Shown here: piece after piece, positions 1-64,000 of the stretch
Layout of the letters: the number at the start of each line of letters is the position of its first letter
Position numbering within the stretch: position 1 is the stretch's first letter
Assembly (NCBI GenBank): GCA_937958985.1
Contig: CALGLV010000001.1
Coordinates: 1 to 64,000, forward strand
DNA length: 64,000 nucleotides
From: an uncultured Aquimarina sp.
GTDB taxonomy: Bacteria; Bacteroidota; Bacteroidia; Flavobacteriales; Flavobacteriaceae
Direction: 5' to 3'
Position numbers and translations under genes: made by a program
The notes under the pieces: model-generated
Databases searched by the model: none
Seen by the model: only the letters and a program-made list of their open reading frames with translations
What the model was told of the DNA's origin: nothing

Positions 1-1
1 G

Positions 2-75
2 TGACCTCGGAAGGATTCAAACCTTCAACCTCCACAGCCGTAATGTGGTGCACTATTCAGTTATGCTACGAGGCC
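2..75 (-). tRNA. tRNA-Arg (anticodon ACG)
   Basis: Reading the minus strand, a complete cloverleaf is visible: acceptor stem GGCCTCG pairing with CGAGGTC (one G-U), discriminator A at position 2, anticodon stem CCACA/TGTGG around the loop TTACGGC, and a T arm with TTTGAATCC. The anticodon ACG reads CGN arginine codons once A34 is converted to inosine. Position 1 would be C74, so whether CCA is encoded cannot be decided here. A strong promoter lies just upstream. Confidence 0.95.
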
Positions 76-93
76 ATATCCCTTAGGAGGGTG

Positions 94-124
94 CAAATAT
101 AAGTCCTTTTTTTAGTTCTACAAA
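94..124 (-). promoter_or_regulatory. Bacteroidota-type promoter of tRNA-Arg
   Basis: On the minus strand TTTG (124-121), a 19-nt spacer, then TATATTTG (101-94) match the Bacteroidota primary-sigma consensus TTTG-N19-TAnnTTTG exactly. Transcription would begin near 87, about 12 nt before the mature tRNA 5' end. Seen directly; activity is inferred. Confidence 0.75.
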
Positions 125-166
125 ACAATTATTGTGTATATTTTTACTTTTATAAAAAACAAGTTA

Positions 167-673
167 ATGGATTTTGAAAAATACATAGTAGATATTGAGA
201 ATTTCCCCAAGCAAGGTGTTACGTTTAAAGACATTACCCCTTTATTAGGAAATGCAAAGGCTTTTGCTAGTTGTGCTAAATCACTAGTAAAAATGGTAGA
301 AACCCCTATTGACAAAGTAGTTTGTGTAGATGCTCGAGGTTTTTTCTTTGGAGGTTTAATTGCTGAAAAATTAAATGCAGGCTTAGTTCCTGTTCGAAAA
401 AAAGGAAAACTACCTAGTAAAACCATCCAAAAAGCATACGCTTTAGAATACGGCGAAGATGTATTAGAAATTCATGCCGATGCAATTCAAAAAGGAGATC
501 GTGTTTTAATTCACGACGATGTATTGGCTACTGGGGGTACAGCAAAAGCAGTTTGCGATTTAGTAACTGAATTGGGAGGGATAATTGTTCAATGCAACTT
601 TATAATTAAACTCGATTTTTTAAAAGGCGAAGACCTATTAGAAGCTCCTGTTAAAAGCCTTATCACTTATTGA
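167..673 (+). CDS. apt: adenine phosphoribosyltransferase
   Basis: Purine salvage enzyme converting adenine and PRPP to AMP in the cytoplasm. The PRPP-binding loop reads VLIHDDVLATGGT near residues 111-123, and the N terminus (IENFPKQGVTFKDITPLL) is typical of the family. The ATG at 167 gives 168 residues, close to the usual 170-180. A GTG 33 nt upstream is open in the same frame but would add an unusual Ile/Phe-rich leader, so I reject it. The gene stands alone between tRNA-Arg and the convergent ychF, and is followed by a strong hairpin terminator about 180 nt downstream. The family assignment is very secure. Confidence 0.95.
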   Translation: MDFEKYIVDIENFPKQGVTFKDITPLLGNAKAFASCAKSLVKMVETPIDKVVCVDARGFFFGGLIAEKLNAGLVPVRKKGKLPSKTIQKAYALEYGEDVLEIHADAIQKGDRVLIHDDVLATGGTAKAVCDLVTELGGIIVQCNFIIKLDFLKGEDLLEAPVKSLITY

Positions 674-851
674 TTTATCACCTTTTTGGTAACATAGCTC
701 CTCCAAGCTATTATAGCTAACTGTAATTTACTAGCTTTTGTTAAATCGAGCTGTTGTTTGCTATATGATGGCAAAATGGCTTTGTTAATTTTAGCTAGAA
801 TTAAATACATCTTTATTTAGTTTTAGAAGAGCATACAAGGTATACATTTAT

Positions 852-886
852 AAAAGCGCCAATCATATAATGATTGGCGCTTTTGT
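852..886. terminator. bidirectional terminator between apt and ychF
   Basis: A perfect hairpin (AAAAGCGCCAATCA, loop of about 5 nt, TGATTGGCGCTTTT) has A and T runs on both sides and can serve both convergent genes. It ends 41 nt from the ychF stop. The rest of 674-927 shows no gene. Confidence 0.85.
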
Positions 887-927
887 ATATTATTAATAAG
901 TAAATTTTGAGTAAAAGATGCTTGGTA

Positions 928-2022
928 TTATACGTTGAACAAAAAGTTCATTACATCTCCATCATTTACAATATAGTTTTTACCTTCTACATTTAACTTC
1001 CCAGCCTCTTTAACCTTAGCTTCACTTCCAAAAGAAACATAATCTTCATAAGCAATAACTTCGGCTCTAATGAAGCCTTTTTCAAAATCGGTATGTATTA
1101 CACCTGCAGCTTGCGGACCGCTGTCACCTATGTTAATAGTCCATGCTCGCACCTCTTTTACACCTGCTGTAAAATAAGTCTGTAAGTTTAATAATTTATA
1201 AGTTGCTCTAATAAGTACCGCTGATCCTGGTTCTTCAAGTCCCATATCACTTAAAAACATTTGACGCTCTTCATAATCGTCCAACTCATTAATATCGGCT
1301 TCCATACCAACAGCAAGTATAATAACCTCTGCCTTTTCATTTGCTACGGATTCTTTTACTTTTTCAACATAAGCATTTCCCGAAACTGCTGAACCTTCAT
1401 CAACATTACAAACATACAAAACAGGTTTATCTGTAATTAATTGCAAGCCATTAACTATATCTTCTCTTTCTTCATCACTAAAATCCATAGCTCTTACCGA
1501 GGCACCAGATTCTAATTGCGCTTTAATACGTAATAAAATAGCTTCCTCTGCAACGGCTTCTTTATTACCTGTACGTGCAGCACGTTTTACCTTTTCAAGC
1601 TTTTTTTCGGTTGTTTCTAAATCTTTAAGCTGTAGTTCTATATCAATAGTTTCTTTATCTCTTATAGGGTCCACAGATCCATCAACATGAATAATATTAT
1701 CATTTTCAAAACAACGCAGTACATGTATAATAGCATCGGTTTCACGTATATTACCTAAAAACTGATTTCCTAAACCTTCTCCTTTACTTGCTCCTTTTAC
1801 TAAACCAGCAATATCTACTATTTCTACAGTAGCCGGAACCACTTTTTCTGGGTTTACTAAAGATTCTAGTTTTTCCAATCTAGGATCAGGTACATTAACC
1901 ACACCTATATTAGGCTCAATAGTACAAAAAGGGAAATTTGCACTTTGGGCTTTTGCATTAGACAAACAATTAAATAACGTTGATTTTCCAACGTTCGGTA
2001 ATCCAACAATACCTGCTTTCAT
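928..2022 (-). CDS. ychF: YchF/OLA1-family ATPase
   Basis: A 364-residue member of the universally conserved YchF/OLA1 group of Obg-related P-loop NTPases, which prefer ATP, bind ribosomes and are linked to oxidative-stress control. The G1 loop GLPNVGKST is at residues 7-15, switch I includes FPFCTIEPN, and G3 is [17 protein letters not shown]. The G4 position reads NVDE rather than NKxD, which is the family signature for relaxed nucleotide preference. The C-terminal TGS domain ends MNFLFNV, close to the usual ending. ATG start. Its promoter lies about 160 nt upstream, so the leader is long, and rpsT is separated from it by a terminator. Confidence 0.96.
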
Positions 2023-2185
2023 GTAATAAAACTTAAATAATTAGTTATACTCTTAGCGAAATAGCGCTACTAGAATATTTTTTTCTGTCTTTAAAAACTA
2101 ACAAACTACAGTAACAGTATGTAGTAATTAAAAGCAATTAGAACACTTATGGTAAAAGCCGTTTGTTGCTTTTATAAAGTCGGTG

Positions 2186-2218
2186 CAAATATAAAGCTTA
2201 ACAATTAAATATTTGCAA
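2186..2218 (-). promoter_or_regulatory. probable ychF promoter
   Basis: On the minus strand TTG (2218-2216) and TATATTTG (2193-2186) are separated by 22 nt. The -7 element is a perfect TAnnTTTG; the spacing is at the long end of the range. Placed just after the rpsT terminator, it would give ychF a leader of about 157 nt. Confidence 0.55.
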
Positions 2219-2231
2219 TTATATACAACAC

Positions 2232-2261
2232 AAAAAGCCTTGTTAAAAACAAGGCTTTTTG
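2232..2261 (-). terminator. rpsT terminator
   Basis: Hairpin AAAAAGCCTTGTT / AACAAGGCTTTTT with a short A-rich loop lies 24 nt past the rpsT stop codon. The minus-strand transcript ends in a T run, so it is a good intrinsic terminator. Confidence 0.85.
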
Positions 2262-2284
2262 TAAATTCTTTGAAGAGATTAAAC

Positions 2285-2533
2285 TTATAAAGCAGCTACG
2301 TACTTTGTAAGTTTAGATTTCGTATTGGCTGCTTTATTATTATGAATAATATTGTTTTTAGCCAATTTGTCAATCATTGCGATAACTGTAGGCAACAATT
2401 TAACCGCTTCTTCTTTACCTGCTTCTTTTAACTTTTTGATCGCATTACGCGTAGTTTTAAACTGGTATTTGTTTCTTAAACGTTTAGATTCGTTACTTCT
2501 AATTCTCTTTAACGCTGATTTATGATTTGCCAT
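2285..2533 (-). CDS. rpsT: 30S ribosomal protein S20
   Basis: An 82-residue, Lys/Arg-rich, all-helical protein that binds 16S rRNA in the small subunit. The N terminus MANHKSALKRIRSNESKRLRNK is a textbook S20 start, and the NNIIHNNKAANTKSKL stretch near residues 60-75 is also typical. The ATG at 2533 follows two tRNA-Glu genes read in the same direction, with only 32 nt between the nearest tRNA and the start codon. No separate promoter is obvious in that gap, so rpsT probably shares the tRNA promoter at 2786-2816. A terminator follows the stop. Confidence 0.97.
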   Translation of the reverse strand: MANHKSALKRIRSNESKRLRNKYQFKTTRNAIKKLKEAGKEEAVKLLPTVIAMIDKLAKNNIIHNNKAANTKSKLTKYVAAL

Positions 2534-2565
2534 AATCTCTTTCTTAAATGTTTCTTCAAAATTTG

Positions 2566-2637
2566 TAGCCCGTAGGGGAATCGAACCCCTCTTACATGGA
2601 TGAAAACCATGCGTCCTAGCCGATAGACGAACGGGCC
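2566..2637 (-). tRNA. tRNA-Glu (anticodon TTC), copy 1
   Basis: A complete minus-strand cloverleaf: acceptor GGCCCGT/ACGGGCT, anticodon stem CATGG/CCATG around the loop TTTTCAT, and T arm AGGGG/CCCCT with GTTCGAT. CCA is not encoded: the bases that follow read CAA. It is identical to copy 2 located 130 nt away, and lies between copy 2 and rpsT in the same transcription direction. Confidence 0.97.
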
Positions 2638-2656
2638 ATTACTGTATTTTAATTTC

Positions 2657-2691
2657 TTGATTGTTATCTTTAAAATAAAAATAACAATCAA
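2657..2691. repeat. inverted repeat between the two tRNA-Glu genes
   Basis: Perfect 11-bp arms TTGATTGTTAT (2657-2667) and ATAACAATCAA (2681-2691) enclose an A/T-rich 13-nt loop in the spacer between the tRNA-Glu copies. In RNA it would form a stem that could mark processing between the tRNAs. There is no T run, so a terminator is unlikely. Confidence 0.6.
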
Positions 2692-2695
2692 TTTG

Positions 2696-2767
2696 TAGCC
2701 CGTAGGGGAATCGAACCCCTCTTACATGGATGAAAACCATGCGTCCTAGCCGATAGACGAACGGGCC
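2696..2767 (-). tRNA. tRNA-Glu (anticodon TTC), copy 2
   Basis: The same 72-nt sequence as copy 1, so the same structure and anticodon. The identical block is larger than the tRNA: 2690-2769 and 2560-2639 match over 80 nt, which points to recent duplication or ongoing gene conversion. This copy is nearest the promoter at 2786-2816. Confidence 0.97.
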
Positions 2768-2785
2768 ATACTGTGATAGCGGATG

Positions 2786-2816
2786 CAAAACTACAACTAT
2801 TTTTCAGTTCAACAAA
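2786..2816 (-). promoter_or_regulatory. promoter of tRNA-Glu/tRNA-Glu/rpsT
   Basis: On the minus strand TTTG (2816-2813), a 19-nt spacer and TAGTTTTG (2793-2786) match TTTG-N19-TAnnTTTG exactly. The start site would be about 12 nt upstream of the first tRNA, the same geometry as the tRNA-Arg promoter. Confidence 0.78.
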
Positions 2817-2900
2817 TACTCTTTGCAAAAAAAATCAAAAAATTTACAAAGTTTATTTCTAGAACACTGAAAATGAATAAATAACGCTTCAAAAATACTA

Positions 2901-2936
2901 AAAAAAAAATCCAGTAGCTACGCTACTGGATTTTTA
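2901..2936 (-). terminator. secDF terminator
   Basis: Hairpin AAATCCAGTAG / CTACTGGATTT around CTACG, with A and T runs on either side, starts about 20 nt past the secDF stop codon. It would end secDF transcription before the tRNA-Glu promoter. Confidence 0.85.
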
Positions 2937-2956
2937 TATATTACAATATCTAATTA

Positions 2957-5932
2957 TTAAGCTTCTATTACTTCTGCATCTTTAGCTACCGTAGGAAGCT
3001 TTAAACCTGTCTTTTTTACTGTATCTACCATTATTGGTGTCGCAATAAACAAAGAAGAGTAAGTACCTACTATAACACCTATAATTAAAGAAAACATAAA
3101 TCCTCTTAAAGGGGCTGCAAAAATAAAGATAGCAACCAATACCAGCAAAGTAGTTAAAGAGGTGTTTAATGTTCTACTTAATGTACTACTAAGAGCTTTA
3201 TCTACTACTTTACCTAATTTCCAATCTGGATGCTCTCCTAAAAATTCACGAATACGGTCAAATACAACCACCGTATCATTTAAAGAATAACCAATTACCG
3301 TTAATATCGCTGCAATAAACGCCTGGTCTATTTCCATATTAAAAGGCATTACCTTATGTAGTAAAGAAAACAACCCTAACACAATCAATACATCGTGAAA
3401 AACGGCTGCCACTGCACCTAAACTAAATTGCCATTTCTGGAAACGGAATAAAATATAAAGGAACACTACTATTAACGATCCTAATACTGCCCAAAATGCA
3501 GCCTTTTTAATATCATCTGCAATTGTTGGCCCTACTTTAATAGAAGACATTACACCTTCTTCTTTTCCTGTTTCTCCCGACAAAAAGTCTTTGTAAGTTA
3601 ATCCTGCCGATAAATATGGTTTTAATGCTTTAAACAACTTCTCAGACACTTCATTATCCACCGCTGTACCGGTTTCATTAACCTTGTACTTGGTAGTTAT
3701 TTTTAACTGATTAGCTGCACCGTAAGTTTTAGCTTCTGCACTTCCGTAAGTTGTTTCTAAAACATTTCCTACTTCGGAAGCATTAACATCGTTTTGAAAT
3801 CTCACTGTATACGTTCTACCTCCAACAAAATCAACCCCTTGATCTAAACCTTGAGTAAACAACGATCCTAAACCAATAGCGATAATTACTCCTGAAATAA
3901 TGTAAGCTACTTTTCTTTTCTTCAAGAATTCTACATCAAAGTTTTTAAACCAGTTTTTAGTGATTCCTGTTGAAAACGCTAAAGACTTTCCGTTTTTACC
4001 ATATCCGTCGATAAACAAACGTGTTATAAAAATTGCTGTAAATAATGAAGTTGCAATACCTACTAATAATGTATAAGCAAAACCTTTAATTGGCCCTGTA
4101 CCGAAAATTAATAGAATAACCCCTGTTAAACCAGTAGTTATATTGGCATCTAATATTGATGATAATGCGTTTTTAAAACCATCTTTAATAGCGTCTACTT
4201 GAGATTTACCTTTATTTAATTCTTCACGTATACGTTCAAAAATAAGTACGTTTGCATCAACCGACATACCTATGGTTAATACAATACCTGCAATACCAGG
4301 CAACGTCAACACCGCTCCTTTTCCTGCCAAGAAACCAAAAATAAACAAGATGTTTACTACCAAAGCAACATCGGCATATAAACCTGCTCTTCCATAGTAC
4401 AATACCATCCACACTAATACGAGTATTAAACCAATAACAAAAGATAGTATACCACTATCAATAGCTTCCTGACCTAATGATGGACCTACTACCTCACTCT
4501 GAATAATATCGGCTGAAGCTGGTAATTTACCCGCACGTAATACATTTGCTAAATCCTTTGCTTCTAAAATATCAAAGTTTCCTGTGATTTCACTTCTACC
4601 ACCAGTAATTGCTCCGCTTGAAACACCTGGTGCTGAATACACAACATTATCTAATACTATAGCAATTTGGCTTTGGTTTTGAGATGCTCTTCCTGTCATT
4701 GCTTCCCATTGCTTAGCTCCTTTACCGTTCATTTGCATACTCACGGTAACTTGTCCTCTTTGATTGTAATCTTGATCTGCACCCGTAACTACATTCCCCG
4801 AAAGTTCCGGTGTATTGGTTCTATTTCCTTTAATCGCATACAAATCAAATACATTACTTCCTTCTTCTGCCTTACCCCAAGCAAAACGTACATAACGTTG
4901 TTGTGCCGAAAGTGAAGATCTGTATTTCTTTAACAATCCACTAAATTGAGCGGTATCCTTTTTTGAAACTGCAGCAATAACTGGTCCTCCTGGGTAAGCT
5001 CTAGAGTTTTCACGAGAAATTAAATCGAATAATGGATTTACAACTGCTTGTACATCTTCTTCTGCTCCCTCTAATAAAGCATCTACTGCTTCATCACTAC
5101 CTGTTTTAGTTTCTGCTGTTTCTTGCTTAGCAACTACTGCTTTTTCTAATTCATTTACTTGAGTTAAATAAGAATAAATTTCTTCTAACTTATAAACATC
5201 CCAAAATTCTAATTGAGCTGTACTCTGTAATAACCTTTTTACACGCGTTACATCTTTAGCTCCTGGTAATTCAATTAAAATACGACCTGAAGAACCTAAA
5301 CGCTGAATATTTGGCTGTGTTACCCCAAATTGATCAATACGCTTACGTAAAACCTCAAAAGCCGAAACAATTGACTCATCAATTTTTTTACGAATTACAG
5401 GCTTTACTTCATCGTTAGTCATTCCTAACTCAACAGCACCTTGTAAATCTTTAGTTCCAAAAATAGATGTTGATGCTAATTCTGCATCAGGAAGCGCTTC
5501 GAATGCCGTAAAAAACGACTCTACATAAGGCTCTTGTGCATTTTTTTGAATTTGATCAGCATCTGCCAACGCCTTATTAAAAGCAGGGTTTTTAGATCCA
5601 TTAGCTAAACCTTTCAATATATCCTTTACAGATATTTGAAGTATCACGTTGATACCTCCTTTAAGGTCAAGCCCCTTGTTAAGCTCTTTCTTTTTAGCCG
5701 AGTTGTAAGTAATACCCAAAGCAATCGTATCGTTTCCGATAGAATCCAAGTATTTAACTTCCGCTTGTTCTCTTAATTTCCTAAATCCTTCTACACCATC
5801 AGCGTATTTAGAGGTTGCGAATTCTTTAGCTTCGTCTTCTTTAGCATTTGTAATAAATGTATATGATAATTGGTAAAGGCATACCAAACCAAATAAAATT
5901 GCAAATACACGTATTAGTCCTTTATTCTGCAT
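2957..5932 (-). CDS. secDF: fused protein translocase subunit SecDF
   Basis: A 991-residue inner-membrane protein joining SecD and SecF in one chain, as is usual in Bacteroidota. It uses the proton gradient to pull exported proteins through SecYEG from the periplasmic side. The SecD part has an N-terminal membrane helix (about 8-28), motif DLKGGINVIL near 90, large periplasmic domains to about 500, then membrane motif GMSVDANVLIFERIREEL near 560. The SecF part begins near 660 and carries LNDTVVVFDRIREFL near 895. The segment around residues 255-300 is an Ala/Glu-rich insertion. It is monocistronic, with its own promoter at 5973-6003 and terminator at 2901-2936. Confidence 0.97.
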   Translation of the reverse strand: MQNKGLIRVFAILFGLVCLYQLSYTFITNAKEDEAKEFATSKYADGVEGFRKLREQAEVKYLDSIGNDTIALGITYNSAKKKELNKGLDLKGGINVILQISVKDILKGLANGSKNPAFNKALADADQIQKNAQEPYVESFFTAFEALPDAELASTSIFGTKDLQGAVELGMTNDEVKPVIRKKIDESIVSAFEVLRKRIDQFGVTQPNIQRLGSSGRILIELPGAKDVTRVKRLLQSTAQLEFWDVYKLEEIYSYLTQVNELEKAVVAKQETAETKTGSDEAVDALLEGAEEDVQAVVNPLFDLISRENSRAYPGGPVIAAVSKKDTAQFSGLLKKYRSSLSAQQRYVRFAWGKAEEGSNVFDLYAIKGNRTNTPELSGNVVTGADQDYNQRGQVTVSMQMNGKGAKQWEAMTGRASQNQSQIAIVLDNVVYSAPGVSSGAITGGRSEITGNFDILEAKDLANVLRAGKLPASADIIQSEVVGPSLGQEAIDSGILSFVIGLILVLVWMVLYYGRAGLYADVALVVNILFIFGFLAGKGAVLTLPGIAGIVLTIGMSVDANVLIFERIREELNKGKSQVDAIKDGFKNALSSILDANITTGLTGVILLIFGTGPIKGFAYTLLVGIATSLFTAIFITRLFIDGYGKNGKSLAFSTGITKNWFKNFDVEFLKKRKVAYIISGVIIAIGLGSLFTQGLDQGVDFVGGRTYTVRFQNDVNASEVGNVLETTYGSAEAKTYGAANQLKITTKYKVNETGTAVDNEVSEKLFKALKPYLSAGLTYKDFLSGETGKEEGVMSSIKVGPTIADDIKKAAFWAVLGSLIVVFLYILFRFQKWQFSLGAVAAVFHDVLIVLGLFSLLHKVMPFNMEIDQAFIAAILTVIGYSLNDTVVVFDRIREFLGEHPDWKLGKVVDKALSSTLSRTLNTSLTTLLVLVAIFIFAAPLRGFMFSLIIGVIVGTYSSLFIATPIMVDTVKKTGLKLPTVAKDAEVIEA

Positions 5933-6273
5933 TAGTTTATATTAATTAATTCGTATCTTTTTCTAAAACGGACAAATATAGCTTTTCGATATTTAATCGC
6001 CAATTATTTTTTCCTATTACGAAAAGCTTTGAAGTTTTTACTTTACACTAATTACTTAAGACTTCCCCAAACCAACAAAGCACTCTTCAAAAACCACATA
6101 TACAAGCAACAAACCAAGCACCTACAAGCTTTTTCTTTATTTTATTTATTGTCACAAACCTCTTTAGGGTTTAGGTATTCTATTAAAAAAAAGCAAATTC
6201 TACCCATAATTAATCAAACCATATGCAAGAGTTGTTTAAAAAAAATTATTTTTGACCTAATATTTAATCTATA
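5933..6273. other. intergenic region between divergent secDF and SUI1-like gene
   Basis: This 341-nt divergent region holds the secDF promoter and, at 6247-6254, a TATTTTTG match to the -7 consensus about 20 nt before the SUI1-like start (no good -33 partner). An 81-codon open frame at 6029-6274 has low-complexity composition and no recognisable features, so I do not call it a gene. Confidence 0.5.
5973..6003 (-). promoter_or_regulatory. secDF promoter
   Basis: Minus-strand TTG (6003-6001), 20-nt spacer, TATATTTG (5980-5973). The -7 element is perfect and spacing is one base from ideal. It predicts a leader of roughly 34 nt before the secDF ATG. Confidence 0.7.
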
Positions 6274-6624
6274 ATGGCAAAGAAAAAAAAGTTAGGTTTA
6301 GAAGATTTGGGAGGTTTCGTTTTTTCGACCAATGATGATTTTGATTTAGGAAGTGATGAAAACACAGAAACTCTTTCTCCTAAAGATCAATATTTAGAAG
6401 CCCATTTTAGCAATAAAGGCAGAGGAGGTAAAACCGTAACTGTTGTAAAAGGGTTTGAAGGACTAGAAGATGACTTAAAAATCTTAGCAAAATTACTTAA
6501 GAAAAAATGTGGCGTGGGTGGTGCTGTAAAAGACTATGAAATTATAATTCAAGGAAATTACAGAGACAAGGTTATGGAGATCTTAAAAAAAGAAGGCTAT
6601 AACGTAAAGCGCATTGGTGGTTAA
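6274..6624 (+). CDS. SUI1/eIF1-family translation factor (YciH-like)
   Basis: A 116-residue cytoplasmic protein. Residues about 45-116 form the SUI1/eIF1 fold: GRGGKTVTVVKGFEG, then LAKLLKKKCGVGGAVKDYEIIIQGNY and the ending VKRIGG. eIF1 proofreads start codon choice in eukaryotes; the bacterial YciH group is thought to influence initiation fidelity, but its role is poorly defined. The first 40 residues are acidic and probably disordered. The next gene starts 27 nt after its stop on the same strand, so they may be co-transcribed. Confidence 0.9.
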   Translation: MAKKKKLGLEDLGGFVFSTNDDFDLGSDENTETLSPKDQYLEAHFSNKGRGGKTVTVVKGFEGLEDDLKILAKLLKKKCGVGGAVKDYEIIIQGNYRDKVMEILKKEGYNVKRIGG

Positions 6625-6651
6625 TTAATCACTTTTATAAAAAAGAATACT

Positions 6652-7497
6652 ATGACTACGATAAGAATTGGAAGCGTACCTGAACATTTTAATTTACCCT
6701 GGCATTTATGCATTGAAAATAATGCTTTTAAAAACGAGGACATCACAGTTGAATGGACGGATTTTCCTGGCGGTACTGGGGCTATGACCAAAGCACTTAG
6801 AAATGGAACTATTGACGCTGTTATTTTACTAACCGAAGGCATCGTGAAGGACATAACCGAAGGCAATCCTTCTAAAATTGTTCAAACTTATATTGAAACA
6901 CCACTAATATGGGGTATTCATGTAGATGCTAAATCTAAATACCAAACACTAGCCGACCTAGAAAACACTTCTGCTGCGATTAGCAGGTATGGTTCTGGAT
7001 CACATTTAATGGCTTATGTAAATGCTAAAAATCAAGGGTGGAATACTGAAAACTTAACGTTTGATGTTATTAAGAATTTGGACGGTGCTGTAAAAGGACT
7101 TAAAGAAGGAAAAGGTGATTATTTTATGTGGGAACATTTTACCACAAAACCACTAGTCGACAATGGTACTTTTAGAAGGGTTGCCGATTGCCCAACACCT
7201 TGGCCCTGTTTTGTGATAGCAGTGAGAAATGAGGTTTTAAGCTCAAACCAAGCCGAAATTCAAAAAACTCTCGATATTATAAACAAAGCTACTTTAGAAT
7301 TTAAAAATATTGAAAATATTGAAGAAACGTTAGCCACTCGCTACAGTCAAAAATTACCCGATATTAAAAATTGGCTTTCAAAAACCGAATGGAGTCAAAA
7401 ACAACTTAGTAAAGAAACTTTAGGCAACATTCAAGATCAATTATTAAAACTAAATATTATTGACAAGAAAGCCCCCGCAGAACAAATACTACGGTAA
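6652..7497 (+). CDS. cytoplasmic solute-binding-like protein (NMT1/ThiY-like fold)
   Basis: A 281-residue protein of the type-2 periplasmic-binding superfamily. The start TTIRIGSVPEHFNLPWHLCIENNAFKNEDITVEW resembles SsuA/NMT1-type binding proteins, and SRYGSGSHLMAYV near residue 118 is the usual helix-capping ligand loop. There is no signal peptide or lipobox: the chain begins directly with the first beta strand. No ABC permease or ATPase is near. It may therefore bind a small molecule in the cytoplasm, or act as an enzyme as yeast THI5 does; I cannot tell which. It sits 27 nt behind the SUI1-like gene and converges on a protease gene with only 4 nt between stops. Confidence 0.75.
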   Translation: MTTIRIGSVPEHFNLPWHLCIENNAFKNEDITVEWTDFPGGTGAMTKALRNGTIDAVILLTEGIVKDITEGNPSKIVQTYIETPLIWGIHVDAKSKYQTLADLENTSAAISRYGSGSHLMAYVNAKNQGWNTENLTFDVIKNLDGAVKGLKEGKGDYFMWEHFTTKPLVDNGTFRRVADCPTPWPCFVIAVRNEVLSSNQAEIQKTLDIINKATLEFKNIENIEETLATRYSQKLPDIKNWLSKTEWSQKQLSKETLGNIQDQLLKLNIIDKKAPAEQILR

Positions 7498-7501
7498 ACA
7501 A

Positions 7502-9781
7502 TTATTCAATTAAAACTTTTTTAATTATTGAATTCCCAGCAGAAGTTAATCGCAACATATACATTCCTGAATGTAAATCACCTAAATAAAATTGATCGAG
7601 AAACAATCTATTAAATTTAAATGCTTTTTCTAGAGTTCCTGAAATCGTAAACACCTCCAAAACTCCACTGCTAAACTGCAAATCCTGATCATCTATAGTC
7701 ATGTGTTTTTTTATAGGATTAGGATAAAAATTTATTCCAGAGCTATTATTTGCTAAACTAGATACTGGTTTGTTTTTTGCAAAAAAATGCACCGCCCATT
7801 TAGTAAGAACTCCTTCAGAATTACTTGCTGCTAAATCTGTTATTTTTAACCTCCAAGCACCTTTCGCCTTATTATTAAAACTCTTAAATGTTTGCTTAGG
7901 TACTGTAAATCCTAACACTACGTCATCACAAGTCCAAACATGATTTTTACCGCTTTCGCTAGAACTGTTATTTAAATTTCCTTCCGTAAAACGAACATTT
8001 AAAGTCGATCCATTTGAGCATTGACCATCCCATAATAGCACCTCTTTATCTTCTGGGTTAACAACACTAACAACCATTCCCGAAAGGTTTTCATGCTGTA
8101 GTTCTACTGAAACTTCGAAAACATCATATTCAAACTCCTCATCTATAGTAATAAAAGATACTGCATCAGTATTAATTCCTGTAGTGTTATTGTTTGAATA
8201 CGCTACTTCATGCAATGGAGATATCGAAAAACGCTCTTTGTTTATTGAATAAAAAACAGAATTAATCGGCTTTACTTTGACTCTACAATTATTAGAGTTT
8301 AAATTTCGAGGAACCTTAATTTTTTCCGTCCCATCATTAGCTGTTTTTTCAGAAAGTACATAATCAAAACTTGCCCCGTTATTATCCGACAGCAAAATTT
8401 GCACATAATTTTGATTTAAAATAGATTTTGACCCACCTACTTCCCATGTAATAATTTTGCTTTCCCCTCCAAACCAGTTAAGTTTCTCTTCGTTTTGAGA
8501 AGTTACCACAAACGGAGCGGCATCAATTACGTTTACTTTGAATTTTCTAGAAGAAGTTAATTTCTTTTCATCTCCGCCACCTCGTACGGAGGCTAAAAAA
8601 TTATATTGCCTAGGAACGCTTGACAACACACCTTGCTTAGAATTGAAATTATTATTTATGATAGCTTCTGATTTCGGAAAACAAAAAACAGGACTGTCCG
8701 ATAATTCTTGAGCTGTAAAAACAGGACCCACAGTCTCATTTGTATTAGGAGGGAATTCTGCCAATTCTGCATCTACTTGATTGCAACTATAAAAAAACTG
8801 ATTTTCTATTGGCAAATCTGCATCTAATTCAATTTCAAAAGGAGTAAGCAAAGGAATACTATAATCAAGTATTGAATTCAACCCATAGTCTTGCCCCTCT
8901 TCTTCATTTATTAAAAATTGACTTACATAATTATTAATTTGTAAAATAGTGTAATCATGAAAATAAGAAAGACTCTCTAGCGCCACATTACTTTCCGAAA
9001 CATTGCACACACCAGCATATCCCATTATTGTTGCTCCACTACCCGCCTCTACTGAGGTAGTAGCGAATCGAATACAATCACTATTTTGAGTATGTGTTGC
9101 TCCTAATTGATGTCCTAATTCGTGAGCAAAAAAATCGACATTAAACAATTTACCTTCGGGAATAAAAGCCCCTGTTACTCCCTGCGCCTTATTACCTCTA
9201 AACGCCCCTCTTACATTTGAAAGCCCGCCATAAGTTGTATTAAAAGCATGCCCTATGTCGTAGTCATTTTCATCGATTATCGAGTTAATTTTGCTAGTAA
9301 GCTGGGTTACTAATATGGCTTGACTTGCTGCGTTTAGATCGTCTGTTTCTGGATCTAAAAAAATCAACTTTTTATTTTCCTCGATAAGTTCGAATTCTAT
9401 CATTAAATCTCTTTCAAAAATCTTATTAACCTCCAAAACACTTCGCTGTACTGCATGTAATACTATTTCTTTCTGCTGAGACTCGGGTAAGTTATGAGCA
9501 TTCTCTTTTTCAATAAAATATTGACTGTACTCCCCAGTTGCCACAATAGCAATTCTAACTTTACGAATGGATCTTAATTTTTTGAAGCCTAATGATTCTT
9601 CATAAAGTAAACCTGGAGAAACATTTTTAGCAGAGGCTACACGCGTATCATGTGACCCACAAATAAACAAAGACTTCTTATTTGATTGCTGATTAAAGGC
9701 ATTTCCAACAGCAGCATCATCCTGCGCGTAGTTAACAGTAGTGATTAAACAAATTATTAAACTTAAAATTCTTTTCAGCAC
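7502..9781 (-). CDS. secreted reprolysin-type metalloprotease with P domain and T9SS sorting signal
   Basis: 759 residues. A signal peptide (about 1-19, ending NYAQ) is followed by a very short pro-region, then a metzincin domain with zinc motif HExxHxxGxxH (His220, His224, His230) and a Met-turn near IMGY. After an Ig-like linker, residues about 530-670 form a proprotein-convertase P (Homo B) domain (GAWRLKITDLAAS). The last ~75 residues are a type A T9SS sorting domain (FYPNP ... GMYMLRL ... KKVLIE), so it is exported through the type IX system. It probably degrades external protein. The start is GTG. It lies downstream of a related protease in the same direction but is separated by 559 nt. 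Confidence in the class is high; the substrate is unknown. Confidence 0.92.
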   Translation of the reverse strand: MLKRILSLIICLITTVNYAQDDAAVGNAFNQQSNKKSLFICGSHDTRVASAKNVSPGLLYEESLGFKKLRSIRKVRIAIVATGEYSQYFIEKENAHNLPESQQKEIVLHAVQRSVLEVNKIFERDLMIEFELIEENKKLIFLDPETDDLNAASQAILVTQLTSKINSIIDENDYDIGHAFNTTYGGLSNVRGAFRGNKAQGVTGAFIPEGKLFNVDFFAHELGHQLGATHTQNSDCIRFATTSVEAGSGATIMGYAGVCNVSESNVALESLSYFHDYTILQINNYVSQFLINEEEGQDYGLNSILDYSIPLLTPFEIELDADLPIENQFFYSCNQVDAELAEFPPNTNETVGPVFTAQELSDSPVFCFPKSEAIINNNFNSKQGVLSSVPRQYNFLASVRGGGDEKKLTSSRKFKVNVIDAAPFVVTSQNEEKLNWFGGESKIITWEVGGSKSILNQNYVQILLSDNNGASFDYVLSEKTANDGTEKIKVPRNLNSNNCRVKVKPINSVFYSINKERFSISPLHEVAYSNNNTTGINTDAVSFITIDEEFEYDVFEVSVELQHENLSGMVVSVVNPEDKEVLLWDGQCSNGSTLNVRFTEGNLNNSSSESGKNHVWTCDDVVLGFTVPKQTFKSFNNKAKGAWRLKITDLAASNSEGVLTKWAVHFFAKNKPVSSLANNSSGINFYPNPIKKHMTIDDQDLQFSSGVLEVFTISGTLEKAFKFNRLFLDQFYLGDLHSGMYMLRLTSAGNSIIKKVLIE

Positions 9782-10006
9782 ACCAATTATTTTTTAAAGA
9801 AGGGCAAATTCTATCGCCTCGCCCGATTAACACCCTGAATCACAAATAAACTTTTAAAAACAAAAAAAATAGACAAAATACATGATTAAGAATATTTGAA
9901 TTACAAATGTAGGAAAAACAGCATAAAATAAAATGTTAAATTAAATTTAATAGCTTAAAACCAGTGATTTAAACAAAAACAAACGCATTTAACACCATAT
10001 AACACA

Positions 10007-10024
10007 CACTTAATCGATTAAGTG
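10007..10024. repeat. 18-bp perfect palindrome
   Basis: CACTTAATCGATTAAGTG reads the same on both strands. It lies about 225 nt upstream of the P-domain protease start and could be a binding site for a dimeric regulator. No regulator is identifiable here. Confidence 0.5.
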
Positions 10025-10252
10025 AAATTTAATAATTAGTTATGAGAGGTAAGCAGAATCGCCTGAATACAGGGAGAAAAATTACAATAATGAAGATTTG
10101 TTACTTAAAAAAGACACTAAAAAATACTTTTGATTTATTAATGTTTCAGAAAAACATACAACGCCAAACGATTAAATAGCTTTAAGAAATTGCAAATCAC
10201 AAGATCTATTAGTTTCTATGAAGAGATTACGAAACTAATGGCTATAAATAAT

Positions 10253-10295
10253 TTAGCCTTAATCCCCCTTGAGTACAAAGGGAATTAAGGCTAAG
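10253..10295 (-). terminator. imperfect hairpin after the 841-residue protease gene
   Basis: Arms TTAGCCTTAAT.CCC.TTG and its near-complement (two mismatches or wobbles) form a long stem about 46 nt past the stop codon. There is no real T run, so it may be a terminator or an mRNA 3' stabilising stem. Confidence 0.55.
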
Positions 10296-10340
10296 CGTAT
10301 AGCTCTAAATAAGCGATACCTAATAAAATTATAAGTACAT

Positions 10341-12866
10341 TTAAAATACGATTAGTTTTTTAGCAGCTGTAGCTCCGCCTAAACTAATTCTCACTATATA
10401 AAGCCCAGTATTAAGAGCATCTAGCGTAAATTCTTGATCGTTTTTACCGAATAGTATTGTTTTAATTAACGCACCATTAATATTGTAGATATCAATATTA
10501 TAATCCTGTAATTGACGTACTTTAGCTGTAAAAGTTACCATTCCTTTTCCTGGATTAGTGAAAACAATATTATCATCGATTGACAATACTTGTTCTATCA
10601 CAGATGCTTCAGTATCGATCAGTTTGTTTGAACTTCCGTCAGGTATAGCTATTGTTAAAGCCAATTGCTCTAATGTGTTTTGTTCGTCATTTGCTTTCCT
10701 CAAAGGAACTGCCAACCAAATTTCTGATTCCCCAGCTTCAAGCACCAAATTATTTTCATTAAAAGAGAAGTAGCTTAAGCCTTCGTTTGTAGATATTAGC
10801 AACTCATCTGAAAGATCGATAGTTTGGTTTGTTACTGTGTTTTCAAAAGTTGGCAATAGCTGTATGTCTTTTGGAGCAACAAAAGAACTTCTAATCCTAA
10901 AAATCAATACATTTTCTCTTAAATCTTGCCTTGCAACCACTGTTATTTCGGGAAATGACCTTAATGTTATTGGCTGACTACTAACCGTATAAAATGCATT
11001 TTCTAATGCACTAATTCTAATTTTACCATTAGCTAAGTCCTCAGGAATTTCATTATCAAACCTTGGTGTTTTTATTGTAGTCGATCCTGAATTAGGAACT
11101 TCTTCTGCTAGAATTATAGGATAAGAAACCCCTCCATCAAATGAATATTCTATTTTAACATTTTGAACATTAAAAGGTGGCTGATTCGTGTTTGCAACAT
11201 TCCATGTAATAAGCCTATCTTCATTTTGATTAAAAGTTATGGCTTCACTTGGAGAAGTAACCCTAAATTCTTCCGAATTATTTACAAGTGTTAGCTGAAC
11301 AATTTCCGAAATAGCTATTCCGCCAGGCCTACCATCCCTTACCGATAATCTAAAATCCATAGTCCTTTCGACTCTAGGCAATACTTCCCATTTAGAATCT
11401 ACACCTGCAGTTGGAAAATCTCTTCTAGAATTAGCTATTGGTGGAAAAACTCTAAACTGTGGTCCAAATTCGGATGTTGAACGTGGTGGAGATACTGCTC
11501 CAAATCCTTGATCAAACTGCTCCCAACTATAAGTTAAATTATCATCTGGGTCGGCATCCGTAACCTCCGCATCTAAGTAAATTAAAGCGCCTACTGGAAT
11601 AACGTAATTGTTGATTTCAGGAATAACCGGTAATGAATTATTAATTTGAGACTCTTGCACACCGCAACTAGTCTCTGTTTCTAAAAAATCAAATACTTCA
11701 AAAATTTGCTCAATACTTTGCGAATGAAAAAACGGGTCACTTTCCGACTGCACGTCGTTTACACCACAGGCTCCTGAATATCCCATTATTGTTGTTCCGC
11801 TTCCTACTTCTACAGGGGATTCTGCTTCGCATGCTGCACTTTGCGTGTGTGTGCCCCCTAACTGATGCCCAAGTTCATGAGCAAAAAGTGTAAAATCAAA
11901 GAAAAAACCTTCGGGCTCTCTAAACCCTGTAACAGCATCCCCTTTAAAATCTGAGCAAATACCTCCCACAGATGCCAATCCACCGTTTCCTCTTGAAGTA
12001 ATAAGGTGCCCCATATCATAATCCGAAAAAGGAATTCTGTTTTCAATAGCTATTCTTCCCTCATCTATAGAAATAAATAAATCGTTGGTACTACTAAAAG
12101 GGTCTGTATTGCTATTTAAAAAGAAAAGCTCGTCATTATTTTCTATTAAATTAAAACGCACTCCTAAGTCTCTTTCAAAAGCAACATTCATGTTATTTAT
12201 TGAAGTGGAAACACCTGCTAATACAGCAGCTCTTTTTTCCGCATCTGAAGCAGATTGCAAACCACTTTTATTAATAAAAAAAGCAGAAGTTTCTGCTGTG
12301 GTTGCTACTGCTAATCTAATTGTTCTAAATATATTTTCACTGGTTAGTGTTTTTGCGCTTGGTGATGAAACTGATTTCTGTTGTCTTTTAGCGCGTGACT
12401 CACCCAAAGTTTTACAATCAAATGGTTGCCTAAAACTTGGAACTGACTTAGCACCTACAAGGGAATAATTATTTCCAGAAATTCTAGTTAAGTTTAAAAT
12501 ACGATCATCATCTAATAATGTAGCTTCAAGGCCATAGGTATTACATGTAAATCTTATCTGTTTATTCTCATTATTTTTCTGAACACCTTTAAAGGAATGT
12601 ACTTGCGGGTATTTTTTCGCTAATGCTTTAGGAAGAACTGCGTTATCATATATTTCAAATACCTCTAACTTTCCATCTATATTAGGAAAAACGATTTCGG
12701 TAACAGATACTCCTTTGTATAAATTTGAAAGACTTTCATTAAGACTACCAACATTTAACAAAAAATCATTATCTGTTTGCTTTACCCATGCGTTATCTTG
12801 AGCATTAGCACTTAAAGCACCTAGCGTGATAAGCAAAAAAAAGGTTGATTTTATAGCTTTAATCAT
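10341..12866 (-). CDS. secreted reprolysin-type metalloprotease with T9SS sorting signal
   Basis: 841 residues. Signal peptide about 1-22 (ALSANAQ), a pro-domain to about residue 165 containing a free Cys151 and a basic stretch (AKRQQK) that could mark maturation, then the metzincin catalytic domain. Zinc ligands are His330, His334 and His340 in HELGHQLGGTH, followed by Met-turn IMGY. Ig/FN3-like segments (about 420-650) lead to a C-terminal type A sorting domain ending KKLIVF. The product should be secreted or attached to the surface by T9SS. It resembles the 759-residue protease downstream in the catalytic region but lacks the P domain and keeps a full pro-domain. Confidence 0.92.
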   Translation of the reverse strand: MIKAIKSTFFLLITLGALSANAQDNAWVKQTDNDFLLNVGSLNESLSNLYKGVSVTEIVFPNIDGKLEVFEIYDNAVLPKALAKKYPQVHSFKGVQKNNENKQIRFTCNTYGLEATLLDDDRILNLTRISGNNYSLVGAKSVPSFRQPFDCKTLGESRAKRQQKSVSSPSAKTLTSENIFRTIRLAVATTAETSAFFINKSGLQSASDAEKRAAVLAGVSTSINNMNVAFERDLGVRFNLIENNDELFFLNSNTDPFSSTNDLFISIDEGRIAIENRIPFSDYDMGHLITSRGNGGLASVGGICSDFKGDAVTGFREPEGFFFDFTLFAHELGHQLGGTHTQSAACEAESPVEVGSGTTIMGYSGACGVNDVQSESDPFFHSQSIEQIFEVFDFLETETSCGVQESQINNSLPVIPEINNYVIPVGALIYLDAEVTDADPDDNLTYSWEQFDQGFGAVSPPRSTSEFGPQFRVFPPIANSRRDFPTAGVDSKWEVLPRVERTMDFRLSVRDGRPGGIAISEIVQLTLVNNSEEFRVTSPSEAITFNQNEDRLITWNVANTNQPPFNVQNVKIEYSFDGGVSYPIILAEEVPNSGSTTIKTPRFDNEIPEDLANGKIRISALENAFYTVSSQPITLRSFPEITVVARQDLRENVLIFRIRSSFVAPKDIQLLPTFENTVTNQTIDLSDELLISTNEGLSYFSFNENNLVLEAGESEIWLAVPLRKANDEQNTLEQLALTIAIPDGSSNKLIDTEASVIEQVLSIDDNIVFTNPGKGMVTFTAKVRQLQDYNIDIYNINGALIKTILFGKNDQEFTLDALNTGLYIVRISLGGATAAKKLIVF

Positions 12867-12896
12867 TTCGTCAATTTTTATTTAAATATAGCAATT

Positions 12897-13568
12897 TTAA
12901 CACTCATCACAGCAATTGTCGGCTTTTACCAATTTACAACTCATTACAGCAACTAACGCTCCTGCTATTGGAGCCAAAATATACAACCACAAATCTACCC
13001 AATAACCACTAACTAAAGCTGGCGCAAAAGAGCGCACAGGATTCATAGATGCATTAGTCACAGGGCCTGCAAATAAAGCTTCTAACATTACTACTCCGCC
13101 TATAGCTATCCCTGCTAATACACCTGTTTCTTTAGAACCTGTAGAAACATTTATAATAACCAACATTAAAAAGAATGTTAACAAAAACTCCATAACAAAT
13201 GCTTTATGCCAAATCAATTCGGTACGTGTGCCTCCTAATGTTTCACTTTCGGGAAACAAATACCATACGACTAAACTTGCCAAAATCGCCCCAATTACTT
13301 GGGCTAGTATATATCGAGGAACCTCTTTCCATGGGAATTTTTTAGCGTAAGCAAAAGCAATGGTAACCGCTGGATTAAAATGAGCTCCGGATATTTCCCC
13401 GAAGGCATAAATCATTGCAATTACAATAAAACCCCAGGTTATCCCAATTCCTACATGGGTAACAGCTCCATTCATCACCTCATTAATTGACATCGCCGCT
13501 GTACCGCAAAACACCATAGAAAAAGTTCCCAGCGCTTCAGCAATATAATTTTTCCTCATTTTTTCCAT
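12897..13568 (-). CDS. NIP/AqpN-like aquaporin (metalloid/glycerol-type channel)
   Basis: 223 residues with six membrane helices and two pore half-helices. The first motif is NPA (65-67), the second is NPV (176-178) instead of NPA. Comparing by eye with E. coli AqpZ and soybean Nod26, the selectivity filter is Trp45, Ala164, Ala173, Arg179. This is close to the W-V-A-R filter of Nod26-type channels and unlike the F-H-T-R water filter. Segments such as EISGAHFNPAVTIAFA and AGPVTNASMNP are strikingly Nod26-like. Uncharged solutes such as glycerol or arsenite/silicic-type acids are plausible cargo. The C terminus carries CCDEC. Its ATG overlaps the stop of the upstream GNAT-like gene by one base (TAATG), so the two are translationally coupled. 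Confidence 0.9.
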   Translation of the reverse strand: MEKMRKNYIAEALGTFSMVFCGTAAMSINEVMNGAVTHVGIGITWGFIVIAMIYAFGEISGAHFNPAVTIAFAYAKKFPWKEVPRYILAQVIGAILASLVVWYLFPESETLGGTRTELIWHKAFVMEFLLTFFLMLVIINVSTGSKETGVLAGIAIGGVVMLEALFAGPVTNASMNPVRSFAPALVSGYWVDLWLYILAPIAGALVAVMSCKLVKADNCCDEC

Positions 13569-14686
13569 TAGATCGATTTTCTGAACGTTTGACGTTCTTT
13601 ATGTTGTTTGTGCTTATAATCTTTCCAAAGAGCTTGTATTGCCTTGTTTTCTATCAACTCAGGGTTTGTTTCCACTTTAACAATACCATTTCTTAAAAAA
13701 ACCTCGTTCATTTCTTTAAAAATTAACGCCGCAACACCTTTACTTTGATATTCTGGATCTACACCAATTAGATAGAAAGCCGCCGTATCGTTTATTTTTT
13801 GTGCTTTTAAAATATGTAAAAAACCAAATGGGTATAACTTTCCTTTAGCTTTTTGGAGTGCCTTAGAAAATGAGGGCATTATAATAGAAAAAGCTATGAT
13901 CTCATTTTTCTCATTAGCCACACATGTAATATAGTCTGGATTTACAAAGGGGAGGTATTTTTTTTTGTAGTGTTCTATTTGATATTGTTGGATAGGGACA
14001 AACGTTTGCAGCTCACTGTATGTTTTATTTAACAGCTCAAACATACGATCTACATGAGGAAGTATTTCTTTATTCTTTCTGAATTTGATTATTTTTAATT
14101 TGTAACGGTCTTGAATAATCTTAGCTACTTTAACAACTTTTGGTCGCGTTTCCTCAGGTATATCAATTTTAAATTCTACCCAAGTTGCAGCTTCTTCAAA
14201 ACCCAAGCTTAGTAAATGATCCTTATAATAAGGTGCATTATACCAGGTAATCATTGTATTTAACTCTTCGAAACCTTTGGTAAGAAGGCCTGCTTTATCC
14301 ATATTTGAAAAACCAACGGGTCCTTCTATAGAATTCAAATTATGTTGCTTGCCAAAATCAATAACGGTTTCGATTAATTTCCGTGTAACCTCAACATCGT
14401 CTATAACATCAAACCAACCAAAACGAACTTTTGATTTCTTTTGCTCATTTATCTCTATCCAATTAGCTATAGCTGCAATTCTACCAACAATTTTATTGTC
14501 TTTAACTGCTAAAAAAAAGTTGGCATCTGCATTATTGTAAACAGGATTTTCGTTTGGCAAAATAGCATTTAACTCCTCCTTTGTTATAGCCGGAACATAG
14601 TAAGAGTTACTCTTGTACAAAGTGTTTGGAAAGGTAACAAAGCTTAAAAATTCTTTTTTACCTGTTACTTTTTGTATTGAAATCAT
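13568..14686 (-). CDS. GNAT-like conserved protein
   Basis: 372 residues, cytoplasmic, without signal or membrane segments. An N-terminal part (about 1-180) carries FLAVKDNKIVGRIAAI and IEGPVGFSNMDKAGLLTKGF, and a C-terminal half has an acyl-CoA-fold pattern, DPEYQSKGVAALIFKEM near residue 310, matching the GNAT motif A region (QxxGxA variant). Similar proteins are widespread in Bacteroidota and are sometimes labelled GTP cyclohydrolase, a label nothing in this sequence supports. The substrate is unknown. It is the first gene of a two-gene unit with the aquaporin. Confidence 0.75.
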   Translation of the reverse strand: MISIQKVTGKKEFLSFVTFPNTLYKSNSYYVPAITKEELNAILPNENPVYNNADANFFLAVKDNKIVGRIAAIANWIEINEQKKSKVRFGWFDVIDDVEVTRKLIETVIDFGKQHNLNSIEGPVGFSNMDKAGLLTKGFEELNTMITWYNAPYYKDHLLSLGFEEAATWVEFKIDIPEETRPKVVKVAKIIQDRYKLKIIKFRKNKEILPHVDRMFELLNKTYSELQTFVPIQQYQIEHYKKKYLPFVNPDYITCVANEKNEIIAFSIIMPSFSKALQKAKGKLYPFGFLHILKAQKINDTAAFYLIGVDPEYQSKGVAALIFKEMNEVFLRNGIVKVETNPELIENKAIQALWKDYKHKQHKERQTFRKSI

Positions 14687-14762
14687 AAAACAACTTCTTT
14701 TTCTAAAATATGTGCAAATATATTAATAGTTGCCCCATCTTCTTGAGCAAAAGAAGTCAAAT

Positions 14763-17273
14763 CTAAAATTCTTCCTCTTCTTCGTCTTCAATTTCATCAA
14801 ACTTCGATTTCTTTTTCTTTTTTGAAGTTTTAGTTGTTTTAGATTTCTTTATTACTGCTGCTTCTTTTTGCTTTCCATCTCTTTCTGCCTTAAGTGCTTT
14901 TTCAGCTTCTAATTTTGCCTCTTTCTGCTTTTTCTTATTCCTTTCCTCAAGGGTTTTTTGTTTTTCTGCTTCTAGCTTAGCTTGTTTTTTTGAAGCCTCT
15001 TTAATGTTACGTTGTTGTTCTGCCTCCTTACGCAATTGCGCTCGTTTATTTTCTTCTTCTAAACGCTGTTGCGCTGCACGCTTCAATGCTTCTTCTTTTT
15101 CGCGTTGCTTTTCTTCCTCTACTTGTTTATTTCTAGCAGTTTCTTTTAATTTAATTTCTTCTGCTAGTTGTTCTTCCTTCAATCGCTTTAGCTCTTTCGC
15201 ATTACCTTCGTTTCGCGATTTCTCTTCTTTTAACTGTGCTGCTTTTTCTTTAGCTAATTTATTTTCTTCTAAACGCTTTTTTTCTTGCTCTAGTTGTTTT
15301 TGACTTTCTTTTGTTTTTTCTTCAGACTGCCTTGCGTTACGCTTTTCTAATTCCGCCTCTAATTTTGCATTTTTAGCAGCTTCCTTTTCTAATCGTTTGC
15401 GTTCTTTTTCTTCTTCCCTAGCGATCTCTGCCTCTAATTTCTGAAGTTCTTTATCTTCTTTTAAAGCTTTCTCTAAATCAAATTCTTCTTCATCCGATTC
15501 GTTGAAATTCTCTTCTGGTAACTTGTTCTGAATAACCGGGTTAGGATCTTTAATTTCCTCACCCTCAAATGCTGGCTCATCATCTTCGTTTTCGTACAAA
15601 AACGCATCTTTTTTGTTTCTCTTTTTCTCTTTCTTAGCTAATTTCCTAGCTGCTTTTTCTTTTTTCTTTCTTGCTTTTTCAACGTCTCTTGTATTTTGCT
15701 CTTCCTCAATTGAGTCTGCAAAACCTTCCAAATCTAAATCCTCAAGACCTAATTCATCCAATTCAAATAATTCTTTATGTCTTTTTTCTGCTATTTTTCG
15801 CTCTTTTTTAGACATGCTCGAATAGTCGGGAGGCGGTATAGAGTCGCCTGTAATTTTATCTACATAAATTTCATTGGCTTTACTATTTTTACCAAACAGA
15901 CGTTTTTTCTTTTTATTTTCCTCTTCTTCTCTCCTAAATTCCAGCTCTGCTAATTCTTCAGCAGTTCGCTCGGCAGGAGTAATTTCCGCCTGCTTTTGCT
16001 TTATAAAATCATCATCTAAGAAATCACTTCTTCTTCCTCCTGTACCGGCAAGTGACTTAGTTGATAACGTATCTGAAAACGCTTTTTTACGTAAGCGTCT
16101 TTTTTTCCCTATTTGCCACCATCGTATACGCGTATCTTCTTCTTCAATATCTTCATCAAATTCCTCGTCAAATTCCTCTTCCTCTTCCTCTTCTTGCGCA
16201 AAGCTTTCTAAATCAACTCCACTAAAACGCTCAATAATTACATCCTCATCAATTACACTTTGTAATTCTCCTGTAAGTACACTTTTGTCTAAATGACCAC
16301 TTTCAATATCTTTCTTTATAAGAGCTACATACTTTTTAGCATCGTAATTTTCTCCCGTGTCAATATATTCATTATCCGTGTTTTTATGATAATCCAAACG
16401 GTACGACGCACCAAATGCAACATTAAAAATACTTGGCGTATTTTTAAAATTACCTAAAATACGCATATCAAATTGCAGGTCTTTAGTCAATAAAAATGCG
16501 CCACCTGCCTTAAGCAAATGGTCTTTATAAACTTTACTCGAAACTGCTTCGTATTCCCCAAAAAAGGACAAAAAGCTGTTATAATTATAGGTGGTAGTTG
16601 TTATAAATCTAATTTCTGGAAATTCCGATCCTAAATTCCTAGAAACTAAATTCGCTATAAAAACCAATCTTTCGGACCAAACATTATGTGCCGAAATCAC
16701 AAACTTTGGAGTAATATTAGGCTGTACTTCTGTAGCGCGATTATCTGGATTGTTTTGAAAAGACAAATCTCCGGTTGAGGAAGTAAAATTAGCCGCAGCA
16801 TAGGCCGACACGGCAGGAATCAATTTTTTCCACTGAAATTTCCTATTGGCATTCCAGCTTAAAATATTTGCACTACGTTCCCTTTTAAACTTATAAGGAT
16901 CGTAAATCAAATATTTAACCCCCAAAGCATTAAAAGGAAACCCCTTTCGTGTAATACCGCTATCGTTACCGATCCGGTCGTCGGAATTTAAACGTAAATA
17001 ACTACCTTCCAAACCAAACTCGAGCTGTTCTTTTAATAAACCTACGCGAATGTTATACTGAAATTCAGACGTATTCGTTTTGTTATTAAAAAGATCGTGC
17101 CTTTCGGAACCTAAGACAAGTCCAGTTTCAAACTGAACTACGTTTTTTCCCACAGAAAAGGCACCCTGCGATGTTCCAGGGCGATTGGTATTGATGGTTT
17201 CAGTGTATTGTGCTGTTACATTTGCACTAACTAAAACCCAAATTATAAAACTGATAAACAGAGGGCATTGCAT
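14763..17273 (-). CDS. outer-membrane-barrel-like protein with long charged coiled-coil tail
   Basis: About 836 residues. A signal peptide (MQCPLFISF...VTAQ) precedes a domain of about 320 residues that looks like a beta barrel of the 'transporter' (phenol-degradation MetA-like) type, starting TINTNRPGTSQGAFSVGKN. The remaining ~480 residues are extremely rich in Glu, Lys, Arg and Ala, first acidic patches (EEEEEEFDEEFDEDIEEED), then a long predicted coiled coil, ending KKKKKSKFDEIEDEEEEEF. I chose the ATG at 17273 because it gives a clean signal peptide and because a TATATTTG -7 element sits at 17298-17291; the frame stays open to 17372. Which side of the membrane the tail occupies is unknown, and its function is not recognised. 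Confidence 0.7.
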   Translation of the reverse strand: MQCPLFISFIIWVLVSANVTAQYTETINTNRPGTSQGAFSVGKNVVQFETGLVLGSERHDLFNNKTNTSEFQYNIRVGLLKEQLEFGLEGSYLRLNSDDRIGNDSGITRKGFPFNALGVKYLIYDPYKFKRERSANILSWNANRKFQWKKLIPAVSAYAAANFTSSTGDLSFQNNPDNRATEVQPNITPKFVISAHNVWSERLVFIANLVSRNLGSEFPEIRFITTTTYNYNSFLSFFGEYEAVSSKVYKDHLLKAGGAFLLTKDLQFDMRILGNFKNTPSIFNVAFGASYRLDYHKNTDNEYIDTGENYDAKKYVALIKKDIESGHLDKSVLTGELQSVIDEDVIIERFSGVDLESFAQEEEEEEEFDEEFDEDIEEEDTRIRWWQIGKKRRLRKKAFSDTLSTKSLAGTGGRRSDFLDDDFIKQKQAEITPAERTAEELAELEFRREEEENKKKKRLFGKNSKANEIYVDKITGDSIPPPDYSSMSKKERKIAEKRHKELFELDELGLEDLDLEGFADSIEEEQNTRDVEKARKKKEKAARKLAKKEKKRNKKDAFLYENEDDEPAFEGEEIKDPNPVIQNKLPEENFNESDEEEFDLEKALKEDKELQKLEAEIAREEEKERKRLEKEAAKNAKLEAELEKRNARQSEEKTKESQKQLEQEKKRLEENKLAKEKAAQLKEEKSRNEGNAKELKRLKEEQLAEEIKLKETARNKQVEEEKQREKEEALKRAAQQRLEEENKRAQLRKEAEQQRNIKEASKKQAKLEAEKQKTLEERNKKKQKEAKLEAEKALKAERDGKQKEAAVIKKSKTTKTSKKKKKSKFDEIEDEEEEEF

Positions 17274-17290
17274 TACTACTTGCTTTATGT

Positions 17291-17298
17291 CAAATATA
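17291..17298 (-). promoter_or_regulatory. -7 element upstream of the barrel/coiled-coil gene
   Basis: TATATTTG on the minus strand fits TAnnTTTG and lies 17 nt before the ATG at 17273. No TTG is found at the ideal -33 distance, so the promoter is only partly supported, but it argues against the longer open frame. Confidence 0.45.
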
Positions 17299-17328
17299 GC
17301 AGATTTTATCATTTTTAGGCTTAACCAA

Positions 17329-17358
17329 TTGAATAATCTATTGAGATGCTTATTTTTG
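17329..17358 (+). promoter_or_regulatory. promoter of the DUF4834-yfhO glycan operon
   Basis: TTG (17329-17331), exactly 19 nt, then TATTTTTG (17351-17358) match the consensus. Transcription would begin near 17365, so the in-frame ATG at 17346 lies upstream of the transcript and the ATG at 17379 is the real start. Confidence 0.72.
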
Positions 17359-17378
17359 ATACTCATAAACACAGTCTG

Positions 17379-17606
17379 ATGAAGATTATTATAATAGGCT
17401 TATTAATTTTTTATGCATTAATTCTAATAACGAAATATGCTGCTCCATTATTGCTTAAACTATTTTTAAAAAGGTTAAGTAACAAATTTGGAGTACCCAA
17501 CCCGAATGCAAACCCTAGTTCTAACAACAAAAAGGCTACTAAAAAGGAAATCAAAAAATTAAAAAAAGTAGTTGGCGAATATATTGATTTCGAAGAAATT
17601 GAATAA
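17379..17606 (+). CDS. DUF4834-family small membrane protein
   Basis: 75 residues: one N-terminal membrane helix (KIIIIGLLIFYALILITKY), a short basic linker, an Asn/Pro/Ser-rich segment, and a charged C terminus ending VGEYIDFEEIE. This is the layout of the DUF4834 family of Bacteroidota, which is often found next to YfhO, as here (17 nt away). The function is unknown. I choose the ATG at 17379 rather than 17346 because the promoter's predicted start site lies between the two. It is the first gene of a four-gene co-directional run. Confidence 0.75.
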   Translation: MKIIIIGLLIFYALILITKYAAPLLLKLFLKRLSNKFGVPNPNANPSSNNKKATKKEIKKLKKVVGEYIDFEEIE

Positions 17607-17623
17607 ACATAAATAATTTTATA

Positions 17624-20050
17624 TTGAAAATTCCATTAAAAAAATACGCCCCCTATTTATTAGCCGTGTTGGGTTTTATAATTGTATCCCTCGCTTATTT
17701 TTATCCTGTATTGGATGGAAAAAAGATATATCAAAGTGATATTGCTCAGTATATCGGTGTGGCAAAACAACAAATTGACCTACGAAATACTACTGGAGAA
17801 GAAATTTTTTGGAATGAAAGAGCTTTTGCAGGAATGCCTACCTATCAATTAGGAGCCAAATACCCTCACAATTACATAAAAAAATTAGATTACTTAATTC
17901 GTTTTCTACCCAGACCCGCGGATTACCTATTCCTTTATTTTATAAGCTTTTTTTTACTATTATGTTGCTTAAAAGTAGATCCTTTACTTGCTTTTTTTGG
18001 AGGCCTCGTATTTGGGTTTTCAACCTATATGATTATTATTATTGGCGTAGGGCATAATTCTAAAGCGCATGCTATTGGTTATATGCCTTTAGTTTTAAGT
18101 GGGTTCCTTTTAGTTTTTCAAAACAAATACATTAAAGGAGGGTTACTCTTTTGTATTTCGCTTGCGCTAGAATTGGTTGCCAATCACTTTCAAATGACCT
18201 ATTACTTATTTTTACTTCTGCTAGTTATTGGAATTGTATATTTTGTAAAGGCTTTAAAAGAAAAATCCCTTTCTAAATTTGGAAAAGCCGTAGGAGTACT
18301 CTTGGGCGGACTATTTTTAGCTATTGCGCTAAATGCCACTTCAATATTAGCAACAAAAGAATATACCGAATTTTCTACCAGAGGTAAATCCGAGTTGACT
18401 ATTAACCCTGACGGATCTCCTAAAACTAAAAGTAGCGGACTCGATAAGGAGTACATACTGCAATACAGCTACGGGTTTTTAGAAACATTTAATCTGCTTG
18501 TCCCTCGATTTCTTGGAGGTTCCAGCACCGAAGATGCTGGCAAAGATGCTGCAATTATAAAAGAGCTTACTAAGCTTGGATACCCGTATAAAGAAGCAAA
18601 AAAGTTCGCAAAAAATGCTCCCACCTATTGGGGAGATCAACCCATAGTTGGTGCACCTGCATATATTGGAGCTGGCATCCTTTTCCTATTTGTTTTAGGG
18701 CTCTTTTTAATTCAAGGTTATAAAAAGTGGTGGGTAATTATAGGATCTTTACTTGCGTTGTTTCTTTCGTACGGAAAAAACTTGGAATGGTTCTCCGACT
18801 TATTTATAAACTTTTTTCCGTTATACAGCAAATTCAGAGCGGTAACCTCCATACAAGTAATTATTGAATTATGTGTTCCTTTATTTGGAATCTACACATT
18901 ATCAGAATTCTTGAAAAACAAGTACTCCATTAAACAAAAAACTAACGCACTATACAAATCTACAGGTATTGTTGGCGGCTTACTTCTATTATTTGTAGTA
19001 TTCAAAAACAGTTTGTTTTCTTTTGCTGGACCAAGCGATCCGCAACTTATCGAAAGCGCTGGCTATGGCTTTGTAAGTGCTTTGCGCCAAGACCGAATGC
19101 GAATGCTTACCAACGATTCTCTCCGAAGCTTGTTTTTTGTTATAGTTATAGCGGTACTTTTATTTTTGCTGCTTAAAAACAAACTGAAGCAACCCATCGC
19201 TACAATTCTTATTGGTATATTATTATGTATCGATTTAGTACCTATAGCCTGGAAATATGTAGATGCTAGTGTCTTTGTAAAAGCAAAACAAATTGACATT
19301 CCTTTTTCTGCAAATGCTGTTGATAAAGAAATTAATAGTGACACTACTCGATTCCGAGTTTATGATGCATCGCAAGGAAACCCTATGAGTACTGCTCGCA
19401 CTTCATTTTTTCACAACTCCATTGGCGGATATCATGGTGCCAAACCCAAGCGTATTCAAGAACTATTCGATTTCCATATATCACAAGGGAATCAATCGGT
19501 TTTAGATATGCTAAATGTGAAGTACTTTATTTTCAATACTGAAAAAGAAGGTTTACAACTTCAAAAAAATGATAGTGTGTTAGGAACTGCTTGGTTTGTA
19601 AAAAAAGTATTTAAAGCAAGTAATCCTAATGAAGAAATTTTAAGTTTATCGAAACTTCCTTTGACAAAAGCTGCTATAATTGCTAAAAATAGCTCTTTAA
19701 ATGAAAACACTTTTATAGTAGATTCTTTAGCAACCATATCACTTATAAAAGAACACCCTCATCGACTGGAATACACCTCAACAAATGCTGTTGCTGGATT
19801 TGGGGTGTTTTCCGAAATGTATTACAAAAAGGGATGGAAAGCTTTTATAGACGGCAATGAAACTAAAATTTTAAAAACAAATTATGCACTTCGTGGATTA
19901 GAAATACCCGCAGGAAAGCACCAAATTGTATTCACCTTTGAACCACAAGTCGTTAAAACAGGAAGTTTAATTAGTTTACTAGCAACTATAGTTTTACTAT
20001 TAATTATTAGTGGCAGTTTTATTTACTTTAGAAAGGAATCCAAAAATTAA
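17624..20050 (+). CDS. YfhO-family membrane glycosyltransferase-like protein
   Basis: An 808-residue polytopic protein with about a dozen membrane helices and a soluble C-terminal domain before a last helix (about 780-800). The first exposed loop carries conserved acidic residues (YQSDIAQYIG near 39) expected for a GT-C-fold active site, and the C-terminal part (VFSEMYYKKGWKAFIDG) is a hallmark of YfhO proteins. In Firmicutes YfhO adds sugars from a polyprenyl carrier to surface polymers; here it probably builds or modifies a surface glycan. The start is TTG; no ATG is available after the previous stop. A glycosyltransferase and a flippase follow with 2-nt gaps. Confidence 0.85.
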   Translation: MKIPLKKYAPYLLAVLGFIIVSLAYFYPVLDGKKIYQSDIAQYIGVAKQQIDLRNTTGEEIFWNERAFAGMPTYQLGAKYPHNYIKKLDYLIRFLPRPADYLFLYFISFFLLLCCLKVDPLLAFFGGLVFGFSTYMIIIIGVGHNSKAHAIGYMPLVLSGFLLVFQNKYIKGGLLFCISLALELVANHFQMTYYLFLLLLVIGIVYFVKALKEKSLSKFGKAVGVLLGGLFLAIALNATSILATKEYTEFSTRGKSELTINPDGSPKTKSSGLDKEYILQYSYGFLETFNLLVPRFLGGSSTEDAGKDAAIIKELTKLGYPYKEAKKFAKNAPTYWGDQPIVGAPAYIGAGILFLFVLGLFLIQGYKKWWVIIGSLLALFLSYGKNLEWFSDLFINFFPLYSKFRAVTSIQVIIELCVPLFGIYTLSEFLKNKYSIKQKTNALYKSTGIVGGLLLLFVVFKNSLFSFAGPSDPQLIESAGYGFVSALRQDRMRMLTNDSLRSLFFVIVIAVLLFLLLKNKLKQPIATILIGILLCIDLVPIAWKYVDASVFVKAKQIDIPFSANAVDKEINSDTTRFRVYDASQGNPMSTARTSFFHNSIGGYHGAKPKRIQELFDFHISQGNQSVLDMLNVKYFIFNTEKEGLQLQKNDSVLGTAWFVKKVFKASNPNEEILSLSKLPLTKAAIIAKNSSLNENTFIVDSLATISLIKEHPHRLEYTSTNAVAGFGVFSEMYYKKGWKAFIDGNETKILKTNYALRGLEIPAGKHQIVFTFEPQVVKTGSLISLLATIVLLLIISGSFIYFRKESKN

Positions 20051-20052
20051 GT

Positions 20053-21333
20053 TTGAAAAAAGTTTTAATCATAACCTATTATTGGCCACCCGCTGGAGGC
20101 CCCGGTGTACAACGCTGGTTAAACTTCGTAAAACATTTACCTAAACAAAAGGTACACCCTATAGTTTACATACCGAGCAACCCTAGTTATCCAATTATAG
20201 ATTCTGAAATTAATAACGAACTTCCAAAAGGTATTGATATTATTTCTCAACCTATTTTTGAACCCTATAGTTGGGCCAATAAACTAAGTAGCTCCGATGC
20301 TAAAACCATCAGTAAAGGAATTATTCCTGAGCAGAAAAAACAAGACTGGAAACAAAAACTACTTTTATGGATTAGAGGAAATCTGTTTATTCCTGATGCG
20401 CGTAAATTTTGGGTAAAACCTTCTGTAAAATTTTTAGAAGAATATATAAAAACGAATCAAATTGAAACCATTATTACTACAGGCCCTCCACACAGTGTTC
20501 ATTTAATAGGGTTACAATTAAAGCAAAAACTCGATCTACGATGGATTGCTGATTTTAGAGATCCGTGGACCACTATTGGATATCACAAAAAATTAAAGTT
20601 ATCTCGTTGGGCAAAGAAGAAGCATCAAAATTTGGAGCTGAAAGTTTTAAAAAAAGCCGATGATTTAATAACGACTAGTTGGGGTACCAAAAAAGAATTT
20701 GAAGCAAAAACAAAAACGCCAATTACTGTAATAACCAATGGCTTTGAAGCTAAAAACCTTCCTGAAGTTACACTTGATAAAGAGTTCAGCTTATCTCACA
20801 TCGGCTCCTTATTATCAGAACGAAATCCTATAAATTTATGGAAATCGCTATCGGAACTAATTAATGAAAATGTGGATTTCTCAAACGACTTTAAACTAAA
20901 TTTAGCCGGCGTAGTGAGTGAAAATATTGTGCATTCAATTCATAAATATGGTTTAGAAAAACATTTAAATCTTCTTGGGTATATTTCGCATAGCGATGCT
21001 TTACAGCTTCAACGTAAATCTCAAGTTTTATTACTTATAGAAATTAATAGCGAAATCACTAAAGCGATTATTCCTGGTAAACTATTTGAATACCTCCAAA
21101 GCGGACGCCCAATTTTAGGAATAGGCCCTAAAGAAGCTGATTTTAATATGATAATTTCAGAAACACAATCGGGTTCTTTTTTTAATTACGATGAAAAAGA
21201 ATTCCTAAAATCACAAATAGTATCTTACTATAAAAACTTTAAGGCTGGTAAATTATTAGCTAACACCAAAGAAATTAATCAATACTCGCGTGAAGCATTA
21301 ACTGCATCATTAGCGAAACTGATACATTCATAA
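20053..21333 (+). CDS. GT-B glycosyltransferase
   Basis: A 426-residue cytoplasmic enzyme of the GT4-like group. The N-terminal start KKVLIITYYWPPAGGPGVQRW is a Gly-rich acceptor-side loop, TTGPPHSVH (about 138-146) and IADFRDPW (about 167-174) are familiar in Bacteroidota polysaccharide glycosyltransferases, and KAIIPGKLFEYLQSGRPIL (about 337-355) with the conserved Glu is the nucleotide-sugar site. It likely transfers a sugar from a nucleotide donor to a lipid-linked or surface glycan. TTG start, 2 nt after yfhO and 2 nt before the flippase gene, so it belongs to one operon. Donor and acceptor cannot be named. Confidence 0.88.
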   Translation: MKKVLIITYYWPPAGGPGVQRWLNFVKHLPKQKVHPIVYIPSNPSYPIIDSEINNELPKGIDIISQPIFEPYSWANKLSSSDAKTISKGIIPEQKKQDWKQKLLLWIRGNLFIPDARKFWVKPSVKFLEEYIKTNQIETIITTGPPHSVHLIGLQLKQKLDLRWIADFRDPWTTIGYHKKLKLSRWAKKKHQNLELKVLKKADDLITTSWGTKKEFEAKTKTPITVITNGFEAKNLPEVTLDKEFSLSHIGSLLSERNPINLWKSLSELINENVDFSNDFKLNLAGVVSENIVHSIHKYGLEKHLNLLGYISHSDALQLQRKSQVLLLIEINSEITKAIIPGKLFEYLQSGRPILGIGPKEADFNMIISETQSGSFFNYDEKEFLKSQIVSYYKNFKAGKLLANTKEINQYSREALTASLAKLIHS

Positions 21334-21335
21334 TT

Positions 21336-22793
21336 ATGGGAATTGTTGCTAAGCAATCTGTACTAAACACCATTTACAATTATGTTGGCTTTATTTTCGG
21401 AGCGCTAAATACTTTATTTCTTTTTACTCACATTTTCAATAAAACCGACTATGGCCTGGTTACTTACCTCGCTACTACTGGCAATTTACTATGGCCTTTT
21501 TTAACTTTCGGAATGCATAACACATTAGTTAAATTTTACCATAGCTACACTACACAGGAAGAAAAGAATTATTTTTTCAGTTGGATTTTAATCCTTCCTA
21601 TAATTACTACATTAATAGTGTTTTGTGCCTATTTATTGTTTTATAATGAAATACACAGATATTTTGAAAATGCAAATGCTGTAGTAAGTCCTTATATATG
21701 GATGATTTTTGTTTTGGGTTTATGCGCTGCTTATTTTGAATTGTTTTTTAGCTGGGCTAAAATTCACCTTAAAAGTGTGAGTGGTAATTTTATAAAGGCT
21801 ATTTTTTTAAGGGTTGTTATTAGCTTTTTATTATTATTGGTTTACCTAAATTATATTTCTGTTTCGCAATTTATGTATGCTTTTGCTTTTAGCTACTTAT
21901 TACGCGCAGTACTTATGGGAATCATTGCTTTTAGAATACACCCTTTTTCATTTCAATTTAATCGTCTTAAAAACACCAAAGAACTTATTACTTATTCTGC
22001 GTTAATCTTAATTGCTTCAGTGGTTTCGGTATATCTTTTAGATTTGGACAAAATAATGATCGAATATTTTCTTCCTATAGAAAAACTTCCTTCTTATAGT
22101 ATTGCTATTTATATTGCTTCGGTAATAGCCGTCCCTGCAAGGGCTTTATTGCAAATTACTACTCCACTTACTGCTAAATTTTTAAATGAAAAAGATTACA
22201 ACTCCCTTAATAACCTCAACAAAAAAAGTAGTACCAATGGTCTTTTAATTTCAGGAATTATAGCCGTACTAATACTTACTAACACTCCTGCTATTTTCGA
22301 ATTAGTCCCTGAAAATTATGAGCTATTTATAGAAATAGTAGTTTGCATCTCACTTGTAAAGGTATTTGATGCGAGCTTAGGTGTTACCAATAGTATCTTA
22401 ATGAATTCTGATGCCTATCGATTAGTTCTCTTTTTTGGTATTGCTGTATTATTTATAGCATTTGGGTTAAACATTCTTCTAATTCCTGAATATGGCATAA
22501 TAGGAGCTGCAGTAGCAACTCTCGTTAGTTACACTATTTTTAATGTTGTAAAATTACTATTTGTCAAAAAATATTTTAACATACATCCCTATCAGTTAAA
22601 AAGTTTAGGGATATTAATAGTATTAATAATTATAGGTATTGCTGTTTCTTATATAAACTTCAAAGGTTTTAATCCTTTAGTTCGTTTATTAACTAAAGGA
22701 TTACTTACTGTTATTATTTTTTTAACATTACTTTTAAAACTAAAACTTTCTCCTGAAATTTCAACTAGTTTTAATAAATACTTCAAAACATAA
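21336..22793 (+). CDS. polysaccharide flippase-like membrane protein (MATE/Wzx type)
   Basis: 485 residues with about 12-14 membrane helices and short loops; the N terminus (AKQSVLNTIYNYVGFIFGALNTLFLF) matches the oligosaccharide flippase family that moves undecaprenyl-linked sugars across the inner membrane. It is the last gene of the glycan operon and meets a convergent lipoprotein gene 22 nt beyond its stop, with no clear terminator between them. Confidence 0.88.
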   Translation: MGIVAKQSVLNTIYNYVGFIFGALNTLFLFTHIFNKTDYGLVTYLATTGNLLWPFLTFGMHNTLVKFYHSYTTQEEKNYFFSWILILPIITTLIVFCAYLLFYNEIHRYFENANAVVSPYIWMIFVLGLCAAYFELFFSWAKIHLKSVSGNFIKAIFLRVVISFLLLLVYLNYISVSQFMYAFAFSYLLRAVLMGIIAFRIHPFSFQFNRLKNTKELITYSALILIASVVSVYLLDLDKIMIEYFLPIEKLPSYSIAIYIASVIAVPARALLQITTPLTAKFLNEKDYNSLNNLNKKSSTNGLLISGIIAVLILTNTPAIFELVPENYELFIEIVVCISLVKVFDASLGVTNSILMNSDAYRLVLFFGIAVLFIAFGLNILLIPEYGIIGAAVATLVSYTIFNVVKLLFVKKYFNIHPYQLKSLGILIVLIIIGIAVSYINFKGFNPLVRLLTKGLLTVIIFLTLLLKLKLSPEISTSFNKYFKT

Positions 22794-22815
22794 ACTACAA
22801 TCATTATAAATCTAA

Positions 22816-23535
22816 CTACTCAATTAGCCTTATAAAACGTTGAAAGCAACCGTCACTATTGTTATTACATTCACTTGTAAATTCTAAAATGAATTCATCT
22901 CTTTCACATGAAAACAGTATACCTTCTTCATTACATTGAGAAGACGACATAATAACCTCATTTATAGATTCGTCAAAATTATAAACTCCTTCACTACTAC
23001 ATGAAGTACTGTTTATAGTGTAACCTGTCATCAAAAACTCTATAACAACCTCATCCGTGGCTTGTTCTTCGCTATTTCCAATTTGAAAAGATGACATTAT
23101 CCACTTACCTAATAAATATGTATTATCAAATTCACTTTCAACACCTATTCTACTTTTACCTTCCACACAGTTAATCACCTCAAAAACATTCAACAAATAA
23201 TTTTGTTTAGCAATTGACAAGCAGGCTACCTTTAGTTTATTACTTTGAACTATTTCTTTTTGAATTTCAGTATATCTTGCTATTTTAAGTTCTAATTCTT
23301 CATTATCTACAGAACTGTGAAAGGCTTTTATTTGGCTTGTAAATCCGCATTCTCTGTATCCAAATTCAATAATCCTCCAATCCTCTACATTTTCACAATC
23401 AACCGAATCCGAAATAACGTTTATTTCATTTAATAAAAACTCTAAATTTTCAATATCTTGGTCATCATCATCATTTTTATTACAAGAAGTTAACACTAAT
23501 AATATTGCAACCAAAAAACACTTTACTAATCTCAT
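22816..23535 (-). CDS. surface lipoprotein of unknown function
   Basis: 239 residues. Signal peptide with lipobox LVLTSC (Cys18) followed by Asn-Lys-Asn and an Asp run; this acidic stretch after Cys is the Bacteroidota lipoprotein export signal, so surface display is likely. The C-terminal third (GKWIMSSFQIG ... YTINS) resembles lipocalin-like lipoproteins, and many Cys residues (about 10) could form disulfides. No domain is securely recognised. It is alone, convergent with the flippase gene. Confidence 0.7.
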   Translation of the reverse strand: MRLVKCFLVAILLVLTSCNKNDDDDQDIENLEFLLNEINVISDSVDCENVEDWRIIEFGYRECGFTSQIKAFHSSVDNEELELKIARYTEIQKEIVQSNKLKVACLSIAKQNYLLNVFEVINCVEGKSRIGVESEFDNTYLLGKWIMSSFQIGNSEEQATDEVVIEFLMTGYTINSTSCSSEGVYNFDESINEVIMSSSQCNEEGILFSCERDEFILEFTSECNNNSDGCFQRFIRLIE

Positions 23536-23659
23536 TTTTATATCTTTAAATTATGTCATCTACAAATTAGATGCAACTCTTATAATTTAGTTGCTCCAAA
23601 ATTAAAAAGTTATTATCCAAAAATCATTTATCTATTGAAATAACTAGTTTATTAAAAAA

Positions 23660-24454
23660 TTATACCAATTCTATGTTCACCTTATAGCCTTCATGCCTTC
23701 TTACATTAAAAACCGTTTGATCTTCAAAAATTAAATACTGACCTTTTATCCCTACAAGTTTTCCTTCAAAAAACGGGGTTTTATCTAAGTTTACTGAGGT
23801 TACCTTTTCTGGAACTTTTTGTACTGGAAAATCAATGGCTGTTTCCTTAATATTATCTAAATAATAAGGCAACACCTCTTCGGGCAAATATTGCTTCAAT
23901 TCTTCTTTAGCAGCAATTAAATCAGCATCTTCAGCACCATTAGTCAACATTTTACGCCAATTGGTTTTATCTGCTACGTATTCCTTTAACGCTACTTCAG
24001 CAATACCTGCTAAGTATCGATTAGGCACCTCTACTACCTCAACTGCTTCGTGCGCTCCTTGATCGATCCACCTAGTAGGGACTTGGGTTTTCCTAGTAAC
24101 ACCTACCTTTATATTACTCGAATTTGCTAAATAAACTATATGTGGCTGTAACTGCACCTTTTTTTCATACTCCAAGTCTCGATCTTCTTCTCCTAAATGG
24201 GCTTTACTTAGTTCTGGACGCATAATCCAATCTCCAACATTAGGTAATTTATAAAAATCATCATAACAGTACCCTTGGCGGAAAAGTTTCTTTTCTTGTC
24301 CACATCCTAAACATTGTGTTCCTAAAAAATCAATTTTAATGTTTTTACCTAATAATTGATTTACATGAATAAAATCTGACTCAAAAATCACGAAATAGTT
24401 TATTGGACTACCGTATTCTGTGCTCATTTTAGTCAGTACACCTTCATAATTCAT
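23660..24454 (-). CDS. DUF2797-family protein
   Basis: 264 residues, cytoplasmic. A Cys-x2-Cys (CLGCGQEKKLFRQGYCYDDF, about 49-68) with a third Cys nearby suggests a zinc site; the middle section HIVYLANSSNIKVGVTRKTQVPTRWIDQGA resembles a GIY-YIG-like core in which YLA and KVG occupy the two strand positions. DUF2797 proteins are common in Bacteroidota and actinobacteria and have no assigned function; a nucleic-acid role is inference. It is divergently oriented to the GH3-type gene, 88 nt apart. Confidence 0.8.
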   Translation of the reverse strand: MNYEGVLTKMSTEYGSPINYFVIFESDFIHVNQLLGKNIKIDFLGTQCLGCGQEKKLFRQGYCYDDFYKLPNVGDWIMRPELSKAHLGEEDRDLEYEKKVQLQPHIVYLANSSNIKVGVTRKTQVPTRWIDQGAHEAVEVVEVPNRYLAGIAEVALKEYVADKTNWRKMLTNGAEDADLIAAKEELKQYLPEEVLPYYLDNIKETAIDFPVQKVPEKVTSVNLDKTPFFEGKLVGIKGQYLIFEDQTVFNVRRHEGYKVNIELV

Positions 24455-24542
24455 AAAATAATTGGATATTAAGTTGAAAAAAATAGTATTTTAGATTGCC
24501 CACTTTACTAGGGTTTTTAAATGTAAATATACATAAATTCAA

Positions 24543-26051
24543 ATGTCACTACCGATAGTAAATTCAATAGCTAGCTGGTTTTTAAAAAAACGAATCCATC
24601 AAATGGAATTGTTTATTAAATATCCTAACGAAGTACAAGAAGAATTACTTTTTGACTTAATAAAAAAAGCAAAGAACACTGAACTCGGGAAATTATACGA
24701 TTTCAAAAGCATCAATAACTATAAAGAATTTGCTGCTAGAGTACCTATTGTGAATTATGAAAAAATAGAACCCCTAATTACTCGTAGCCAAAGAGGGGAA
24801 CGCAATATTTTTTGGCCTACAGACATTAAGTGGTTTGCCAAATCTAGCGGAACAACAAATGCTAAAAGCAAATTTATTCCCGTAAGTAGTGAATCTTTAG
24901 AAGACTGCCATTATGCAGGCACCAAAGATTTATTGTGTACTTATTTAAACAATAATGAAGATGCTCAATTATTCACAGGCAAGGCCCTTCGTTTGGGTGG
25001 CAGCAAAGAGTTGTATGAAAAAAACGGTACTATATTTGGAGATTTATCGGCAATAATTATAGATAATTTACCCTTTTGGGCAGAAATGAGTTCTACCCCA
25101 TCCAGTCAAATATCGCTTATGAGCGACTGGGAAACCAAAATGAATGCTATAGTAAACGAAACCTTAAAAGAAAATGTAACCAGTTTGGCTGGAGTACCCT
25201 CATGGATGCTTGTTTTATTAAACGAAATACTCACTGAAAAAAATGCTACTAATTTATCTGAAATTTGGCCAAATTTAGAAGTCTATTTTCATGGAGGAGT
25301 AAGTTTTACGCCCTACAAAGATCAATACAAGCAAATTTTACCCCCCGCTAGCAAATACTATGAAATTTATAATGCTTCTGAAGGATTTTTTGCCATTCAG
25401 GATCAAAATTATAGTGACGAACTTTTGCTAATGTTAGACTATGGTATTTTTTATGAGTTTGTAGATATGAACACTTACAATTCGAACACCCCAAAAGTGT
25501 ATCGTTTAGATCAGGTAGAACTTAATAAAAATTATGCCCTTTTAATTACCACAAACGCAGGTTTGTGGCGATATATAGTTGGAGATACTGTTCGTTTCAC
25601 CTCTTTAAATCCTTTTAGAATAAAAATTTCTGGTCGCACCAAACATTTTATAAATGTATTTGGAGAAGAATTAATGATCGAAAATGCTGAACAGGCACTT
25701 CGAGAAACTTGTATTAAAACGAATGCAGATATTGTTGACTTTAGCGTGGCTCCTATTTTTATGGAAGGAAGAAATAAAGGCGCCCATGAATGGTTAATTG
25801 AATTTAAAACTAAACCTAACGATTTTCTTGAATTCGCTTCTATTTTAGACACTGAGCTTCAAAAAGTTAATAGCGATTACGAAGCCAAAAGAAACAATAA
25901 TATTACCCTTAACCCTTTACAATTAATTGTTGCTCGCGAAAATTTATTTTACGATTGGTTGAAATCTAGAGGTAAACTCGGCGGACAACATAAAATCCCT
26001 AGACTCAGTAATTCCAGAGATTATTTTGAAGACTTACTTCGTATGAATTAG
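24543..26051 (+). CDS. GH3-family acyl-adenylating enzyme
   Basis: 502 residues of the family named after plant GH3 auxin/jasmonate-amido synthetases. Adenylate-forming motifs are visible: WFAKSSGTTNAKSKFIPV near residue 98 (ATP loop), YNASEGFFAIQD near 280 and LWRYIVGDTVRF near 340. Such enzymes adenylate a carboxylate and join it to an amine, usually an amino acid. In Bacteroidota the substrate is unknown. A possible start element is not evident upstream. The neighbouring genes do not suggest a pathway. Confidence 0.88.
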   Translation: MSLPIVNSIASWFLKKRIHQMELFIKYPNEVQEELLFDLIKKAKNTELGKLYDFKSINNYKEFAARVPIVNYEKIEPLITRSQRGERNIFWPTDIKWFAKSSGTTNAKSKFIPVSSESLEDCHYAGTKDLLCTYLNNNEDAQLFTGKALRLGGSKELYEKNGTIFGDLSAIIIDNLPFWAEMSSTPSSQISLMSDWETKMNAIVNETLKENVTSLAGVPSWMLVLLNEILTEKNATNLSEIWPNLEVYFHGGVSFTPYKDQYKQILPPASKYYEIYNASEGFFAIQDQNYSDELLLMLDYGIFYEFVDMNTYNSNTPKVYRLDQVELNKNYALLITTNAGLWRYIVGDTVRFTSLNPFRIKISGRTKHFINVFGEELMIENAEQALRETCIKTNADIVDFSVAPIFMEGRNKGAHEWLIEFKTKPNDFLEFASILDTELQKVNSDYEAKRNNNITLNPLQLIVARENLFYDWLKSRGKLGGQHKIPRLSNSRDYFEDLLRMN

Positions 26052-26193
26052 ACGAAATTTAAATTAGAGAAACAAGTATTGTGTTACTTAACGATGTTTT
26101 TTGAAGTATGTCTATAATTTTTAAGAATTAACTATTTAAATCATTGGCTAATCACTTCACTCTATTAACTTAGGAGCTTTAAATAACCTAATT

Positions 26194-26466
26194 ATGAAGG
26201 TATTACTACTCGCTTTTTGCTTTTTTTATTTTATAAATTCAGCGTTAAATGCTCAAATCACTGTAAGTCATTCCACGGAAACAAAATTAATCAAAACATA
26301 TAAAGCTCCCCTAAACAAAAAAGAAGAAAACTCACTAAAAAAGATTTCTTCTTTAAAAAGAACTGTAAAAGTTATTAAATACAAAAAAGAAGCACCTTTA
26401 AAAAAGAAAAAAAAGACTTCTAAAAGAAAATCGAAGGCAATAAATGATGATGATATTCCTTTTTAA
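26194..26466 (+). CDS. small secreted lysine-rich protein (paralogue 1)
   Basis: 90 residues: signal peptide (KVLLLAFCFFYFINSALNAQ) and a mature part of about 70 residues that is nearly one-third Lys, ending KAINDDDIPF. The block SLKRTVKVIKYKKEAP matches SIKRTVKLIREEKEIP in the next gene, so the two are diverged duplicates. The AQ/I cleavage site is typical of Bacteroidota periplasmic proteins. No known domain. Confidence comes from the signal peptide and the paralogue. Confidence 0.65.
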   Translation: MKVLLLAFCFFYFINSALNAQITVSHSTETKLIKTYKAPLNKKEENSLKKISSLKRTVKVIKYKKEAPLKKKKKTSKRKSKAINDDDIPF

Positions 26467-26569
26467 TAACACACAGTAACCTTTAATCGTTTTTATTGCA
26501 CAGATCAACTAAAATATTTTTAAATAATCTTCAACATGTATATATTGTTCTCACAAACAGTTACAAAAC

Positions 26570-26779
26570 ATGAAGATTATATTTTTTAGTGCATTTATTG
26601 CTCTTTTTTCAATTTCAACAAATGCACAGGTAGCAACTAGTGACGCTAGTAAAAATTTAGTTCCTACTAAAAAATACACCAGCACTACCATAGTAAAACA
26701 ACAATCTACAAAAAAACATTCTATAAAAAGAACGGTCAAACTTATTCGTGAAGAAAAGGAAATACCAACTAAATCATAG
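26570..26779 (+). CDS. small secreted basic protein (paralogue 2)
   Basis: 69 residues: signal peptide (KIIFFSAFIALFSISTNAQ) and a 50-residue basic mature part sharing the SxKRTVKxI core with its neighbour. It begins 103 nt after paralogue 1 and is followed by an excellent terminator, so the two may be one transcript. Function unknown. Confidence 0.62.
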   Translation: MKIIFFSAFIALFSISTNAQVATSDASKNLVPTKKYTSTTIVKQQSTKKHSIKRTVKLIREEKEIPTKS

Positions 26780-26799
26780 CTCAAACAATCAAATTACTA

Positions 26800-26838
26800 A
26801 AGGCAATCTATTTCGATAGATTGCCTTTTTTTTTTTTA
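26800..26838 (+). terminator. terminator after the small secreted protein pair
   Basis: A perfect 12-bp stem AAGGCAATCTAT / ATAGATTGCCTT closed by a TTCG tetraloop is followed by a long T run. One of the strongest intrinsic terminators in the window. Confidence 0.92.
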
Positions 26839-26926
26839 TGCTTTAACTTTACATTTATTAAATAAATTCAGTACTATTAAAACTGCTGCACTATTTTATT
26901 TTTACTACTATACAAGAATAGAATTA

Positions 26927-28666
26927 TTAAATTTTAGCTTGTAATGTATATAGGTTATGGTAGCGCCCTTCTTGTTGTATTAAATTATCATGCGTTCCCT
27001 GCTCTACAATTTTACCATGCTCTATAACTAAAATTTGATTAGCCTTTTTTATCGTACTCAAACGATGGGCAATTACCAATGTGGTTCTTCCTTCCATCAA
27101 GTTTTCCAAACTTTTTTGAATTAAGGCTTCACTTTCTGTATCTAAATTTGAAGTAGCTTCGTCTAAAATTAATATTTTGGGGTTTGCTAAAATAGCTCGG
27201 GCAATTGCTATTCTTTGGCGTTGACCTCCCGATAATTTAACTCCTCGTTCACCTATGAGCGTTTCTAAACCTTCTTCAAACCTATCGGTAAACTCATTTA
27301 CATAAGCTGCTTCTACCGCTTTTTTGATGTCCTCTTCGGTAGGATTAAGACTTGCAAATGTAATATTTTGACGTATCGTTCCTTCGAACAAAAACTCATC
27401 TTGCAAAACCACTCCTAAATTATTTCGGTAGCTACTCAAAACCACCTTGCTTAAATCATGATTATCAATAGTAATTTTTCCTGATGAAGGGTTTAAAAAT
27501 GAAGCCGTTAAACCTGCGATGGTAGATTTACCTGAGCCAGAGCTCCCCACTAGAGCGGTAACAGTACCTGGTTTTGCAGAAAAAGTTATATTATGCAATA
27601 CGTCTTTTGCTTCTTCATAGGCAAAAGATACATTGTCAAATTTTATTGAGCCTTCAATTTTAGGCAAAGCCATATTTCGCCCCGGTAAATCATCTTCCGA
27701 AACTTCATTCATTAACTCTTCGGTTTTATCCAAACCAGCTAATGCATCCGTTATTTGACTTCCTATATTACTCATTTGCACAATAGGTGCAATCATAAAA
27801 CCTAACAATAATGTAAATGAAATAAACTCCCCAGTGGTGAGCGTGCCTTGCATAATTTTATACCCTCCAATACCCATAATTCCTGCAGAAGCTAAACCTA
27901 AAAGCAATGTAGCAGAGCTTGTCATTAATGCCGTTGCCGTTAAACTCTTTTTTACATTTTCATAAAGACTTAAAGCTCCTTTTTCAAACGTAGCATTTTC
28001 TTGTTCCTCTGCATTAAATCCTTTAATAACTCTTACTCCTGCTAAAGTTTCGGTTAAGCGCCCTTTTACTTCTGCATTTATTTTAGCTCTTTTTCTAAAA
28101 ATTGGTCGTATATATTTAAAAGCTTTTAATGCTACCACACCAAAAACAATTACGGGTCCTAAAACAAAAAGCGTCATTAAAACACTAATTTTTAATAAAA
28201 GAACTAACGATATTATAGCCGTAAACGTACCGCCTATTAGCTGTACCAATCCTGTACCAATCAAGTTCCTTACTCCTTCAACATCGCTCATTATTCGAGA
28301 TACTAAAGCCCCGGATTTTTGATTGTCGAAAAAAGAAATAGGAAGCGATAGTACTTTTTGCTGCACTTTAATTCGTAATTCTGAAATTAAATATTGAGCT
28401 TGAACACTTAAAATTCGGGTCAACAAAAATGAAGTTGCCGACTGCACCAAAATAGCTAAAGCCACCCCTCCTATTAATAATTTTAGCTTTTCTATATCTT
28501 CGGACGGGATTACATCATCGAGCAAGTATTTACTAGCCAAGGGCAATACCAAACCTGCCAATCTACTTAACACTATTAAAACTAAACCTATAAATACTAA
28601 TTTACGCTTTGGCCATATTATGGTTTTAAAAGCAGTACGTAAGTTTACTTTTTTATTTTCTTTCAT
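26927..28666 (-). CDS. ABC exporter half-transporter (ATPase fused to permease)
   Basis: 579 residues: six membrane helices (about 20-310), then a nucleotide-binding domain with Walker A GSSGSGKST, signature LSGGQRQR, Walker B ILILDEATS and the H-loop IAHRLST. The architecture is that of MsbA/BmrA-type exporters working as homodimers at the inner membrane; the cargo (lipid, drug or peptide) cannot be told. ATG start; the upstream aldose-epimerase-like gene ends 38 nt before it on the same strand, so they may share a transcript. Confidence 0.93.
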   Translation of the reverse strand: MKENKKVNLRTAFKTIIWPKRKLVFIGLVLIVLSRLAGLVLPLASKYLLDDVIPSEDIEKLKLLIGGVALAILVQSATSFLLTRILSVQAQYLISELRIKVQQKVLSLPISFFDNQKSGALVSRIMSDVEGVRNLIGTGLVQLIGGTFTAIISLVLLLKISVLMTLFVLGPVIVFGVVALKAFKYIRPIFRKRAKINAEVKGRLTETLAGVRVIKGFNAEEQENATFEKGALSLYENVKKSLTATALMTSSATLLLGLASAGIMGIGGYKIMQGTLTTGEFISFTLLLGFMIAPIVQMSNIGSQITDALAGLDKTEELMNEVSEDDLPGRNMALPKIEGSIKFDNVSFAYEEAKDVLHNITFSAKPGTVTALVGSSGSGKSTIAGLTASFLNPSSGKITIDNHDLSKVVLSSYRNNLGVVLQDEFLFEGTIRQNITFASLNPTEEDIKKAVEAAYVNEFTDRFEEGLETLIGERGVKLSGGQRQRIAIARAILANPKILILDEATSNLDTESEALIQKSLENLMEGRTTLVIAHRLSTIKKANQILVIEHGKIVEQGTHDNLIQQEGRYHNLYTLQAKI

Positions 28667-28704
28667 CTGTATATGGTAAAAGTAGTGGCTTATTTTATTT
28701 AAAA

Positions 28705-29574
28705 TTACAATACTTCTATCTGGTAAGAAGCCTTAAAAGTATCATTTGGTGCCACTACAGCACTATCTTTTTTATCAAATAAACTATAAGTACTTTCAGT
28801 CGAATCGGAATAACCAATCCAAGGTTCAATGCAAATAAAAGGGGCTTTAGGAGTCGCCCAAATACCAATAGTATTGAATTCAGGATACGAAACTTTCAAA
28901 ATTTTCCCTTCGGGTCCTACTAAAGTAATTTCGTTAGATTTCAAATCTTTAAAAACCAATGCGTCTTTATCAAACGATGTGGTGGTTAATGGAAATTTAT
29001 CTGTGTTATCTAAAACTAAACTAGTTTCTCCATTAAATATTCCATTTTCATTTAAAAAATGACGTTTACTGTTTTCTGTTTTCTCAAACTCTAAATAGTA
29101 ATCTGTATAGGAAACCGTATTATTTACTTCACAATTAAAAGCGGGATGCCCTCCTACTGAAAAAGGAATTTCTTGGCTATCCAAATTAATAACTTTGTGT
29201 TGTATTTCTAATTTCTTTCCGTTTATCAAGTAAGTAATTTCTAGCTTAAAGCTGAATGGGTATACTTTTAAAGTCTCAGCATCAGAAACAAATGTTCCCT
29301 TAATTGAAGTATTATTTATTTTTTCTATAGTCCAATTGTCACTTTTTCTAACCAAACCATGTCGTGGCAACTCATATGTTTTGCCATTGTGCACAAACTT
29401 ATCGTCTTTTAATGTCCCTACAATGGGGAATAATATTGGTGCTTGTCCGCCCCAAAAATTAGCATCTCCTTGCCACAATAACTCTTTATTCGTTTCCTTA
29501 TTAAATAAGCTCGATAATTCTGACCCTTTTTGTTTTACTGCAATTCGTAAAAATTCGTTTTCTACTGTTGTCAT
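28705..29574 (-). CDS. aldose 1-epimerase family protein (LacX-like)
   Basis: 289 residues, cytoplasmic, galactose-mutarotase fold. It starts VENEFLRIAVKQKGSELSSL, has the Arg-containing RHGLVRKSDNW near residue 72, the catalytic His in VGGHPAFNCE near 138, and a C-terminal Glu region (FICIEPWIGYSDS near 246) that provides the catalytic base. It probably interconverts sugar anomers; the exact sugar is unknown. It lies 54 nt downstream of a helicase gene and upstream of the ABC exporter on the same strand. Confidence 0.87.
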   Translation of the reverse strand: MTTVENEFLRIAVKQKGSELSSLFNKETNKELLWQGDANFWGGQAPILFPIVGTLKDDKFVHNGKTYELPRHGLVRKSDNWTIEKINNTSIKGTFVSDAETLKVYPFSFKLEITYLINGKKLEIQHKVINLDSQEIPFSVGGHPAFNCEVNNTVSYTDYYLEFEKTENSKRHFLNENGIFNGETSLVLDNTDKFPLTTTSFDKDALVFKDLKSNEITLVGPEGKILKVSYPEFNTIGIWATPKAPFICIEPWIGYSDSTESTYSLFDKKDSAVVAPNDTFKASYQIEVL

Positions 29575-29628
29575 TATTTTTGTTAATATAGATTACAAAT
29601 ATGCGCTATTCTTTGCCTTAAGGGCTTT

Positions 29629-30990
29629 TTATAATTTTTTATTATATCTCCTATTGAAATTCTTATCTCCTTTAGTTTTGGGCTTTTTATATTTCTTTGC
29701 GATCTCCCTTCTGTAGGAACCACCTAAGTTTTCTTTCATGTTTTTCTCCTTCTTATCATGAAATGAAGCTCCTTTTTCTGGATCCTGAGCTCCTTTTCTA
29801 CGTTTAGTAGTATCAATTTCAACTACTTTCGGCTGCTCTTCAGGAGTTAATTCTTCAGATATTTCCACTTCTTTAGGAAAGGGAATTACCTCAATTTTTT
29901 TATTCATTAACTTCTCTATATTTTCTAAAAACTCTTGCTCTTTAGCCTTTGTCATCAAAATAGAAGCTCCCTTTTTTTCTGCCCGTCCCGTACGTCCAAT
30001 TCGGTGCATGTAATTTTCAGGATAATCAGGGGTATCTAAACTTATAACATGTGATACTTGTTCAATATCAATTCCACGTGCCATTACATCGGTAGCTATT
30101 AACAACCTGTTTTCACCACTTTCGAACTGTCGAATACTTCGCAAACGGTAATTTTGCGTTTTATTAGAGTGTATTACACAAGCTTCTCCTGAAAAAACCT
30201 CTTCTAAACGATCGTAAATACGATCGGCCATGCGCTTATTTTTAGCAAAAATAATTGCTTTTGAATACGTTTCATAATCATCGAGCAAATGCTCCAAAAG
30301 GTTCATTTTGGTATAAAAATTTTGAACATCGTAACGTGTTTGTTCAATATTTTCAAGCGGAGTACCACTTACTGCAACTGATATTTTAACAGGGTGGATA
30401 AAAGAATCATTAATAATCTTCACCACTTTATCTGTCATCGTTGCCGAAAATAATATTCCTTGACGCTGGCGTGGAAGTAATTCCAAAATATTTTCAATTT
30501 GAAATTTAAATCCTAAATCCAACATTACATCCACCTCGTCAATAACAATCTTCTGAATTTTTTTCAACTCAATAGATCGTGCTAATGCCAAATCGTATAA
30601 CCTACCAGGAGTAGCAACAATAATATCAGCACCTTCTGCTATGGCTTTTTTTTGTGTATTAATGTTTGTCCCTCCAAAAACTCCTAAGATTCTATTTTTA
30701 GTGTACTTACTTAATTTCTCAAGTTCGTCAACTACCTGCACAACCAACTCTCGGGTAGGCACCATAATTAACACCCGTGGATTAACTTGAGGCTTGTACG
30801 TTAGCACCCTTAAAATAGGCAAACAATAAGCTAAAGTTTTACCAGTACCGGTTTGAGCAATACCTACCACATCTTTTCCAGACATAATTACCGGGTAAGA
30901 TTGGTATTGAATAGGTGTCGCAGTGTCAAACCCTAAATCGTCTAAAGCGTTTGTAAGTGGAGTATTGAGATTTAATTCAGAAAATTTCAC
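29629..30990 (-). CDS. DEAD-box RNA helicase with a DEVD motif
   Basis: 453 residues. The Q motif is at TPIQ near 25, motif I AQTGTGKT at 45-52, Ia PTREL, motif II reads DEVD at 151-154 instead of DEAD, motif III SAT at 182-184, and motif VI HRIGRTGR near 332. The C-terminal ~70 residues are basic and probably bind RNA (GASFHDKKEKN ... NRRYNKKL). Such enzymes remodel RNA in ribosome assembly or cold adaptation. Val in place of Ala in motif II was confirmed from the DNA codon. GTG start. A TACCTTTG -7 match lies at 31015-31008. Confidence 0.92.
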   Translation of the reverse strand: MKFSELNLNTPLTNALDDLGFDTATPIQYQSYPVIMSGKDVVGIAQTGTGKTLAYCLPILRVLTYKPQVNPRVLIMVPTRELVVQVVDELEKLSKYTKNRILGVFGGTNINTQKKAIAEGADIIVATPGRLYDLALARSIELKKIQKIVIDEVDVMLDLGFKFQIENILELLPRQRQGILFSATMTDKVVKIINDSFIHPVKISVAVSGTPLENIEQTRYDVQNFYTKMNLLEHLLDDYETYSKAIIFAKNKRMADRIYDRLEEVFSGEACVIHSNKTQNYRLRSIRQFESGENRLLIATDVMARGIDIEQVSHVISLDTPDYPENYMHRIGRTGRAEKKGASILMTKAKEQEFLENIEKLMNKKIEVIPFPKEVEISEELTPEEQPKVVEIDTTKRRKGAQDPEKGASFHDKKEKNMKENLGGSYRREIAKKYKKPKTKGDKNFNRRYNKKL

Positions 30991-31201
30991 GTCGAATAAG
31001 TTTTAAGCAAAGGTAAGCTTATACTGTTAGTATGAATACTTTTTTTATAACACGTATAGCTTTTAAGGTAAAAAAAGCGCTAAAAAAGCAAAAAAGTAAT
31101 ATAATAATTAAATACATCGAAGCAACACGCATTATTAATGCATTTCTATTTTATACGTGTACTTAATAAGAGAAATCCTATTTTTGCTAAAAACTTACTT
31201 C

Positions 31202-31855
31202 ATGAATTTATCTCTTCATCACATTACAAGACCTGCAAAAACGGAAAACAAACAAGCTAACGGCTTATTTTTATTCCACGGTTACGGAAGCGATGAAAAT
31301 GACTTATTTAGTTTTGCTTCGGAATTACCTGACGATTTATTTATTATTTCTGTAAGAGCACCAATGCCTATGCAACCTCAAGGTAATGCTTGGTATACTA
31401 TTCATTGGGATGGACCCGACGGAAAATTTAACGATTCTGAAGAGGCGATTCAGTCACGCGATGCTATTGCTAAATTTGTACAAGAGGCTACCGAAGCCTA
31501 TAACTTAAACCCCAATACTATTTCTTTATTAGGGTTTTCACAAGGTTGTATTTTAAGTCTGGCAGTAGCTTTAAGCTATCCAAAACTAGCTAAAAATATT
31601 ATTGGCCTAAGCGGCTATATCGATCCTGAGATGTTACGTGCTGGTTATGAAAGTGCTGATTTTTCAAGTTTAAATATCTTTGTTTCTCACGGAAGTGTAG
31701 ACCAAGTGATTCCGCTACAATGGGCTGAAAAAACACCTGCTTTTTTACAAAAACTAGGTATTGAAACGGAATTAAAAACATATCCTGTAGGGCATGGTGT
31801 TGCCCCACAAAATTTTTATGATTTTAAAGAATGGTTGCTAAAGCAACTTTCTTAA
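31202..31855 (+). CDS. phospholipase/carboxylesterase-family alpha/beta hydrolase
   Basis: 217 residues from the ATG at 31202; the open frame extends upstream to 31157 but the shorter start fits the family (HGYGSDENDLFSFASEL at 26-42). Catalytic Ser113 is in GFSQG; the Asp and His are in SHGSVDQVIP and VGHGVAP. A TATTTTTG at 31179-31186 would place transcription just before 31202, supporting this start. These enzymes hydrolyse esters or lysophospholipids in the cytoplasm; the physiological substrate is unknown. It converges on the next gene with an 11-nt gap. Confidence 0.88.
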   Translation: MNLSLHHITRPAKTENKQANGLFLFHGYGSDENDLFSFASELPDDLFIISVRAPMPMQPQGNAWYTIHWDGPDGKFNDSEEAIQSRDAIAKFVQEATEAYNLNPNTISLLGFSQGCILSLAVALSYPKLAKNIIGLSGYIDPEMLRAGYESADFSSLNIFVSHGSVDQVIPLQWAEKTPAFLQKLGIETELKTYPVGHGVAPQNFYDFKEWLLKQLS

Positions 31856-31866
31856 CTACTAGTTAA

Positions 31867-32370
31867 TTACTTTGTTTTTGAATATAAATGAGAGGTAATT
31901 ACATCAATCGCTAATGTTTTTTCTTTATTAAATTGATATAAAAATAATACCTGACCCCAATAGGTACCGTCGGTAAAATCGGCTACTGCCCATTTGTGAT
32001 TGAGTAATTTTACACGGTCGATTTTAGTGGTTCCATCCAAGCCCGCTAAAGGCACAAATGGGTTGTCGTTTTCAGCTGAGTTAGCACCTACCAAAGTATC
32101 TAAAACCAACGATTCCATAGCTGCTACGGAAAAACCTTGGTCTTCTATATATTCTCCTGCGTACTCATCAAATCGTAAATCGAAATAACTAAGCTCTAAA
32201 ACTTCATTTTCCAAGGAATCTTTAACCTTGGTTATTTGGGTTACTTTATTTTTTAAACTGTCGATTTTTAATCGATCGGCATTTATTTTTTTATTGCCAT
32301 TTACTTGCTGAAAAACAATATACAACACGGCTATAGCTAAAAGGTAGATAAAGATTTTAGCGTTTTTCAT
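31867..32370 (-). CDS. membrane-anchored protein of unknown function
   Basis: 167 residues: one N-terminal membrane helix (AKIFIYLLAIAVLYIVFQQV), a short coiled coil (about 35-58, SLKNKVTQITKVKDSLENEV), then a compact domain with DFTDGTYWGQVLFLYQF near residue 130. Orientation and function are unknown. Only 12 nt separate it from the MBL hydrolase gene upstream, so the two are almost certainly one operon and may act together. Confidence 0.7.
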   Translation of the reverse strand: MKNAKIFIYLLAIAVLYIVFQQVNGNKKINADRLKIDSLKNKVTQITKVKDSLENEVLELSYFDLRFDEYAGEYIEDQGFSVAAMESLVLDTLVGANSAENDNPFVPLAGLDGTTKIDRVKLLNHKWAVADFTDGTYWGQVLFLYQFNKEKTLAIDVITSHLYSKTK

Positions 32371-32382
32371 TCTTACTTTATT

Positions 32383-33150
32383 TTAAATATTAATAACCAA
32401 TCCGTCGTAAGCCAAATGCACATTTTTTGGCAAGTTAAGCTCTACATCATCATGAAACCCTAACAAATGACTAATATGCGTTAAATAGGCTTTTTTAGGT
32501 TTTACCGAAGCTATAAAATCTAACGCTTCTTGCAACGTAAAATGCGACCAATGCTCTTCTTTTCGTAATGCGTTAATTACCAAAACATCTAAGTTTTTAA
32601 AGTAAGCTAACGATTCTGTAGGTACCGTTTTAACATCGGTGCAATACATTAATCCTCCAATTTTATAACTTAAAATAGGTAAATTACCATGCATCACTTT
32701 TATAGGAGTAATTTTTTTTCCACTTAATTCGAAACTGTGATCCGCTTCAATTTCATTAATCCCCACGTTTGGAGTTCCTGGATATTGATTATTGGGATCA
32801 AAAATATAGTTGAATCTAGGAATTAGTTCCTCAAAAACTCTTTTTTCAGCGTAAAGCGGAATGTCTTTTTTCTCTTTATAAAAGAAAGGACGAATATCAT
32901 CTAAACCAATAATATGGTCGGTATGTTCGTGAGTAATTAAAATTCCTTTAATACTACTTACATTATTCGACAACATTTGTTGTCTAAAATCGGGTCCTAT
33001 GTCAATTACGTAATTTACATTATCCCAGGATAGCATTGCAGCACAACGCAGGCGTTTATCTTTTTTGTTTTCACTTAAACACACAGGGTGATTGCTCCCT
33101 ATAATGGGAACACCTTGTGATGTACCAGTACCTAAAAAAGTTAATTTCAA
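32383..33150 (-). CDS. PhnP-like MBL-fold metallo-hydrolase
   Basis: 255 residues. Metal-binding motif HEHTDH at 74-79, a start LTFLGTGTSQGVPIIG, and Cys24/Cys36 in the position where PhnP-type cyclic phosphodiesterases bind a structural zinc. Later histidines (MHGN, THISH) complete the two-metal site. It probably hydrolyses a phosphodiester such as a cyclic nucleotide or sugar phosphate; the substrate is not determinable. The start is TTG. Divergent from the conserved gene at 33288, with 137 nt between, and first in a two-gene operon with the 167-residue membrane protein. Confidence 0.88.
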   Translation of the reverse strand: MKLTFLGTGTSQGVPIIGSNHPVCLSENKKDKRLRCAAMLSWDNVNYVIDIGPDFRQQMLSNNVSSIKGILITHEHTDHIIGLDDIRPFFYKEKKDIPLYAEKRVFEELIPRFNYIFDPNNQYPGTPNVGINEIEADHSFELSGKKITPIKVMHGNLPILSYKIGGLMYCTDVKTVPTESLAYFKNLDVLVINALRKEEHWSHFTLQEALDFIASVKPKKAYLTHISHLLGFHDDVELNLPKNVHLAYDGLVINI

Positions 33151-33287
33151 CAGCTTCTTTTTTACAAATTAACGCATTTTGAACTTAATTCTGTGCCAAA
33201 AAAAATAATTCCATAAAAATAGATGTTGCTCTTTTTAATGGCTGTATGTATCATTAACTTTACTATAAATATTGAACACCTATAATT

Positions 33288-34742
33288 ATGGCTATTACAA
33301 TTGTTGGCGATCATGAATTTGATCCTATTCCTTCTATAAAGAGTAAATGTTTGCGAATTAATCTTAATTCGAATATTTATGGAACCTTTAATGAAATTGG
33401 TGCTGGACAAGAAACCGTACGTAATTTCTTTAGAGCAGGTGGGGCTTCGGGAACAATTGCTAAAGCCATGAGTGCCTATGATAAGGATTTTAGTGATGCT
33501 ATATATGGTGAAGAAAAAGATGGAAGGTACGTTACAGAAAAACGTTTGCATACCATGCTTGAAAAAGAAATGGAGCATATGGAACAACGTATTTCTAAAG
33601 AAAAACACCCTAAAAGGCTTTTCTTTAGCTATGCCAATACTGTAGCAACCATTGATTTTGCTAAAAAATACAAAGGTCATGGCTGGGTAGGAATTAGATA
33701 CCAAACCGATCACAACCAAACTGAATATAACGAGATTAGCTTACACGTGCGTTTTCATGAAAATGACGCAAGGCACCAACAACATACTTTAGGTACCTTA
33801 GGGGTAAATTTAATTTACGGTGCCTATTACAAGCATGATAACCCAAAAAAGCTTTTAAAATATTTATACGATCATATTGACAAAGACAAATTAGAAATTG
33901 ATACAATCAATTTTTCAGGACCTTGCTTTAAGGGAGTTGATAACCGCTTAATGAGTTTACAACTGGTTAAAAACGGAATGACTGAAGCTATAATGTTTGG
34001 CCCTGACGGAAAAAATATTTTACCTGCTCGTATATTATACAAAAAGAACATACTAGCACTTAGAGGTAGTTTTAGACCTGTAACCAAGGTAAATATGGAT
34101 ATTCTAGAGAAATCTTTAGAAATGTTTAAAAAAGAACCTAACGTAAATCCAGATAAAATTCAAGTGATTTTTGAAATCACCCTTTCTAATTTAATGGCCG
34201 AAGGTGAGATTGATGAAAAGGATTTTCTTGACAGAGCACGATTGCTTTGTAATTTGGGTCAAACCGTACTTATTTCAAACTTCAAAGAATATTACCGTCT
34301 GGTAGAATATTTCTCTAATTACACCCGTGAAGCTCAAATGGCACTTGCCATGGGAGTAAGTAACCTTATCGAAATTTTTAACGAAAAATATTACCGTCAT
34401 TTAAGCGGTGGTATATTAGAGGCTTTTGGTAAGTTATTCTATAAAGAACTAAAAGTATACTTATACCCTCTTAATGATTCCAAAAATGGCATTGTAAACA
34501 GCAACAACATAGTAGTTGATGAAGGCGTAAAAGAGCTTTATAAGTTTTTTAAACACAATGGAAAAGTAAAAGATATTGAAACTTATAATCCTGAAATACT
34601 AAATATACTATCGAGAGTAGTGTTCGAAAAAATAAAAGATCGCGAAACAGATTGGGAAAAACATTTACCAGAAGGCATTCCTGAAATCATAAAATCGAAA
34701 GGCTTATTTGGCTATAGAGATGTAACTATTAAAGATTTTTAA
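33288..34742 (+). CDS. conserved Bacteroidota protein of unknown function
   Basis: 484 residues, soluble, no signal peptide, no membrane segment. The N terminus AITIVGDHEFDPIPSIKSKCLRINLN and the section HVRFHENDARHQQHTLGTLGVNL look highly constrained, as in an enzyme, and I recall closely similar proteins being general in Flavobacteriaceae. Databases sometimes label them TonB-dependent receptor or nicotinate-nucleotide adenylyltransferase. Neither fits: there is no barrel or signal, and no HxGH nucleotidyltransferase motif. Possible metal ligands are His in HEND and HQQH. It stands alone and is followed by a strong terminator. Confidence 0.75.
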   Translation: MAITIVGDHEFDPIPSIKSKCLRINLNSNIYGTFNEIGAGQETVRNFFRAGGASGTIAKAMSAYDKDFSDAIYGEEKDGRYVTEKRLHTMLEKEMEHMEQRISKEKHPKRLFFSYANTVATIDFAKKYKGHGWVGIRYQTDHNQTEYNEISLHVRFHENDARHQQHTLGTLGVNLIYGAYYKHDNPKKLLKYLYDHIDKDKLEIDTINFSGPCFKGVDNRLMSLQLVKNGMTEAIMFGPDGKNILPARILYKKNILALRGSFRPVTKVNMDILEKSLEMFKKEPNVNPDKIQVIFEITLSNLMAEGEIDEKDFLDRARLLCNLGQTVLISNFKEYYRLVEYFSNYTREAQMALAMGVSNLIEIFNEKYYRHLSGGILEAFGKLFYKELKVYLYPLNDSKNGIVNSNNIVVDEGVKELYKFFKHNGKVKDIETYNPEILNILSRVVFEKIKDRETDWEKHLPEGIPEIIKSKGLFGYRDVTIKDF

Positions 34743-34770
34743 TTTATACTTCAAGTATTCCTAATAATTA

Positions 34771-34819
34771 AAAGCAATGAGCCTAAGTTTAAAATAAAAC
34801 TTAGGCTCATTGCTTTTTT
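34771..34819 (+). terminator. terminator after the conserved 484-residue gene
   Basis: A 20-bp stem (AAAGCAATGAGCCTAAGTTT and its complement) with an A/T loop ends in a T run 29 nt past the stop codon. Nearly perfect pairing. Confidence 0.9.
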
Positions 34820-34853
34820 AAACACCTCTAGTCTTAAACACAAAAAGATTACA

Positions 34854-34895
34854 AGCATCGTCTTTGTAGCTTAATTAAGCTACAAAGACGATGCT
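34854..34895. repeat. 42-bp perfect palindrome
   Basis: The left half AGCATCGTCTTTGTAGCTTAA is followed with no spacer by its exact reverse complement. It can form a long cruciform or RNA hairpin but has no T run. It is 36 nt past the terminator and may be a relic or a binding site. Confidence 0.75.
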
Positions 34896-35096
34896 CCTAA
34901 CGCTAGTTCGCGTTCCTTCTCCCACAACCTTAAACATGAACACCGTAAATTATTTAAATAGCTTTACCTTATTTAAACGATAAGTTATTATTACAGTTAT
35001 CAAGCTGAATACCGAAAAAATATGTATAATTTTAATTTCGAATAATTATGAAATTTTATTACAAGTAGCTCGTTATTAATCAAAAAACATCAACTA

Positions 35097-35552
35097 ATGA
35101 AAAATGTATTTAGTGCAGAAGACTCTCAAGAATTAAAGAGTCGCATAAGTAATTTAAAAAACGAATCTCAGCCACAATGGGGTAAAATGAATGTGAGTCA
35201 AATGTTAGCACATTGCAACGTAGCTTACGAAATGACTTACGAACCTACTAACTTTAAAAAACCAAAGGGTATAAAAAAGTGGGTTTTAAAAACATTTTTA
35301 AAACCTATTATTGTTGGCTCAAAACCCTTCAAAAAAAACAGCCCTACATCATCAGATTTTAAAATTGCTGATTACAAGAATTTTGAAATTGAAAAAAACC
35401 GAATGATTGCTTACGTTGACAAAACACAGCAATTGGGAAAAAATCATTTTGAAGGTTTGGACAATTTATCTTTTGGGGTAATGAATAGCACCGAATGGAA
35501 CAACCTATTTTATAAGCATCTTGACCACCATTTGAAACAATTTGGGGTGTAG
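35097..35552 (+). CDS. DUF1569 (DinB-like) protein
   Basis: 151 residues; an all-helical DinB/YfiT-like fold. Three histidines in the usual metal-ligand places are visible (MLAHCNVAYEM near residue 37, LDHHLKQFG at the end). Related proteins act as metal-dependent thiol transferases or are uncharacterised. The start ATG follows an unrelated intergenic region; a terminator follows. Function is not assignable beyond fold. Confidence 0.82.
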   Translation: MKNVFSAEDSQELKSRISNLKNESQPQWGKMNVSQMLAHCNVAYEMTYEPTNFKKPKGIKKWVLKTFLKPIIVGSKPFKKNSPTSSDFKIADYKNFEIEKNRMIAYVDKTQQLGKNHFEGLDNLSFGVMNSTEWNNLFYKHLDHHLKQFGV

Positions 35553-35584
35553 AACACTAATTTAACATACAACGTTAATAAATA

Positions 35585-35622
35585 AAAGGGGATGTCATAT
35601 TAATATGACATCCCCTTTGTTT
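35585..35622. terminator. bidirectional terminator after DUF1569 gene
   Basis: Stem AAAGGGGATGTCATAT with its perfect complement and TAAT loop sits between the convergent DUF1569 and sugar-kinase genes, with A and T runs on the flanks. Confidence 0.9.
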
Positions 35623-35642
35623 TATGATAAACACTTTAAAAA

Positions 35643-36503
35643 TTAAGCTTCAGAAAGTATTTTATTTCTATAATATTCAATAATCCCATCAATAGGGCGA
35701 CGTACAATATTACCCAACGTTAAATGGTAAGGCAACAATGCATCTTTTATAATATCTTGACTAAAGTGTGCTATAGATCCAATAAAGTGAATAGGTACAT
35801 TCTGTGCTTCGGGGAAACACATTACTCTATTTTCAACAAACTTCTTAATACCTTCAGTAATTAATAAGTAGAAATATCCATTACGCTCTTCGCTAGTAAA
35901 TATAAACTCCGCAAAGTTGGCTAAATACGTATTAGGGTTTTCTTCTTGATATATGTTTTTCTTTACAGCATCAGGAGAAAGATCGTATCGTTTCTCAAAT
36001 TCGTCTGCTATAGATTTTGGCATTCGTTTGTAATAGTAATCTCTAATTAAACGTTTTCCAAAGTAGTTTCCACTAGCTTCATCCATCAAAATGTATCCTA
36101 AGGATTCCACTTCCATATGTATGTTATCGCCATCGTAGTAACAACTATTTGATCCTGTTCCTAAAATACAAACAATACCGGGTTCTGTAGTTGCTGCAAA
36201 AACTGCAGCTACCATATCTTCTTTAACCATCACTTCGGACGATGTAAAGTAAGCTTTCATTATTTTTTCTAATATAGCTGTAGGGCCTGCAGTACCGCAA
36301 CCTGCGCCATAAAAGTGTACACTTTTAATTTTATCTTTGTATGTTTTTATGTCTTTGTTAGCTTTCAATCGTTCTTCAAGAACACTCTCTTTAAAAACAG
36401 CAGGATTTAAACCTTGAGTTCTTGTTTTAAAGACTTGCTCGCCTTTTTCATCTAAAAGTATCCAATCGCATTTTGTGGATCCCCCATCCGCTAATAAAAT
36501 CAT
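35643..36503 (-). CDS. N-acetylglucosamine kinase-like BadF/BadG-family kinase
   Basis: 286 residues of the ASKHA sugar-kinase fold. Phosphate 1 motif LLADGGSTKCDWILLD at the N terminus, GLNPAVF near 32, and the adenosine/phosphate motif CILGTGSNSCYYD near 112. Proteins of this kind phosphorylate N-acetylglucosamine or another amino sugar at position 6 using ATP, feeding cell-wall recycling or chitin use. The substrate is by family resemblance only. It is a separate unit from gapA because a terminator lies between them. Confidence 0.85.
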   Translation of the reverse strand: MILLADGGSTKCDWILLDEKGEQVFKTRTQGLNPAVFKESVLEERLKANKDIKTYKDKIKSVHFYGAGCGTAGPTAILEKIMKAYFTSSEVMVKEDMVAAVFAATTEPGIVCILGTGSNSCYYDGDNIHMEVESLGYILMDEASGNYFGKRLIRDYYYKRMPKSIADEFEKRYDLSPDAVKKNIYQEENPNTYLANFAEFIFTSEERNGYFYLLITEGIKKFVENRVMCFPEAQNVPIHFIGSIAHFSQDIIKDALLPYHLTLGNIVRRPIDGIIEYYRNKILSEA

Positions 36504-36556
36504 ACAATAATTGAGTTAAGAATTGAAAAATACGACACCGTCGCAATAAAAAACAA

Positions 36557-36590
36557 AAAACCCTACACTTTAAATAAAATGTAGGGTTTT
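36557..36590 (-). terminator. gapA terminator
   Basis: Stem AAAACCCTACA / TGTAGGGTTTT with an A/T loop lies 10 nt past the gapA stop codon and ends in a T run on the minus strand. Confidence 0.85.
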
Positions 36591-36599
36591 AAATATTTA

Positions 36600-37622
<1,023 letters not shown>

Positions 37623-37632
37623 TTAATTCTCT

Positions 37633-38619
37633 TTATTTAGACACGATATCTGCTACTCTTAGCAATTCGGTGTCTAATTTTCTATTTTTATTTAAAGCAA
37701 CGTTAAGATCTACATAGATTGGGTTTCTATGACTTACGCCAACCATTACATTTGTTTTATTGCTCATTATTGCATCAACAGCTGCAACTCCTAACTTACT
37801 TGCTAGCACTCTATCAAAACAAGTTGGAGATCCTCCGCGTTGCATATGTCCTAAAACACTTACACGCACATCGTATTCTGGTCTATGCTCATTAACATAA
37901 TCGCGCATTTCCATAATACTCATTCCTGTCTTCCCTTCAGCTACTACAACAATACTTGATGTCTTACCCGTTTCGTGACTATGGTCTAAAGATTCAATTA
38001 GTCGTTGAATACTAAAATCTTTCTTCTCTGGAATTAAAATTTCTTCAGCTCCACCGCCAATACCAGCACTAATTGCAATATCCCCTGCATCACGCCCCAT
38101 TACCTCTACTAGAAATAATCGATTGTGCGAACTTGCAGTATCTCTAATTTTATCGATAGCCTCCACAACAGTATTTAAAGCTGTATCGTAACCTATCGTA
38201 TAATCCGTTCCATTAATATCATTATCTATAGTTCCCGGAATACCAACCACTGGAAAATTAAATTCATCATTTAACTTTAAAGCGCCTGTAAAACTTCCGT
38301 CACCACCAATAACCACTAATGCATCGATGTTATTTTTAATTAAATTGGCATGCGCTATTACTCTTCCCTCAGGTTGAATAAATTCTAAACATCGTGCAGA
38401 ACGTAAAAACGTACCTCCTCTATTTATAGTATTAGCTACTGATCGAGGACCTAATTCGATCATATTGTCTTCCATTAGTCCCCTGTACCCTTCATAAATA
38501 CCAACACATCCAACACCATAATTATCACATGCTCTAACTACAGCACGAATTGCAGCGTTCATCCCTGGAGCATCTCCTCCTGATGTTAGTACACCTATTT
38601 TGTTGATTTTTTTTGCCAT
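37633..38619 (-). CDS. pfkA: ATP-dependent 6-phosphofructokinase
   Basis: 328 residues from the ATG at 38619, equal to the usual family length; a TTG nine bases upstream is in frame but gives a worse start. IGVLTSGGDAPGMNAAIR is the ATP loop, GGDGSFTGA and the catalytic PGTIDNDINGTDYTIG region follow, with MGRDAGDIA and GHMQRGGSPTCFDR later. It commits fructose 6-phosphate to glycolysis. A TATTTTTG -7 element ends only 6 nt before the ATG, so the transcript could be leaderless. First gene of the pfkA-gapA operon. Confidence 0.96.
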   Translation of the reverse strand: MAKKINKIGVLTSGGDAPGMNAAIRAVVRACDNYGVGCVGIYEGYRGLMEDNMIELGPRSVANTINRGGTFLRSARCLEFIQPEGRVIAHANLIKNNIDALVVIGGDGSFTGALKLNDEFNFPVVGIPGTIDNDINGTDYTIGYDTALNTVVEAIDKIRDTASSHNRLFLVEVMGRDAGDIAISAGIGGGAEEILIPEKKDFSIQRLIESLDHSHETGKTSSIVVVAEGKTGMSIMEMRDYVNEHRPEYDVRVSVLGHMQRGGSPTCFDRVLASKLGVAAVDAIMSNKTNVMVGVSHRNPIYVDLNVALNKNRKLDTELLRVADIVSK

Positions 38620-38807
38620 TGGTGCCAAAAATATTCTAATTGTACGTAATAACCTAATTTACTTCAATACCTCAAACGTTTTCGACTTTCGAATTGTATT
38701 TTCTACAGTAAATCTTCTAATTCGTTAAAGAAAACTCAATGAAATAATAATTTTATAGTTTTAATTTTTCTGAATTAACGATAATAAGAAACTTCATAAA
38801 ATTAAGC

Positions 38808-40784
38808 TTATTGTATTGAATAATTCTTCAAACCTTTAACAAGCCAATTGTAATATTCTGTTTTATTTGGGGTGTTACCCACGGGCTGTTGAAGCAATTG
38901 AAAATCCTGATCCATCAACACGTAATACGGTTGTGAATTGTTTTTGAAATTAATGGTTTGAAACGTTGCCCATTTACTTCCTATCGTTTTAATATTTTTT
39001 ACACTATTTGTTCCAGAATACAAAAACCTAAACTGCTCTTCTTTTGGAAGTTCTTTTCTGTCGTCCACATATAAAGAAATTAAAATCACTTCATTTTCTA
39101 GAATTTGTTTAATCTTAGAATCGCTCCATACATTTTCTTCCATTTTACGACAATTAACACAAGCCCAACCAGTGAAGTCAATTAAAATTGGCTTTTGCTG
39201 TTTCTTTGCCTCTGCCAAACCTTCGTAAAAATCAGTATAGGAATGCGCACTAAACAACTTAGCTTGATCTTTATAAATACTGTAAACCATTGGAGGCGGG
39301 AAACCGCTCAATAATTTCAAATTTGCTTCTTCTGTTTTAAGTAAACCAGGAACCAAATACCCTGCAAATGCTAAGGCTATTAAAGCTATTATTTTACGCG
39401 TACCACTAATTTTTTGATTTGGCGCATCGTGCGGAAATCTAAACAACCCAAACAAGTATGCTGCCAACCCAAGTGCTATAATAATCCAAAGCCCCACAAA
39501 AACTTCTCTTTTAAGCAACCCCCAATGCTGAACCAGATCTGCATTTGACAAAAACTTCAATGCAAAAGCCAATTCCACAAAACCAAGTACCACTTTTACT
39601 GTTGTCATCCAACCTCCACTTTTAGGGAGTTTTTTCAATAGATTAGGAAACAATGCAAAAAACGCAAATGGTAATGCTAAAGCCAATCCAAAACCAGCTA
39701 AACCATAAGTTAATTGAATAGCTCCTCCGTCATTAGTTAAAGAGCCTCCTAACAAAGATCCTAAAATAGGGCCTGTACAAGAAAACGAAACTAACACTAG
39801 AGTAAGTGCCATAAAAAACACTCCTAAGCCACCGCCAAGTTGCGTGGCTTTTGAATCCATAGCATTACTCCATTTTGAAGGCAATGTGATTTCAAAATAA
39901 CCAAAAAATGAAATAGCAAAAAACACAAATATTATAAAGAATGAAATATTCAACCATGAATTTGTTGACACATTATTTAATATATCTGGATTTACAGAAT
40001 CCAATAAATGAAATGGAATACTTACTAAAATATAAGTAATCACTATAAAAAAACCATACATCAATGCTTTAATAACACCTCCTTTGGAACCGCCTGAACT
40101 GTGAGAAAAAAAAGACACCGTAAGTGGTATCATTGGAAACACACAAGGTGTTAACAATGCAATAAAACCACCTATAAATCCTAAAAAGAAAAGACTCCAC
40201 AAACTCTTTTTTGCTGTTTCAGAAATCTTGAATTCTTCAGTAGACTTAATACCTAACTGTAATTTTTTTGACAGCTCTAAATCCTGTGCACTTAAACTTG
40301 TGCTCACTGGAGCCACTTGATTTCCCGAAACACCTAAAAGATTAATCGTTAATTTTTTCTCTTCGGGTGGAAGGCATTTTTCATCATCGCACACCATGAA
40401 AAACGCAGTAACCTCAACCGGATCTTTAAAATCGGAATTTATTTTTATTTTTTGTTTAAAATCTACTTTCCCTTCATGATAAGTGATTTCCATCTCAAAG
40501 GTTTTATCAAAAGCTGTAATCCCTTTAGGCTCTTTTGTTTTCCCTAAAAGCTCAATTCCCTTAGCTTTAAAATCTATTTCTGTCGCGATTGGCCCATCAT
40601 CTTCATTTAAATACTGACTGTAAATATGCCAATGATCTTCAACCTCGGCAGTAACAATAATTTCATATTCGTTAGATTGGATTTTAGTTGATACCGCACT
40701 CCAAGTTACAGGGTTAGAAATTTGTGCTTGCAAACTAAACAAACTCAGTAAAAACAGGATAATACTACTTATTTTCTTACTCAT
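38808..40784 (-). CDS. DsbD-like thiol-disulfide reductase
   Basis: 658 residues: signal peptide (about 1-20), periplasmic N-terminal domain with a Cys pair (CDDEKCLPPE near 135), eight-helix membrane domain of the DsbD/CcdA type (PCVFPMIPLTV and SCTGPILGSLL carry the redox Cys), and a C-terminal thioredoxin domain with Cys-Val-Asn-Cys (DFTGWACVNCRKMEE near 540). Electrons from cytoplasmic thioredoxin are carried to periplasmic proteins, for example for cytochrome c maturation or disulfide repair. All three domain Cys pairs are present. It follows tilS by 40 nt on the same strand. Confidence 0.92.
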   Translation of the reverse strand: MSKKISSIILFLLSLFSLQAQISNPVTWSAVSTKIQSNEYEIIVTAEVEDHWHIYSQYLNEDDGPIATEIDFKAKGIELLGKTKEPKGITAFDKTFEMEITYHEGKVDFKQKIKINSDFKDPVEVTAFFMVCDDEKCLPPEEKKLTINLLGVSGNQVAPVSTSLSAQDLELSKKLQLGIKSTEEFKISETAKKSLWSLFFLGFIGGFIALLTPCVFPMIPLTVSFFSHSSGGSKGGVIKALMYGFFIVITYILVSIPFHLLDSVNPDILNNVSTNSWLNISFFIIFVFFAISFFGYFEITLPSKWSNAMDSKATQLGGGLGVFFMALTLVLVSFSCTGPILGSLLGGSLTNDGGAIQLTYGLAGFGLALALPFAFFALFPNLLKKLPKSGGWMTTVKVVLGFVELAFALKFLSNADLVQHWGLLKREVFVGLWIIIALGLAAYLFGLFRFPHDAPNQKISGTRKIIALIALAFAGYLVPGLLKTEEANLKLLSGFPPPMVYSIYKDQAKLFSAHSYTDFYEGLAEAKKQQKPILIDFTGWACVNCRKMEENVWSDSKIKQILENEVILISLYVDDRKELPKEEQFRFLYSGTNSVKNIKTIGSKWATFQTINFKNNSQPYYVLMDQDFQLLQQPVGNTPNKTEYYNWLVKGLKNYSIQ

Positions 40785-40824
40785 AAAACTAATTTGTTAA
40801 TGTGGTATCACATGAAAGTAACGT

Positions 40825-42150
40825 TTAACTTTCAACCTTTTTAAATTCAATTATAATTTTTTCTACTGCTTCTTCGCTAGTAAATCTTCGATCTGCTCTT
40901 TGATTTACTACCCAAACTACTTCGCCTTCCGAACAAAGCAACCAAATGTTGTTTTTTTCTGGAATTGAAAATTTCTCATCTTTAAAGAACTTGCTTAGTT
41001 TTTTCTTCCCCACCATTCCTGTAGGGTAAAAATAGTCACCTTGCTTCCATTTCCTTACAGTTAGCGGAAAGTTTAATTTATTTAAATCTAAAGTTATTTT
41101 ATTTTTACTGGGTTTCACTATTACTTTGAAATCATTTATTAAAAGAAATTCATTTTCAGATATTGAAATTTCAATATCTTCTTTACCTATAGTTATTAGC
41201 TGATTTGTATTTGTAACGGTAGGATAAAGCAATAAACAATCTCTATCCTTAAGCAAAGTATATGTATTTGAAATTACTTTTTTTCCAGACTGTGCTTCTA
41301 TCAAATTATTAATGTCGTCCCATGCTGTAAATTTAAATGGCTTTAAAATTTCGAACAGCACTAACTGATAATGCTTTTCTTTTTTTAAATTTTCAATAGA
41401 TAGTTTGAATCCTTTAATTGAAGGGGCTTTAAACAAAATATCTTTTTTAACTTTATCAATATAATCCACAACCACATCTTGGCTTTGTTGCAGATAGCTT
41501 ATTGATTTAGTAAAGTTACTCAGTAAACTTGAATTCGCTTCTTTTAATGAAGGTACTACCTCATGCCTTATCTTATTTCTTAAATACTTAGAATCTTGAT
41601 TACTGACATCTTCTCGCCATGAAAGGTTATTTTTTTCAGCGAAAGCTATTATTTCTTTTTTCGAGAATGGTAACAAAGGCCTTTGATATATATTATTTAC
41701 TTTCGGGATTCCTGTTAATCCCTCCAAACCTGAGCCTCGCGAAAGATTAATCAAAAAAGTTTCTAAATTATCATCTGCATGATGTGCTGTTAACACAACA
41801 TCTAAATGATATAATTTGGCCATTTTTTTAAACCAGTTATATCTTAACTCTCTCGCTGCAACCTGTATTGAAACTTTATGCTCATTTACATAAGCAGATG
41901 TGTCAAACGCAGTAGTAACAAAAGGCACTTTTAGTGTTTCCGCTAGGTGTTTTACAAATGCTTGATCCCCATCACTAGCATCACCACGTAATTGAAAGTT
42001 ACAATGTAATAATGTAATATCTAAATTTAAAGAATAACAAAGCTGAGCCAGGACCACACTATCCACACCCCCACTTATAGCAATACCTACTTTCCGCTCT
42101 TGAAATCGAGGGAAATTATTTAATATATGTTGTTTAAATCGAATACGCAT
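40825..42150 (-). CDS. tilS: tRNA(Ile)-lysidine synthetase
   Basis: 441 residues. The PP-loop SGGVDS is at 26-31, TAHHADDNLETFLINLSRGSGLEGLTGI (about 123-150) holds the TilS-specific signature, and the C-terminal domain (residues about 360-435, including GMVGKKKLSKFFKDEK) binds tRNA. It modifies C34 of tRNA-Ile(CAU) to lysidine so that AUA is read as isoleucine, an essential function. A TAAATTTG element ends 7 nt before the ATG, again suggesting a nearly leaderless transcript. The dsbD-like gene follows. Confidence 0.95.
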   Translation of the reverse strand: MRIRFKQHILNNFPRFQERKVGIAISGGVDSVVLAQLCYSLNLDITLLHCNFQLRGDASDGDQAFVKHLAETLKVPFVTTAFDTSAYVNEHKVSIQVAARELRYNWFKKMAKLYHLDVVLTAHHADDNLETFLINLSRGSGLEGLTGIPKVNNIYQRPLLPFSKKEIIAFAEKNNLSWREDVSNQDSKYLRNKIRHEVVPSLKEANSSLLSNFTKSISYLQQSQDVVVDYIDKVKKDILFKAPSIKGFKLSIENLKKEKHYQLVLFEILKPFKFTAWDDINNLIEAQSGKKVISNTYTLLKDRDCLLLYPTVTNTNQLITIGKEDIEISISENEFLLINDFKVIVKPSKNKITLDLNKLNFPLTVRKWKQGDYFYPTGMVGKKKLSKFFKDEKFSIPEKNNIWLLCSEGEVVWVVNQRADRRFTSEEAVEKIIIEFKKVES

Positions 42151-42224
42151 CCTGTAACAAATTTATATACAATTTTGGTAATATCTATTACTGTCGAAAT
42201 TTACTTATAAGTTTTAAGCAAAAG

Positions 42225-42256
42225 AAAAGGATTCAACTTTTATGCTAAATCCTTTT
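42225..42256 (-). terminator. weak terminator after the coiled-coil protein operon
   Basis: Stem AAAAGGATT / AATCCTTTT with a 14-nt loop lies about 28 nt past the stop of the coiled-coil gene. Nine base pairs and a short T run make it plausible but modest. Confidence 0.5.
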
Positions 42257-42284
42257 ACTCCTAAACTCATAACTCTTGAATATG

Positions 42285-43013
42285 TTACACCTTTTTAAGG
42301 TTTAATTCTTTTAGCTTTTCTTCTTTAGCTTTCAAATCCAATTTTATTTTATTTATTCTTTCTGTGTGCTTTTTGATTTTTTCTTCAACCAAAGAGACTT
42401 TTTTCATTTTTTCATTATACTGTTCTACTGTAATTTCTCCCGCTTCTTTTTGTCGCGTTAATCGTTCTTTTGTTTTATTTATTTTATCGAGACCTTGAGT
42501 CCTTTTTTTATTGTATAAATCCAATTTTTCTTTTTTATTAGAAATTTTGTTTTCTACTTCATTTAAACGGTCGTTTTTTAATTCTATTCTTTGCTCCTTC
42601 AACTCTTGCCTCTCGTCCTTCGTTTTTTTATTATATTCTTTGAGCTTGTCTTTTAATTCCGGGTTAGAAGATAAATAAGCCTTTTTTTCTTCAGCAGACA
42701 TGTTTTTCATTTTCTCTTGATGCTCACCTAGAATAGCTTTACGTCCTTCTTTTAATTCTTTTTTCGTTTGCTTTATCTCTTCTCGTTTTCCTTTCACCTG
42801 TTCGCGCTGTGTTTTTACCACCTCACGTTTAGCCTTTATCTGTTCTTTTTGAAGCTTCATTTCTTCTTTCCTCAATTTAGCTTCTTGTCTTTTCAGCTCT
42901 CCCTTAGCCTTTCCTTTGAACTCTTTTCCTTCTTTAACTGGTTTTTGAGCTACCGCAGATAGCATCATTCCAACAAGGGCTATTAATACAGCTATTTTTC
43001 TTGTAATCTTCAT
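42285..43013 (-). CDS. secreted Lys/Glu-rich coiled-coil protein
   Basis: 242 residues: signal peptide ending SAVAQ at about residue 22, then over 200 residues almost entirely of K, E, R, Q and L in heptad-like spacing, predicted to form one long helical rod (for example KLRKEEMKLQKEQIKAKREVV). It should be periplasmic. No enzymatic motif is visible. It lies 10 nt after a small lipoprotein gene on the same strand, so the pair is an operon. Function unknown; a structural or periplasm-spanning role is inference. Confidence 0.65.
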   Translation of the reverse strand: MKITRKIAVLIALVGMMLSAVAQKPVKEGKEFKGKAKGELKRQEAKLRKEEMKLQKEQIKAKREVVKTQREQVKGKREEIKQTKKELKEGRKAILGEHQEKMKNMSAEEKKAYLSSNPELKDKLKEYNKKTKDERQELKEQRIELKNDRLNEVENKISNKKEKLDLYNKKRTQGLDKINKTKERLTRQKEAGEITVEQYNEKMKKVSLVEEKIKKHTERINKIKLDLKAKEEKLKELNLKKV

Positions 43014-43023
43014 CTCTTTCTTT

Positions 43024-43224
43024 TTATAAGTTATCTAACTCTTCAAGGTCTTTCTCCAGCTCTTTCACCTCATTATCTAAAGACATTAAATCGTTTTTAA
43101 TTTCTTCAGAAACAGATTCTACTTTTTGTTTTATTTCTGTTGTTTCTGTTTTTACTGCTTTTTTATCTACACAAGATATCACAAAGAGACTGGTCATTAC
43201 AAATAACAAAATTACCTTATTCAT
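43024..43224 (-). CDS. small coiled-coil lipoprotein
   Basis: 66 residues: signal peptide with lipobox FVISC (Cys18), then a 48-residue helical stretch with heptads (VESVSEEIKNDLMSLDNEVKELEKDLEEL region). The size and layout recall Braun's lipoprotein of enterobacteria, but there is no terminal Lys for peptidoglycan attachment: it ends EELDNL. First gene of the operon with the long coiled-coil protein. Whether they bind each other is untested. Confidence 0.65.
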   Translation of the reverse strand: MNKVILLFVMTSLFVISCVDKKAVKTETTEIKQKVESVSEEIKNDLMSLDNEVKELEKDLEELDNL

Positions 43225-43308
43225 GATCTATTAATTTTCAGTTACACTTATAAATATAAACAAAAACATTTATCAATATGCTTTTGTTTAAATCTGTATT
43301 AATTTAAC

Positions 43309-43779
43309 CTATGAGTTAAAATTCTTTTTCAATCTCGCTAAATCTTTTTGATTATCTCGATCTTTTATGGTTTCTCGTTTATCATAAAGCTTTTTACCTT
43401 TAGCTAAAGCCACTATCATTTTTGCAAACCCTTTATCTGTTGTAAAAACTTTTAAAGGCACTATAGTTAACCCCTTCGTAGAAACTTCTTTTTCTAATTT
43501 TCGTAATTCTTTTTTATTGAGAAGTAATTTTCTTTCAGATTTGGGATTGTGATTAAAGTACGTCGCGTGAGAATATTCTTGAATGGTCATATTAATAACA
43601 AATAATTCACCGCGATCATTAAATTCACAAAAACTCTCAGCAATACTTGCCTTACCCTCGCGGATAGCTTTTATTTCGGTACCGCGCAAAACTATACCTG
43701 CAGTATATTTATCAAAAATTTCGTATTCGAATTTCGCCTTCTTATTTTGAATATTTACCGTTTGTGTCTTTGTTTTCAT
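43309..43779 (-). CDS. smpB: SsrA-binding protein SmpB
   Basis: 156 residues, basic OB-fold protein with tmRNA-specific signatures: NKKAKFEYEIFDKYTAGIVLRGTEIKAIREGKASI and the C-terminal tail LYDKRETIKDRDNQKD. It binds tmRNA and helps rescue stalled ribosomes. No tmRNA gene is in this window. Monocistronic between the coiled-coil operon and the sensor kinase; no consensus promoter found. Confidence 0.97.
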   Translation of the reverse strand: MKTKTQTVNIQNKKAKFEYEIFDKYTAGIVLRGTEIKAIREGKASIAESFCEFNDRGELFVINMTIQEYSHATYFNHNPKSERKLLLNKKELRKLEKEVSTKGLTIVPLKVFTTDKGFAKMIVALAKGKKLYDKRETIKDRDNQKDLARLKKNFNS

Positions 43780-43855
43780 AACAAGAGTAAAAGTAGTAAT
43801 TTTTTAAAGTTTTAAAACCTCAAAACATATTTGCTTCATCAGAATTTTCACGAAC

Positions 43856-46800
43856 CTATTTAGGTAGGGTTACAATAAATGTAGCTCCCTTACCTTTTCC
43901 TTCTGAAGTAGCGGAGATAGTACCCCCATGAGAATTTATAATTTGCTTAATCATATACAAACCTAAACCAGATCCATTTGTTCCTGAATGAAAACGCTCA
44001 AAAGGAGAGAAAAGTTTTTTCAATGATTTATTATCCATACCTGAACCATTATCCGAAACAAACAAAGTGACGGTTTCATTATTTTCTTCAAACTTGATTT
44101 CTATAATTGGATTTTTTTGATTCCCCATATATTTTATAGAGTTATCAAATAGGTTAGAAAAAACCTGAATAATACGATTTCGGTCTGCATAAATCTTAGG
44201 TAACGACTCCTTAATTATGAGCGCTACATTTTGCTCTTCAAACTTCGTGTTAATCATTACTCTAGACAACTTAACCATTCGGTTAGTATCTAGCATTTCT
44301 TTATTGTTTTTTATTTTACCTATCCTTGCTACCCTAGTAATATCAGCAATTAAATCCGTCATTGTTTCACACGAAACATCAATCATTTCCATGTACTTTT
44401 CAATAAGAGGTAAATCCTTTTCAGAAAACTCCATTTGAATAAGCTCGGTAATTGTTCTAATATTACTTAAAGGACTTTTTAAATCGTGAGAAACAGAAAA
44501 AGCAAATCGTTGGATTTCTTCATTTTTAAAAGACAACTCGTCGGCTACATCCATCAATTTATCTTTCTGCAACTGTAATTCCTTGGTTCTTAACGCTATT
44601 TCTTTTTTTAATTTCTTTTGATTTCGTATTACACTTCTTGTTCTTGAATAATAAATTAAATAACCTACTACTAAAAGTAAGCCTATCGTTAGTACTTTAA
44701 ACCAAAGTGCTTGCCAAAAAGGCGGAATAACTTCTAGGCAAAGTGTTTTTTCGTTACCAACCCATAACCCATCAGAATTGGTAGATTTTACATGCAACTT
44801 ATATTTCCCTGGGTCTAAATTAGTATAAGTAACATCATTTTTATTTCCTACGTAATTCCAATCGTCCTCAAAACCTTCTAAAAAATAAGCATAGCTAACC
44901 TTTTCCGGGTTCCGATAAGTCACTGTTGTAAACTCAAAATTAATAACATTGTGCGTATAATCTAAAGACAACGTATCTGTTTTGCTAATAGTCTTTTTTA
45001 ACACCCCAAATTCATCATTGGGGTATACTTGTTTATTTTGAATTTTAAGTTTTGATATATACAGTTGTGGTTTATCTTTTCTTTTTTTTATTTTATTGGG
45101 ATAGAAAACATTAAATCCGTTACTCCCTCCAAAAACCAACTCTTTTGAGCTTAATTTATAAGATGAAGACGAATTAAAATTAGCTCCTTGAACTCCGTCA
45201 CTAGTATTGTATGAGATCAACTCATTATCGAAAGGGTTATACTTTTTCAACCCTTTATTTGTTCCCAGCCATAAGGATCCTTTTTCATCATGCTCTATAG
45301 ACTCAATGGATATGTTTTTTAGCTCTTCAGGTTCCTCTATCCTAATAAACAAATTGCTTTTAGTACTATACTTATTTAGGCCAGAATCAGTTCCAACCCA
45401 TAACAAACCATTCTGATCCTGATGAATAACGTTTACAAAATCACTTGAAATACTTATTTCTTCTTCACTCCGAACTTTATATTGATTGGCTACTTTCCAT
45501 ATATCGTTTTCGTTTTTAAGTCGAATTACTCCATCTCCATGGCTACCAAGCCAAATATCTCCTAAATTATCTTCAAAAACAGTTATTACTTGTGTTGGAT
45601 TTAATACCCTACCATCCATAACCAAGTGAATCTTTTCGAGCCTATCGGTTATTGAGTTGTATTTATGTAGGCCCCCACGAAAAGTAGCTATCCATATGTT
45701 TCCATGATTATCTTTAAGTAAATTCTCTAAAAATTTCGAAGACAATGATGAATTTTCAACATTCATAACTCTATACTCCTTACTATCCATATCAAAAATA
45801 GTAATACCATCTGCCCAACTAGCGATCCACAATTCGTTATCCTTTCGAACTATTGAAAGCACTACATTTGTATTGAGCTTTCCATTATCCAAAGAGTAGT
45901 GTGTATATGTTTTTTTATTTCGATCCCAGTAATTAAGCCCCCCTCCATCGGTACCTATCCAAATATTTTTATTTTTATCTTCCAAAAAACAGGTTGCAAT
46001 ATTGTTACTTAAAGAAGACTTTATTGGCTTATTTTTTTTTTCGTGTTTAAATTTCAAGTATTCTTTATCATAAAAACACAACCCTCTTTTAAAACTACCA
46101 AGCCACATTACCCCGTTACTAGCCTTATAAATAGACCATATTGAATTATTGGGAAGTACATCCGGATCTTCTGAAGTGTTTTGCAAATGAAACATCGCTT
46201 TGCTTTCTCGAGAAAGGATGAATACCCCCCCATTTTCTGAAGCTAGCCAAATATTACCTGAAGCATCTTCTTCTAAAGCTGATATTCTGTAATCAGTTAT
46301 TTTACGGCTATTTTGTTTATTTATTTTAAAATTCACTCCTATTTTAAGTTCACTAAAAAAACCATCAAATGATCCTAGCAAAAATTGATTTGAACTAACC
46401 CGCTTTACTGATTTAATATTGCTAAGTTTCACCGAGCTAATTATAGCCATATCGTGATTAATAACATAAGCTGCATTCCTATTGATAACCACATAATGGT
46501 TGTTCCCATATTTACTTATGTATAAAACATTACCATAATCAAAATCTTTAGTATTAAAAAAAAGACGTCTGACTTTACCGGTATTTAAATTATATCTAAA
46601 AAGTCCATTTTTAGTAGTACCCACCCATAAATAATTCTTTGTCTCCAACAAAGCATTGATATCTGTTTTATTTATAAATTCACTTTCTCCTTTAAAAGGG
46701 TATCGTTTTAAAACACCTAATGTTTCATCATAAAAGTTTAGGCCATTATATGTACCTACGTACAAAATCCCTGAATCACCTTCGTATATTTCTTTAACAA

Positions 46801-47050
46801 AATTATTTACCCGGCTCTCATTATAGTATGCATCAAAATTTTGAAAAGAGCTCCCATCGTATTTAAGAATGCCGTTAGTGGTTCCAATCCACAAAAAACC
46901 ATTCCTATCTTCCAATATCTCTGTAATTGAGCTTTCGGAAATTTCACCTAAAACTTTTTGAAAGGAGATTTCATTTACATCAATTTGACCACGCATACAA
47001 GCACTCGCAAATAGTATAAATACTAACCTGATAGACACTGTGAAATTCAT
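43856..47050 (-). CDS. two-component sensor histidine kinase with periplasmic beta-propeller
   Basis: 1064 residues from the ATG at 47050, chosen because it gives a signal peptide (FTVSIRLVFILFASACMRGQ); the open frame reaches 47125. Many propeller repeats with DxxGxLWxGT (about 35-640), a Y_Y_Y domain (about 680-760, GKYKLHVKSTNSDGLW), one membrane helix (about 770-790, KVLTIGLLLVVGYLIYY), a HisKA box FSVSHDLKSPLSN near residue 845, and an ATPase domain (DNGSGMD, GSGLGLYMI). It lacks the receiver and AraC domains of full hybrid two-component systems, so it needs a separate partner, which is not in this window. It probably senses a glycan or similar ligand. Confidence 0.9.
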   Translation of the reverse strand: MNFTVSIRLVFILFASACMRGQIDVNEISFQKVLGEISESSITEILEDRNGFLWIGTTNGILKYDGSSFQNFDAYYNESRVNNFVKEIYEGDSGILYVGTYNGLNFYDETLGVLKRYPFKGESEFINKTDINALLETKNYLWVGTTKNGLFRYNLNTGKVRRLFFNTKDFDYGNVLYISKYGNNHYVVINRNAAYVINHDMAIISSVKLSNIKSVKRVSSNQFLLGSFDGFFSELKIGVNFKINKQNSRKITDYRISALEEDASGNIWLASENGGVFILSRESKAMFHLQNTSEDPDVLPNNSIWSIYKASNGVMWLGSFKRGLCFYDKEYLKFKHEKKNKPIKSSLSNNIATCFLEDKNKNIWIGTDGGGLNYWDRNKKTYTHYSLDNGKLNTNVVLSIVRKDNELWIASWADGITIFDMDSKEYRVMNVENSSLSSKFLENLLKDNHGNIWIATFRGGLHKYNSITDRLEKIHLVMDGRVLNPTQVITVFEDNLGDIWLGSHGDGVIRLKNENDIWKVANQYKVRSEEEISISSDFVNVIHQDQNGLLWVGTDSGLNKYSTKSNLFIRIEEPEELKNISIESIEHDEKGSLWLGTNKGLKKYNPFDNELISYNTSDGVQGANFNSSSSYKLSSKELVFGGSNGFNVFYPNKIKKRKDKPQLYISKLKIQNKQVYPNDEFGVLKKTISKTDTLSLDYTHNVINFEFTTVTYRNPEKVSYAYFLEGFEDDWNYVGNKNDVTYTNLDPGKYKLHVKSTNSDGLWVGNEKTLCLEVIPPFWQALWFKVLTIGLLLVVGYLIYYSRTRSVIRNQKKLKKEIALRTKELQLQKDKLMDVADELSFKNEEIQRFAFSVSHDLKSPLSNIRTITELIQMEFSEKDLPLIEKYMEMIDVSCETMTDLIADITRVARIGKIKNNKEMLDTNRMVKLSRVMINTKFEEQNVALIIKESLPKIYADRNRIIQVFSNLFDNSIKYMGNQKNPIIEIKFEENNETVTLFVSDNGSGMDNKSLKKLFSPFERFHSGTNGSGLGLYMIKQIINSHGGTISATSEGKGKGATFIVTLPK

Positions 47051-47174
47051 TAAGCTTTTATAATTTTGGGGGCGTTCAAGAATTACTAAAAAAAACATAC
47101 TCTTTAACGATTCTAAAGTACCCAAAACTGATTAATTATCAATGTTAATTTTTAAAATTTAACTAAAATTACAA

Positions 47175-47212
47175 AAAAAACACCCGAAGACATGAGTCAA
47201 CCAGTGTTTTTT
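47175..47212 (-). terminator. possible clpB terminator
   Basis: AAAAAACAC and GTGTTTTTT flank a 20-nt loop about 53 nt past the clpB stop. The stem is A/T-rich and weak, so termination is uncertain. Confidence 0.4.
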
Positions 47213-47264
47213 AAGTTCATTAAAACCTGTTATAACCTAAAATTTTAATTTCCAATAAATAGTA

Positions 47265-49847
47265 TTAATTATTCCTAAACACGATTTCACCATTAAAAGC
47301 GTCAACTAAAATCACACTATCGGTTTTAACCTCACCCGCTAATATTTTTTTAGACAACGAATTCAATATCATTTTCTGGATCGTTCTTTTTACAGGACGC
47401 GCACCAAACTCTGGGTCAAAACCTTTTTCTGATAACAATATTTTTGCTTCTTCTGTAGCATCAATAGTTACATTTTGCTTGGCTAGCATTTTTGACAATC
47501 CTTTTAATTGAATATCCACAATTTGCTTAATATCAACCTTATTCAAGGGGCTAAACATTACAATATCGTCTATTCGGTTTAAAAATTCGGGACGTAACAC
47601 TTGCTTTAAAACTCCTAACACTTCGACCTTAGCAATTTCCGCAGCTACTTCTGAATTTTCTTCAGTTTCAAACTTATCCTTTATAATTTCGCTACCCATA
47701 TTGGAAGTCATTATTATAATAGTATTCCTAAAATCCGCAGTACGCCCTTTACTATCTGTTAAGCGGCCTTCATCCAAAACCTGAAGCAAAATATTAAAGG
47801 TATCTGGATGTGCTTTTTCAATTTCATCTAGCAATACTACCGAATATGGTTTTCTGCGAACCGCCTCGGTTAACTGACCGCCTTCATCATAACCCACATA
47901 CCCAGGAGGCGCTCCTACCAACCTACTTACTGAATGACGCTCTTGATATTCACTCATATCTATACGCGTCATCGCTGTTTCATCATTAAACAAATAATTA
48001 GCTAATGCTTTTGCTAATTCTGTTTTACCAACCCCTGTGGTTCCTAAAAACAAAAAAGATCCTATTGGTTTATTGACACTTTGAAGCCCTGCCCTACTTC
48101 TACGTATAGCATCACTTACCGCTGTTATTGCATTGTGCTGACCCACTACTTGGTTATATAACTCCTCTTCTAGTCTTAACAATTTTTCGCGGTCACTTTG
48201 CAACATTTTAGTGACAGGCACTCCTGTCCACTTTGCTACAACCTCTGCAATATCCTCATTAGTAACTTCTTCTTTAATTAACGAAGTCTCTTCTTTAGAA
48301 GCTGATTCGAACTCAAGTTTTTCTAAGTTTTCTTGAATTTCTTTGATTTTACCATAACGCAACTCTGCTACCTTACCGTAGTCACCGTTTCGTTCTGCTC
48401 GGTCTGCTTCAAGATTATGCTCTTCAATTTGCTGCTTGTATTTTTGAATACTATCAACCACTTCTTTTTCGCTACTCCACTTACTAAATATTTCATTACG
48501 CTCTTCTTTTAAATTTGCCAACTCTATATTTAATCCTTTTAGCTTATCACTATCGTTTTCTCGTTTTATAGCTTCTATTTCAATTTCGAGCTGCATAATT
48601 TTACGATCAAGCATATCTAACTCTAAAGGTTTAGAATTAATTTCCATTCGCAGTTTAGACGCTGCTTCATCCATTAAATCAATTGCTTTATCTGGCAAAA
48701 ATCGGTTAGAGATATAGCGCTGAGACAGCTCTACTGCAGCAATTATAGCCTCGTCTAATATGCGAACTTTATGATGTGTTTCGTATTTATCCTTTATCCC
48801 TCTTAAAATAGAAATGGCACTTTCGGTATCTGGCTCATCTACAACTACCTTTTGAAAACGACGTTCTAAGGCTTTATCTTTTTCGAAATATTTTTGATAT
48901 TCATCTAGCGTGGTTGCCCCGATAGCTCTAAGCTCTCCTCTAGCTAATGCTGGTTTTAAAATATTGGCTGCATCCATAGCTCCCTGACCTCCACCTGCAC
49001 CAACAAGTGTATGTATTTCATCAATAAATAAAATAATATTTCCATTTGCTGAAGTAACCTCTTTTACTACTGATTTTAGACGCTCTTCAAACTCTCCTTT
49101 ATATTTAGCTCCTGCAATTAAAGCTCCCATATCTAAAGAAAAAAGCTCTTTGTCTTTTAAATTTTCGGGCACATCTCCTGATACGATACGATGAGCTAAA
49201 CCTTCTGCTATAGCTGTTTTCCCTGTTCCTGGTTCCCCTACAAGCATTGGGTTATTTTTTGTTCTACGCGATAAAATTTGAAGCACCCTTCGTATTTCAT
49301 CGTCTCGACCAATTACTGGATCTAACTTTCCGCTTTCTGCTAAATTATTTAAATTTTTAGCATATTTATTTAATGATTGATAGGTCTCTTCCGCACTTTG
49401 AGATGTTACCCTTTCTCCGTTTCGAACTTGCTCGATTGCCGCTTGTAGCGCTTTTTTAGTTACTCCTTGGTCTTTTAAAATCTGAGCAATTTTACTTTTA
49501 GAATCGAAAATTGCTAATAACAAATGCTCTATTGACACATACTCGTCATTCATTTTTTTAGCAATAGTATTTGCCTCCAACACCACTGTATTTGCCTGTC
49601 TACTCAATTGCAACTCCCCGCCCTGTACTTTTGGAAAACTTTGCAAAGTACTATCTAATATTTGAGAAAGTATTTGTTGATTTACATTTAACTTCTTTAG
49701 TAAGTAGGGCAGTACATTTTCATCTACTTCAGTAATTCCTTTGTAAATATGTTCGTTTTCTATTTGCTGATGCCCCATACTTTGTGCTAACTGCTGTGCT
49801 TGCTGAATGGCTTCTTGGGACTTTATGGTATAATTATTAAAATTCAT
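47265..49847 (-). CDS. clpB: ClpB disaggregase chaperone
   Basis: 860 residues. The Clp N domain (about 1-140), first AAA+ module with Walker A GEPGTGKT (about 205), an M-domain coiled coil (about 400-525) and a second AAA+ module with Walker A GTTGVGKT (about 605) and the GYVGYDEGG loop are all present. It dissolves protein aggregates with DnaK after heat stress. Coiled-coil middle domain separates it from ClpA/ClpC. A 468-nt divergent region separates it from mdh; no consensus promoter or heat-shock element was recognised. Confidence 0.97.
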   Translation of the reverse strand: MNFNNYTIKSQEAIQQAQQLAQSMGHQQIENEHIYKGITEVDENVLPYLLKKLNVNQQILSQILDSTLQSFPKVQGGELQLSRQANTVVLEANTIAKKMNDEYVSIEHLLLAIFDSKSKIAQILKDQGVTKKALQAAIEQVRNGERVTSQSAEETYQSLNKYAKNLNNLAESGKLDPVIGRDDEIRRVLQILSRRTKNNPMLVGEPGTGKTAIAEGLAHRIVSGDVPENLKDKELFSLDMGALIAGAKYKGEFEERLKSVVKEVTSANGNIILFIDEIHTLVGAGGGQGAMDAANILKPALARGELRAIGATTLDEYQKYFEKDKALERRFQKVVVDEPDTESAISILRGIKDKYETHHKVRILDEAIIAAVELSQRYISNRFLPDKAIDLMDEAASKLRMEINSKPLELDMLDRKIMQLEIEIEAIKRENDSDKLKGLNIELANLKEERNEIFSKWSSEKEVVDSIQKYKQQIEEHNLEADRAERNGDYGKVAELRYGKIKEIQENLEKLEFESASKEETSLIKEEVTNEDIAEVVAKWTGVPVTKMLQSDREKLLRLEEELYNQVVGQHNAITAVSDAIRRSRAGLQSVNKPIGSFLFLGTTGVGKTELAKALANYLFNDETAMTRIDMSEYQERHSVSRLVGAPPGYVGYDEGGQLTEAVRRKPYSVVLLDEIEKAHPDTFNILLQVLDEGRLTDSKGRTADFRNTIIIMTSNMGSEIIKDKFETEENSEVAAEIAKVEVLGVLKQVLRPEFLNRIDDIVMFSPLNKVDIKQIVDIQLKGLSKMLAKQNVTIDATEEAKILLSEKGFDPEFGARPVKRTIQKMILNSLSKKILAGEVKTDSVILVDAFNGEIVFRNN

Positions 49848-50070
49848 TGTCTTGTATTTTTAAATTCTTAAGTTGGCTACACTCACAATTAGTCAATTTC
49901 AATGCCACACAAAAACAATGTCAAAATGACTTTATTAAGTGCTTTTTGAATGACTTTTTGTCACCTTTCGCTATTTAAAACTATGCAGATACTCCTTCTG
50001 AAATTACTTAACTAATAAGTAATTATACGTTTATTTACAAAGCTAACAACTAAAAAACACAAAACAACCC

Positions 50071-50195
50071 TAGTCCCTAGCCCCGATAGTAGCGGCATCC
50101 TTTTTTGAGGCCTTAATTATAACAAAAAGTGAGGCCTCAAAAAAGATATAGCGGATAGCGGGACTTGCCTTTTTAGAAATTCTAAGGCCTTTTTG
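50071..50195 (+). ncRNA. Flavo-1-like structured RNA
   Basis: An outer stem GTCCC/GGGAC (50073-50077 with 50160-50164) encloses the motif AGCGGCATCC and, later, GATATAGCGGATAGCGGG; an inner stem ATC.TTTTTTGAGGCC / GGCCTCAAAAAAGAT holds a variable loop. This conserved layout matches my memory of the Flavo-1 motif of Flavobacteria (Rfam). A hairpin with a T run follows at once (50167-50195), as expected for an independent or leader RNA on the plus strand. Its function is unknown. Confidence 0.6.
50167..50195 (+). terminator. terminator of the Flavo-1-like RNA
   Basis: Stem GCCTT..TAGAA / TTCT.AAGGC with a tiny loop and a following CTTTTT lies 2 nt beyond the outer RNA stem. It would separate the RNA from mdh about 120 nt downstream. 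Confidence 0.6.
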
Positions 50196-50315
50196 CTCCT
50201 TGATATTATCAAAATCTTAACTTTCACTATGCTTTATTTTCATATTCACACAAGTAATAACGTTCGAATATTCGTATTTTTACCTACAATTATTTAACCA
50301 TAAATCAATACAAAA

Positions 50316-51242
50316 ATGAAAGTAACTGTTGTAGGTGCTGGAGCTGTAGGTGCCAGTTGTGCAGAATATATTGCGATAAAAAATTTCGCATCGGAAGTTG
50401 TAATTTTAGACATTAAAGAAGGGTATGCTGAAGGAAAAGCGATGGACTTAATGCAAACGGCTTCTTTATTAAATTTTGATACACAAATCAAAGGAAGCAC
50501 TAACGATTACAGTAAAACTGCTGGATCGGAAGTTGCTGTTATTACTTCGGGTATTCCTCGTAAGCCAGGAATGACTCGTGAAGAGTTAATTGGAATTAAC
50601 GCTGGTATTGTAAAGCAGGTTTCTGAAAACTTGATTAAACATTCGCCTAATATCATTATTATCGTAGTGAGTAACCCTATGGATACGATGACTTATTTAG
50701 TACACAAAACAACAAGTTTACCTAAAAATAGAATTATTGGTATGGGTGGTGCTTTGGATAGCGCACGCTTTAAATACCGTTTAGCAGAGGCTTTAGAGGC
50801 GCCTATTTCTGATATTGATGGAATGGTGATTGGTGGACATAGTGACAAAGGAATGCTTCCTTTAACGCGTTTAGCTACTCGTAACAGTGTTAAGGCTGCT
50901 GAATTTTTATCTGAAGAGCGTTTGGAGCAAGTAGCTGCTGATACTAAAGTTGGTGGAGCTACACTTACTGGTTTATTAGGAACTTCGGCTTGGTATGCGC
51001 CTGGTGCAGCGGTATCATCTATGGTACAAGCTATTGTTTGCGATCAAAAGAAAATGTTCCCTTGTTCTGCTTTATTAGAAGGTGAATATGGAATGAATGA
51101 TATTTCAATTGGAGTTCCTGTTATTTTAGGAAAAAATGGTATCGAAAAAATCGTAACAATAGATCTTAACGACGCGGAAAAAGCTAAACTTATTGAAAGC
51201 TCTGAAGGTGTTCGTAAAACTAACGGATTGTTAGAATTATAG
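50316..51242 (+). CDS. mdh: NAD-dependent malate dehydrogenase (LDH-like type)
   Basis: 308 residues. NAD-binding loop VVGAGAVGASCAEYIA at the start with Asp32; Arg82 in GIPRKPGMTR is the substrate-choosing residue for malate over lactate; Asp148, Arg151 and catalytic His175 (GGHSDKGMLPL) complete the site. It interconverts malate and oxaloacetate in the TCA cycle. GGHSDK replaces the more common GGHGD, a tolerated variant. Monocistronic, with a strong terminator. Confidence 0.95.
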   Translation: MKVTVVGAGAVGASCAEYIAIKNFASEVVILDIKEGYAEGKAMDLMQTASLLNFDTQIKGSTNDYSKTAGSEVAVITSGIPRKPGMTREELIGINAGIVKQVSENLIKHSPNIIIIVVSNPMDTMTYLVHKTTSLPKNRIIGMGGALDSARFKYRLAEALEAPISDIDGMVIGGHSDKGMLPLTRLATRNSVKAAEFLSEERLEQVAADTKVGGATLTGLLGTSAWYAPGAAVSSMVQAIVCDQKKMFPCSALLEGEYGMNDISIGVPVILGKNGIEKIVTIDLNDAEKAKLIESSEGVRKTNGLLEL

Positions 51243-51277
51243 AAACTGAAATTAGATTTTAGATAATTTTTGAATAG

Positions 51278-51308
51278 AAAAAAGCGAGCCAAATGGCTCG
51301 CTTTTTTT
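51278..51308 (+). terminator. mdh terminator
   Basis: Perfect stem AAAAAAGCGAGCC / GGCTCGCTTTTTT with AAAT loop, 36 nt past the mdh stop, followed by a T run. Confidence 0.95.
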
Positions 51309-51390
51309 GTGGCTTTTTTTTCTGTAAAAATCATTTCAACTCCTACAAAACACAAACACTTAGTTTGGTTAGAATACAATGCATAAAAAT

Positions 51391-51414
51391 TATTTATTAT
51401 TAAGATAATAAATA
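51391..51414. promoter_or_regulatory. 24-bp inverted repeat, candidate regulator site
   Basis: TATTTATTAT and its exact complement ATAATAAATA are separated by TAAG, upstream of the SbtA cluster. LysR-type proteins bind such dyads (T-N11-A form fits). The AT-rich composition makes chance likely enough to keep confidence low. Confidence 0.4.
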
Positions 51415-51433
51415 TAAATAAAAATATATAGAT

Positions 51434-51468
51434 GTATTGCCCCACCTTTGCGTAAAGAAATGCAATAC
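51434..51468. promoter_or_regulatory. second inverted repeat upstream of the SbtA cluster
   Basis: GTATTGC (51434-51440) and GCAATAC (51462-51468) face each other across 21 nt that also contain the small dyad CTTT.gcgt.AAAG. Less AT-rich than the first repeat and closer to the genes, so a better operator candidate. Confidence 0.45.
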
Positions 51469-51572
51469 GAACAACTGAAATTTTTATTTGACTTTTGCAA
51501 AACACAAAGAATAAAAACGATTCATACTTTTAAGCATTGGTTGAGTTAAACAAATTTTTAATAAATAATTCT

Positions 51573-51890
51573 ATGAAAACAATTACTACAAATTCTCAAA
51601 AAACAAAATCTATTAATCTTGTTGATGGTTTTTTTACTCCTACAGATGCTAAAGATATAGTGGTAGCATTATTGAATGAAAAAATTAACTATCACAAAAT
51701 TAAAAGACTTTCGATTACCGAAGGAAATTTAGAGGATGATTGTATGTATGACAGTAGCCGGATTGACCAACTTATAGAAGCTAAACAAAACGCTATTGAT
51801 TTTTTTAAAGAGTTACAAGGAACTGACACTTTTTTAGAAATAGATAGCGGCCTTACCATTAAAGTCAAAGAAAAATCAACACTTAACTAA
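51573..51890 (+). CDS. conserved small protein in bicarbonate-uptake cluster
   Basis: 105 residues, soluble, acidic-to-neutral, no signal or membrane helix. Typical segments: LVDGFFTPTDAKDIVVALLNEKINYHK and MYDSSRIDQLIEAKQNAIDFFKEL; the C terminus is a beta-rich tail. It is not PII-like, so it is not SbtB of cyanobacteria by sequence, although it occupies a partner-like position 9 nt upstream of sbtA. The ATG at 51573 is chosen over the TTG at 51537. Its role may be regulatory, but this is inference. Confidence 0.7.
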   Translation: MKTITTNSQKTKSINLVDGFFTPTDAKDIVVALLNEKINYHKIKRLSITEGNLEDDCMYDSSRIDQLIEAKQNAIDFFKELQGTDTFLEIDSGLTIKVKEKSTLN

Positions 51891-51899
51891 ATTTTTTAA

Positions 51900-52862
51900 A
51901 TGGATTTTCACTTATTACTTGATAACTTATCAAACCCTGCTTTACTTTTCTTTTTTCTCGGGATTATAGCTGTTCAATTAAAAAGTGATTTAAAAATACC
52001 TGAAAATTCAGCAAAATTTATTTCGTTATACCTATTAATGTCAATAGGCTTTAAAGGAGGCCAAGAGCTATCGCATAGCGAGTTAAATCTTGAAATTTTA
52101 TGGTCCTTGCTTTTTGGAATAGTATTAGCTGCAATTGTCCCTATTTACACTTTTTTTATTTTAAAGAAAAAACTAACTATTGCTAATTCGGGAGCTATTG
52201 CTGCCGCTTATGGCTCGGTAAGTGCCGTAACCTTTGTTACTACCATTTCTTTTATGGAATTGGAAGGAATTCCTTTTGGAGGACATATGGTTGCTGTAAT
52301 GGCGCTAATGGAAGCGCCATCTATTATGATTGGATTGTTACTCATTTCTATTTACGATAAAGAAAAAAGTAGTATTTCGATGGGTAAAGTGGTAAAACAC
52401 GCCCTAACCAACGGAAGTGTACTGCTAATAATGGGGAGTTTAATAATAGGCTTCTTAGCAAGCGAATCGCAGGCAGAAGGAATTAAACCGTTTACAACAG
52501 ACATTTTTAAAGGCTTCTTAGCTGTGTTTTTACTGGATATGGGTATTACTAGTGGAAAAAAATTATCTACTTTTATTAAGCAAGGTAAATTTGTAATCGC
52601 ATTTGCTATACTTATACCAATCATCAATGGATGTATTGTTTCAATAGTATCTGGCTATTTTATTGAAGGTGTTGGTAACCGTTTGTTATTTGCCATACTT
52701 GCGGCTAGTGCTTCATATATTGCCGTACCTGCTGCTATGAAAATGGCCGCCCCTAAAGCAAATCCTAGTTTATATATCCCTATGGCATTGGCGGTAACAT
52801 TTCCCTTTAATATCACCCTAGGAATGCCTTTATATCTTTATATTATCAATTATTTTGTTTAA
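51900..52862 (+). CDS. sbtA: SbtA-type sodium-dependent bicarbonate transporter
   Basis: 320 residues with about ten membrane helices. Family signatures: YLLMSIGFKGGQEL near residue 45, SVSAVTFVTTISFMELEGIPFGGHMVAVMALMEAPSIMIG (about 105-145), and a repeated C-terminal half (MKMAAPKANPSLYIPMALAVTFPFNITLG). SbtA imports bicarbonate with sodium into the cytoplasm; in a heterotroph or photoheterotroph it would feed anaplerotic carboxylases. It follows the small protein gene by 9 nt and precedes a LysR gene by 20 nt, all co-directional. Confidence 0.9.
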   Translation: MDFHLLLDNLSNPALLFFFLGIIAVQLKSDLKIPENSAKFISLYLLMSIGFKGGQELSHSELNLEILWSLLFGIVLAAIVPIYTFFILKKKLTIANSGAIAAAYGSVSAVTFVTTISFMELEGIPFGGHMVAVMALMEAPSIMIGLLLISIYDKEKSSISMGKVVKHALTNGSVLLIMGSLIIGFLASESQAEGIKPFTTDIFKGFLAVFLLDMGITSGKKLSTFIKQGKFVIAFAILIPIINGCIVSIVSGYFIEGVGNRLLFAILAASASYIAVPAAMKMAAPKANPSLYIPMALAVTFPFNITLGMPLYLYIINYFV

Positions 52863-52882
52863 TAAAAAAGCTTTGTTTTAGA

Positions 52883-53803
52883 ATGAATTACACCCTACAT
52901 CAGCTTCAAATATTTCTTAAAATTGCTGAGAAATCGAGTATTACAAAAGCGTCGGAAGAGCTTCACTTAACACAACCCGCGGTTTCTATTCAATTAAAGA
53001 AATTTCAAGATCAATTTCCTTTGCCACTTACAGAAGTGATTGGTAGGCAGATTTACATTACTGATTTCGGAAAAGAAATTGTTGAAGCCGGAAAAGTAAT
53101 TCTAAAACACGTAAACGAAATTGAGTACAAATCGATTACTTATAGCGGAAAATTATCGGGTAAACTAAAAATATCTATTGTATCGACAGCTAAATATATT
53201 ATGCCTTATTTATTGGCCGACTTTATAAAACAAAACCCTGAAGTAGATTTGGTTTTGGATGTTACCAACAAAACCAAGGTAATTGAAAGTCTTGTTGAAA
53301 ATAGCGTTGATTTTTCGATGGTATCTTTACTACCCGACAATTTAAAAATTGAGTCTATACAACTAATGGAAAATCAGTTGTATTTAGTAGGGAATACAAC
53401 CGAGCGATTTGAAAAGAAAAAATACCCGCACTCTATTTTATCAGAATTACCAATAATTTATAGAGAAAAAGGCTCGGGTACTCGCTTAACAATGGAACGA
53501 TATACTGAAAAAAATAAAATTTCAGTAAAGAAAAAAATGGAGCTAACCTCCAATGAAGCCGTAAAACAAGCTGTATTATCTGGTTTGGGTTATGCAATTA
53601 TGCCTTTAATTGGTATTCGAGATGAAATTGCTGAAAATAAGCTCCAAATAATTCCTGTTAAAGGCTTTCCTATAAAATCGAATTGGAATGTTATTTGGTC
53701 TAAAGGAAAAAAATTCTCACCTGTAGCAAAAGCGTTTTTAGAATATTTAAACACCGAGAAAGAGAATTTAATAAAATCTAAATTCAATATTGATATTAAA
53801 TAA
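52883..53803 (+). CDS. LysR-family regulator of the bicarbonate cluster
   Basis: 306 residues: N-terminal winged HTH (about 1-60, LHQLQIFLKIAEKSSITKASEELHLTQPAVSIQLKKFQ) and a periplasmic-binding-like effector domain (about 90-295). The close link to SbtA points to a CmpR/CbbR-like regulator of inorganic carbon, which in other bacteria senses metabolites such as 2-oxoglutarate; the effector here is unknown. As it is downstream and co-directional, not divergent, it may be autoregulated through the dyads upstream of the cluster. Confidence 0.92.
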   Translation: MNYTLHQLQIFLKIAEKSSITKASEELHLTQPAVSIQLKKFQDQFPLPLTEVIGRQIYITDFGKEIVEAGKVILKHVNEIEYKSITYSGKLSGKLKISIVSTAKYIMPYLLADFIKQNPEVDLVLDVTNKTKVIESLVENSVDFSMVSLLPDNLKIESIQLMENQLYLVGNTTERFEKKKYPHSILSELPIIYREKGSGTRLTMERYTEKNKISVKKKMELTSNEAVKQAVLSGLGYAIMPLIGIRDEIAENKLQIIPVKGFPIKSNWNVIWSKGKKFSPVAKAFLEYLNTEKENLIKSKFNIDIK

Positions 53804-53866
53804 CTATAAATAGCAACAACTACTAAAAGAACCTTTTTAAAAGTTAAAACAAAACCACATTACAAC

Positions 53867-53907
53867 TTGCTACAAATAAATATATTTAATGATTACATTT
53901 GTAGCAA
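53867..53907. promoter_or_regulatory. operator of the LexA-like repressor operon
   Basis: Perfect 11-bp arms TTGCTACAAAT (53867-53877) and ATTTGTAGCAA (53897-53907) with a 19-nt spacer; the right arm ends exactly at the ATG of the repressor. TACATTTG at 53894-53901 matches TAnnTTTG, so the -7 element is mostly inside the right arm. A repressor dimer bound here would block RNA polymerase. No TTG sits at the ideal -33 distance. Confidence 0.72.
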
Positions 53908-54678
53908 ATGAAGTATTTAGCAAAAAACCTAGTACATTTACGTAAACATAAAAACCTTTCTCAAGCAAAGCTTGCCACAGATTTAGGCATTACCCGAGCG
54001 CGTATAAGCTCTTACGAAGATGCTCGCTCACTACCCAGTCTTGAGTTTATGGTTAAATTATCAAACTACTACAACATCACTGTAGATATTTTACTTAAAA
54101 ACAATTTAACAATAGAAGATGATATTTCCTTTATAAATCTAAATAACAAACGCATATTGTTCCCTATTACAATAGATACTAATAATGAAGATTTAATAGA
54201 AATTATCCCCACTACAGCACAAGCAGGATACCTTTCTGGTTATGATGATCCTGAATATATTGAACAACTAAAAAAAATAAAACTTCCCTTTTTACCTATA
54301 GGGCAACACCGCGCTTTCCCTATTAAAGGAGACTCTATGTTACCTATTAAAGATGGGGCTTATGTAATTGGAAAATTTATTGAAAATAAAAGTGATTTAA
54401 AAACAGGAAGAACCTATGTTTTAGTCACTCAAAACGATGGCATTGTTTACAAACGAATTGAAAATAATTTAGAAGAAAACAATACATTAAAATTAATTTC
54501 AGATAATAAAAAATACAACACCTACTCCATTCACATTTCTGAAATTTTAGAAATATGGGAATTTTCATGCTCTATAAACACACAAGAATATTCTGAAAGC
54601 GAACTTAAATTAAGTAGCATACTTAGTATGTTTAATGATTTAGGGATACAGTTAGAACAATTAAAAAAACTACTTTAA
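53908..54678 (+). CDS. LexA-like autocleavable repressor (XRE-HTH with S24 domain)
   Basis: 256 residues. N-terminal XRE-type HTH (about 7-60, LSQAKLATDLGITRARISSYE) replaces the winged HTH of true LexA. The S24 domain carries the cleavage site Ala106-Gly107 (TTAQAGYLSG), catalytic Ser143 (KGDSMLPIKDG) and Lys182 (IVYKRIE); spacings of 37 and 39 residues (Ser-Lys 39, Ala-Ser 37) compare closely with the 35 and 37 that separate the E. coli LexA residues. So RecA-stimulated self-cleavage and derepression after DNA damage are predicted. A short C-terminal helix follows. The start codon touches the inverted repeat above, and the stop overlaps the next start (TAATG). A phage-type CI is the alternative, but no phage genes are near. 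Confidence 0.88.
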   Translation: MKYLAKNLVHLRKHKNLSQAKLATDLGITRARISSYEDARSLPSLEFMVKLSNYYNITVDILLKNNLTIEDDISFINLNNKRILFPITIDTNNEDLIEIIPTTAQAGYLSGYDDPEYIEQLKKIKLPFLPIGQHRAFPIKGDSMLPIKDGAYVIGKFIENKSDLKTGRTYVLVTQNDGIVYKRIENNLEENNTLKLISDNKKYNTYSIHISEILEIWEFSCSINTQEYSESELKLSSILSMFNDLGIQLEQLKKLL

Positions 54679-56015
54679 TGATTTATTCTATTATTGACGT
54701 AGAAACTACTGGTAAAACAAATAGAATTACTGAGATTTCTATTTTTAAATTTGATGGAGAAAAAGTAATCGATGAATTTACTTCTTTAGTAAATCCCGAA
54801 AACCTAATTCCCGATCATATTACCGCATTAACAGGCATTGACATGGTATTGGTTGCAAACGCTCCAATTTTTGAAGAGATTGCTCATAAAATTTTAGATT
54901 TCACTAAAGACACTATTTTTGTAGCTCATAATGTAAATTTTGACTACAACGTAATTCATGGTGAATTTAAAAGACTTGAATTAAAATTTATACGTAAAAA
55001 ACTGTGTACGGTTAGACTCTCTAGAAAGCTTTTACCAGGCCATAAATCCTATAGTTTAGGCAAACTATGCACTGCGCTGAGTATTGATCTAAAAAACAGG
55101 CACCGTGCTCGTGGTGATGCTGAAGCAACTGTAATACTTTTTGAATTACTTCTAAAACAAGCTGAAGCTTCCGAAGTAATTGACTCTTTTCTAAAAAACA
55201 ACTCTAAACAAGGAACCCTTCCTCCTAATTTACCAGAAGAAGAGTTTGAGGCTTTACCTGAAACACCCGGTATTTATTACTTTAGAAACAAGAAAAATAA
55301 AATTATTTATATCGGAAAAGCAAAAAATATAAAAAAAAGAGTGCTCAGCCATTTCTATGACAAAAAACAAAAAGAGCTTGATTTATGTAGAGAAACTGCT
55401 AGTATAGATTTTGATTTATCAGGAAGTGAATTAATTGCACTTCTTATGGAAGACGCTGCTATAAAACAACATTACCCTGAATATAATGTGGCTTCAAAAA
55501 AAGCAATTCGTCCCTACGCCATTTTAAATTACACCGATAGAAAAGGAATTATTCATTTTGCAGTTAATACCTTAAAATCTACTCCCAATCCATTAACTAT
55601 AGTTTACAACAAACGAGAAGCATTAATTTATTTGGAAAAACTATGCGAAAATTTTGAGCTTTGTCCTAAATTTTGCCATTTACAAGAAAGCATAAAACAA
55701 TGCAACCACTATAAAATCAAAACCTGTAAAGGTATTTGCATCGAAAAGGAAAGTATCGCATTATACAATACTAGGGTAAAACAAGCACAGCAATTTATAA
55801 CCGAAAATTACAATAATTTAATATTAAAGCAAAAAGGCAGAGAAGCATCTGAAATGGCCTTTATTCAAATAAAAGACGGGGTTTACCAAGGATATGGCTT
55901 TGTGAGTAACGAAATTCAAATTACTAATGATGATGAATTAGAAGCTTATATAATTCCTCAAAAAAACAATATGGATATTGAGCGCATTTTGAGAAAGGAG
56001 CTACTACTTAATTAA
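54678..56015 (+). CDS. DnaQ-like exonuclease fused to UvrC/Cho-like GIY-YIG nuclease
   Basis: 445 residues. Residues 1-160 are a DEDDh 3'-5' exonuclease: Asp7/Glu9 (IIDVETTG), Asp89 (HNVNFDY) and the His142-x4-Asp147 pair. Residues about 195-275 form a GIY-YIG nuclease (GIYYF ... IIYIGKAKNIKKR with Arg221), then a Cys-containing C-terminal region (CPKFCHLQES, CKGIC). Epsilon-Cho fusions of this kind occur in several bacteria and resemble UvrC-type repair incision followed by trimming. It is translationally coupled to the LexA-like gene, so it is probably DNA-damage-induced. The activity is predicted, not shown. Confidence 0.9.
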   Translation: MIYSIIDVETTGKTNRITEISIFKFDGEKVIDEFTSLVNPENLIPDHITALTGIDMVLVANAPIFEEIAHKILDFTKDTIFVAHNVNFDYNVIHGEFKRLELKFIRKKLCTVRLSRKLLPGHKSYSLGKLCTALSIDLKNRHRARGDAEATVILFELLLKQAEASEVIDSFLKNNSKQGTLPPNLPEEEFEALPETPGIYYFRNKKNKIIYIGKAKNIKKRVLSHFYDKKQKELDLCRETASIDFDLSGSELIALLMEDAAIKQHYPEYNVASKKAIRPYAILNYTDRKGIIHFAVNTLKSTPNPLTIVYNKREALIYLEKLCENFELCPKFCHLQESIKQCNHYKIKTCKGICIEKESIALYNTRVKQAQQFITENYNNLILKQKGREASEMAFIQIKDGVYQGYGFVSNEIQITNDDELEAYIIPQKNNMDIERILRKELLLN

Positions 56016-56118
56016 AAAATGTTTCTAAATCTTTTTTAATTAAACACCTTTCTAAGGTGATAATCACAAATAAGCTAAATATAAATAAGCTTATTCTATT
56101 CAAAATTTATTACAAATA

Positions 56119-56153
56119 AAACAGGGGCTATATTTAAATATAGCCCCTGTTTG
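56119..56153. terminator. bidirectional terminator between nuclease and beta-glucosidase genes
   Basis: Stem ACAGGGGCTATATTT with its full complement is flanked by A and T runs and lies between convergent genes, 22 nt from the beta-glucosidase stop. Confidence 0.92.
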
Positions 56154-56175
56154 TTATTTATGCTGTGGTATAAAA

Positions 56176-58710
56176 TTATTTACCGTCACAACCAGGTTTA
56201 GCATCAATATCCGTATCTAAACGAACATCACCAAGACCTATTTCAACGCCAGGTTCAGCTGTTAACATTAATGCTGTGTAAATATTTTTCATATCAACAC
56301 CTAGCTTTTGGAAACAAGTTAAACTTACTCTATAGTCTTTCCATGCTCCAGCTTCAATATTAATTTCCAATGTTTTATCATAACAAGGATCATCTTTATC
56401 ACAACCCATGCTTAAGATAATAGTTGCGTCTTTATCAGAAAAAGATTTAGCAAAAAATGCCAATTCCATAGATCCTGTAGTTTGACGCGACATGTCATTT
56501 GTATTAGGTGTGTTAATTCTGAATTGCTCTTTGATTGATTCTGATGGAGTCCATTTTAATCTTAAAGCATCTTCTTGAGCTCTATGATCAGTTTTACTAA
56601 TAATTAACCCACCTGCAGAAGTAGGGAAACTACCAATTTGCTTGTTTAAGTTTCCTGATTTTATCCAAAGTGTCCAAGGTGCAATTACTGCTCCTTTACC
56701 GTAAAATTTACCTGTTGAAGCAACATTTAAACTTTCTAAATTTGAATCTTCTGAAAGCTTATCTACATTAGTTTTACTCTTATATGTTAAACCATATCCT
56801 AAAGGAAATAAAGGCTTAGCTTCTTTAGAGAAAACCGCTGTTTTAGGCCATGTGTAAGATAATTTACCTGTAAAGTCATAAGAAGGATCTCTTTGAAAAA
56901 GAAGATCTGAAATACCTCCACCTTCACTACCCGGTAACCATGCCGCAACAAATGCTTCAGACATGTTTATTTCTGGGTTAGTCCATAATGGGCGACCTGA
57001 CAAGAAAACTGATACTACTGGAATACCTTTTTTATTAAATTTAGCCAACGTATTTACATCAAACCCATTTGGAGTAAAATCTAAATGTACACGATCTCCT
57101 TGAAATTCAGCATAAGGATCTTCACCGTACACTGCAATTACAACATCTGCTTTTTCATTAGAATCTCCTTTAGGAGAAAAAATCACCTTACCACCTGCTT
57201 GTTTCGCTGCTGCTTCAATACCACTTAACACCGATTGTCCGTTAGGAAATTTATCATTTGTATGTCCCGTTCCTTGCCAAGATAGCGTCCAACCTCCACA
57301 TACTTTAGTTATGCTATTAGCACCATCACCAACAACCATAATTGTTTTTGAAGCATCTAAAGGTAGTGTGTTATTGTTATTCTTTATTAAAACTAAAGAC
57401 TCTCTTACAGCTTGTCTAGCAATAGCTCTATTCTCAGGCGTACCTAATAACTTAGCATCTCCTGCACTTTTTCTAGTACTTGGCGCTCCTTTTTCAAAAA
57501 TTCCAGAAGCAATTTTAACTCTTAATATTCTACGAACAGCATCGTCCAATCTTTCCATTGGAATTTTTCCGCTCTTTACATGTTTAAGAGTGCTTTCCCA
57601 CAAACCTCTCCAACTATCTGGAGCCATATACATATCCAAACCAGCGTTTATTGCTTGCGGACAGTCTGTATTAGTACATCCTGGAACTTGACCGTGACCA
57701 TTCCAGTCACCAACTATAAATCCATTAAATCCAAGTTGCTTTTTCAAAACATCCGTTAATAATTCTTTATCTCCGTGTAATTTTCTACCTCTCCAGCTAG
57801 AAAAAGAAGCCATAATGGTTTGCACACCTGCTGGTATTGCACTGTAGTATCCTGCTGAGTGTACTTCTCTTAATTCTGTAGCTGTAATTTTAGCATCACC
57901 TTGGTCAACACCGTTTTCAGTAGCTCCATCTGCTAAGAAATGCTTAGCACTTGAAATCACACGACCTTCACCCATAAAATCACTTTTACCTAAATGACCT
58001 TGAAGTCCTTCAACTATACGACCACCGTAAGCATTTGCTATTTTTGGATCTTGAGAAAAACCTTCATAAGTTCTACCCCAACGTGGGTTTTGAGGCACTG
58101 CTAATGTTGGAGCAAATGTCCAATCATGACCTGAAACTGTAAGTTCGTGTGCTGTTACTGCCGCAATTTCCTCCATTAAATCTGGATTATTCATAGCACC
58201 CAAACCAATGTTATGTGGAAAAATAATTGCTCCACTTAAATTTGCATGACCATGTACCGCATCAATACCCCAAATACAAGGTATTGCAATTTCAACTCCT
58301 TCTTTATCTATAGAAGCATTGAAATATTTATCTGCCATTTCTAACCATTGCTTAGTATTTGCATATGGTAAAGGTCCTGGAGCTGAATTACCTCCACTTA
58401 ATACAGAACCAAGTCTATATTCTTTAACTTCCTCAGGAGTTATCGTCCCAGTATCTGCCTGAATTACTTGACCTACTTTTTGTTTTAAAGTAAGCTTTGG
58501 TAAAATTTCATCTATTTGCGCTTCAATTTTTGGATCCAAAGGAATTTCTTTGATCGCTTTCCAGGCTTTAGGGGTTACTTCATTATTAAGTTGCTCTTCT
58601 GTAAGTGGGGTTTCCTCTACTTTTTGTTGTTGGTCTTTACAGCCTATAAAAAAAATAGACAAAACACATAATAAGGAAACTGGTAAGGTAAAAAACTTGT
58701 CAGTACGCAT
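56176..58710 (-). CDS. GH3-family exo-beta-glucosidase lipoprotein
   Basis: 844 residues. Signal peptide with lipobox FFIGC (about Cys24), so membrane-anchored; the next residues (KDQQQKVEE) are partly acidic. The GH3 catalytic barrel (about 60-430) has the nucleophile Asp in FIVGDWNGHG near 340, and a second domain (about 450-650) follows. A C-terminal galactose-binding-like domain occupies the last ~150 residues, as in marine ExoP-type 1,3/1,4-beta-glucanases. It cleaves glucose from the ends of beta-glucans such as laminarin, probably in the periplasm. No polysaccharide-utilisation genes (SusC/SusD) surround it, so it is a stand-alone enzyme. Confidence 0.93.
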   Translation of the reverse strand: MRTDKFFTLPVSLLCVLSIFFIGCKDQQQKVEETPLTEEQLNNEVTPKAWKAIKEIPLDPKIEAQIDEILPKLTLKQKVGQVIQADTGTITPEEVKEYRLGSVLSGGNSAPGPLPYANTKQWLEMADKYFNASIDKEGVEIAIPCIWGIDAVHGHANLSGAIIFPHNIGLGAMNNPDLMEEIAAVTAHELTVSGHDWTFAPTLAVPQNPRWGRTYEGFSQDPKIANAYGGRIVEGLQGHLGKSDFMGEGRVISSAKHFLADGATENGVDQGDAKITATELREVHSAGYYSAIPAGVQTIMASFSSWRGRKLHGDKELLTDVLKKQLGFNGFIVGDWNGHGQVPGCTNTDCPQAINAGLDMYMAPDSWRGLWESTLKHVKSGKIPMERLDDAVRRILRVKIASGIFEKGAPSTRKSAGDAKLLGTPENRAIARQAVRESLVLIKNNNNTLPLDASKTIMVVGDGANSITKVCGGWTLSWQGTGHTNDKFPNGQSVLSGIEAAAKQAGGKVIFSPKGDSNEKADVVIAVYGEDPYAEFQGDRVHLDFTPNGFDVNTLAKFNKKGIPVVSVFLSGRPLWTNPEINMSEAFVAAWLPGSEGGGISDLLFQRDPSYDFTGKLSYTWPKTAVFSKEAKPLFPLGYGLTYKSKTNVDKLSEDSNLESLNVASTGKFYGKGAVIAPWTLWIKSGNLNKQIGSFPTSAGGLIISKTDHRAQEDALRLKWTPSESIKEQFRINTPNTNDMSRQTTGSMELAFFAKSFSDKDATIILSMGCDKDDPCYDKTLEINIEAGAWKDYRVSLTCFQKLGVDMKNIYTALMLTAEPGVEIGLGDVRLDTDIDAKPGCDGK

Positions 58711-58962
58711 GTTTAAATTAATATTTATTGTTATTTATTAGATAAGACTGTGTTGCTAGCCTTTTTGATTTAAAGGCGTAAGTTAAGCTTTCTTTGTGTA
58801 TTTATGAATGGTTGATATCATTTTTTGATTTTCAGTTGATTTCTGAAGTAACAATTTCAATATATCATTATAGTAAATTACACAAGTATTTGTTTCAAAG
58901 AAGTTTATAAATTAGTTATTTAAATACAATTGATGTTTTCCCTTATACAATATCAAAAACAC

Positions 58963-59511
58963 CTATTTATAAATTTTATACTCTTGTAATAGTGAATCTA
59001 TTTTAGCATCCCAAAGAAGTTGTTGTTCCCTATCTTTGGAATGAATAGTTTCTACATCGTAAGCGGATTGCATTTTATATCTTGAACTCTCCACATTTTT
59101 ATAAATTACTTTTAAATCCTTACGTATATTTCTACCTAGTTTATATCCCGAAATAAGCATTCTTAATTTCCTTGCGTGCAATTCGGTAATATCGTAGTGA
59201 CCTTGTTCATGAGCTAACAGCGTACTATCTTTTTTATGTTCAAAAACCCAAGAAGAACTTGTATATAAGCATGCCTTTACTTTATAAGTAAAATTCTGCT
59301 GAGCGTTTTCTATATTATAGTCCCATTTAAAATCCAAACCTGTACTTACACTTGCTGCAAATTTAGATGTGTAATCTGATGCTGGTCTTACTAAAAAATC
59401 ATTCCACGTAAGTGTTGGATGATTTTCATAATTTTTATAATCGAGAGTGTCGCTTTGTGTATAAGCACTTATGGTAAACGTAACAAAAACTATGAATTGT
59501 AGTAGTCTCAT
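58963..59511 (-). CDS. DUF922-family secreted metalloprotease-like protein
   Basis: 182 residues from the ATG at 59511 (a TTG 12 nt upstream is in frame). Signal peptide (LLQFIVFVTFTISAYTQ) then one domain with HEQGHYD near residue 102: an HExxH zinc motif followed by Asp. The LAHEQGHYDITELHARKLR pattern marks DUF922, suspected zinc proteases. Periplasmic. It is the last gene of the guaA operon, 15 nt after the LysM gene's stop. Confidence 0.8.
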   Translation of the reverse strand: MRLLQFIVFVTFTISAYTQSDTLDYKNYENHPTLTWNDFLVRPASDYTSKFAASVSTGLDFKWDYNIENAQQNFTYKVKACLYTSSSWVFEHKKDSTLLAHEQGHYDITELHARKLRMLISGYKLGRNIRKDLKVIYKNVESSRYKMQSAYDVETIHSKDREQQLLWDAKIDSLLQEYKIYK

Positions 59512-59526
59512 TCTTAAAAGCAAGTA

Positions 59527-61443
59527 TTATTCAACAACTTCAAAACGTAAGCCTTCGGAGTATTTAACAATATAAGAGGCTTTATTAACTATACCTCCTT
59601 TTTGTGTTTTTTTATATTGAAACTTATTTTCAATGTATTCAGTTTCCAAATCTAAATTATTTAAATCGCCAATATTTTCAGAAGCACACAACCTAAGTAT
59701 CACATCGTACATTAAATCATATCCACGAATAGCATAGCTATTAGGTTCATTTCCAAATTTATCCTTGTAAGCAATCAAAAAAGATGTATTTATATTTTCT
59801 TCGACTTTATTTGTTGATGGGTAATGAAAATTTAAGTTAGAAAGACTTGTGTTAGACACCGATTCATTGTCATAAACAGCTGTTTTATCGGTTGTAAATA
59901 ATGTTATTTTATGTGTTTTAGCTCTAGCACTCAACAACGATGTAACGTTACTCACTAATAACAAACTTGAACTTTCTAAAAAAATATAATTAGGCAAAAT
60001 ACTTTCTTCTTCTCCTATTATTTTTAACAAATCCTCTTCCACTATGAAGTTATCATCTTCAGGGCTCAATACTTTTGCCTTTGGAAAAGATTTTAGTATT
60101 AATGCTTTGCTTGACTGGTGTTTTTTATCTGCTATAATAACTATATTTTTTGGCAGTGTATCATTCTTTACAAAATTAATTATTTTGTTTTGCAGATCCT
60201 GAGAGCTTGGTAGCGTTTGATATAAATTTGGATATTGTGTAACCACTTTATTTGATATCGGAGAAAAAACAGGAACTTTTGAGTTTTGCAATAAACCCGC
60301 TAATTTCTCAACATTCTTATTATAAAGAGGACCTACAATAGCATCGAAACTATTTAAATTCTTTTCCACTACTAACTTAGCAACTATCTCTTTACTTTTC
60401 TGTGTATCTGCAACAGTAACTTCTACATTTACTCCTAGCTCTTTTGCTCGATCAAGAGCTAATAAAGTCCCCGAATAAAAATCGACAACCAATCTTGATA
60501 CCTTACTTTTTTTAAGATGAGTCTCGTATTGAGAAGGTTCACTTGAAAAACCTGACACATCAAAAGGAAGTAGAATTGCTATTTTTTTCTTACTTAAATT
60601 AATAAGATTGTCGACTAAATCTGTTTTAGTTAATACTGCGCTAGACTCTTTCCCTGGCATCTGTATCACCATATCTGCCTTTAAACCTTCTGCTATTTCA
60701 GGATTCAACTTAACAATAGAGTCGGTTGAAATTCCAAATTCCTTAGAAAGACTATATAAGGTTTGTTGTGCTGGCACTCTATAAAGCATTAACTCGGACG
60801 GTCTTTTAACCGATGGTATTACTACTTTTTTAGGCACTAAAATAGCTGCTCCTACAGGAAAATCAACTCCTAAATTCGGATTCATATTCTCCAGTTCAGA
60901 AACTGTAATTCCAAATTTACGCGCTATTCCATAACGAGTTTCTTTGGGTTTTACGGTGTAAATTTGAGTTTCAAGAGCTTTATCCCCCTCTACACCAGAA
61001 GGTTTTCTTGTATCATTTAAACTTTTAAACACTTTTTTTACTTTCGGAGCAGGTAAAGGTATTTTTAAAATATCTCCTTTTTTCAACCCATCAGTCACAA
61101 CAAATTGATTGTATTTTTTTATATCATCGATAGATACATCATACTTTTTTGCAATGCTATAAAGTGTTTGTCTTTTTTTTACCTTGCACTTCTTAAACTC
61201 AATCCCTGCCACTGGTAATTCTGGAACCTCAATAACCTTAGGTATTACCAATATTTGCCCAGGCTGAATCCCCTTTTCTGCAGTAGGATTAAGCTTATAA
61301 ATTGCCTGAGGGGTGGTTCCGTATTCCTTGGCTATAGAATACACATCGTCACCCGCTACTATTTTATGCTGTTTAAAATTAAACTGAGCTACTGCAATTT
61401 GTGCTGTAAAAAGCACTAAAAAAAATAAAAAAGATTTCTTCAT
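59527..61443 (-). CDS. LysM and type-1 periplasmic-binding-fold protein
   Basis: 638 residues: signal peptide (about 1-19), then four LysM repeats (about 23-70, 83-130, 157-202, 220-265; each with the YSIAKxYG-type helix), then a ~340-residue domain like branched-chain amino acid-binding proteins (KKIAILLPFDVSGFS to the end). LysM binds peptidoglycan. The architecture recalls LpoA, which activates penicillin-binding proteins with a PBP1-like domain, though that lacks LysM. It probably senses or regulates the cell wall. Only 9 nt after guaA. Confidence 0.88.
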   Translation of the reverse strand: MKKSFLFFLVLFTAQIAVAQFNFKQHKIVAGDDVYSIAKEYGTTPQAIYKLNPTAEKGIQPGQILVIPKVIEVPELPVAGIEFKKCKVKKRQTLYSIAKKYDVSIDDIKKYNQFVVTDGLKKGDILKIPLPAPKVKKVFKSLNDTRKPSGVEGDKALETQIYTVKPKETRYGIARKFGITVSELENMNPNLGVDFPVGAAILVPKKVVIPSVKRPSELMLYRVPAQQTLYSLSKEFGISTDSIVKLNPEIAEGLKADMVIQMPGKESSAVLTKTDLVDNLINLSKKKIAILLPFDVSGFSSEPSQYETHLKKSKVSRLVVDFYSGTLLALDRAKELGVNVEVTVADTQKSKEIVAKLVVEKNLNSFDAIVGPLYNKNVEKLAGLLQNSKVPVFSPISNKVVTQYPNLYQTLPSSQDLQNKIINFVKNDTLPKNIVIIADKKHQSSKALILKSFPKAKVLSPEDDNFIVEEDLLKIIGEEESILPNYIFLESSSLLLVSNVTSLLSARAKTHKITLFTTDKTAVYDNESVSNTSLSNLNFHYPSTNKVEENINTSFLIAYKDKFGNEPNSYAIRGYDLMYDVILRLCASENIGDLNNLDLETEYIENKFQYKKTQKGGIVNKASYIVKYSEGLRFEVVE

Positions 61444-61452
61444 TTAGTAAAA

Positions 61453-62985
61453 TTATTCCCACTCAATTGTTGCTGGTGGTTTTGAGCTAATATCATAAAC
61501 AACTCTGTTTACTCCTTTAACATTATTGATAATCTTATTGGATATTTTTTGTAAAAACTCATACGGTAAATTTACCCAATCTGCTGTCATACCATCGGTA
61601 CTCTCTACAGCTCTTAAAGCCACTACCTTTTCATAGGTACGCTCATCCCCCATTACTCCTACACTATTTACTGGTAATAAGATTGCTCCTGCTTGCCAAA
61701 CTTTATCGTACAAACCGTGCTCTCTTAACCCATTGATAAAAATAGCATCAACCTCTTGCAATATAGCTACTTTTTCAGCGGTAATATCTCCTAATATTCT
61801 AATTGCTAATCCGGGACCAGGAAATGGATGTCTTCCTAACAATTCAGCATCAATTCCTAAAGATTTTCCAACACGTCGTACTTCATCTTTAAATAAGGCT
61901 CTCAATGGCTCTACAACCTTTAACATCATATAGTCTGGAAGCCCCCCCACATTATGATGTGATTTTATAGTTGCCGATGGACCACCTGTTGCGGATACTG
62001 ATTCAATAACATCAGGATAAATTGTTCCTTGTGCTAACCATTTGGCATCATCAATTAATTTTGATTCATCGTCAAAAACATCTACAAAAGCTTTACCGAT
62101 TGCTTTACGTTTACGTTCTGGGTCACTTTCTCCTTTTAAGGCATTCAAAAAACGTGCCGAGGCATCAACCCCTTTTACGTTTAACCCCATTCCATGATAT
62201 TGTTTCAAAACACTATCAAATTCATCTTTACGAAGTAATCCGTTGTTAACAAATATACATTGTAAGTGATCGCCTATTGCTTTGTGAAGCAACACTGCTG
62301 CTACAGTAGAATCTACTCCACCACTTAAACCTAAAATCACTTTTTCGGTTCCTATTTTATTTTTCAACTCATCCACTGTGGTATCCACAAAAGAGTTTGG
62401 AGTCCATTCTTGAGCTACTTTAGCTATTTTAACTAAAAAATTCTCTAATAATTGCTTTCCATCTGTAGAATGATAAACTTCTGGATGAAACTGAATAGCA
62501 TAAGTAGTTTCTCCTTCAATTTTATATGCTGCATTTTCGACATCGTGAGTACTTGCCAACTTCACTCCTCCTTCAGGCAAACTTTTGATGGTATCACTAT
62601 GACTCATCCATACTTGAGAACCTTGACCAACACCTTCTAAAAAAACTTCGTTCTCTTTTACGAAAGAAAGATTAGCTCTACCGTATTCTCTAATATTTGA
62701 TGGCGCTACCTCACCTCCATGAAAATGGGCTAAATATTGTGCTCCATAACAAACTCCCAAAAGTGGTTTTTTTCCTCTTATATTAGACAAATCAACTTTA
62801 GGGGCAGTTTCGGCTCTAACCGACGATGGCGAACCTGAAAGCACCACTGCTTTAAAAGCATCTAAATTTGATGGTATCTTATTAAAGGGATGAATTTCAC
62901 AATAAATATTTAACTCTCTTACTCTTCGCGCTATTAATTGCGTGTATTGAGAACCGAAATCTAGGATAAGTACATTATTTTGCAT
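61453..62985 (-). CDS. guaA: GMP synthase (glutamine-hydrolysing)
   Basis: 510 residues from ATG 62985 (the open frame begins at a TTG two codons upstream). Class I amidotransferase domain with Cys in GVCYGAQ near residue 80 and His/Glu in QFHPEVYHS near 168; ATP-PPase loop [14 protein letters not shown] near 220; C-terminal dimer domain ends KPPATIEWE, the usual end. Converts XMP to GMP. TATTTTTG ends 3 nt before the ATG. It starts a three-gene unit with the LysM and DUF922 genes. Confidence 0.97.
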
Positions 62986-63076
62986 GCGCAAAAATAGTAT
63001 TAAAATAATTTTTATAAAACATTAAGAAATCAAACTTATCATTTAATTTCAGAAACTTGTATTTTCACCTTAAAAA

Positions 63077-63604
63077 ATGGAATCTTTACTAGCCACTATT
63101 TTTAACGAATTACTAAAGGGGAGCTCAATAATTAAGCACCCCTACCGTTATTTTTGCCTTTCGAGCATAGAGGGCAAAAAACCACAACAGCGAATGGTGG
63201 TATTTAGAAAAATTACAAATAATACTATTTCTGTCTATACTGACATCCGAACTCCTAAAGTTTCTCAATTATTATCAAACCCTAATGCATCTGTATTACT
63301 TTATGATTATAAAAAAATGAATCAAATTCAATTAACGGGTACTATTGAGGTAGAAAAAGAATACGACGCCAGTGTTTGGAGTTCAATTTCTCCAAAAGCA
63401 AAAAAAGATTACACCACCTCGTTAGCACCTGGAAGCGCTATCGATACTCCTGAAAAGGTTTTATACGAGGATAAAATAAACTTTTGCATTTTAAAATTCT
63501 CTTTTAATGAAATTGATTACTTAGACATCAATCGCCCTTACCACACCAGGGCTAAATTTAAATTAACAAACAACGAGTGGCTGGGTAGTTATGTAATTCC
63601 TTAA
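63077..63604 (+). CDS. pyridoxamine 5'-phosphate oxidase-family flavoprotein
   Basis: 175 residues, split-barrel flavin-binding fold. PNPOx-like segments: YRYFCLSSIEGKKPQQRMVVFRKI (about 22-45), KVSQLLSNPNASVLLYDYKK, and a C-terminal FNEIDYLDINRPYHTRAKF. True PdxH is about 210-220 residues with an Arg-x-His-rich C terminus that I do not see, so this is more likely a general FMN-dependent member than pyridoxine oxidase. Divergent from guaA with 91 nt between. Confidence 0.82.
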   Translation: MESLLATIFNELLKGSSIIKHPYRYFCLSSIEGKKPQQRMVVFRKITNNTISVYTDIRTPKVSQLLSNPNASVLLYDYKKMNQIQLTGTIEVEKEYDASVWSSISPKAKKDYTTSLAPGSAIDTPEKVLYEDKINFCILKFSFNEIDYLDINRPYHTRAKFKLTNNEWLGSYVIP

Positions 63605-64000
63605 AAGCAAAATCTCAAACGAAATAGTCGTTTGCGTTTCTTTAAAACCTACTCCAATAAAAGGCTTCAATTACACATTCATCAAAATTCCGTGCAAATA
63701 TTTTCAAAATCATAAAACTAAAGCATTCTAAAAATGCGAATTTTAACAATTTAAAAAAAATACTAATTAGCGTTAATTTCAAGAGCTCTTCATTAAGTTT
63801 TAGTTTTTTACATATTTCGTTGAAGTACCACTACCACTATGATTAGTATAAAAACATGAATTCACTTTAAAATCATTCTAAATAATAAAAAAACTTGGTA
63901 CATACCTGTTTTTATGAAGATATTCGCAAGTGTTTAAATTAGTCAATATTATAAGTTTACACCAAGTAAATTATTACTAATTTGACTTTTTAAACTTCTT
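63605..64000. other. 396-nt end of window without a gene
   Basis: A hairpin CAAACGA / TCGTTTG at 63616-63634 with a short T-rich tail may terminate the preceding gene. The rest is AT-rich; I see no gene or other structure to the end of the window. Confidence 0.5.

Follow-up and report, generated by a model that had tools for sequence, protein, structure and literature searches.

A LexA-like repressor and an exonuclease/GIY-YIG nuclease in a probable DNA-damage operon of an uncultured Aquimarina, with related nucleases of the genus behind a second SOS-box sequence

Results and Discussion

A repressor gene overlapping a repair nuclease gene

The window analysed is a stretch of 64,000 nucleotides from the genome of an uncultured Aquimarina sp. 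(assembly of 2,121,638 bases, 80.5% complete). Two genes on its forward strand overlap by a single base. The first (53908-54678) encodes an S24 repressor of 256 amino acids with an XRE/CI-type helix-turn-helix (HTH), a non-canonical LexA of the Bacteroidetes kind, and the second (54678-56015) encodes a protein of 445 amino acids that combines a DEDDh exonuclease, a UvrC/Cho-type GIY-YIG nuclease and a cysteine cluster. The overlap with the repressor stop reads TAATG, in agreement with the first-pass annotation of this DNA. Between the nuclease and the converging gene lies a 34-bp palindrome (56119-56152) that is terminator-like on both strands.

The repressor matched the Pfam models HTH_3 and Peptidase_S24 above cut-off, with HTH_3 and HTH_19 as its HTH matches. 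The LexA winged-HTH N-terminal model (PF01726) was not among its eight Pfam matches at E ≤0.1, which bears out the earlier reading of an XRE-type HTH in place of the winged one. The self-cleavage set that had been described as complete is indeed entire, with all residues of the Ala106-Gly107 cleavage site, Ser143 and Lys182 in place and invariant across 59 aligned rows, window included. Two more distant repressors outside this alignment (L009 and L010) have Met-Gly at the cleavage position; directly before their ATG lies a 17-bp palindrome (TGATACAA-N-TTGTATCA). The structure model of the repressor was poor (pLDDT 61) and was used for its parts only; its best matches were LexA entries, chiefly over the C-terminal part, and its HTH part matched XRE-type domains, among them those of DdrO, ImmR and HipB, at the low confidence of the whole model. 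Phage-type repressor profiles were the best matches in PHROGs.

S24 repressors with a CI-type HTH run the SOS response of Bacteroidetes via GGA-N5-TCC or CTAA-N5-TTAG motifs, according to the text of Sanchez-Osuna et al. (2021; PMC8565304). In our tree the window repressor fell in a 38-row clade (100/98, midpoint root) together with six rows whose promoters carry canonical CTAA-N5-TTAG sites, and the GGA-group paralogue from its own genome fell outside this clade on a long branch. We would place the repressor in the CTAA-N5-TTAG group, a placement resting on rows with canonical sites in their promoters and on the operators of sister loci. A third type of S24 repressor (approximately 30-45% identity over the matched part) was seen in congeners and other genomes (L024-L033, L146, L149), directly followed in L146 and L149 by a small conserved ORF. 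One genome (G117) carries two close copies of the repressor (L148, L121), one of which overlaps a nuclease gene, with an ImuB match in the locus of each copy.

The nuclease matched RNase_T and GIY-YIG above cut-off in Pfam, and its structure model (pLDDT 87) had PDB matches to exonucleases of the DnaQ/PolC type and to the GIY-YIG domain of UvrC. In an alignment of 71 rows (one cut at its start) covering the presumed catalytic residues, D7, E9 and D89 were retained in 70 rows and H142 and D147 in 71, G198, Y200, E258 and N270 in 71 and Y211, G213 and R221 in 70, and the cysteines C329, C350 and C354 in 71, C333 in 68 and C342 in 69. No Pfam match to a UvrB-binding or a Cho-specific C-terminal domain was found in the nuclease, and UvrC and Cho profiles matched it only as far as residues 392 and 372, respectively. 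As regards a possible anti-phage role, the PADLOC models matched were those of HTH and exonuclease proteins; the top one was the candidate PDC-S48, covering nuclease residues 2-178 (E 3.8e-40). A second exonuclease/GIY-YIG gene, 39% identical to that of the window, is located elsewhere in the same genome (G000:C37:31707-33032), and many congeners have a gene of this type, the 35-43% paralogue discussed below.

An inverted repeat at the promoter

A perfect 11-bp inverted repeat, TTGCTACAAAT (53867-53877) and ATTTGTAGCAA (53897-53907) separated by 19 nt, abuts the repressor gene, the final base of the repeat at 53907 being followed without a gap by the ATG at 53908. Overlapping its right arm is a -7 promoter element, TACATTTG (53894-53901, forward strand), which fits the Bacteroidetes -7 consensus TAnnTTTG. 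Arms, spacer, abutment and the covering of the -7 element are all exactly as had been described. Transcription would start at the ATG or a few bases before it.

Searched for across the genome, as had been suggested with the original description, the dyad TTGCTACAAAT-N19-ATTTGTAGCAA was matched at ≤3 mismatches by the window copy alone in the whole assembly. When the 104-bp intergenic stretch was resampled 3000 times under a first-order Markov model, 16 resamples contained some perfect 11-bp inverted repeat with a spacer of 0-30. Over the whole window, perfect 11-bp repeats were commoner than chance, with 72 overlapping matches (many of them nested registers of one repeat) compared to 0-5 in six resamples. 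Judged by chance statistics the dyad is unusual without being overwhelming; these do not settle its status, and conservation in relatives does.

A similar dyad (CTACAAATATATTACAATTATATTTGTAG) occurs elsewhere in the genome (L037; G000:C37:67600-67628), followed by a tmRNA-like start recognized by eye. It also faces a dehydrogenase-like gene and may represent a divergent promoter pair.

Tandem operators in related promoters

When the promoters of 26 linked relatives and two unlinked repressors were aligned with that of the window, the aligned promoters displayed (G/A)CTACA...AAGC, 5 bp and GCTTA...TGTAGC, a pair of 17-bp frames whose centres are separated by 22 bp. Relatives carry two tandem operators of the form CTAN-N5-NTAG, 22-23 bp from centre to centre, over the -7 element, and TAnnTTTG overlaps the second operator in 26 of the 29 aligned promoters. 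The corresponding frames of the window are O1 (TGCTACAAATAAATATA; 53868-53884) and O2 (TGATTACATTTGTAGCA; 53890-53906), also 22 bp apart from centre to centre, with the -7 element within O2. In the O1 core (53870-53882; CTAC-AAATA-AATA) the outer half-site CTAC is intact and the inner half has decayed; in the O2 core (53892-53904; ATTA-CATTT-GTAG) the outer GTAG is intact and the inner half is one change from CTTA, the commonest form in the clade. The window's own promoter contains no intact N5 dyad, only its outer half-sites being intact, and its score, 7 of 12 core positions, is close to the 7.5 averaged by shuffles.

Among class-level relatives (43-52% identity) 18 of 26 non-redundant promoters, drawn from 29, had at least 10 of the 12 core positions compared to 1.0% of shuffles, and nine scored 12/12, that is, two complete N5 operators in the same places; 23 bp was the best among spacings of 14-40. 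In the close set (33 non-redundant of 56 promoters, with L146, L147 and L149 excluded as more distant) 16 of 33 reached this score compared to 0.9% of shuffles, with a best spacing of 22 bp; the test was not blind, since the 22-bp spacing came from the close set itself and the 22-23 range was chosen with both lists already in view. The tandem pattern was absent from the order-level set (L009-L023), with none of 13 promoters at 10 or more core positions. Three relatives (L061, L066, L070) have CTCA-N5-(G/T)TAG in both frames. A short TAC-N4-GTA palindrome in the right arm was also considered and then dropped, as L039-L041 and L043 are without it. Across 17 genomes the tandem pattern at ≤3 mismatches was matched in 13, mostly at the genome's own repressor promoter (five matches for the reversed control), and no match was found in the window's own genome, G050, G005 or G007. 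The genome of L102 gave two extra matches in this search.

Relatives with two complete operators, together with inner halves of AATA and ATTA in the window, suggest that the dyad is best explained as the outer half-sites of a tandem pair of operators whose inner halves have largely decayed. The 11-bp repeat with its 19-nt spacer is real, and it is the earlier reading of it as one operator that is disfavoured. A single long operator is nonetheless conceivable here, in which the outer half-sites, with 31 bp from CTAC to GTAG, are recognised by two dimers or by one tetramer and the inner halves have lost their role, loosely as at the operator of UmuDAb. The arms are perfect over 11 bp in both the window and L038, and in the 29 aligned relatives outer bases are kept in 22-28 (O1 C25, T27, A22; O2 G26, T28, A26, G26) compared to 18-22 for the inner bases of O1. 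The UmuDAb operator is described as atypically large, tolerating loss of one arm and fitting a two-site model (PMC11332147). However, the nine class-level promoters with both N5 operators complete in the same places disfavour this alternative, which we regard as unlikely. O1 is also complete in L108, L127 and L140, the O2 inner bases T, T and A are kept in 25, 26 and 29 of 29 relatives (although TA doubles as part of the -7 element), and family members in the published EMSAs need both halves at N5 (PMC8565304).

It is far less probable still that the inverted repeat is not an operator at all and represents a hairpin in the mRNA or a pair of opposed -7 elements. The right arm does hold TAnnTTTG, and the similar dyad before the tmRNA-like sequence resembles divergent promoters. 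However, nothing annotated faces left at this locus, as the upstream neighbour gene runs in the same direction, and a transcript from the -7 element would exclude the repeat, as that element is inside the right arm. Conserved bases also reach past the -7 element, and the spacing at which the tandem pattern recurs is fixed.

Linkage of repressor and nuclease, and operators in trans

Scanning with the nuclease yielded 70 loci. In 26 of them the repressor gene is directly upstream and runs into the nuclease gene, the overlap being 4 nt in 23 loci and 1 nt in three. No linked repressor was seen in the other 44 loci; 10 of these have fewer than 500 bases upstream and one (L096) is cut inside the gene, so that absence of linkage there rests on little sequence. 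Two nucleases with no repressor within 2.5 kb upstream (L042, L102) have a perfect CTACAAGTTGTAG dyad before the gene, and in both genomes the repressor (53 and 55% identity) is encoded at another place, with the tandem pattern at its promoter. A small protein gene sits just before each of these nucleases (L042:2084-2434; L102:2046-2396), the former product giving a GIY-YIG match slightly below cut-off. The unlinked repressor L108 carries CTACATTTTGTAG and, at the tandem spacing, another operator that is half intact; L109 is alike except for one change in the dyad. Each of the 3.6-Mb genomes of L042 and L102 has a single GCTAC-N5-GTAGC site, before the nuclease (reversed-pattern control 3 and 0); across 10 genomes there were 1-3 sites in each (reversed control 0-3), with two in the window's own genome.

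In 41 further genomes, 26 had a repressor at least 55% identical elsewhere. Counting L042 and L102, 28 unlinked nucleases have a repressor elsewhere in the genome, and CTAN-N5-NTAG was present within 150 bp of three (0.8 expected). The other 25 had no operator within 150 bp, so control of the nuclease by this repressor is not universal. The motif was found at none of the 15 unlinked nucleases whose genomes are without such a repressor (0.3 expected), and GGA-N5-TCC at none of 43 unlinked nucleases.

A Y-family polymerase (ImuB-like by eye) lies opposite the repressor in eight of the 26 linked loci, at approximately 52 bp in seven and at 479 bp in one more. In six of these an ORF taken as DnaE2 follows the polymerase, and the one tested (L053) has a PHP domain. 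The genome of L054 has the same tandem operator before an unlinked ImuB-like polymerase. At class level, 10 of 29 loci have an ImuB match opposite the repressor within approximately 260 bp, and five have a nuclease match downstream, which in two is directly adjacent. In the window genome and four congeners the polymerases found were only those that we take, from N-terminal sequence, to be DinB- and UmuC-type, so the visible regulon here is the repressor-nuclease pair.

A second SOS-box sequence within the genus

The start of the UmuC-type gene of the window genome is preceded by GGA-N5-TCC at approximately 43 and 24 bp; the box recurs at -71 and -30 of a second S24 repressor in this genome (27% identity). 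Neither gene of the window operon has GGA-N5-TCC in the 250 bp upstream of it. With both UmuC and the second S24 repressor carrying GGA boxes, two damage circuits seem to coexist, and the window repressor is probably not the main SOS regulator of its genome. A recA match was absent from the 80.5%-complete assembly and present in the close relative G050 (99% complete).

Among 66 genomes of the genus, that of the window included, 65 had at least one nuclease match, and many had also or only a 35-43% paralogue. A nuclease 63-100% identical to that of the window was found in eight (one partial) and a 50-54% type in 30, with both in none, and by coordinates the repressor is adjacent in five of the eight. 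Boxes were searched for over whole fetched stretches, the start of the G003 nuclease being located separately. GGA-N5-TCC was upstream of the 50-54% nuclease in all 20 stretches fetched (0.2 expected by chance), at least twice in 19 of them, and the remaining one has a single site beside a masked base. At the 35-43% paralogue neither GGA-N5-TCC nor CTAN-N5-NTAG was found in any of 15 fetched stretches. The 50-54% type forms a single clade (100/100), placed beside the Flavobacteriaceae set of linked and unlinked nucleases. The nuclease thus meets two SOS-box sequences in sister lineages. These two box sequences, set against a paralogue with none in the stretches covered, are the strongest indirect support that the nuclease would be damage-induced, and argue that this little-studied exonuclease/GIY-YIG fusion is a true SOS effector in Flavobacteriaceae.

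A damage link might instead be historical, the repressor being active but answering another signal or having lost its response to RecA, and the nuclease being a general repair enzyme. Unlinked loci that hold the repressor without an adjacent nuclease, the 25 of 28 unlinked nucleases without an operator, the best PHROGs matches and the Met-Gly of the related L009 and L010 all point that way. Weighed against the invariance of Ala-Gly, Ser and Lys in 59 rows, the error-prone-type polymerase opposite the repressor in eight of 26 linked loci and the GGA boxes over congeneric nucleases, this explanation seems to us decidedly improbable.

We propose, as a reading about evenly balanced between right and wrong, that within one genus the same SOS nuclease is placed under two alternative LexA families. 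One set of species would have it behind paired GGA-N5-TCC boxes (20 of 20 examined, of 30 with this type). A smaller set that includes the window species would have it under its own dedicated CTAA-group repressor. The latter would be a second and independent damage switch, reduced from a regulon of polymerase plus nuclease to one nuclease operon and with tandem operators worn to their outer half-sites. No earlier report of the 22-23-bp tandem geometry or of a box swap within a genus was found in the parts of the literature covered. Such a locus would be a compact natural case of SOS rewiring, with one nuclease, two LexA families and one genus. Its stages are kept in related genomes, as linked, unlinked but boxed, and unlinked and unboxed forms, and it allows one to test the reading of tandem operators by a CI-type LexA and the effect of decay in the inner half-sites.

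Proposed mechanism

We consider it likely that the window locus is a two-gene DNA-damage operon of a known kind, comprising an autoregulated LexA-like repressor and a repair nuclease. Repressor dimers bound in tandem over the -7 element would block transcription, the half-decayed operators of this strain presumably still functioning. RecA filaments on damaged DNA would then stimulate self-cleavage of the repressor at Ala106-Gly107 via Ser143 and Lys182. Binding, cleavage and induction are here predicted from the published properties of the family. Repressor and nuclease would next be synthesised jointly, presumably with translational coupling, and the nuclease may act on lesions, the GIY-YIG domain incising and the exonuclease digesting. 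Newly made repressor would reset the switch.

Comparison with known systems

Canonical LexA shares the S24 self-cleavage domain with the window repressor, which in contrast has an XRE/CI-type HTH and no winged HTH, the LexA N-terminal model being absent from its Pfam matches. UmuDAb/DdrR (PMC11332147) and FddR (PMC13148647) are likewise described as S24 repressors acting without LexA on small regulons, but they have other DNA-binding regions and their operators are TTGA-N4-GTWAC-N4-TCAA and GTG-N11-CAC, respectively.

The nuclease resembles the Cho+Exo and Cho-like+Exo proteins of PMC1564403 in its N-terminal exonuclease, GIY-YIG domain and cysteine region, but it has no UvrB-binding Pfam match, and those proteins, as far as that text describes them, come from Betaproteobacteria and Actinobacteria. 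For the mycobacterial fusion, the same paper gives a proposal in which the GIY-YIG domain incises and the exonuclease then digests through the lesion.

The repressor family and its GIY-YIG exonuclease regulon are already known and the kind is not new, since PMC8565304 names both and predicts that, under either motif, a GIY-YIG exonuclease (COG0847) and the repressor's own gene are regulated. EMSA binding and mitomycin induction are reported there for one member per motif group and also for a paralogue with a diverged operator, and changing either half-site or the length of the spacer abolished binding. The diverged LexA of Elizabethkingia anophelis in that study has, like the window repressor, a drifted N5 operator (TTAC-AAATT-GTAA), and it faces an error-prone polymerase as in eight of our 26 linked relatives. 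In that case, however, the dyad is intact by EMSA, and the nuclease is not named as a partner in the text covered.

The closest system is the CTAA-N5-TTAG group of that paper, with which the window repressor shares a CI-type HTH joined to an S24 domain with Ala-Gly and Ser-Lys, an operator at its own promoter and N5 dyads; the regulon predicted there includes the GIY-YIG exonuclease, imuB-dnaE2 and the repressor itself. In contrast, its operators have drifted to CTAC/GTAG half-sites with decayed inner halves, and its visible regulon here is one operon in a genome that adds an S24 repressor and a UmuC with GGA boxes. Relative to the known Bacteroidetes switch, the operators have drifted, and related nucleases in the genus lie behind a different LexA-type box.
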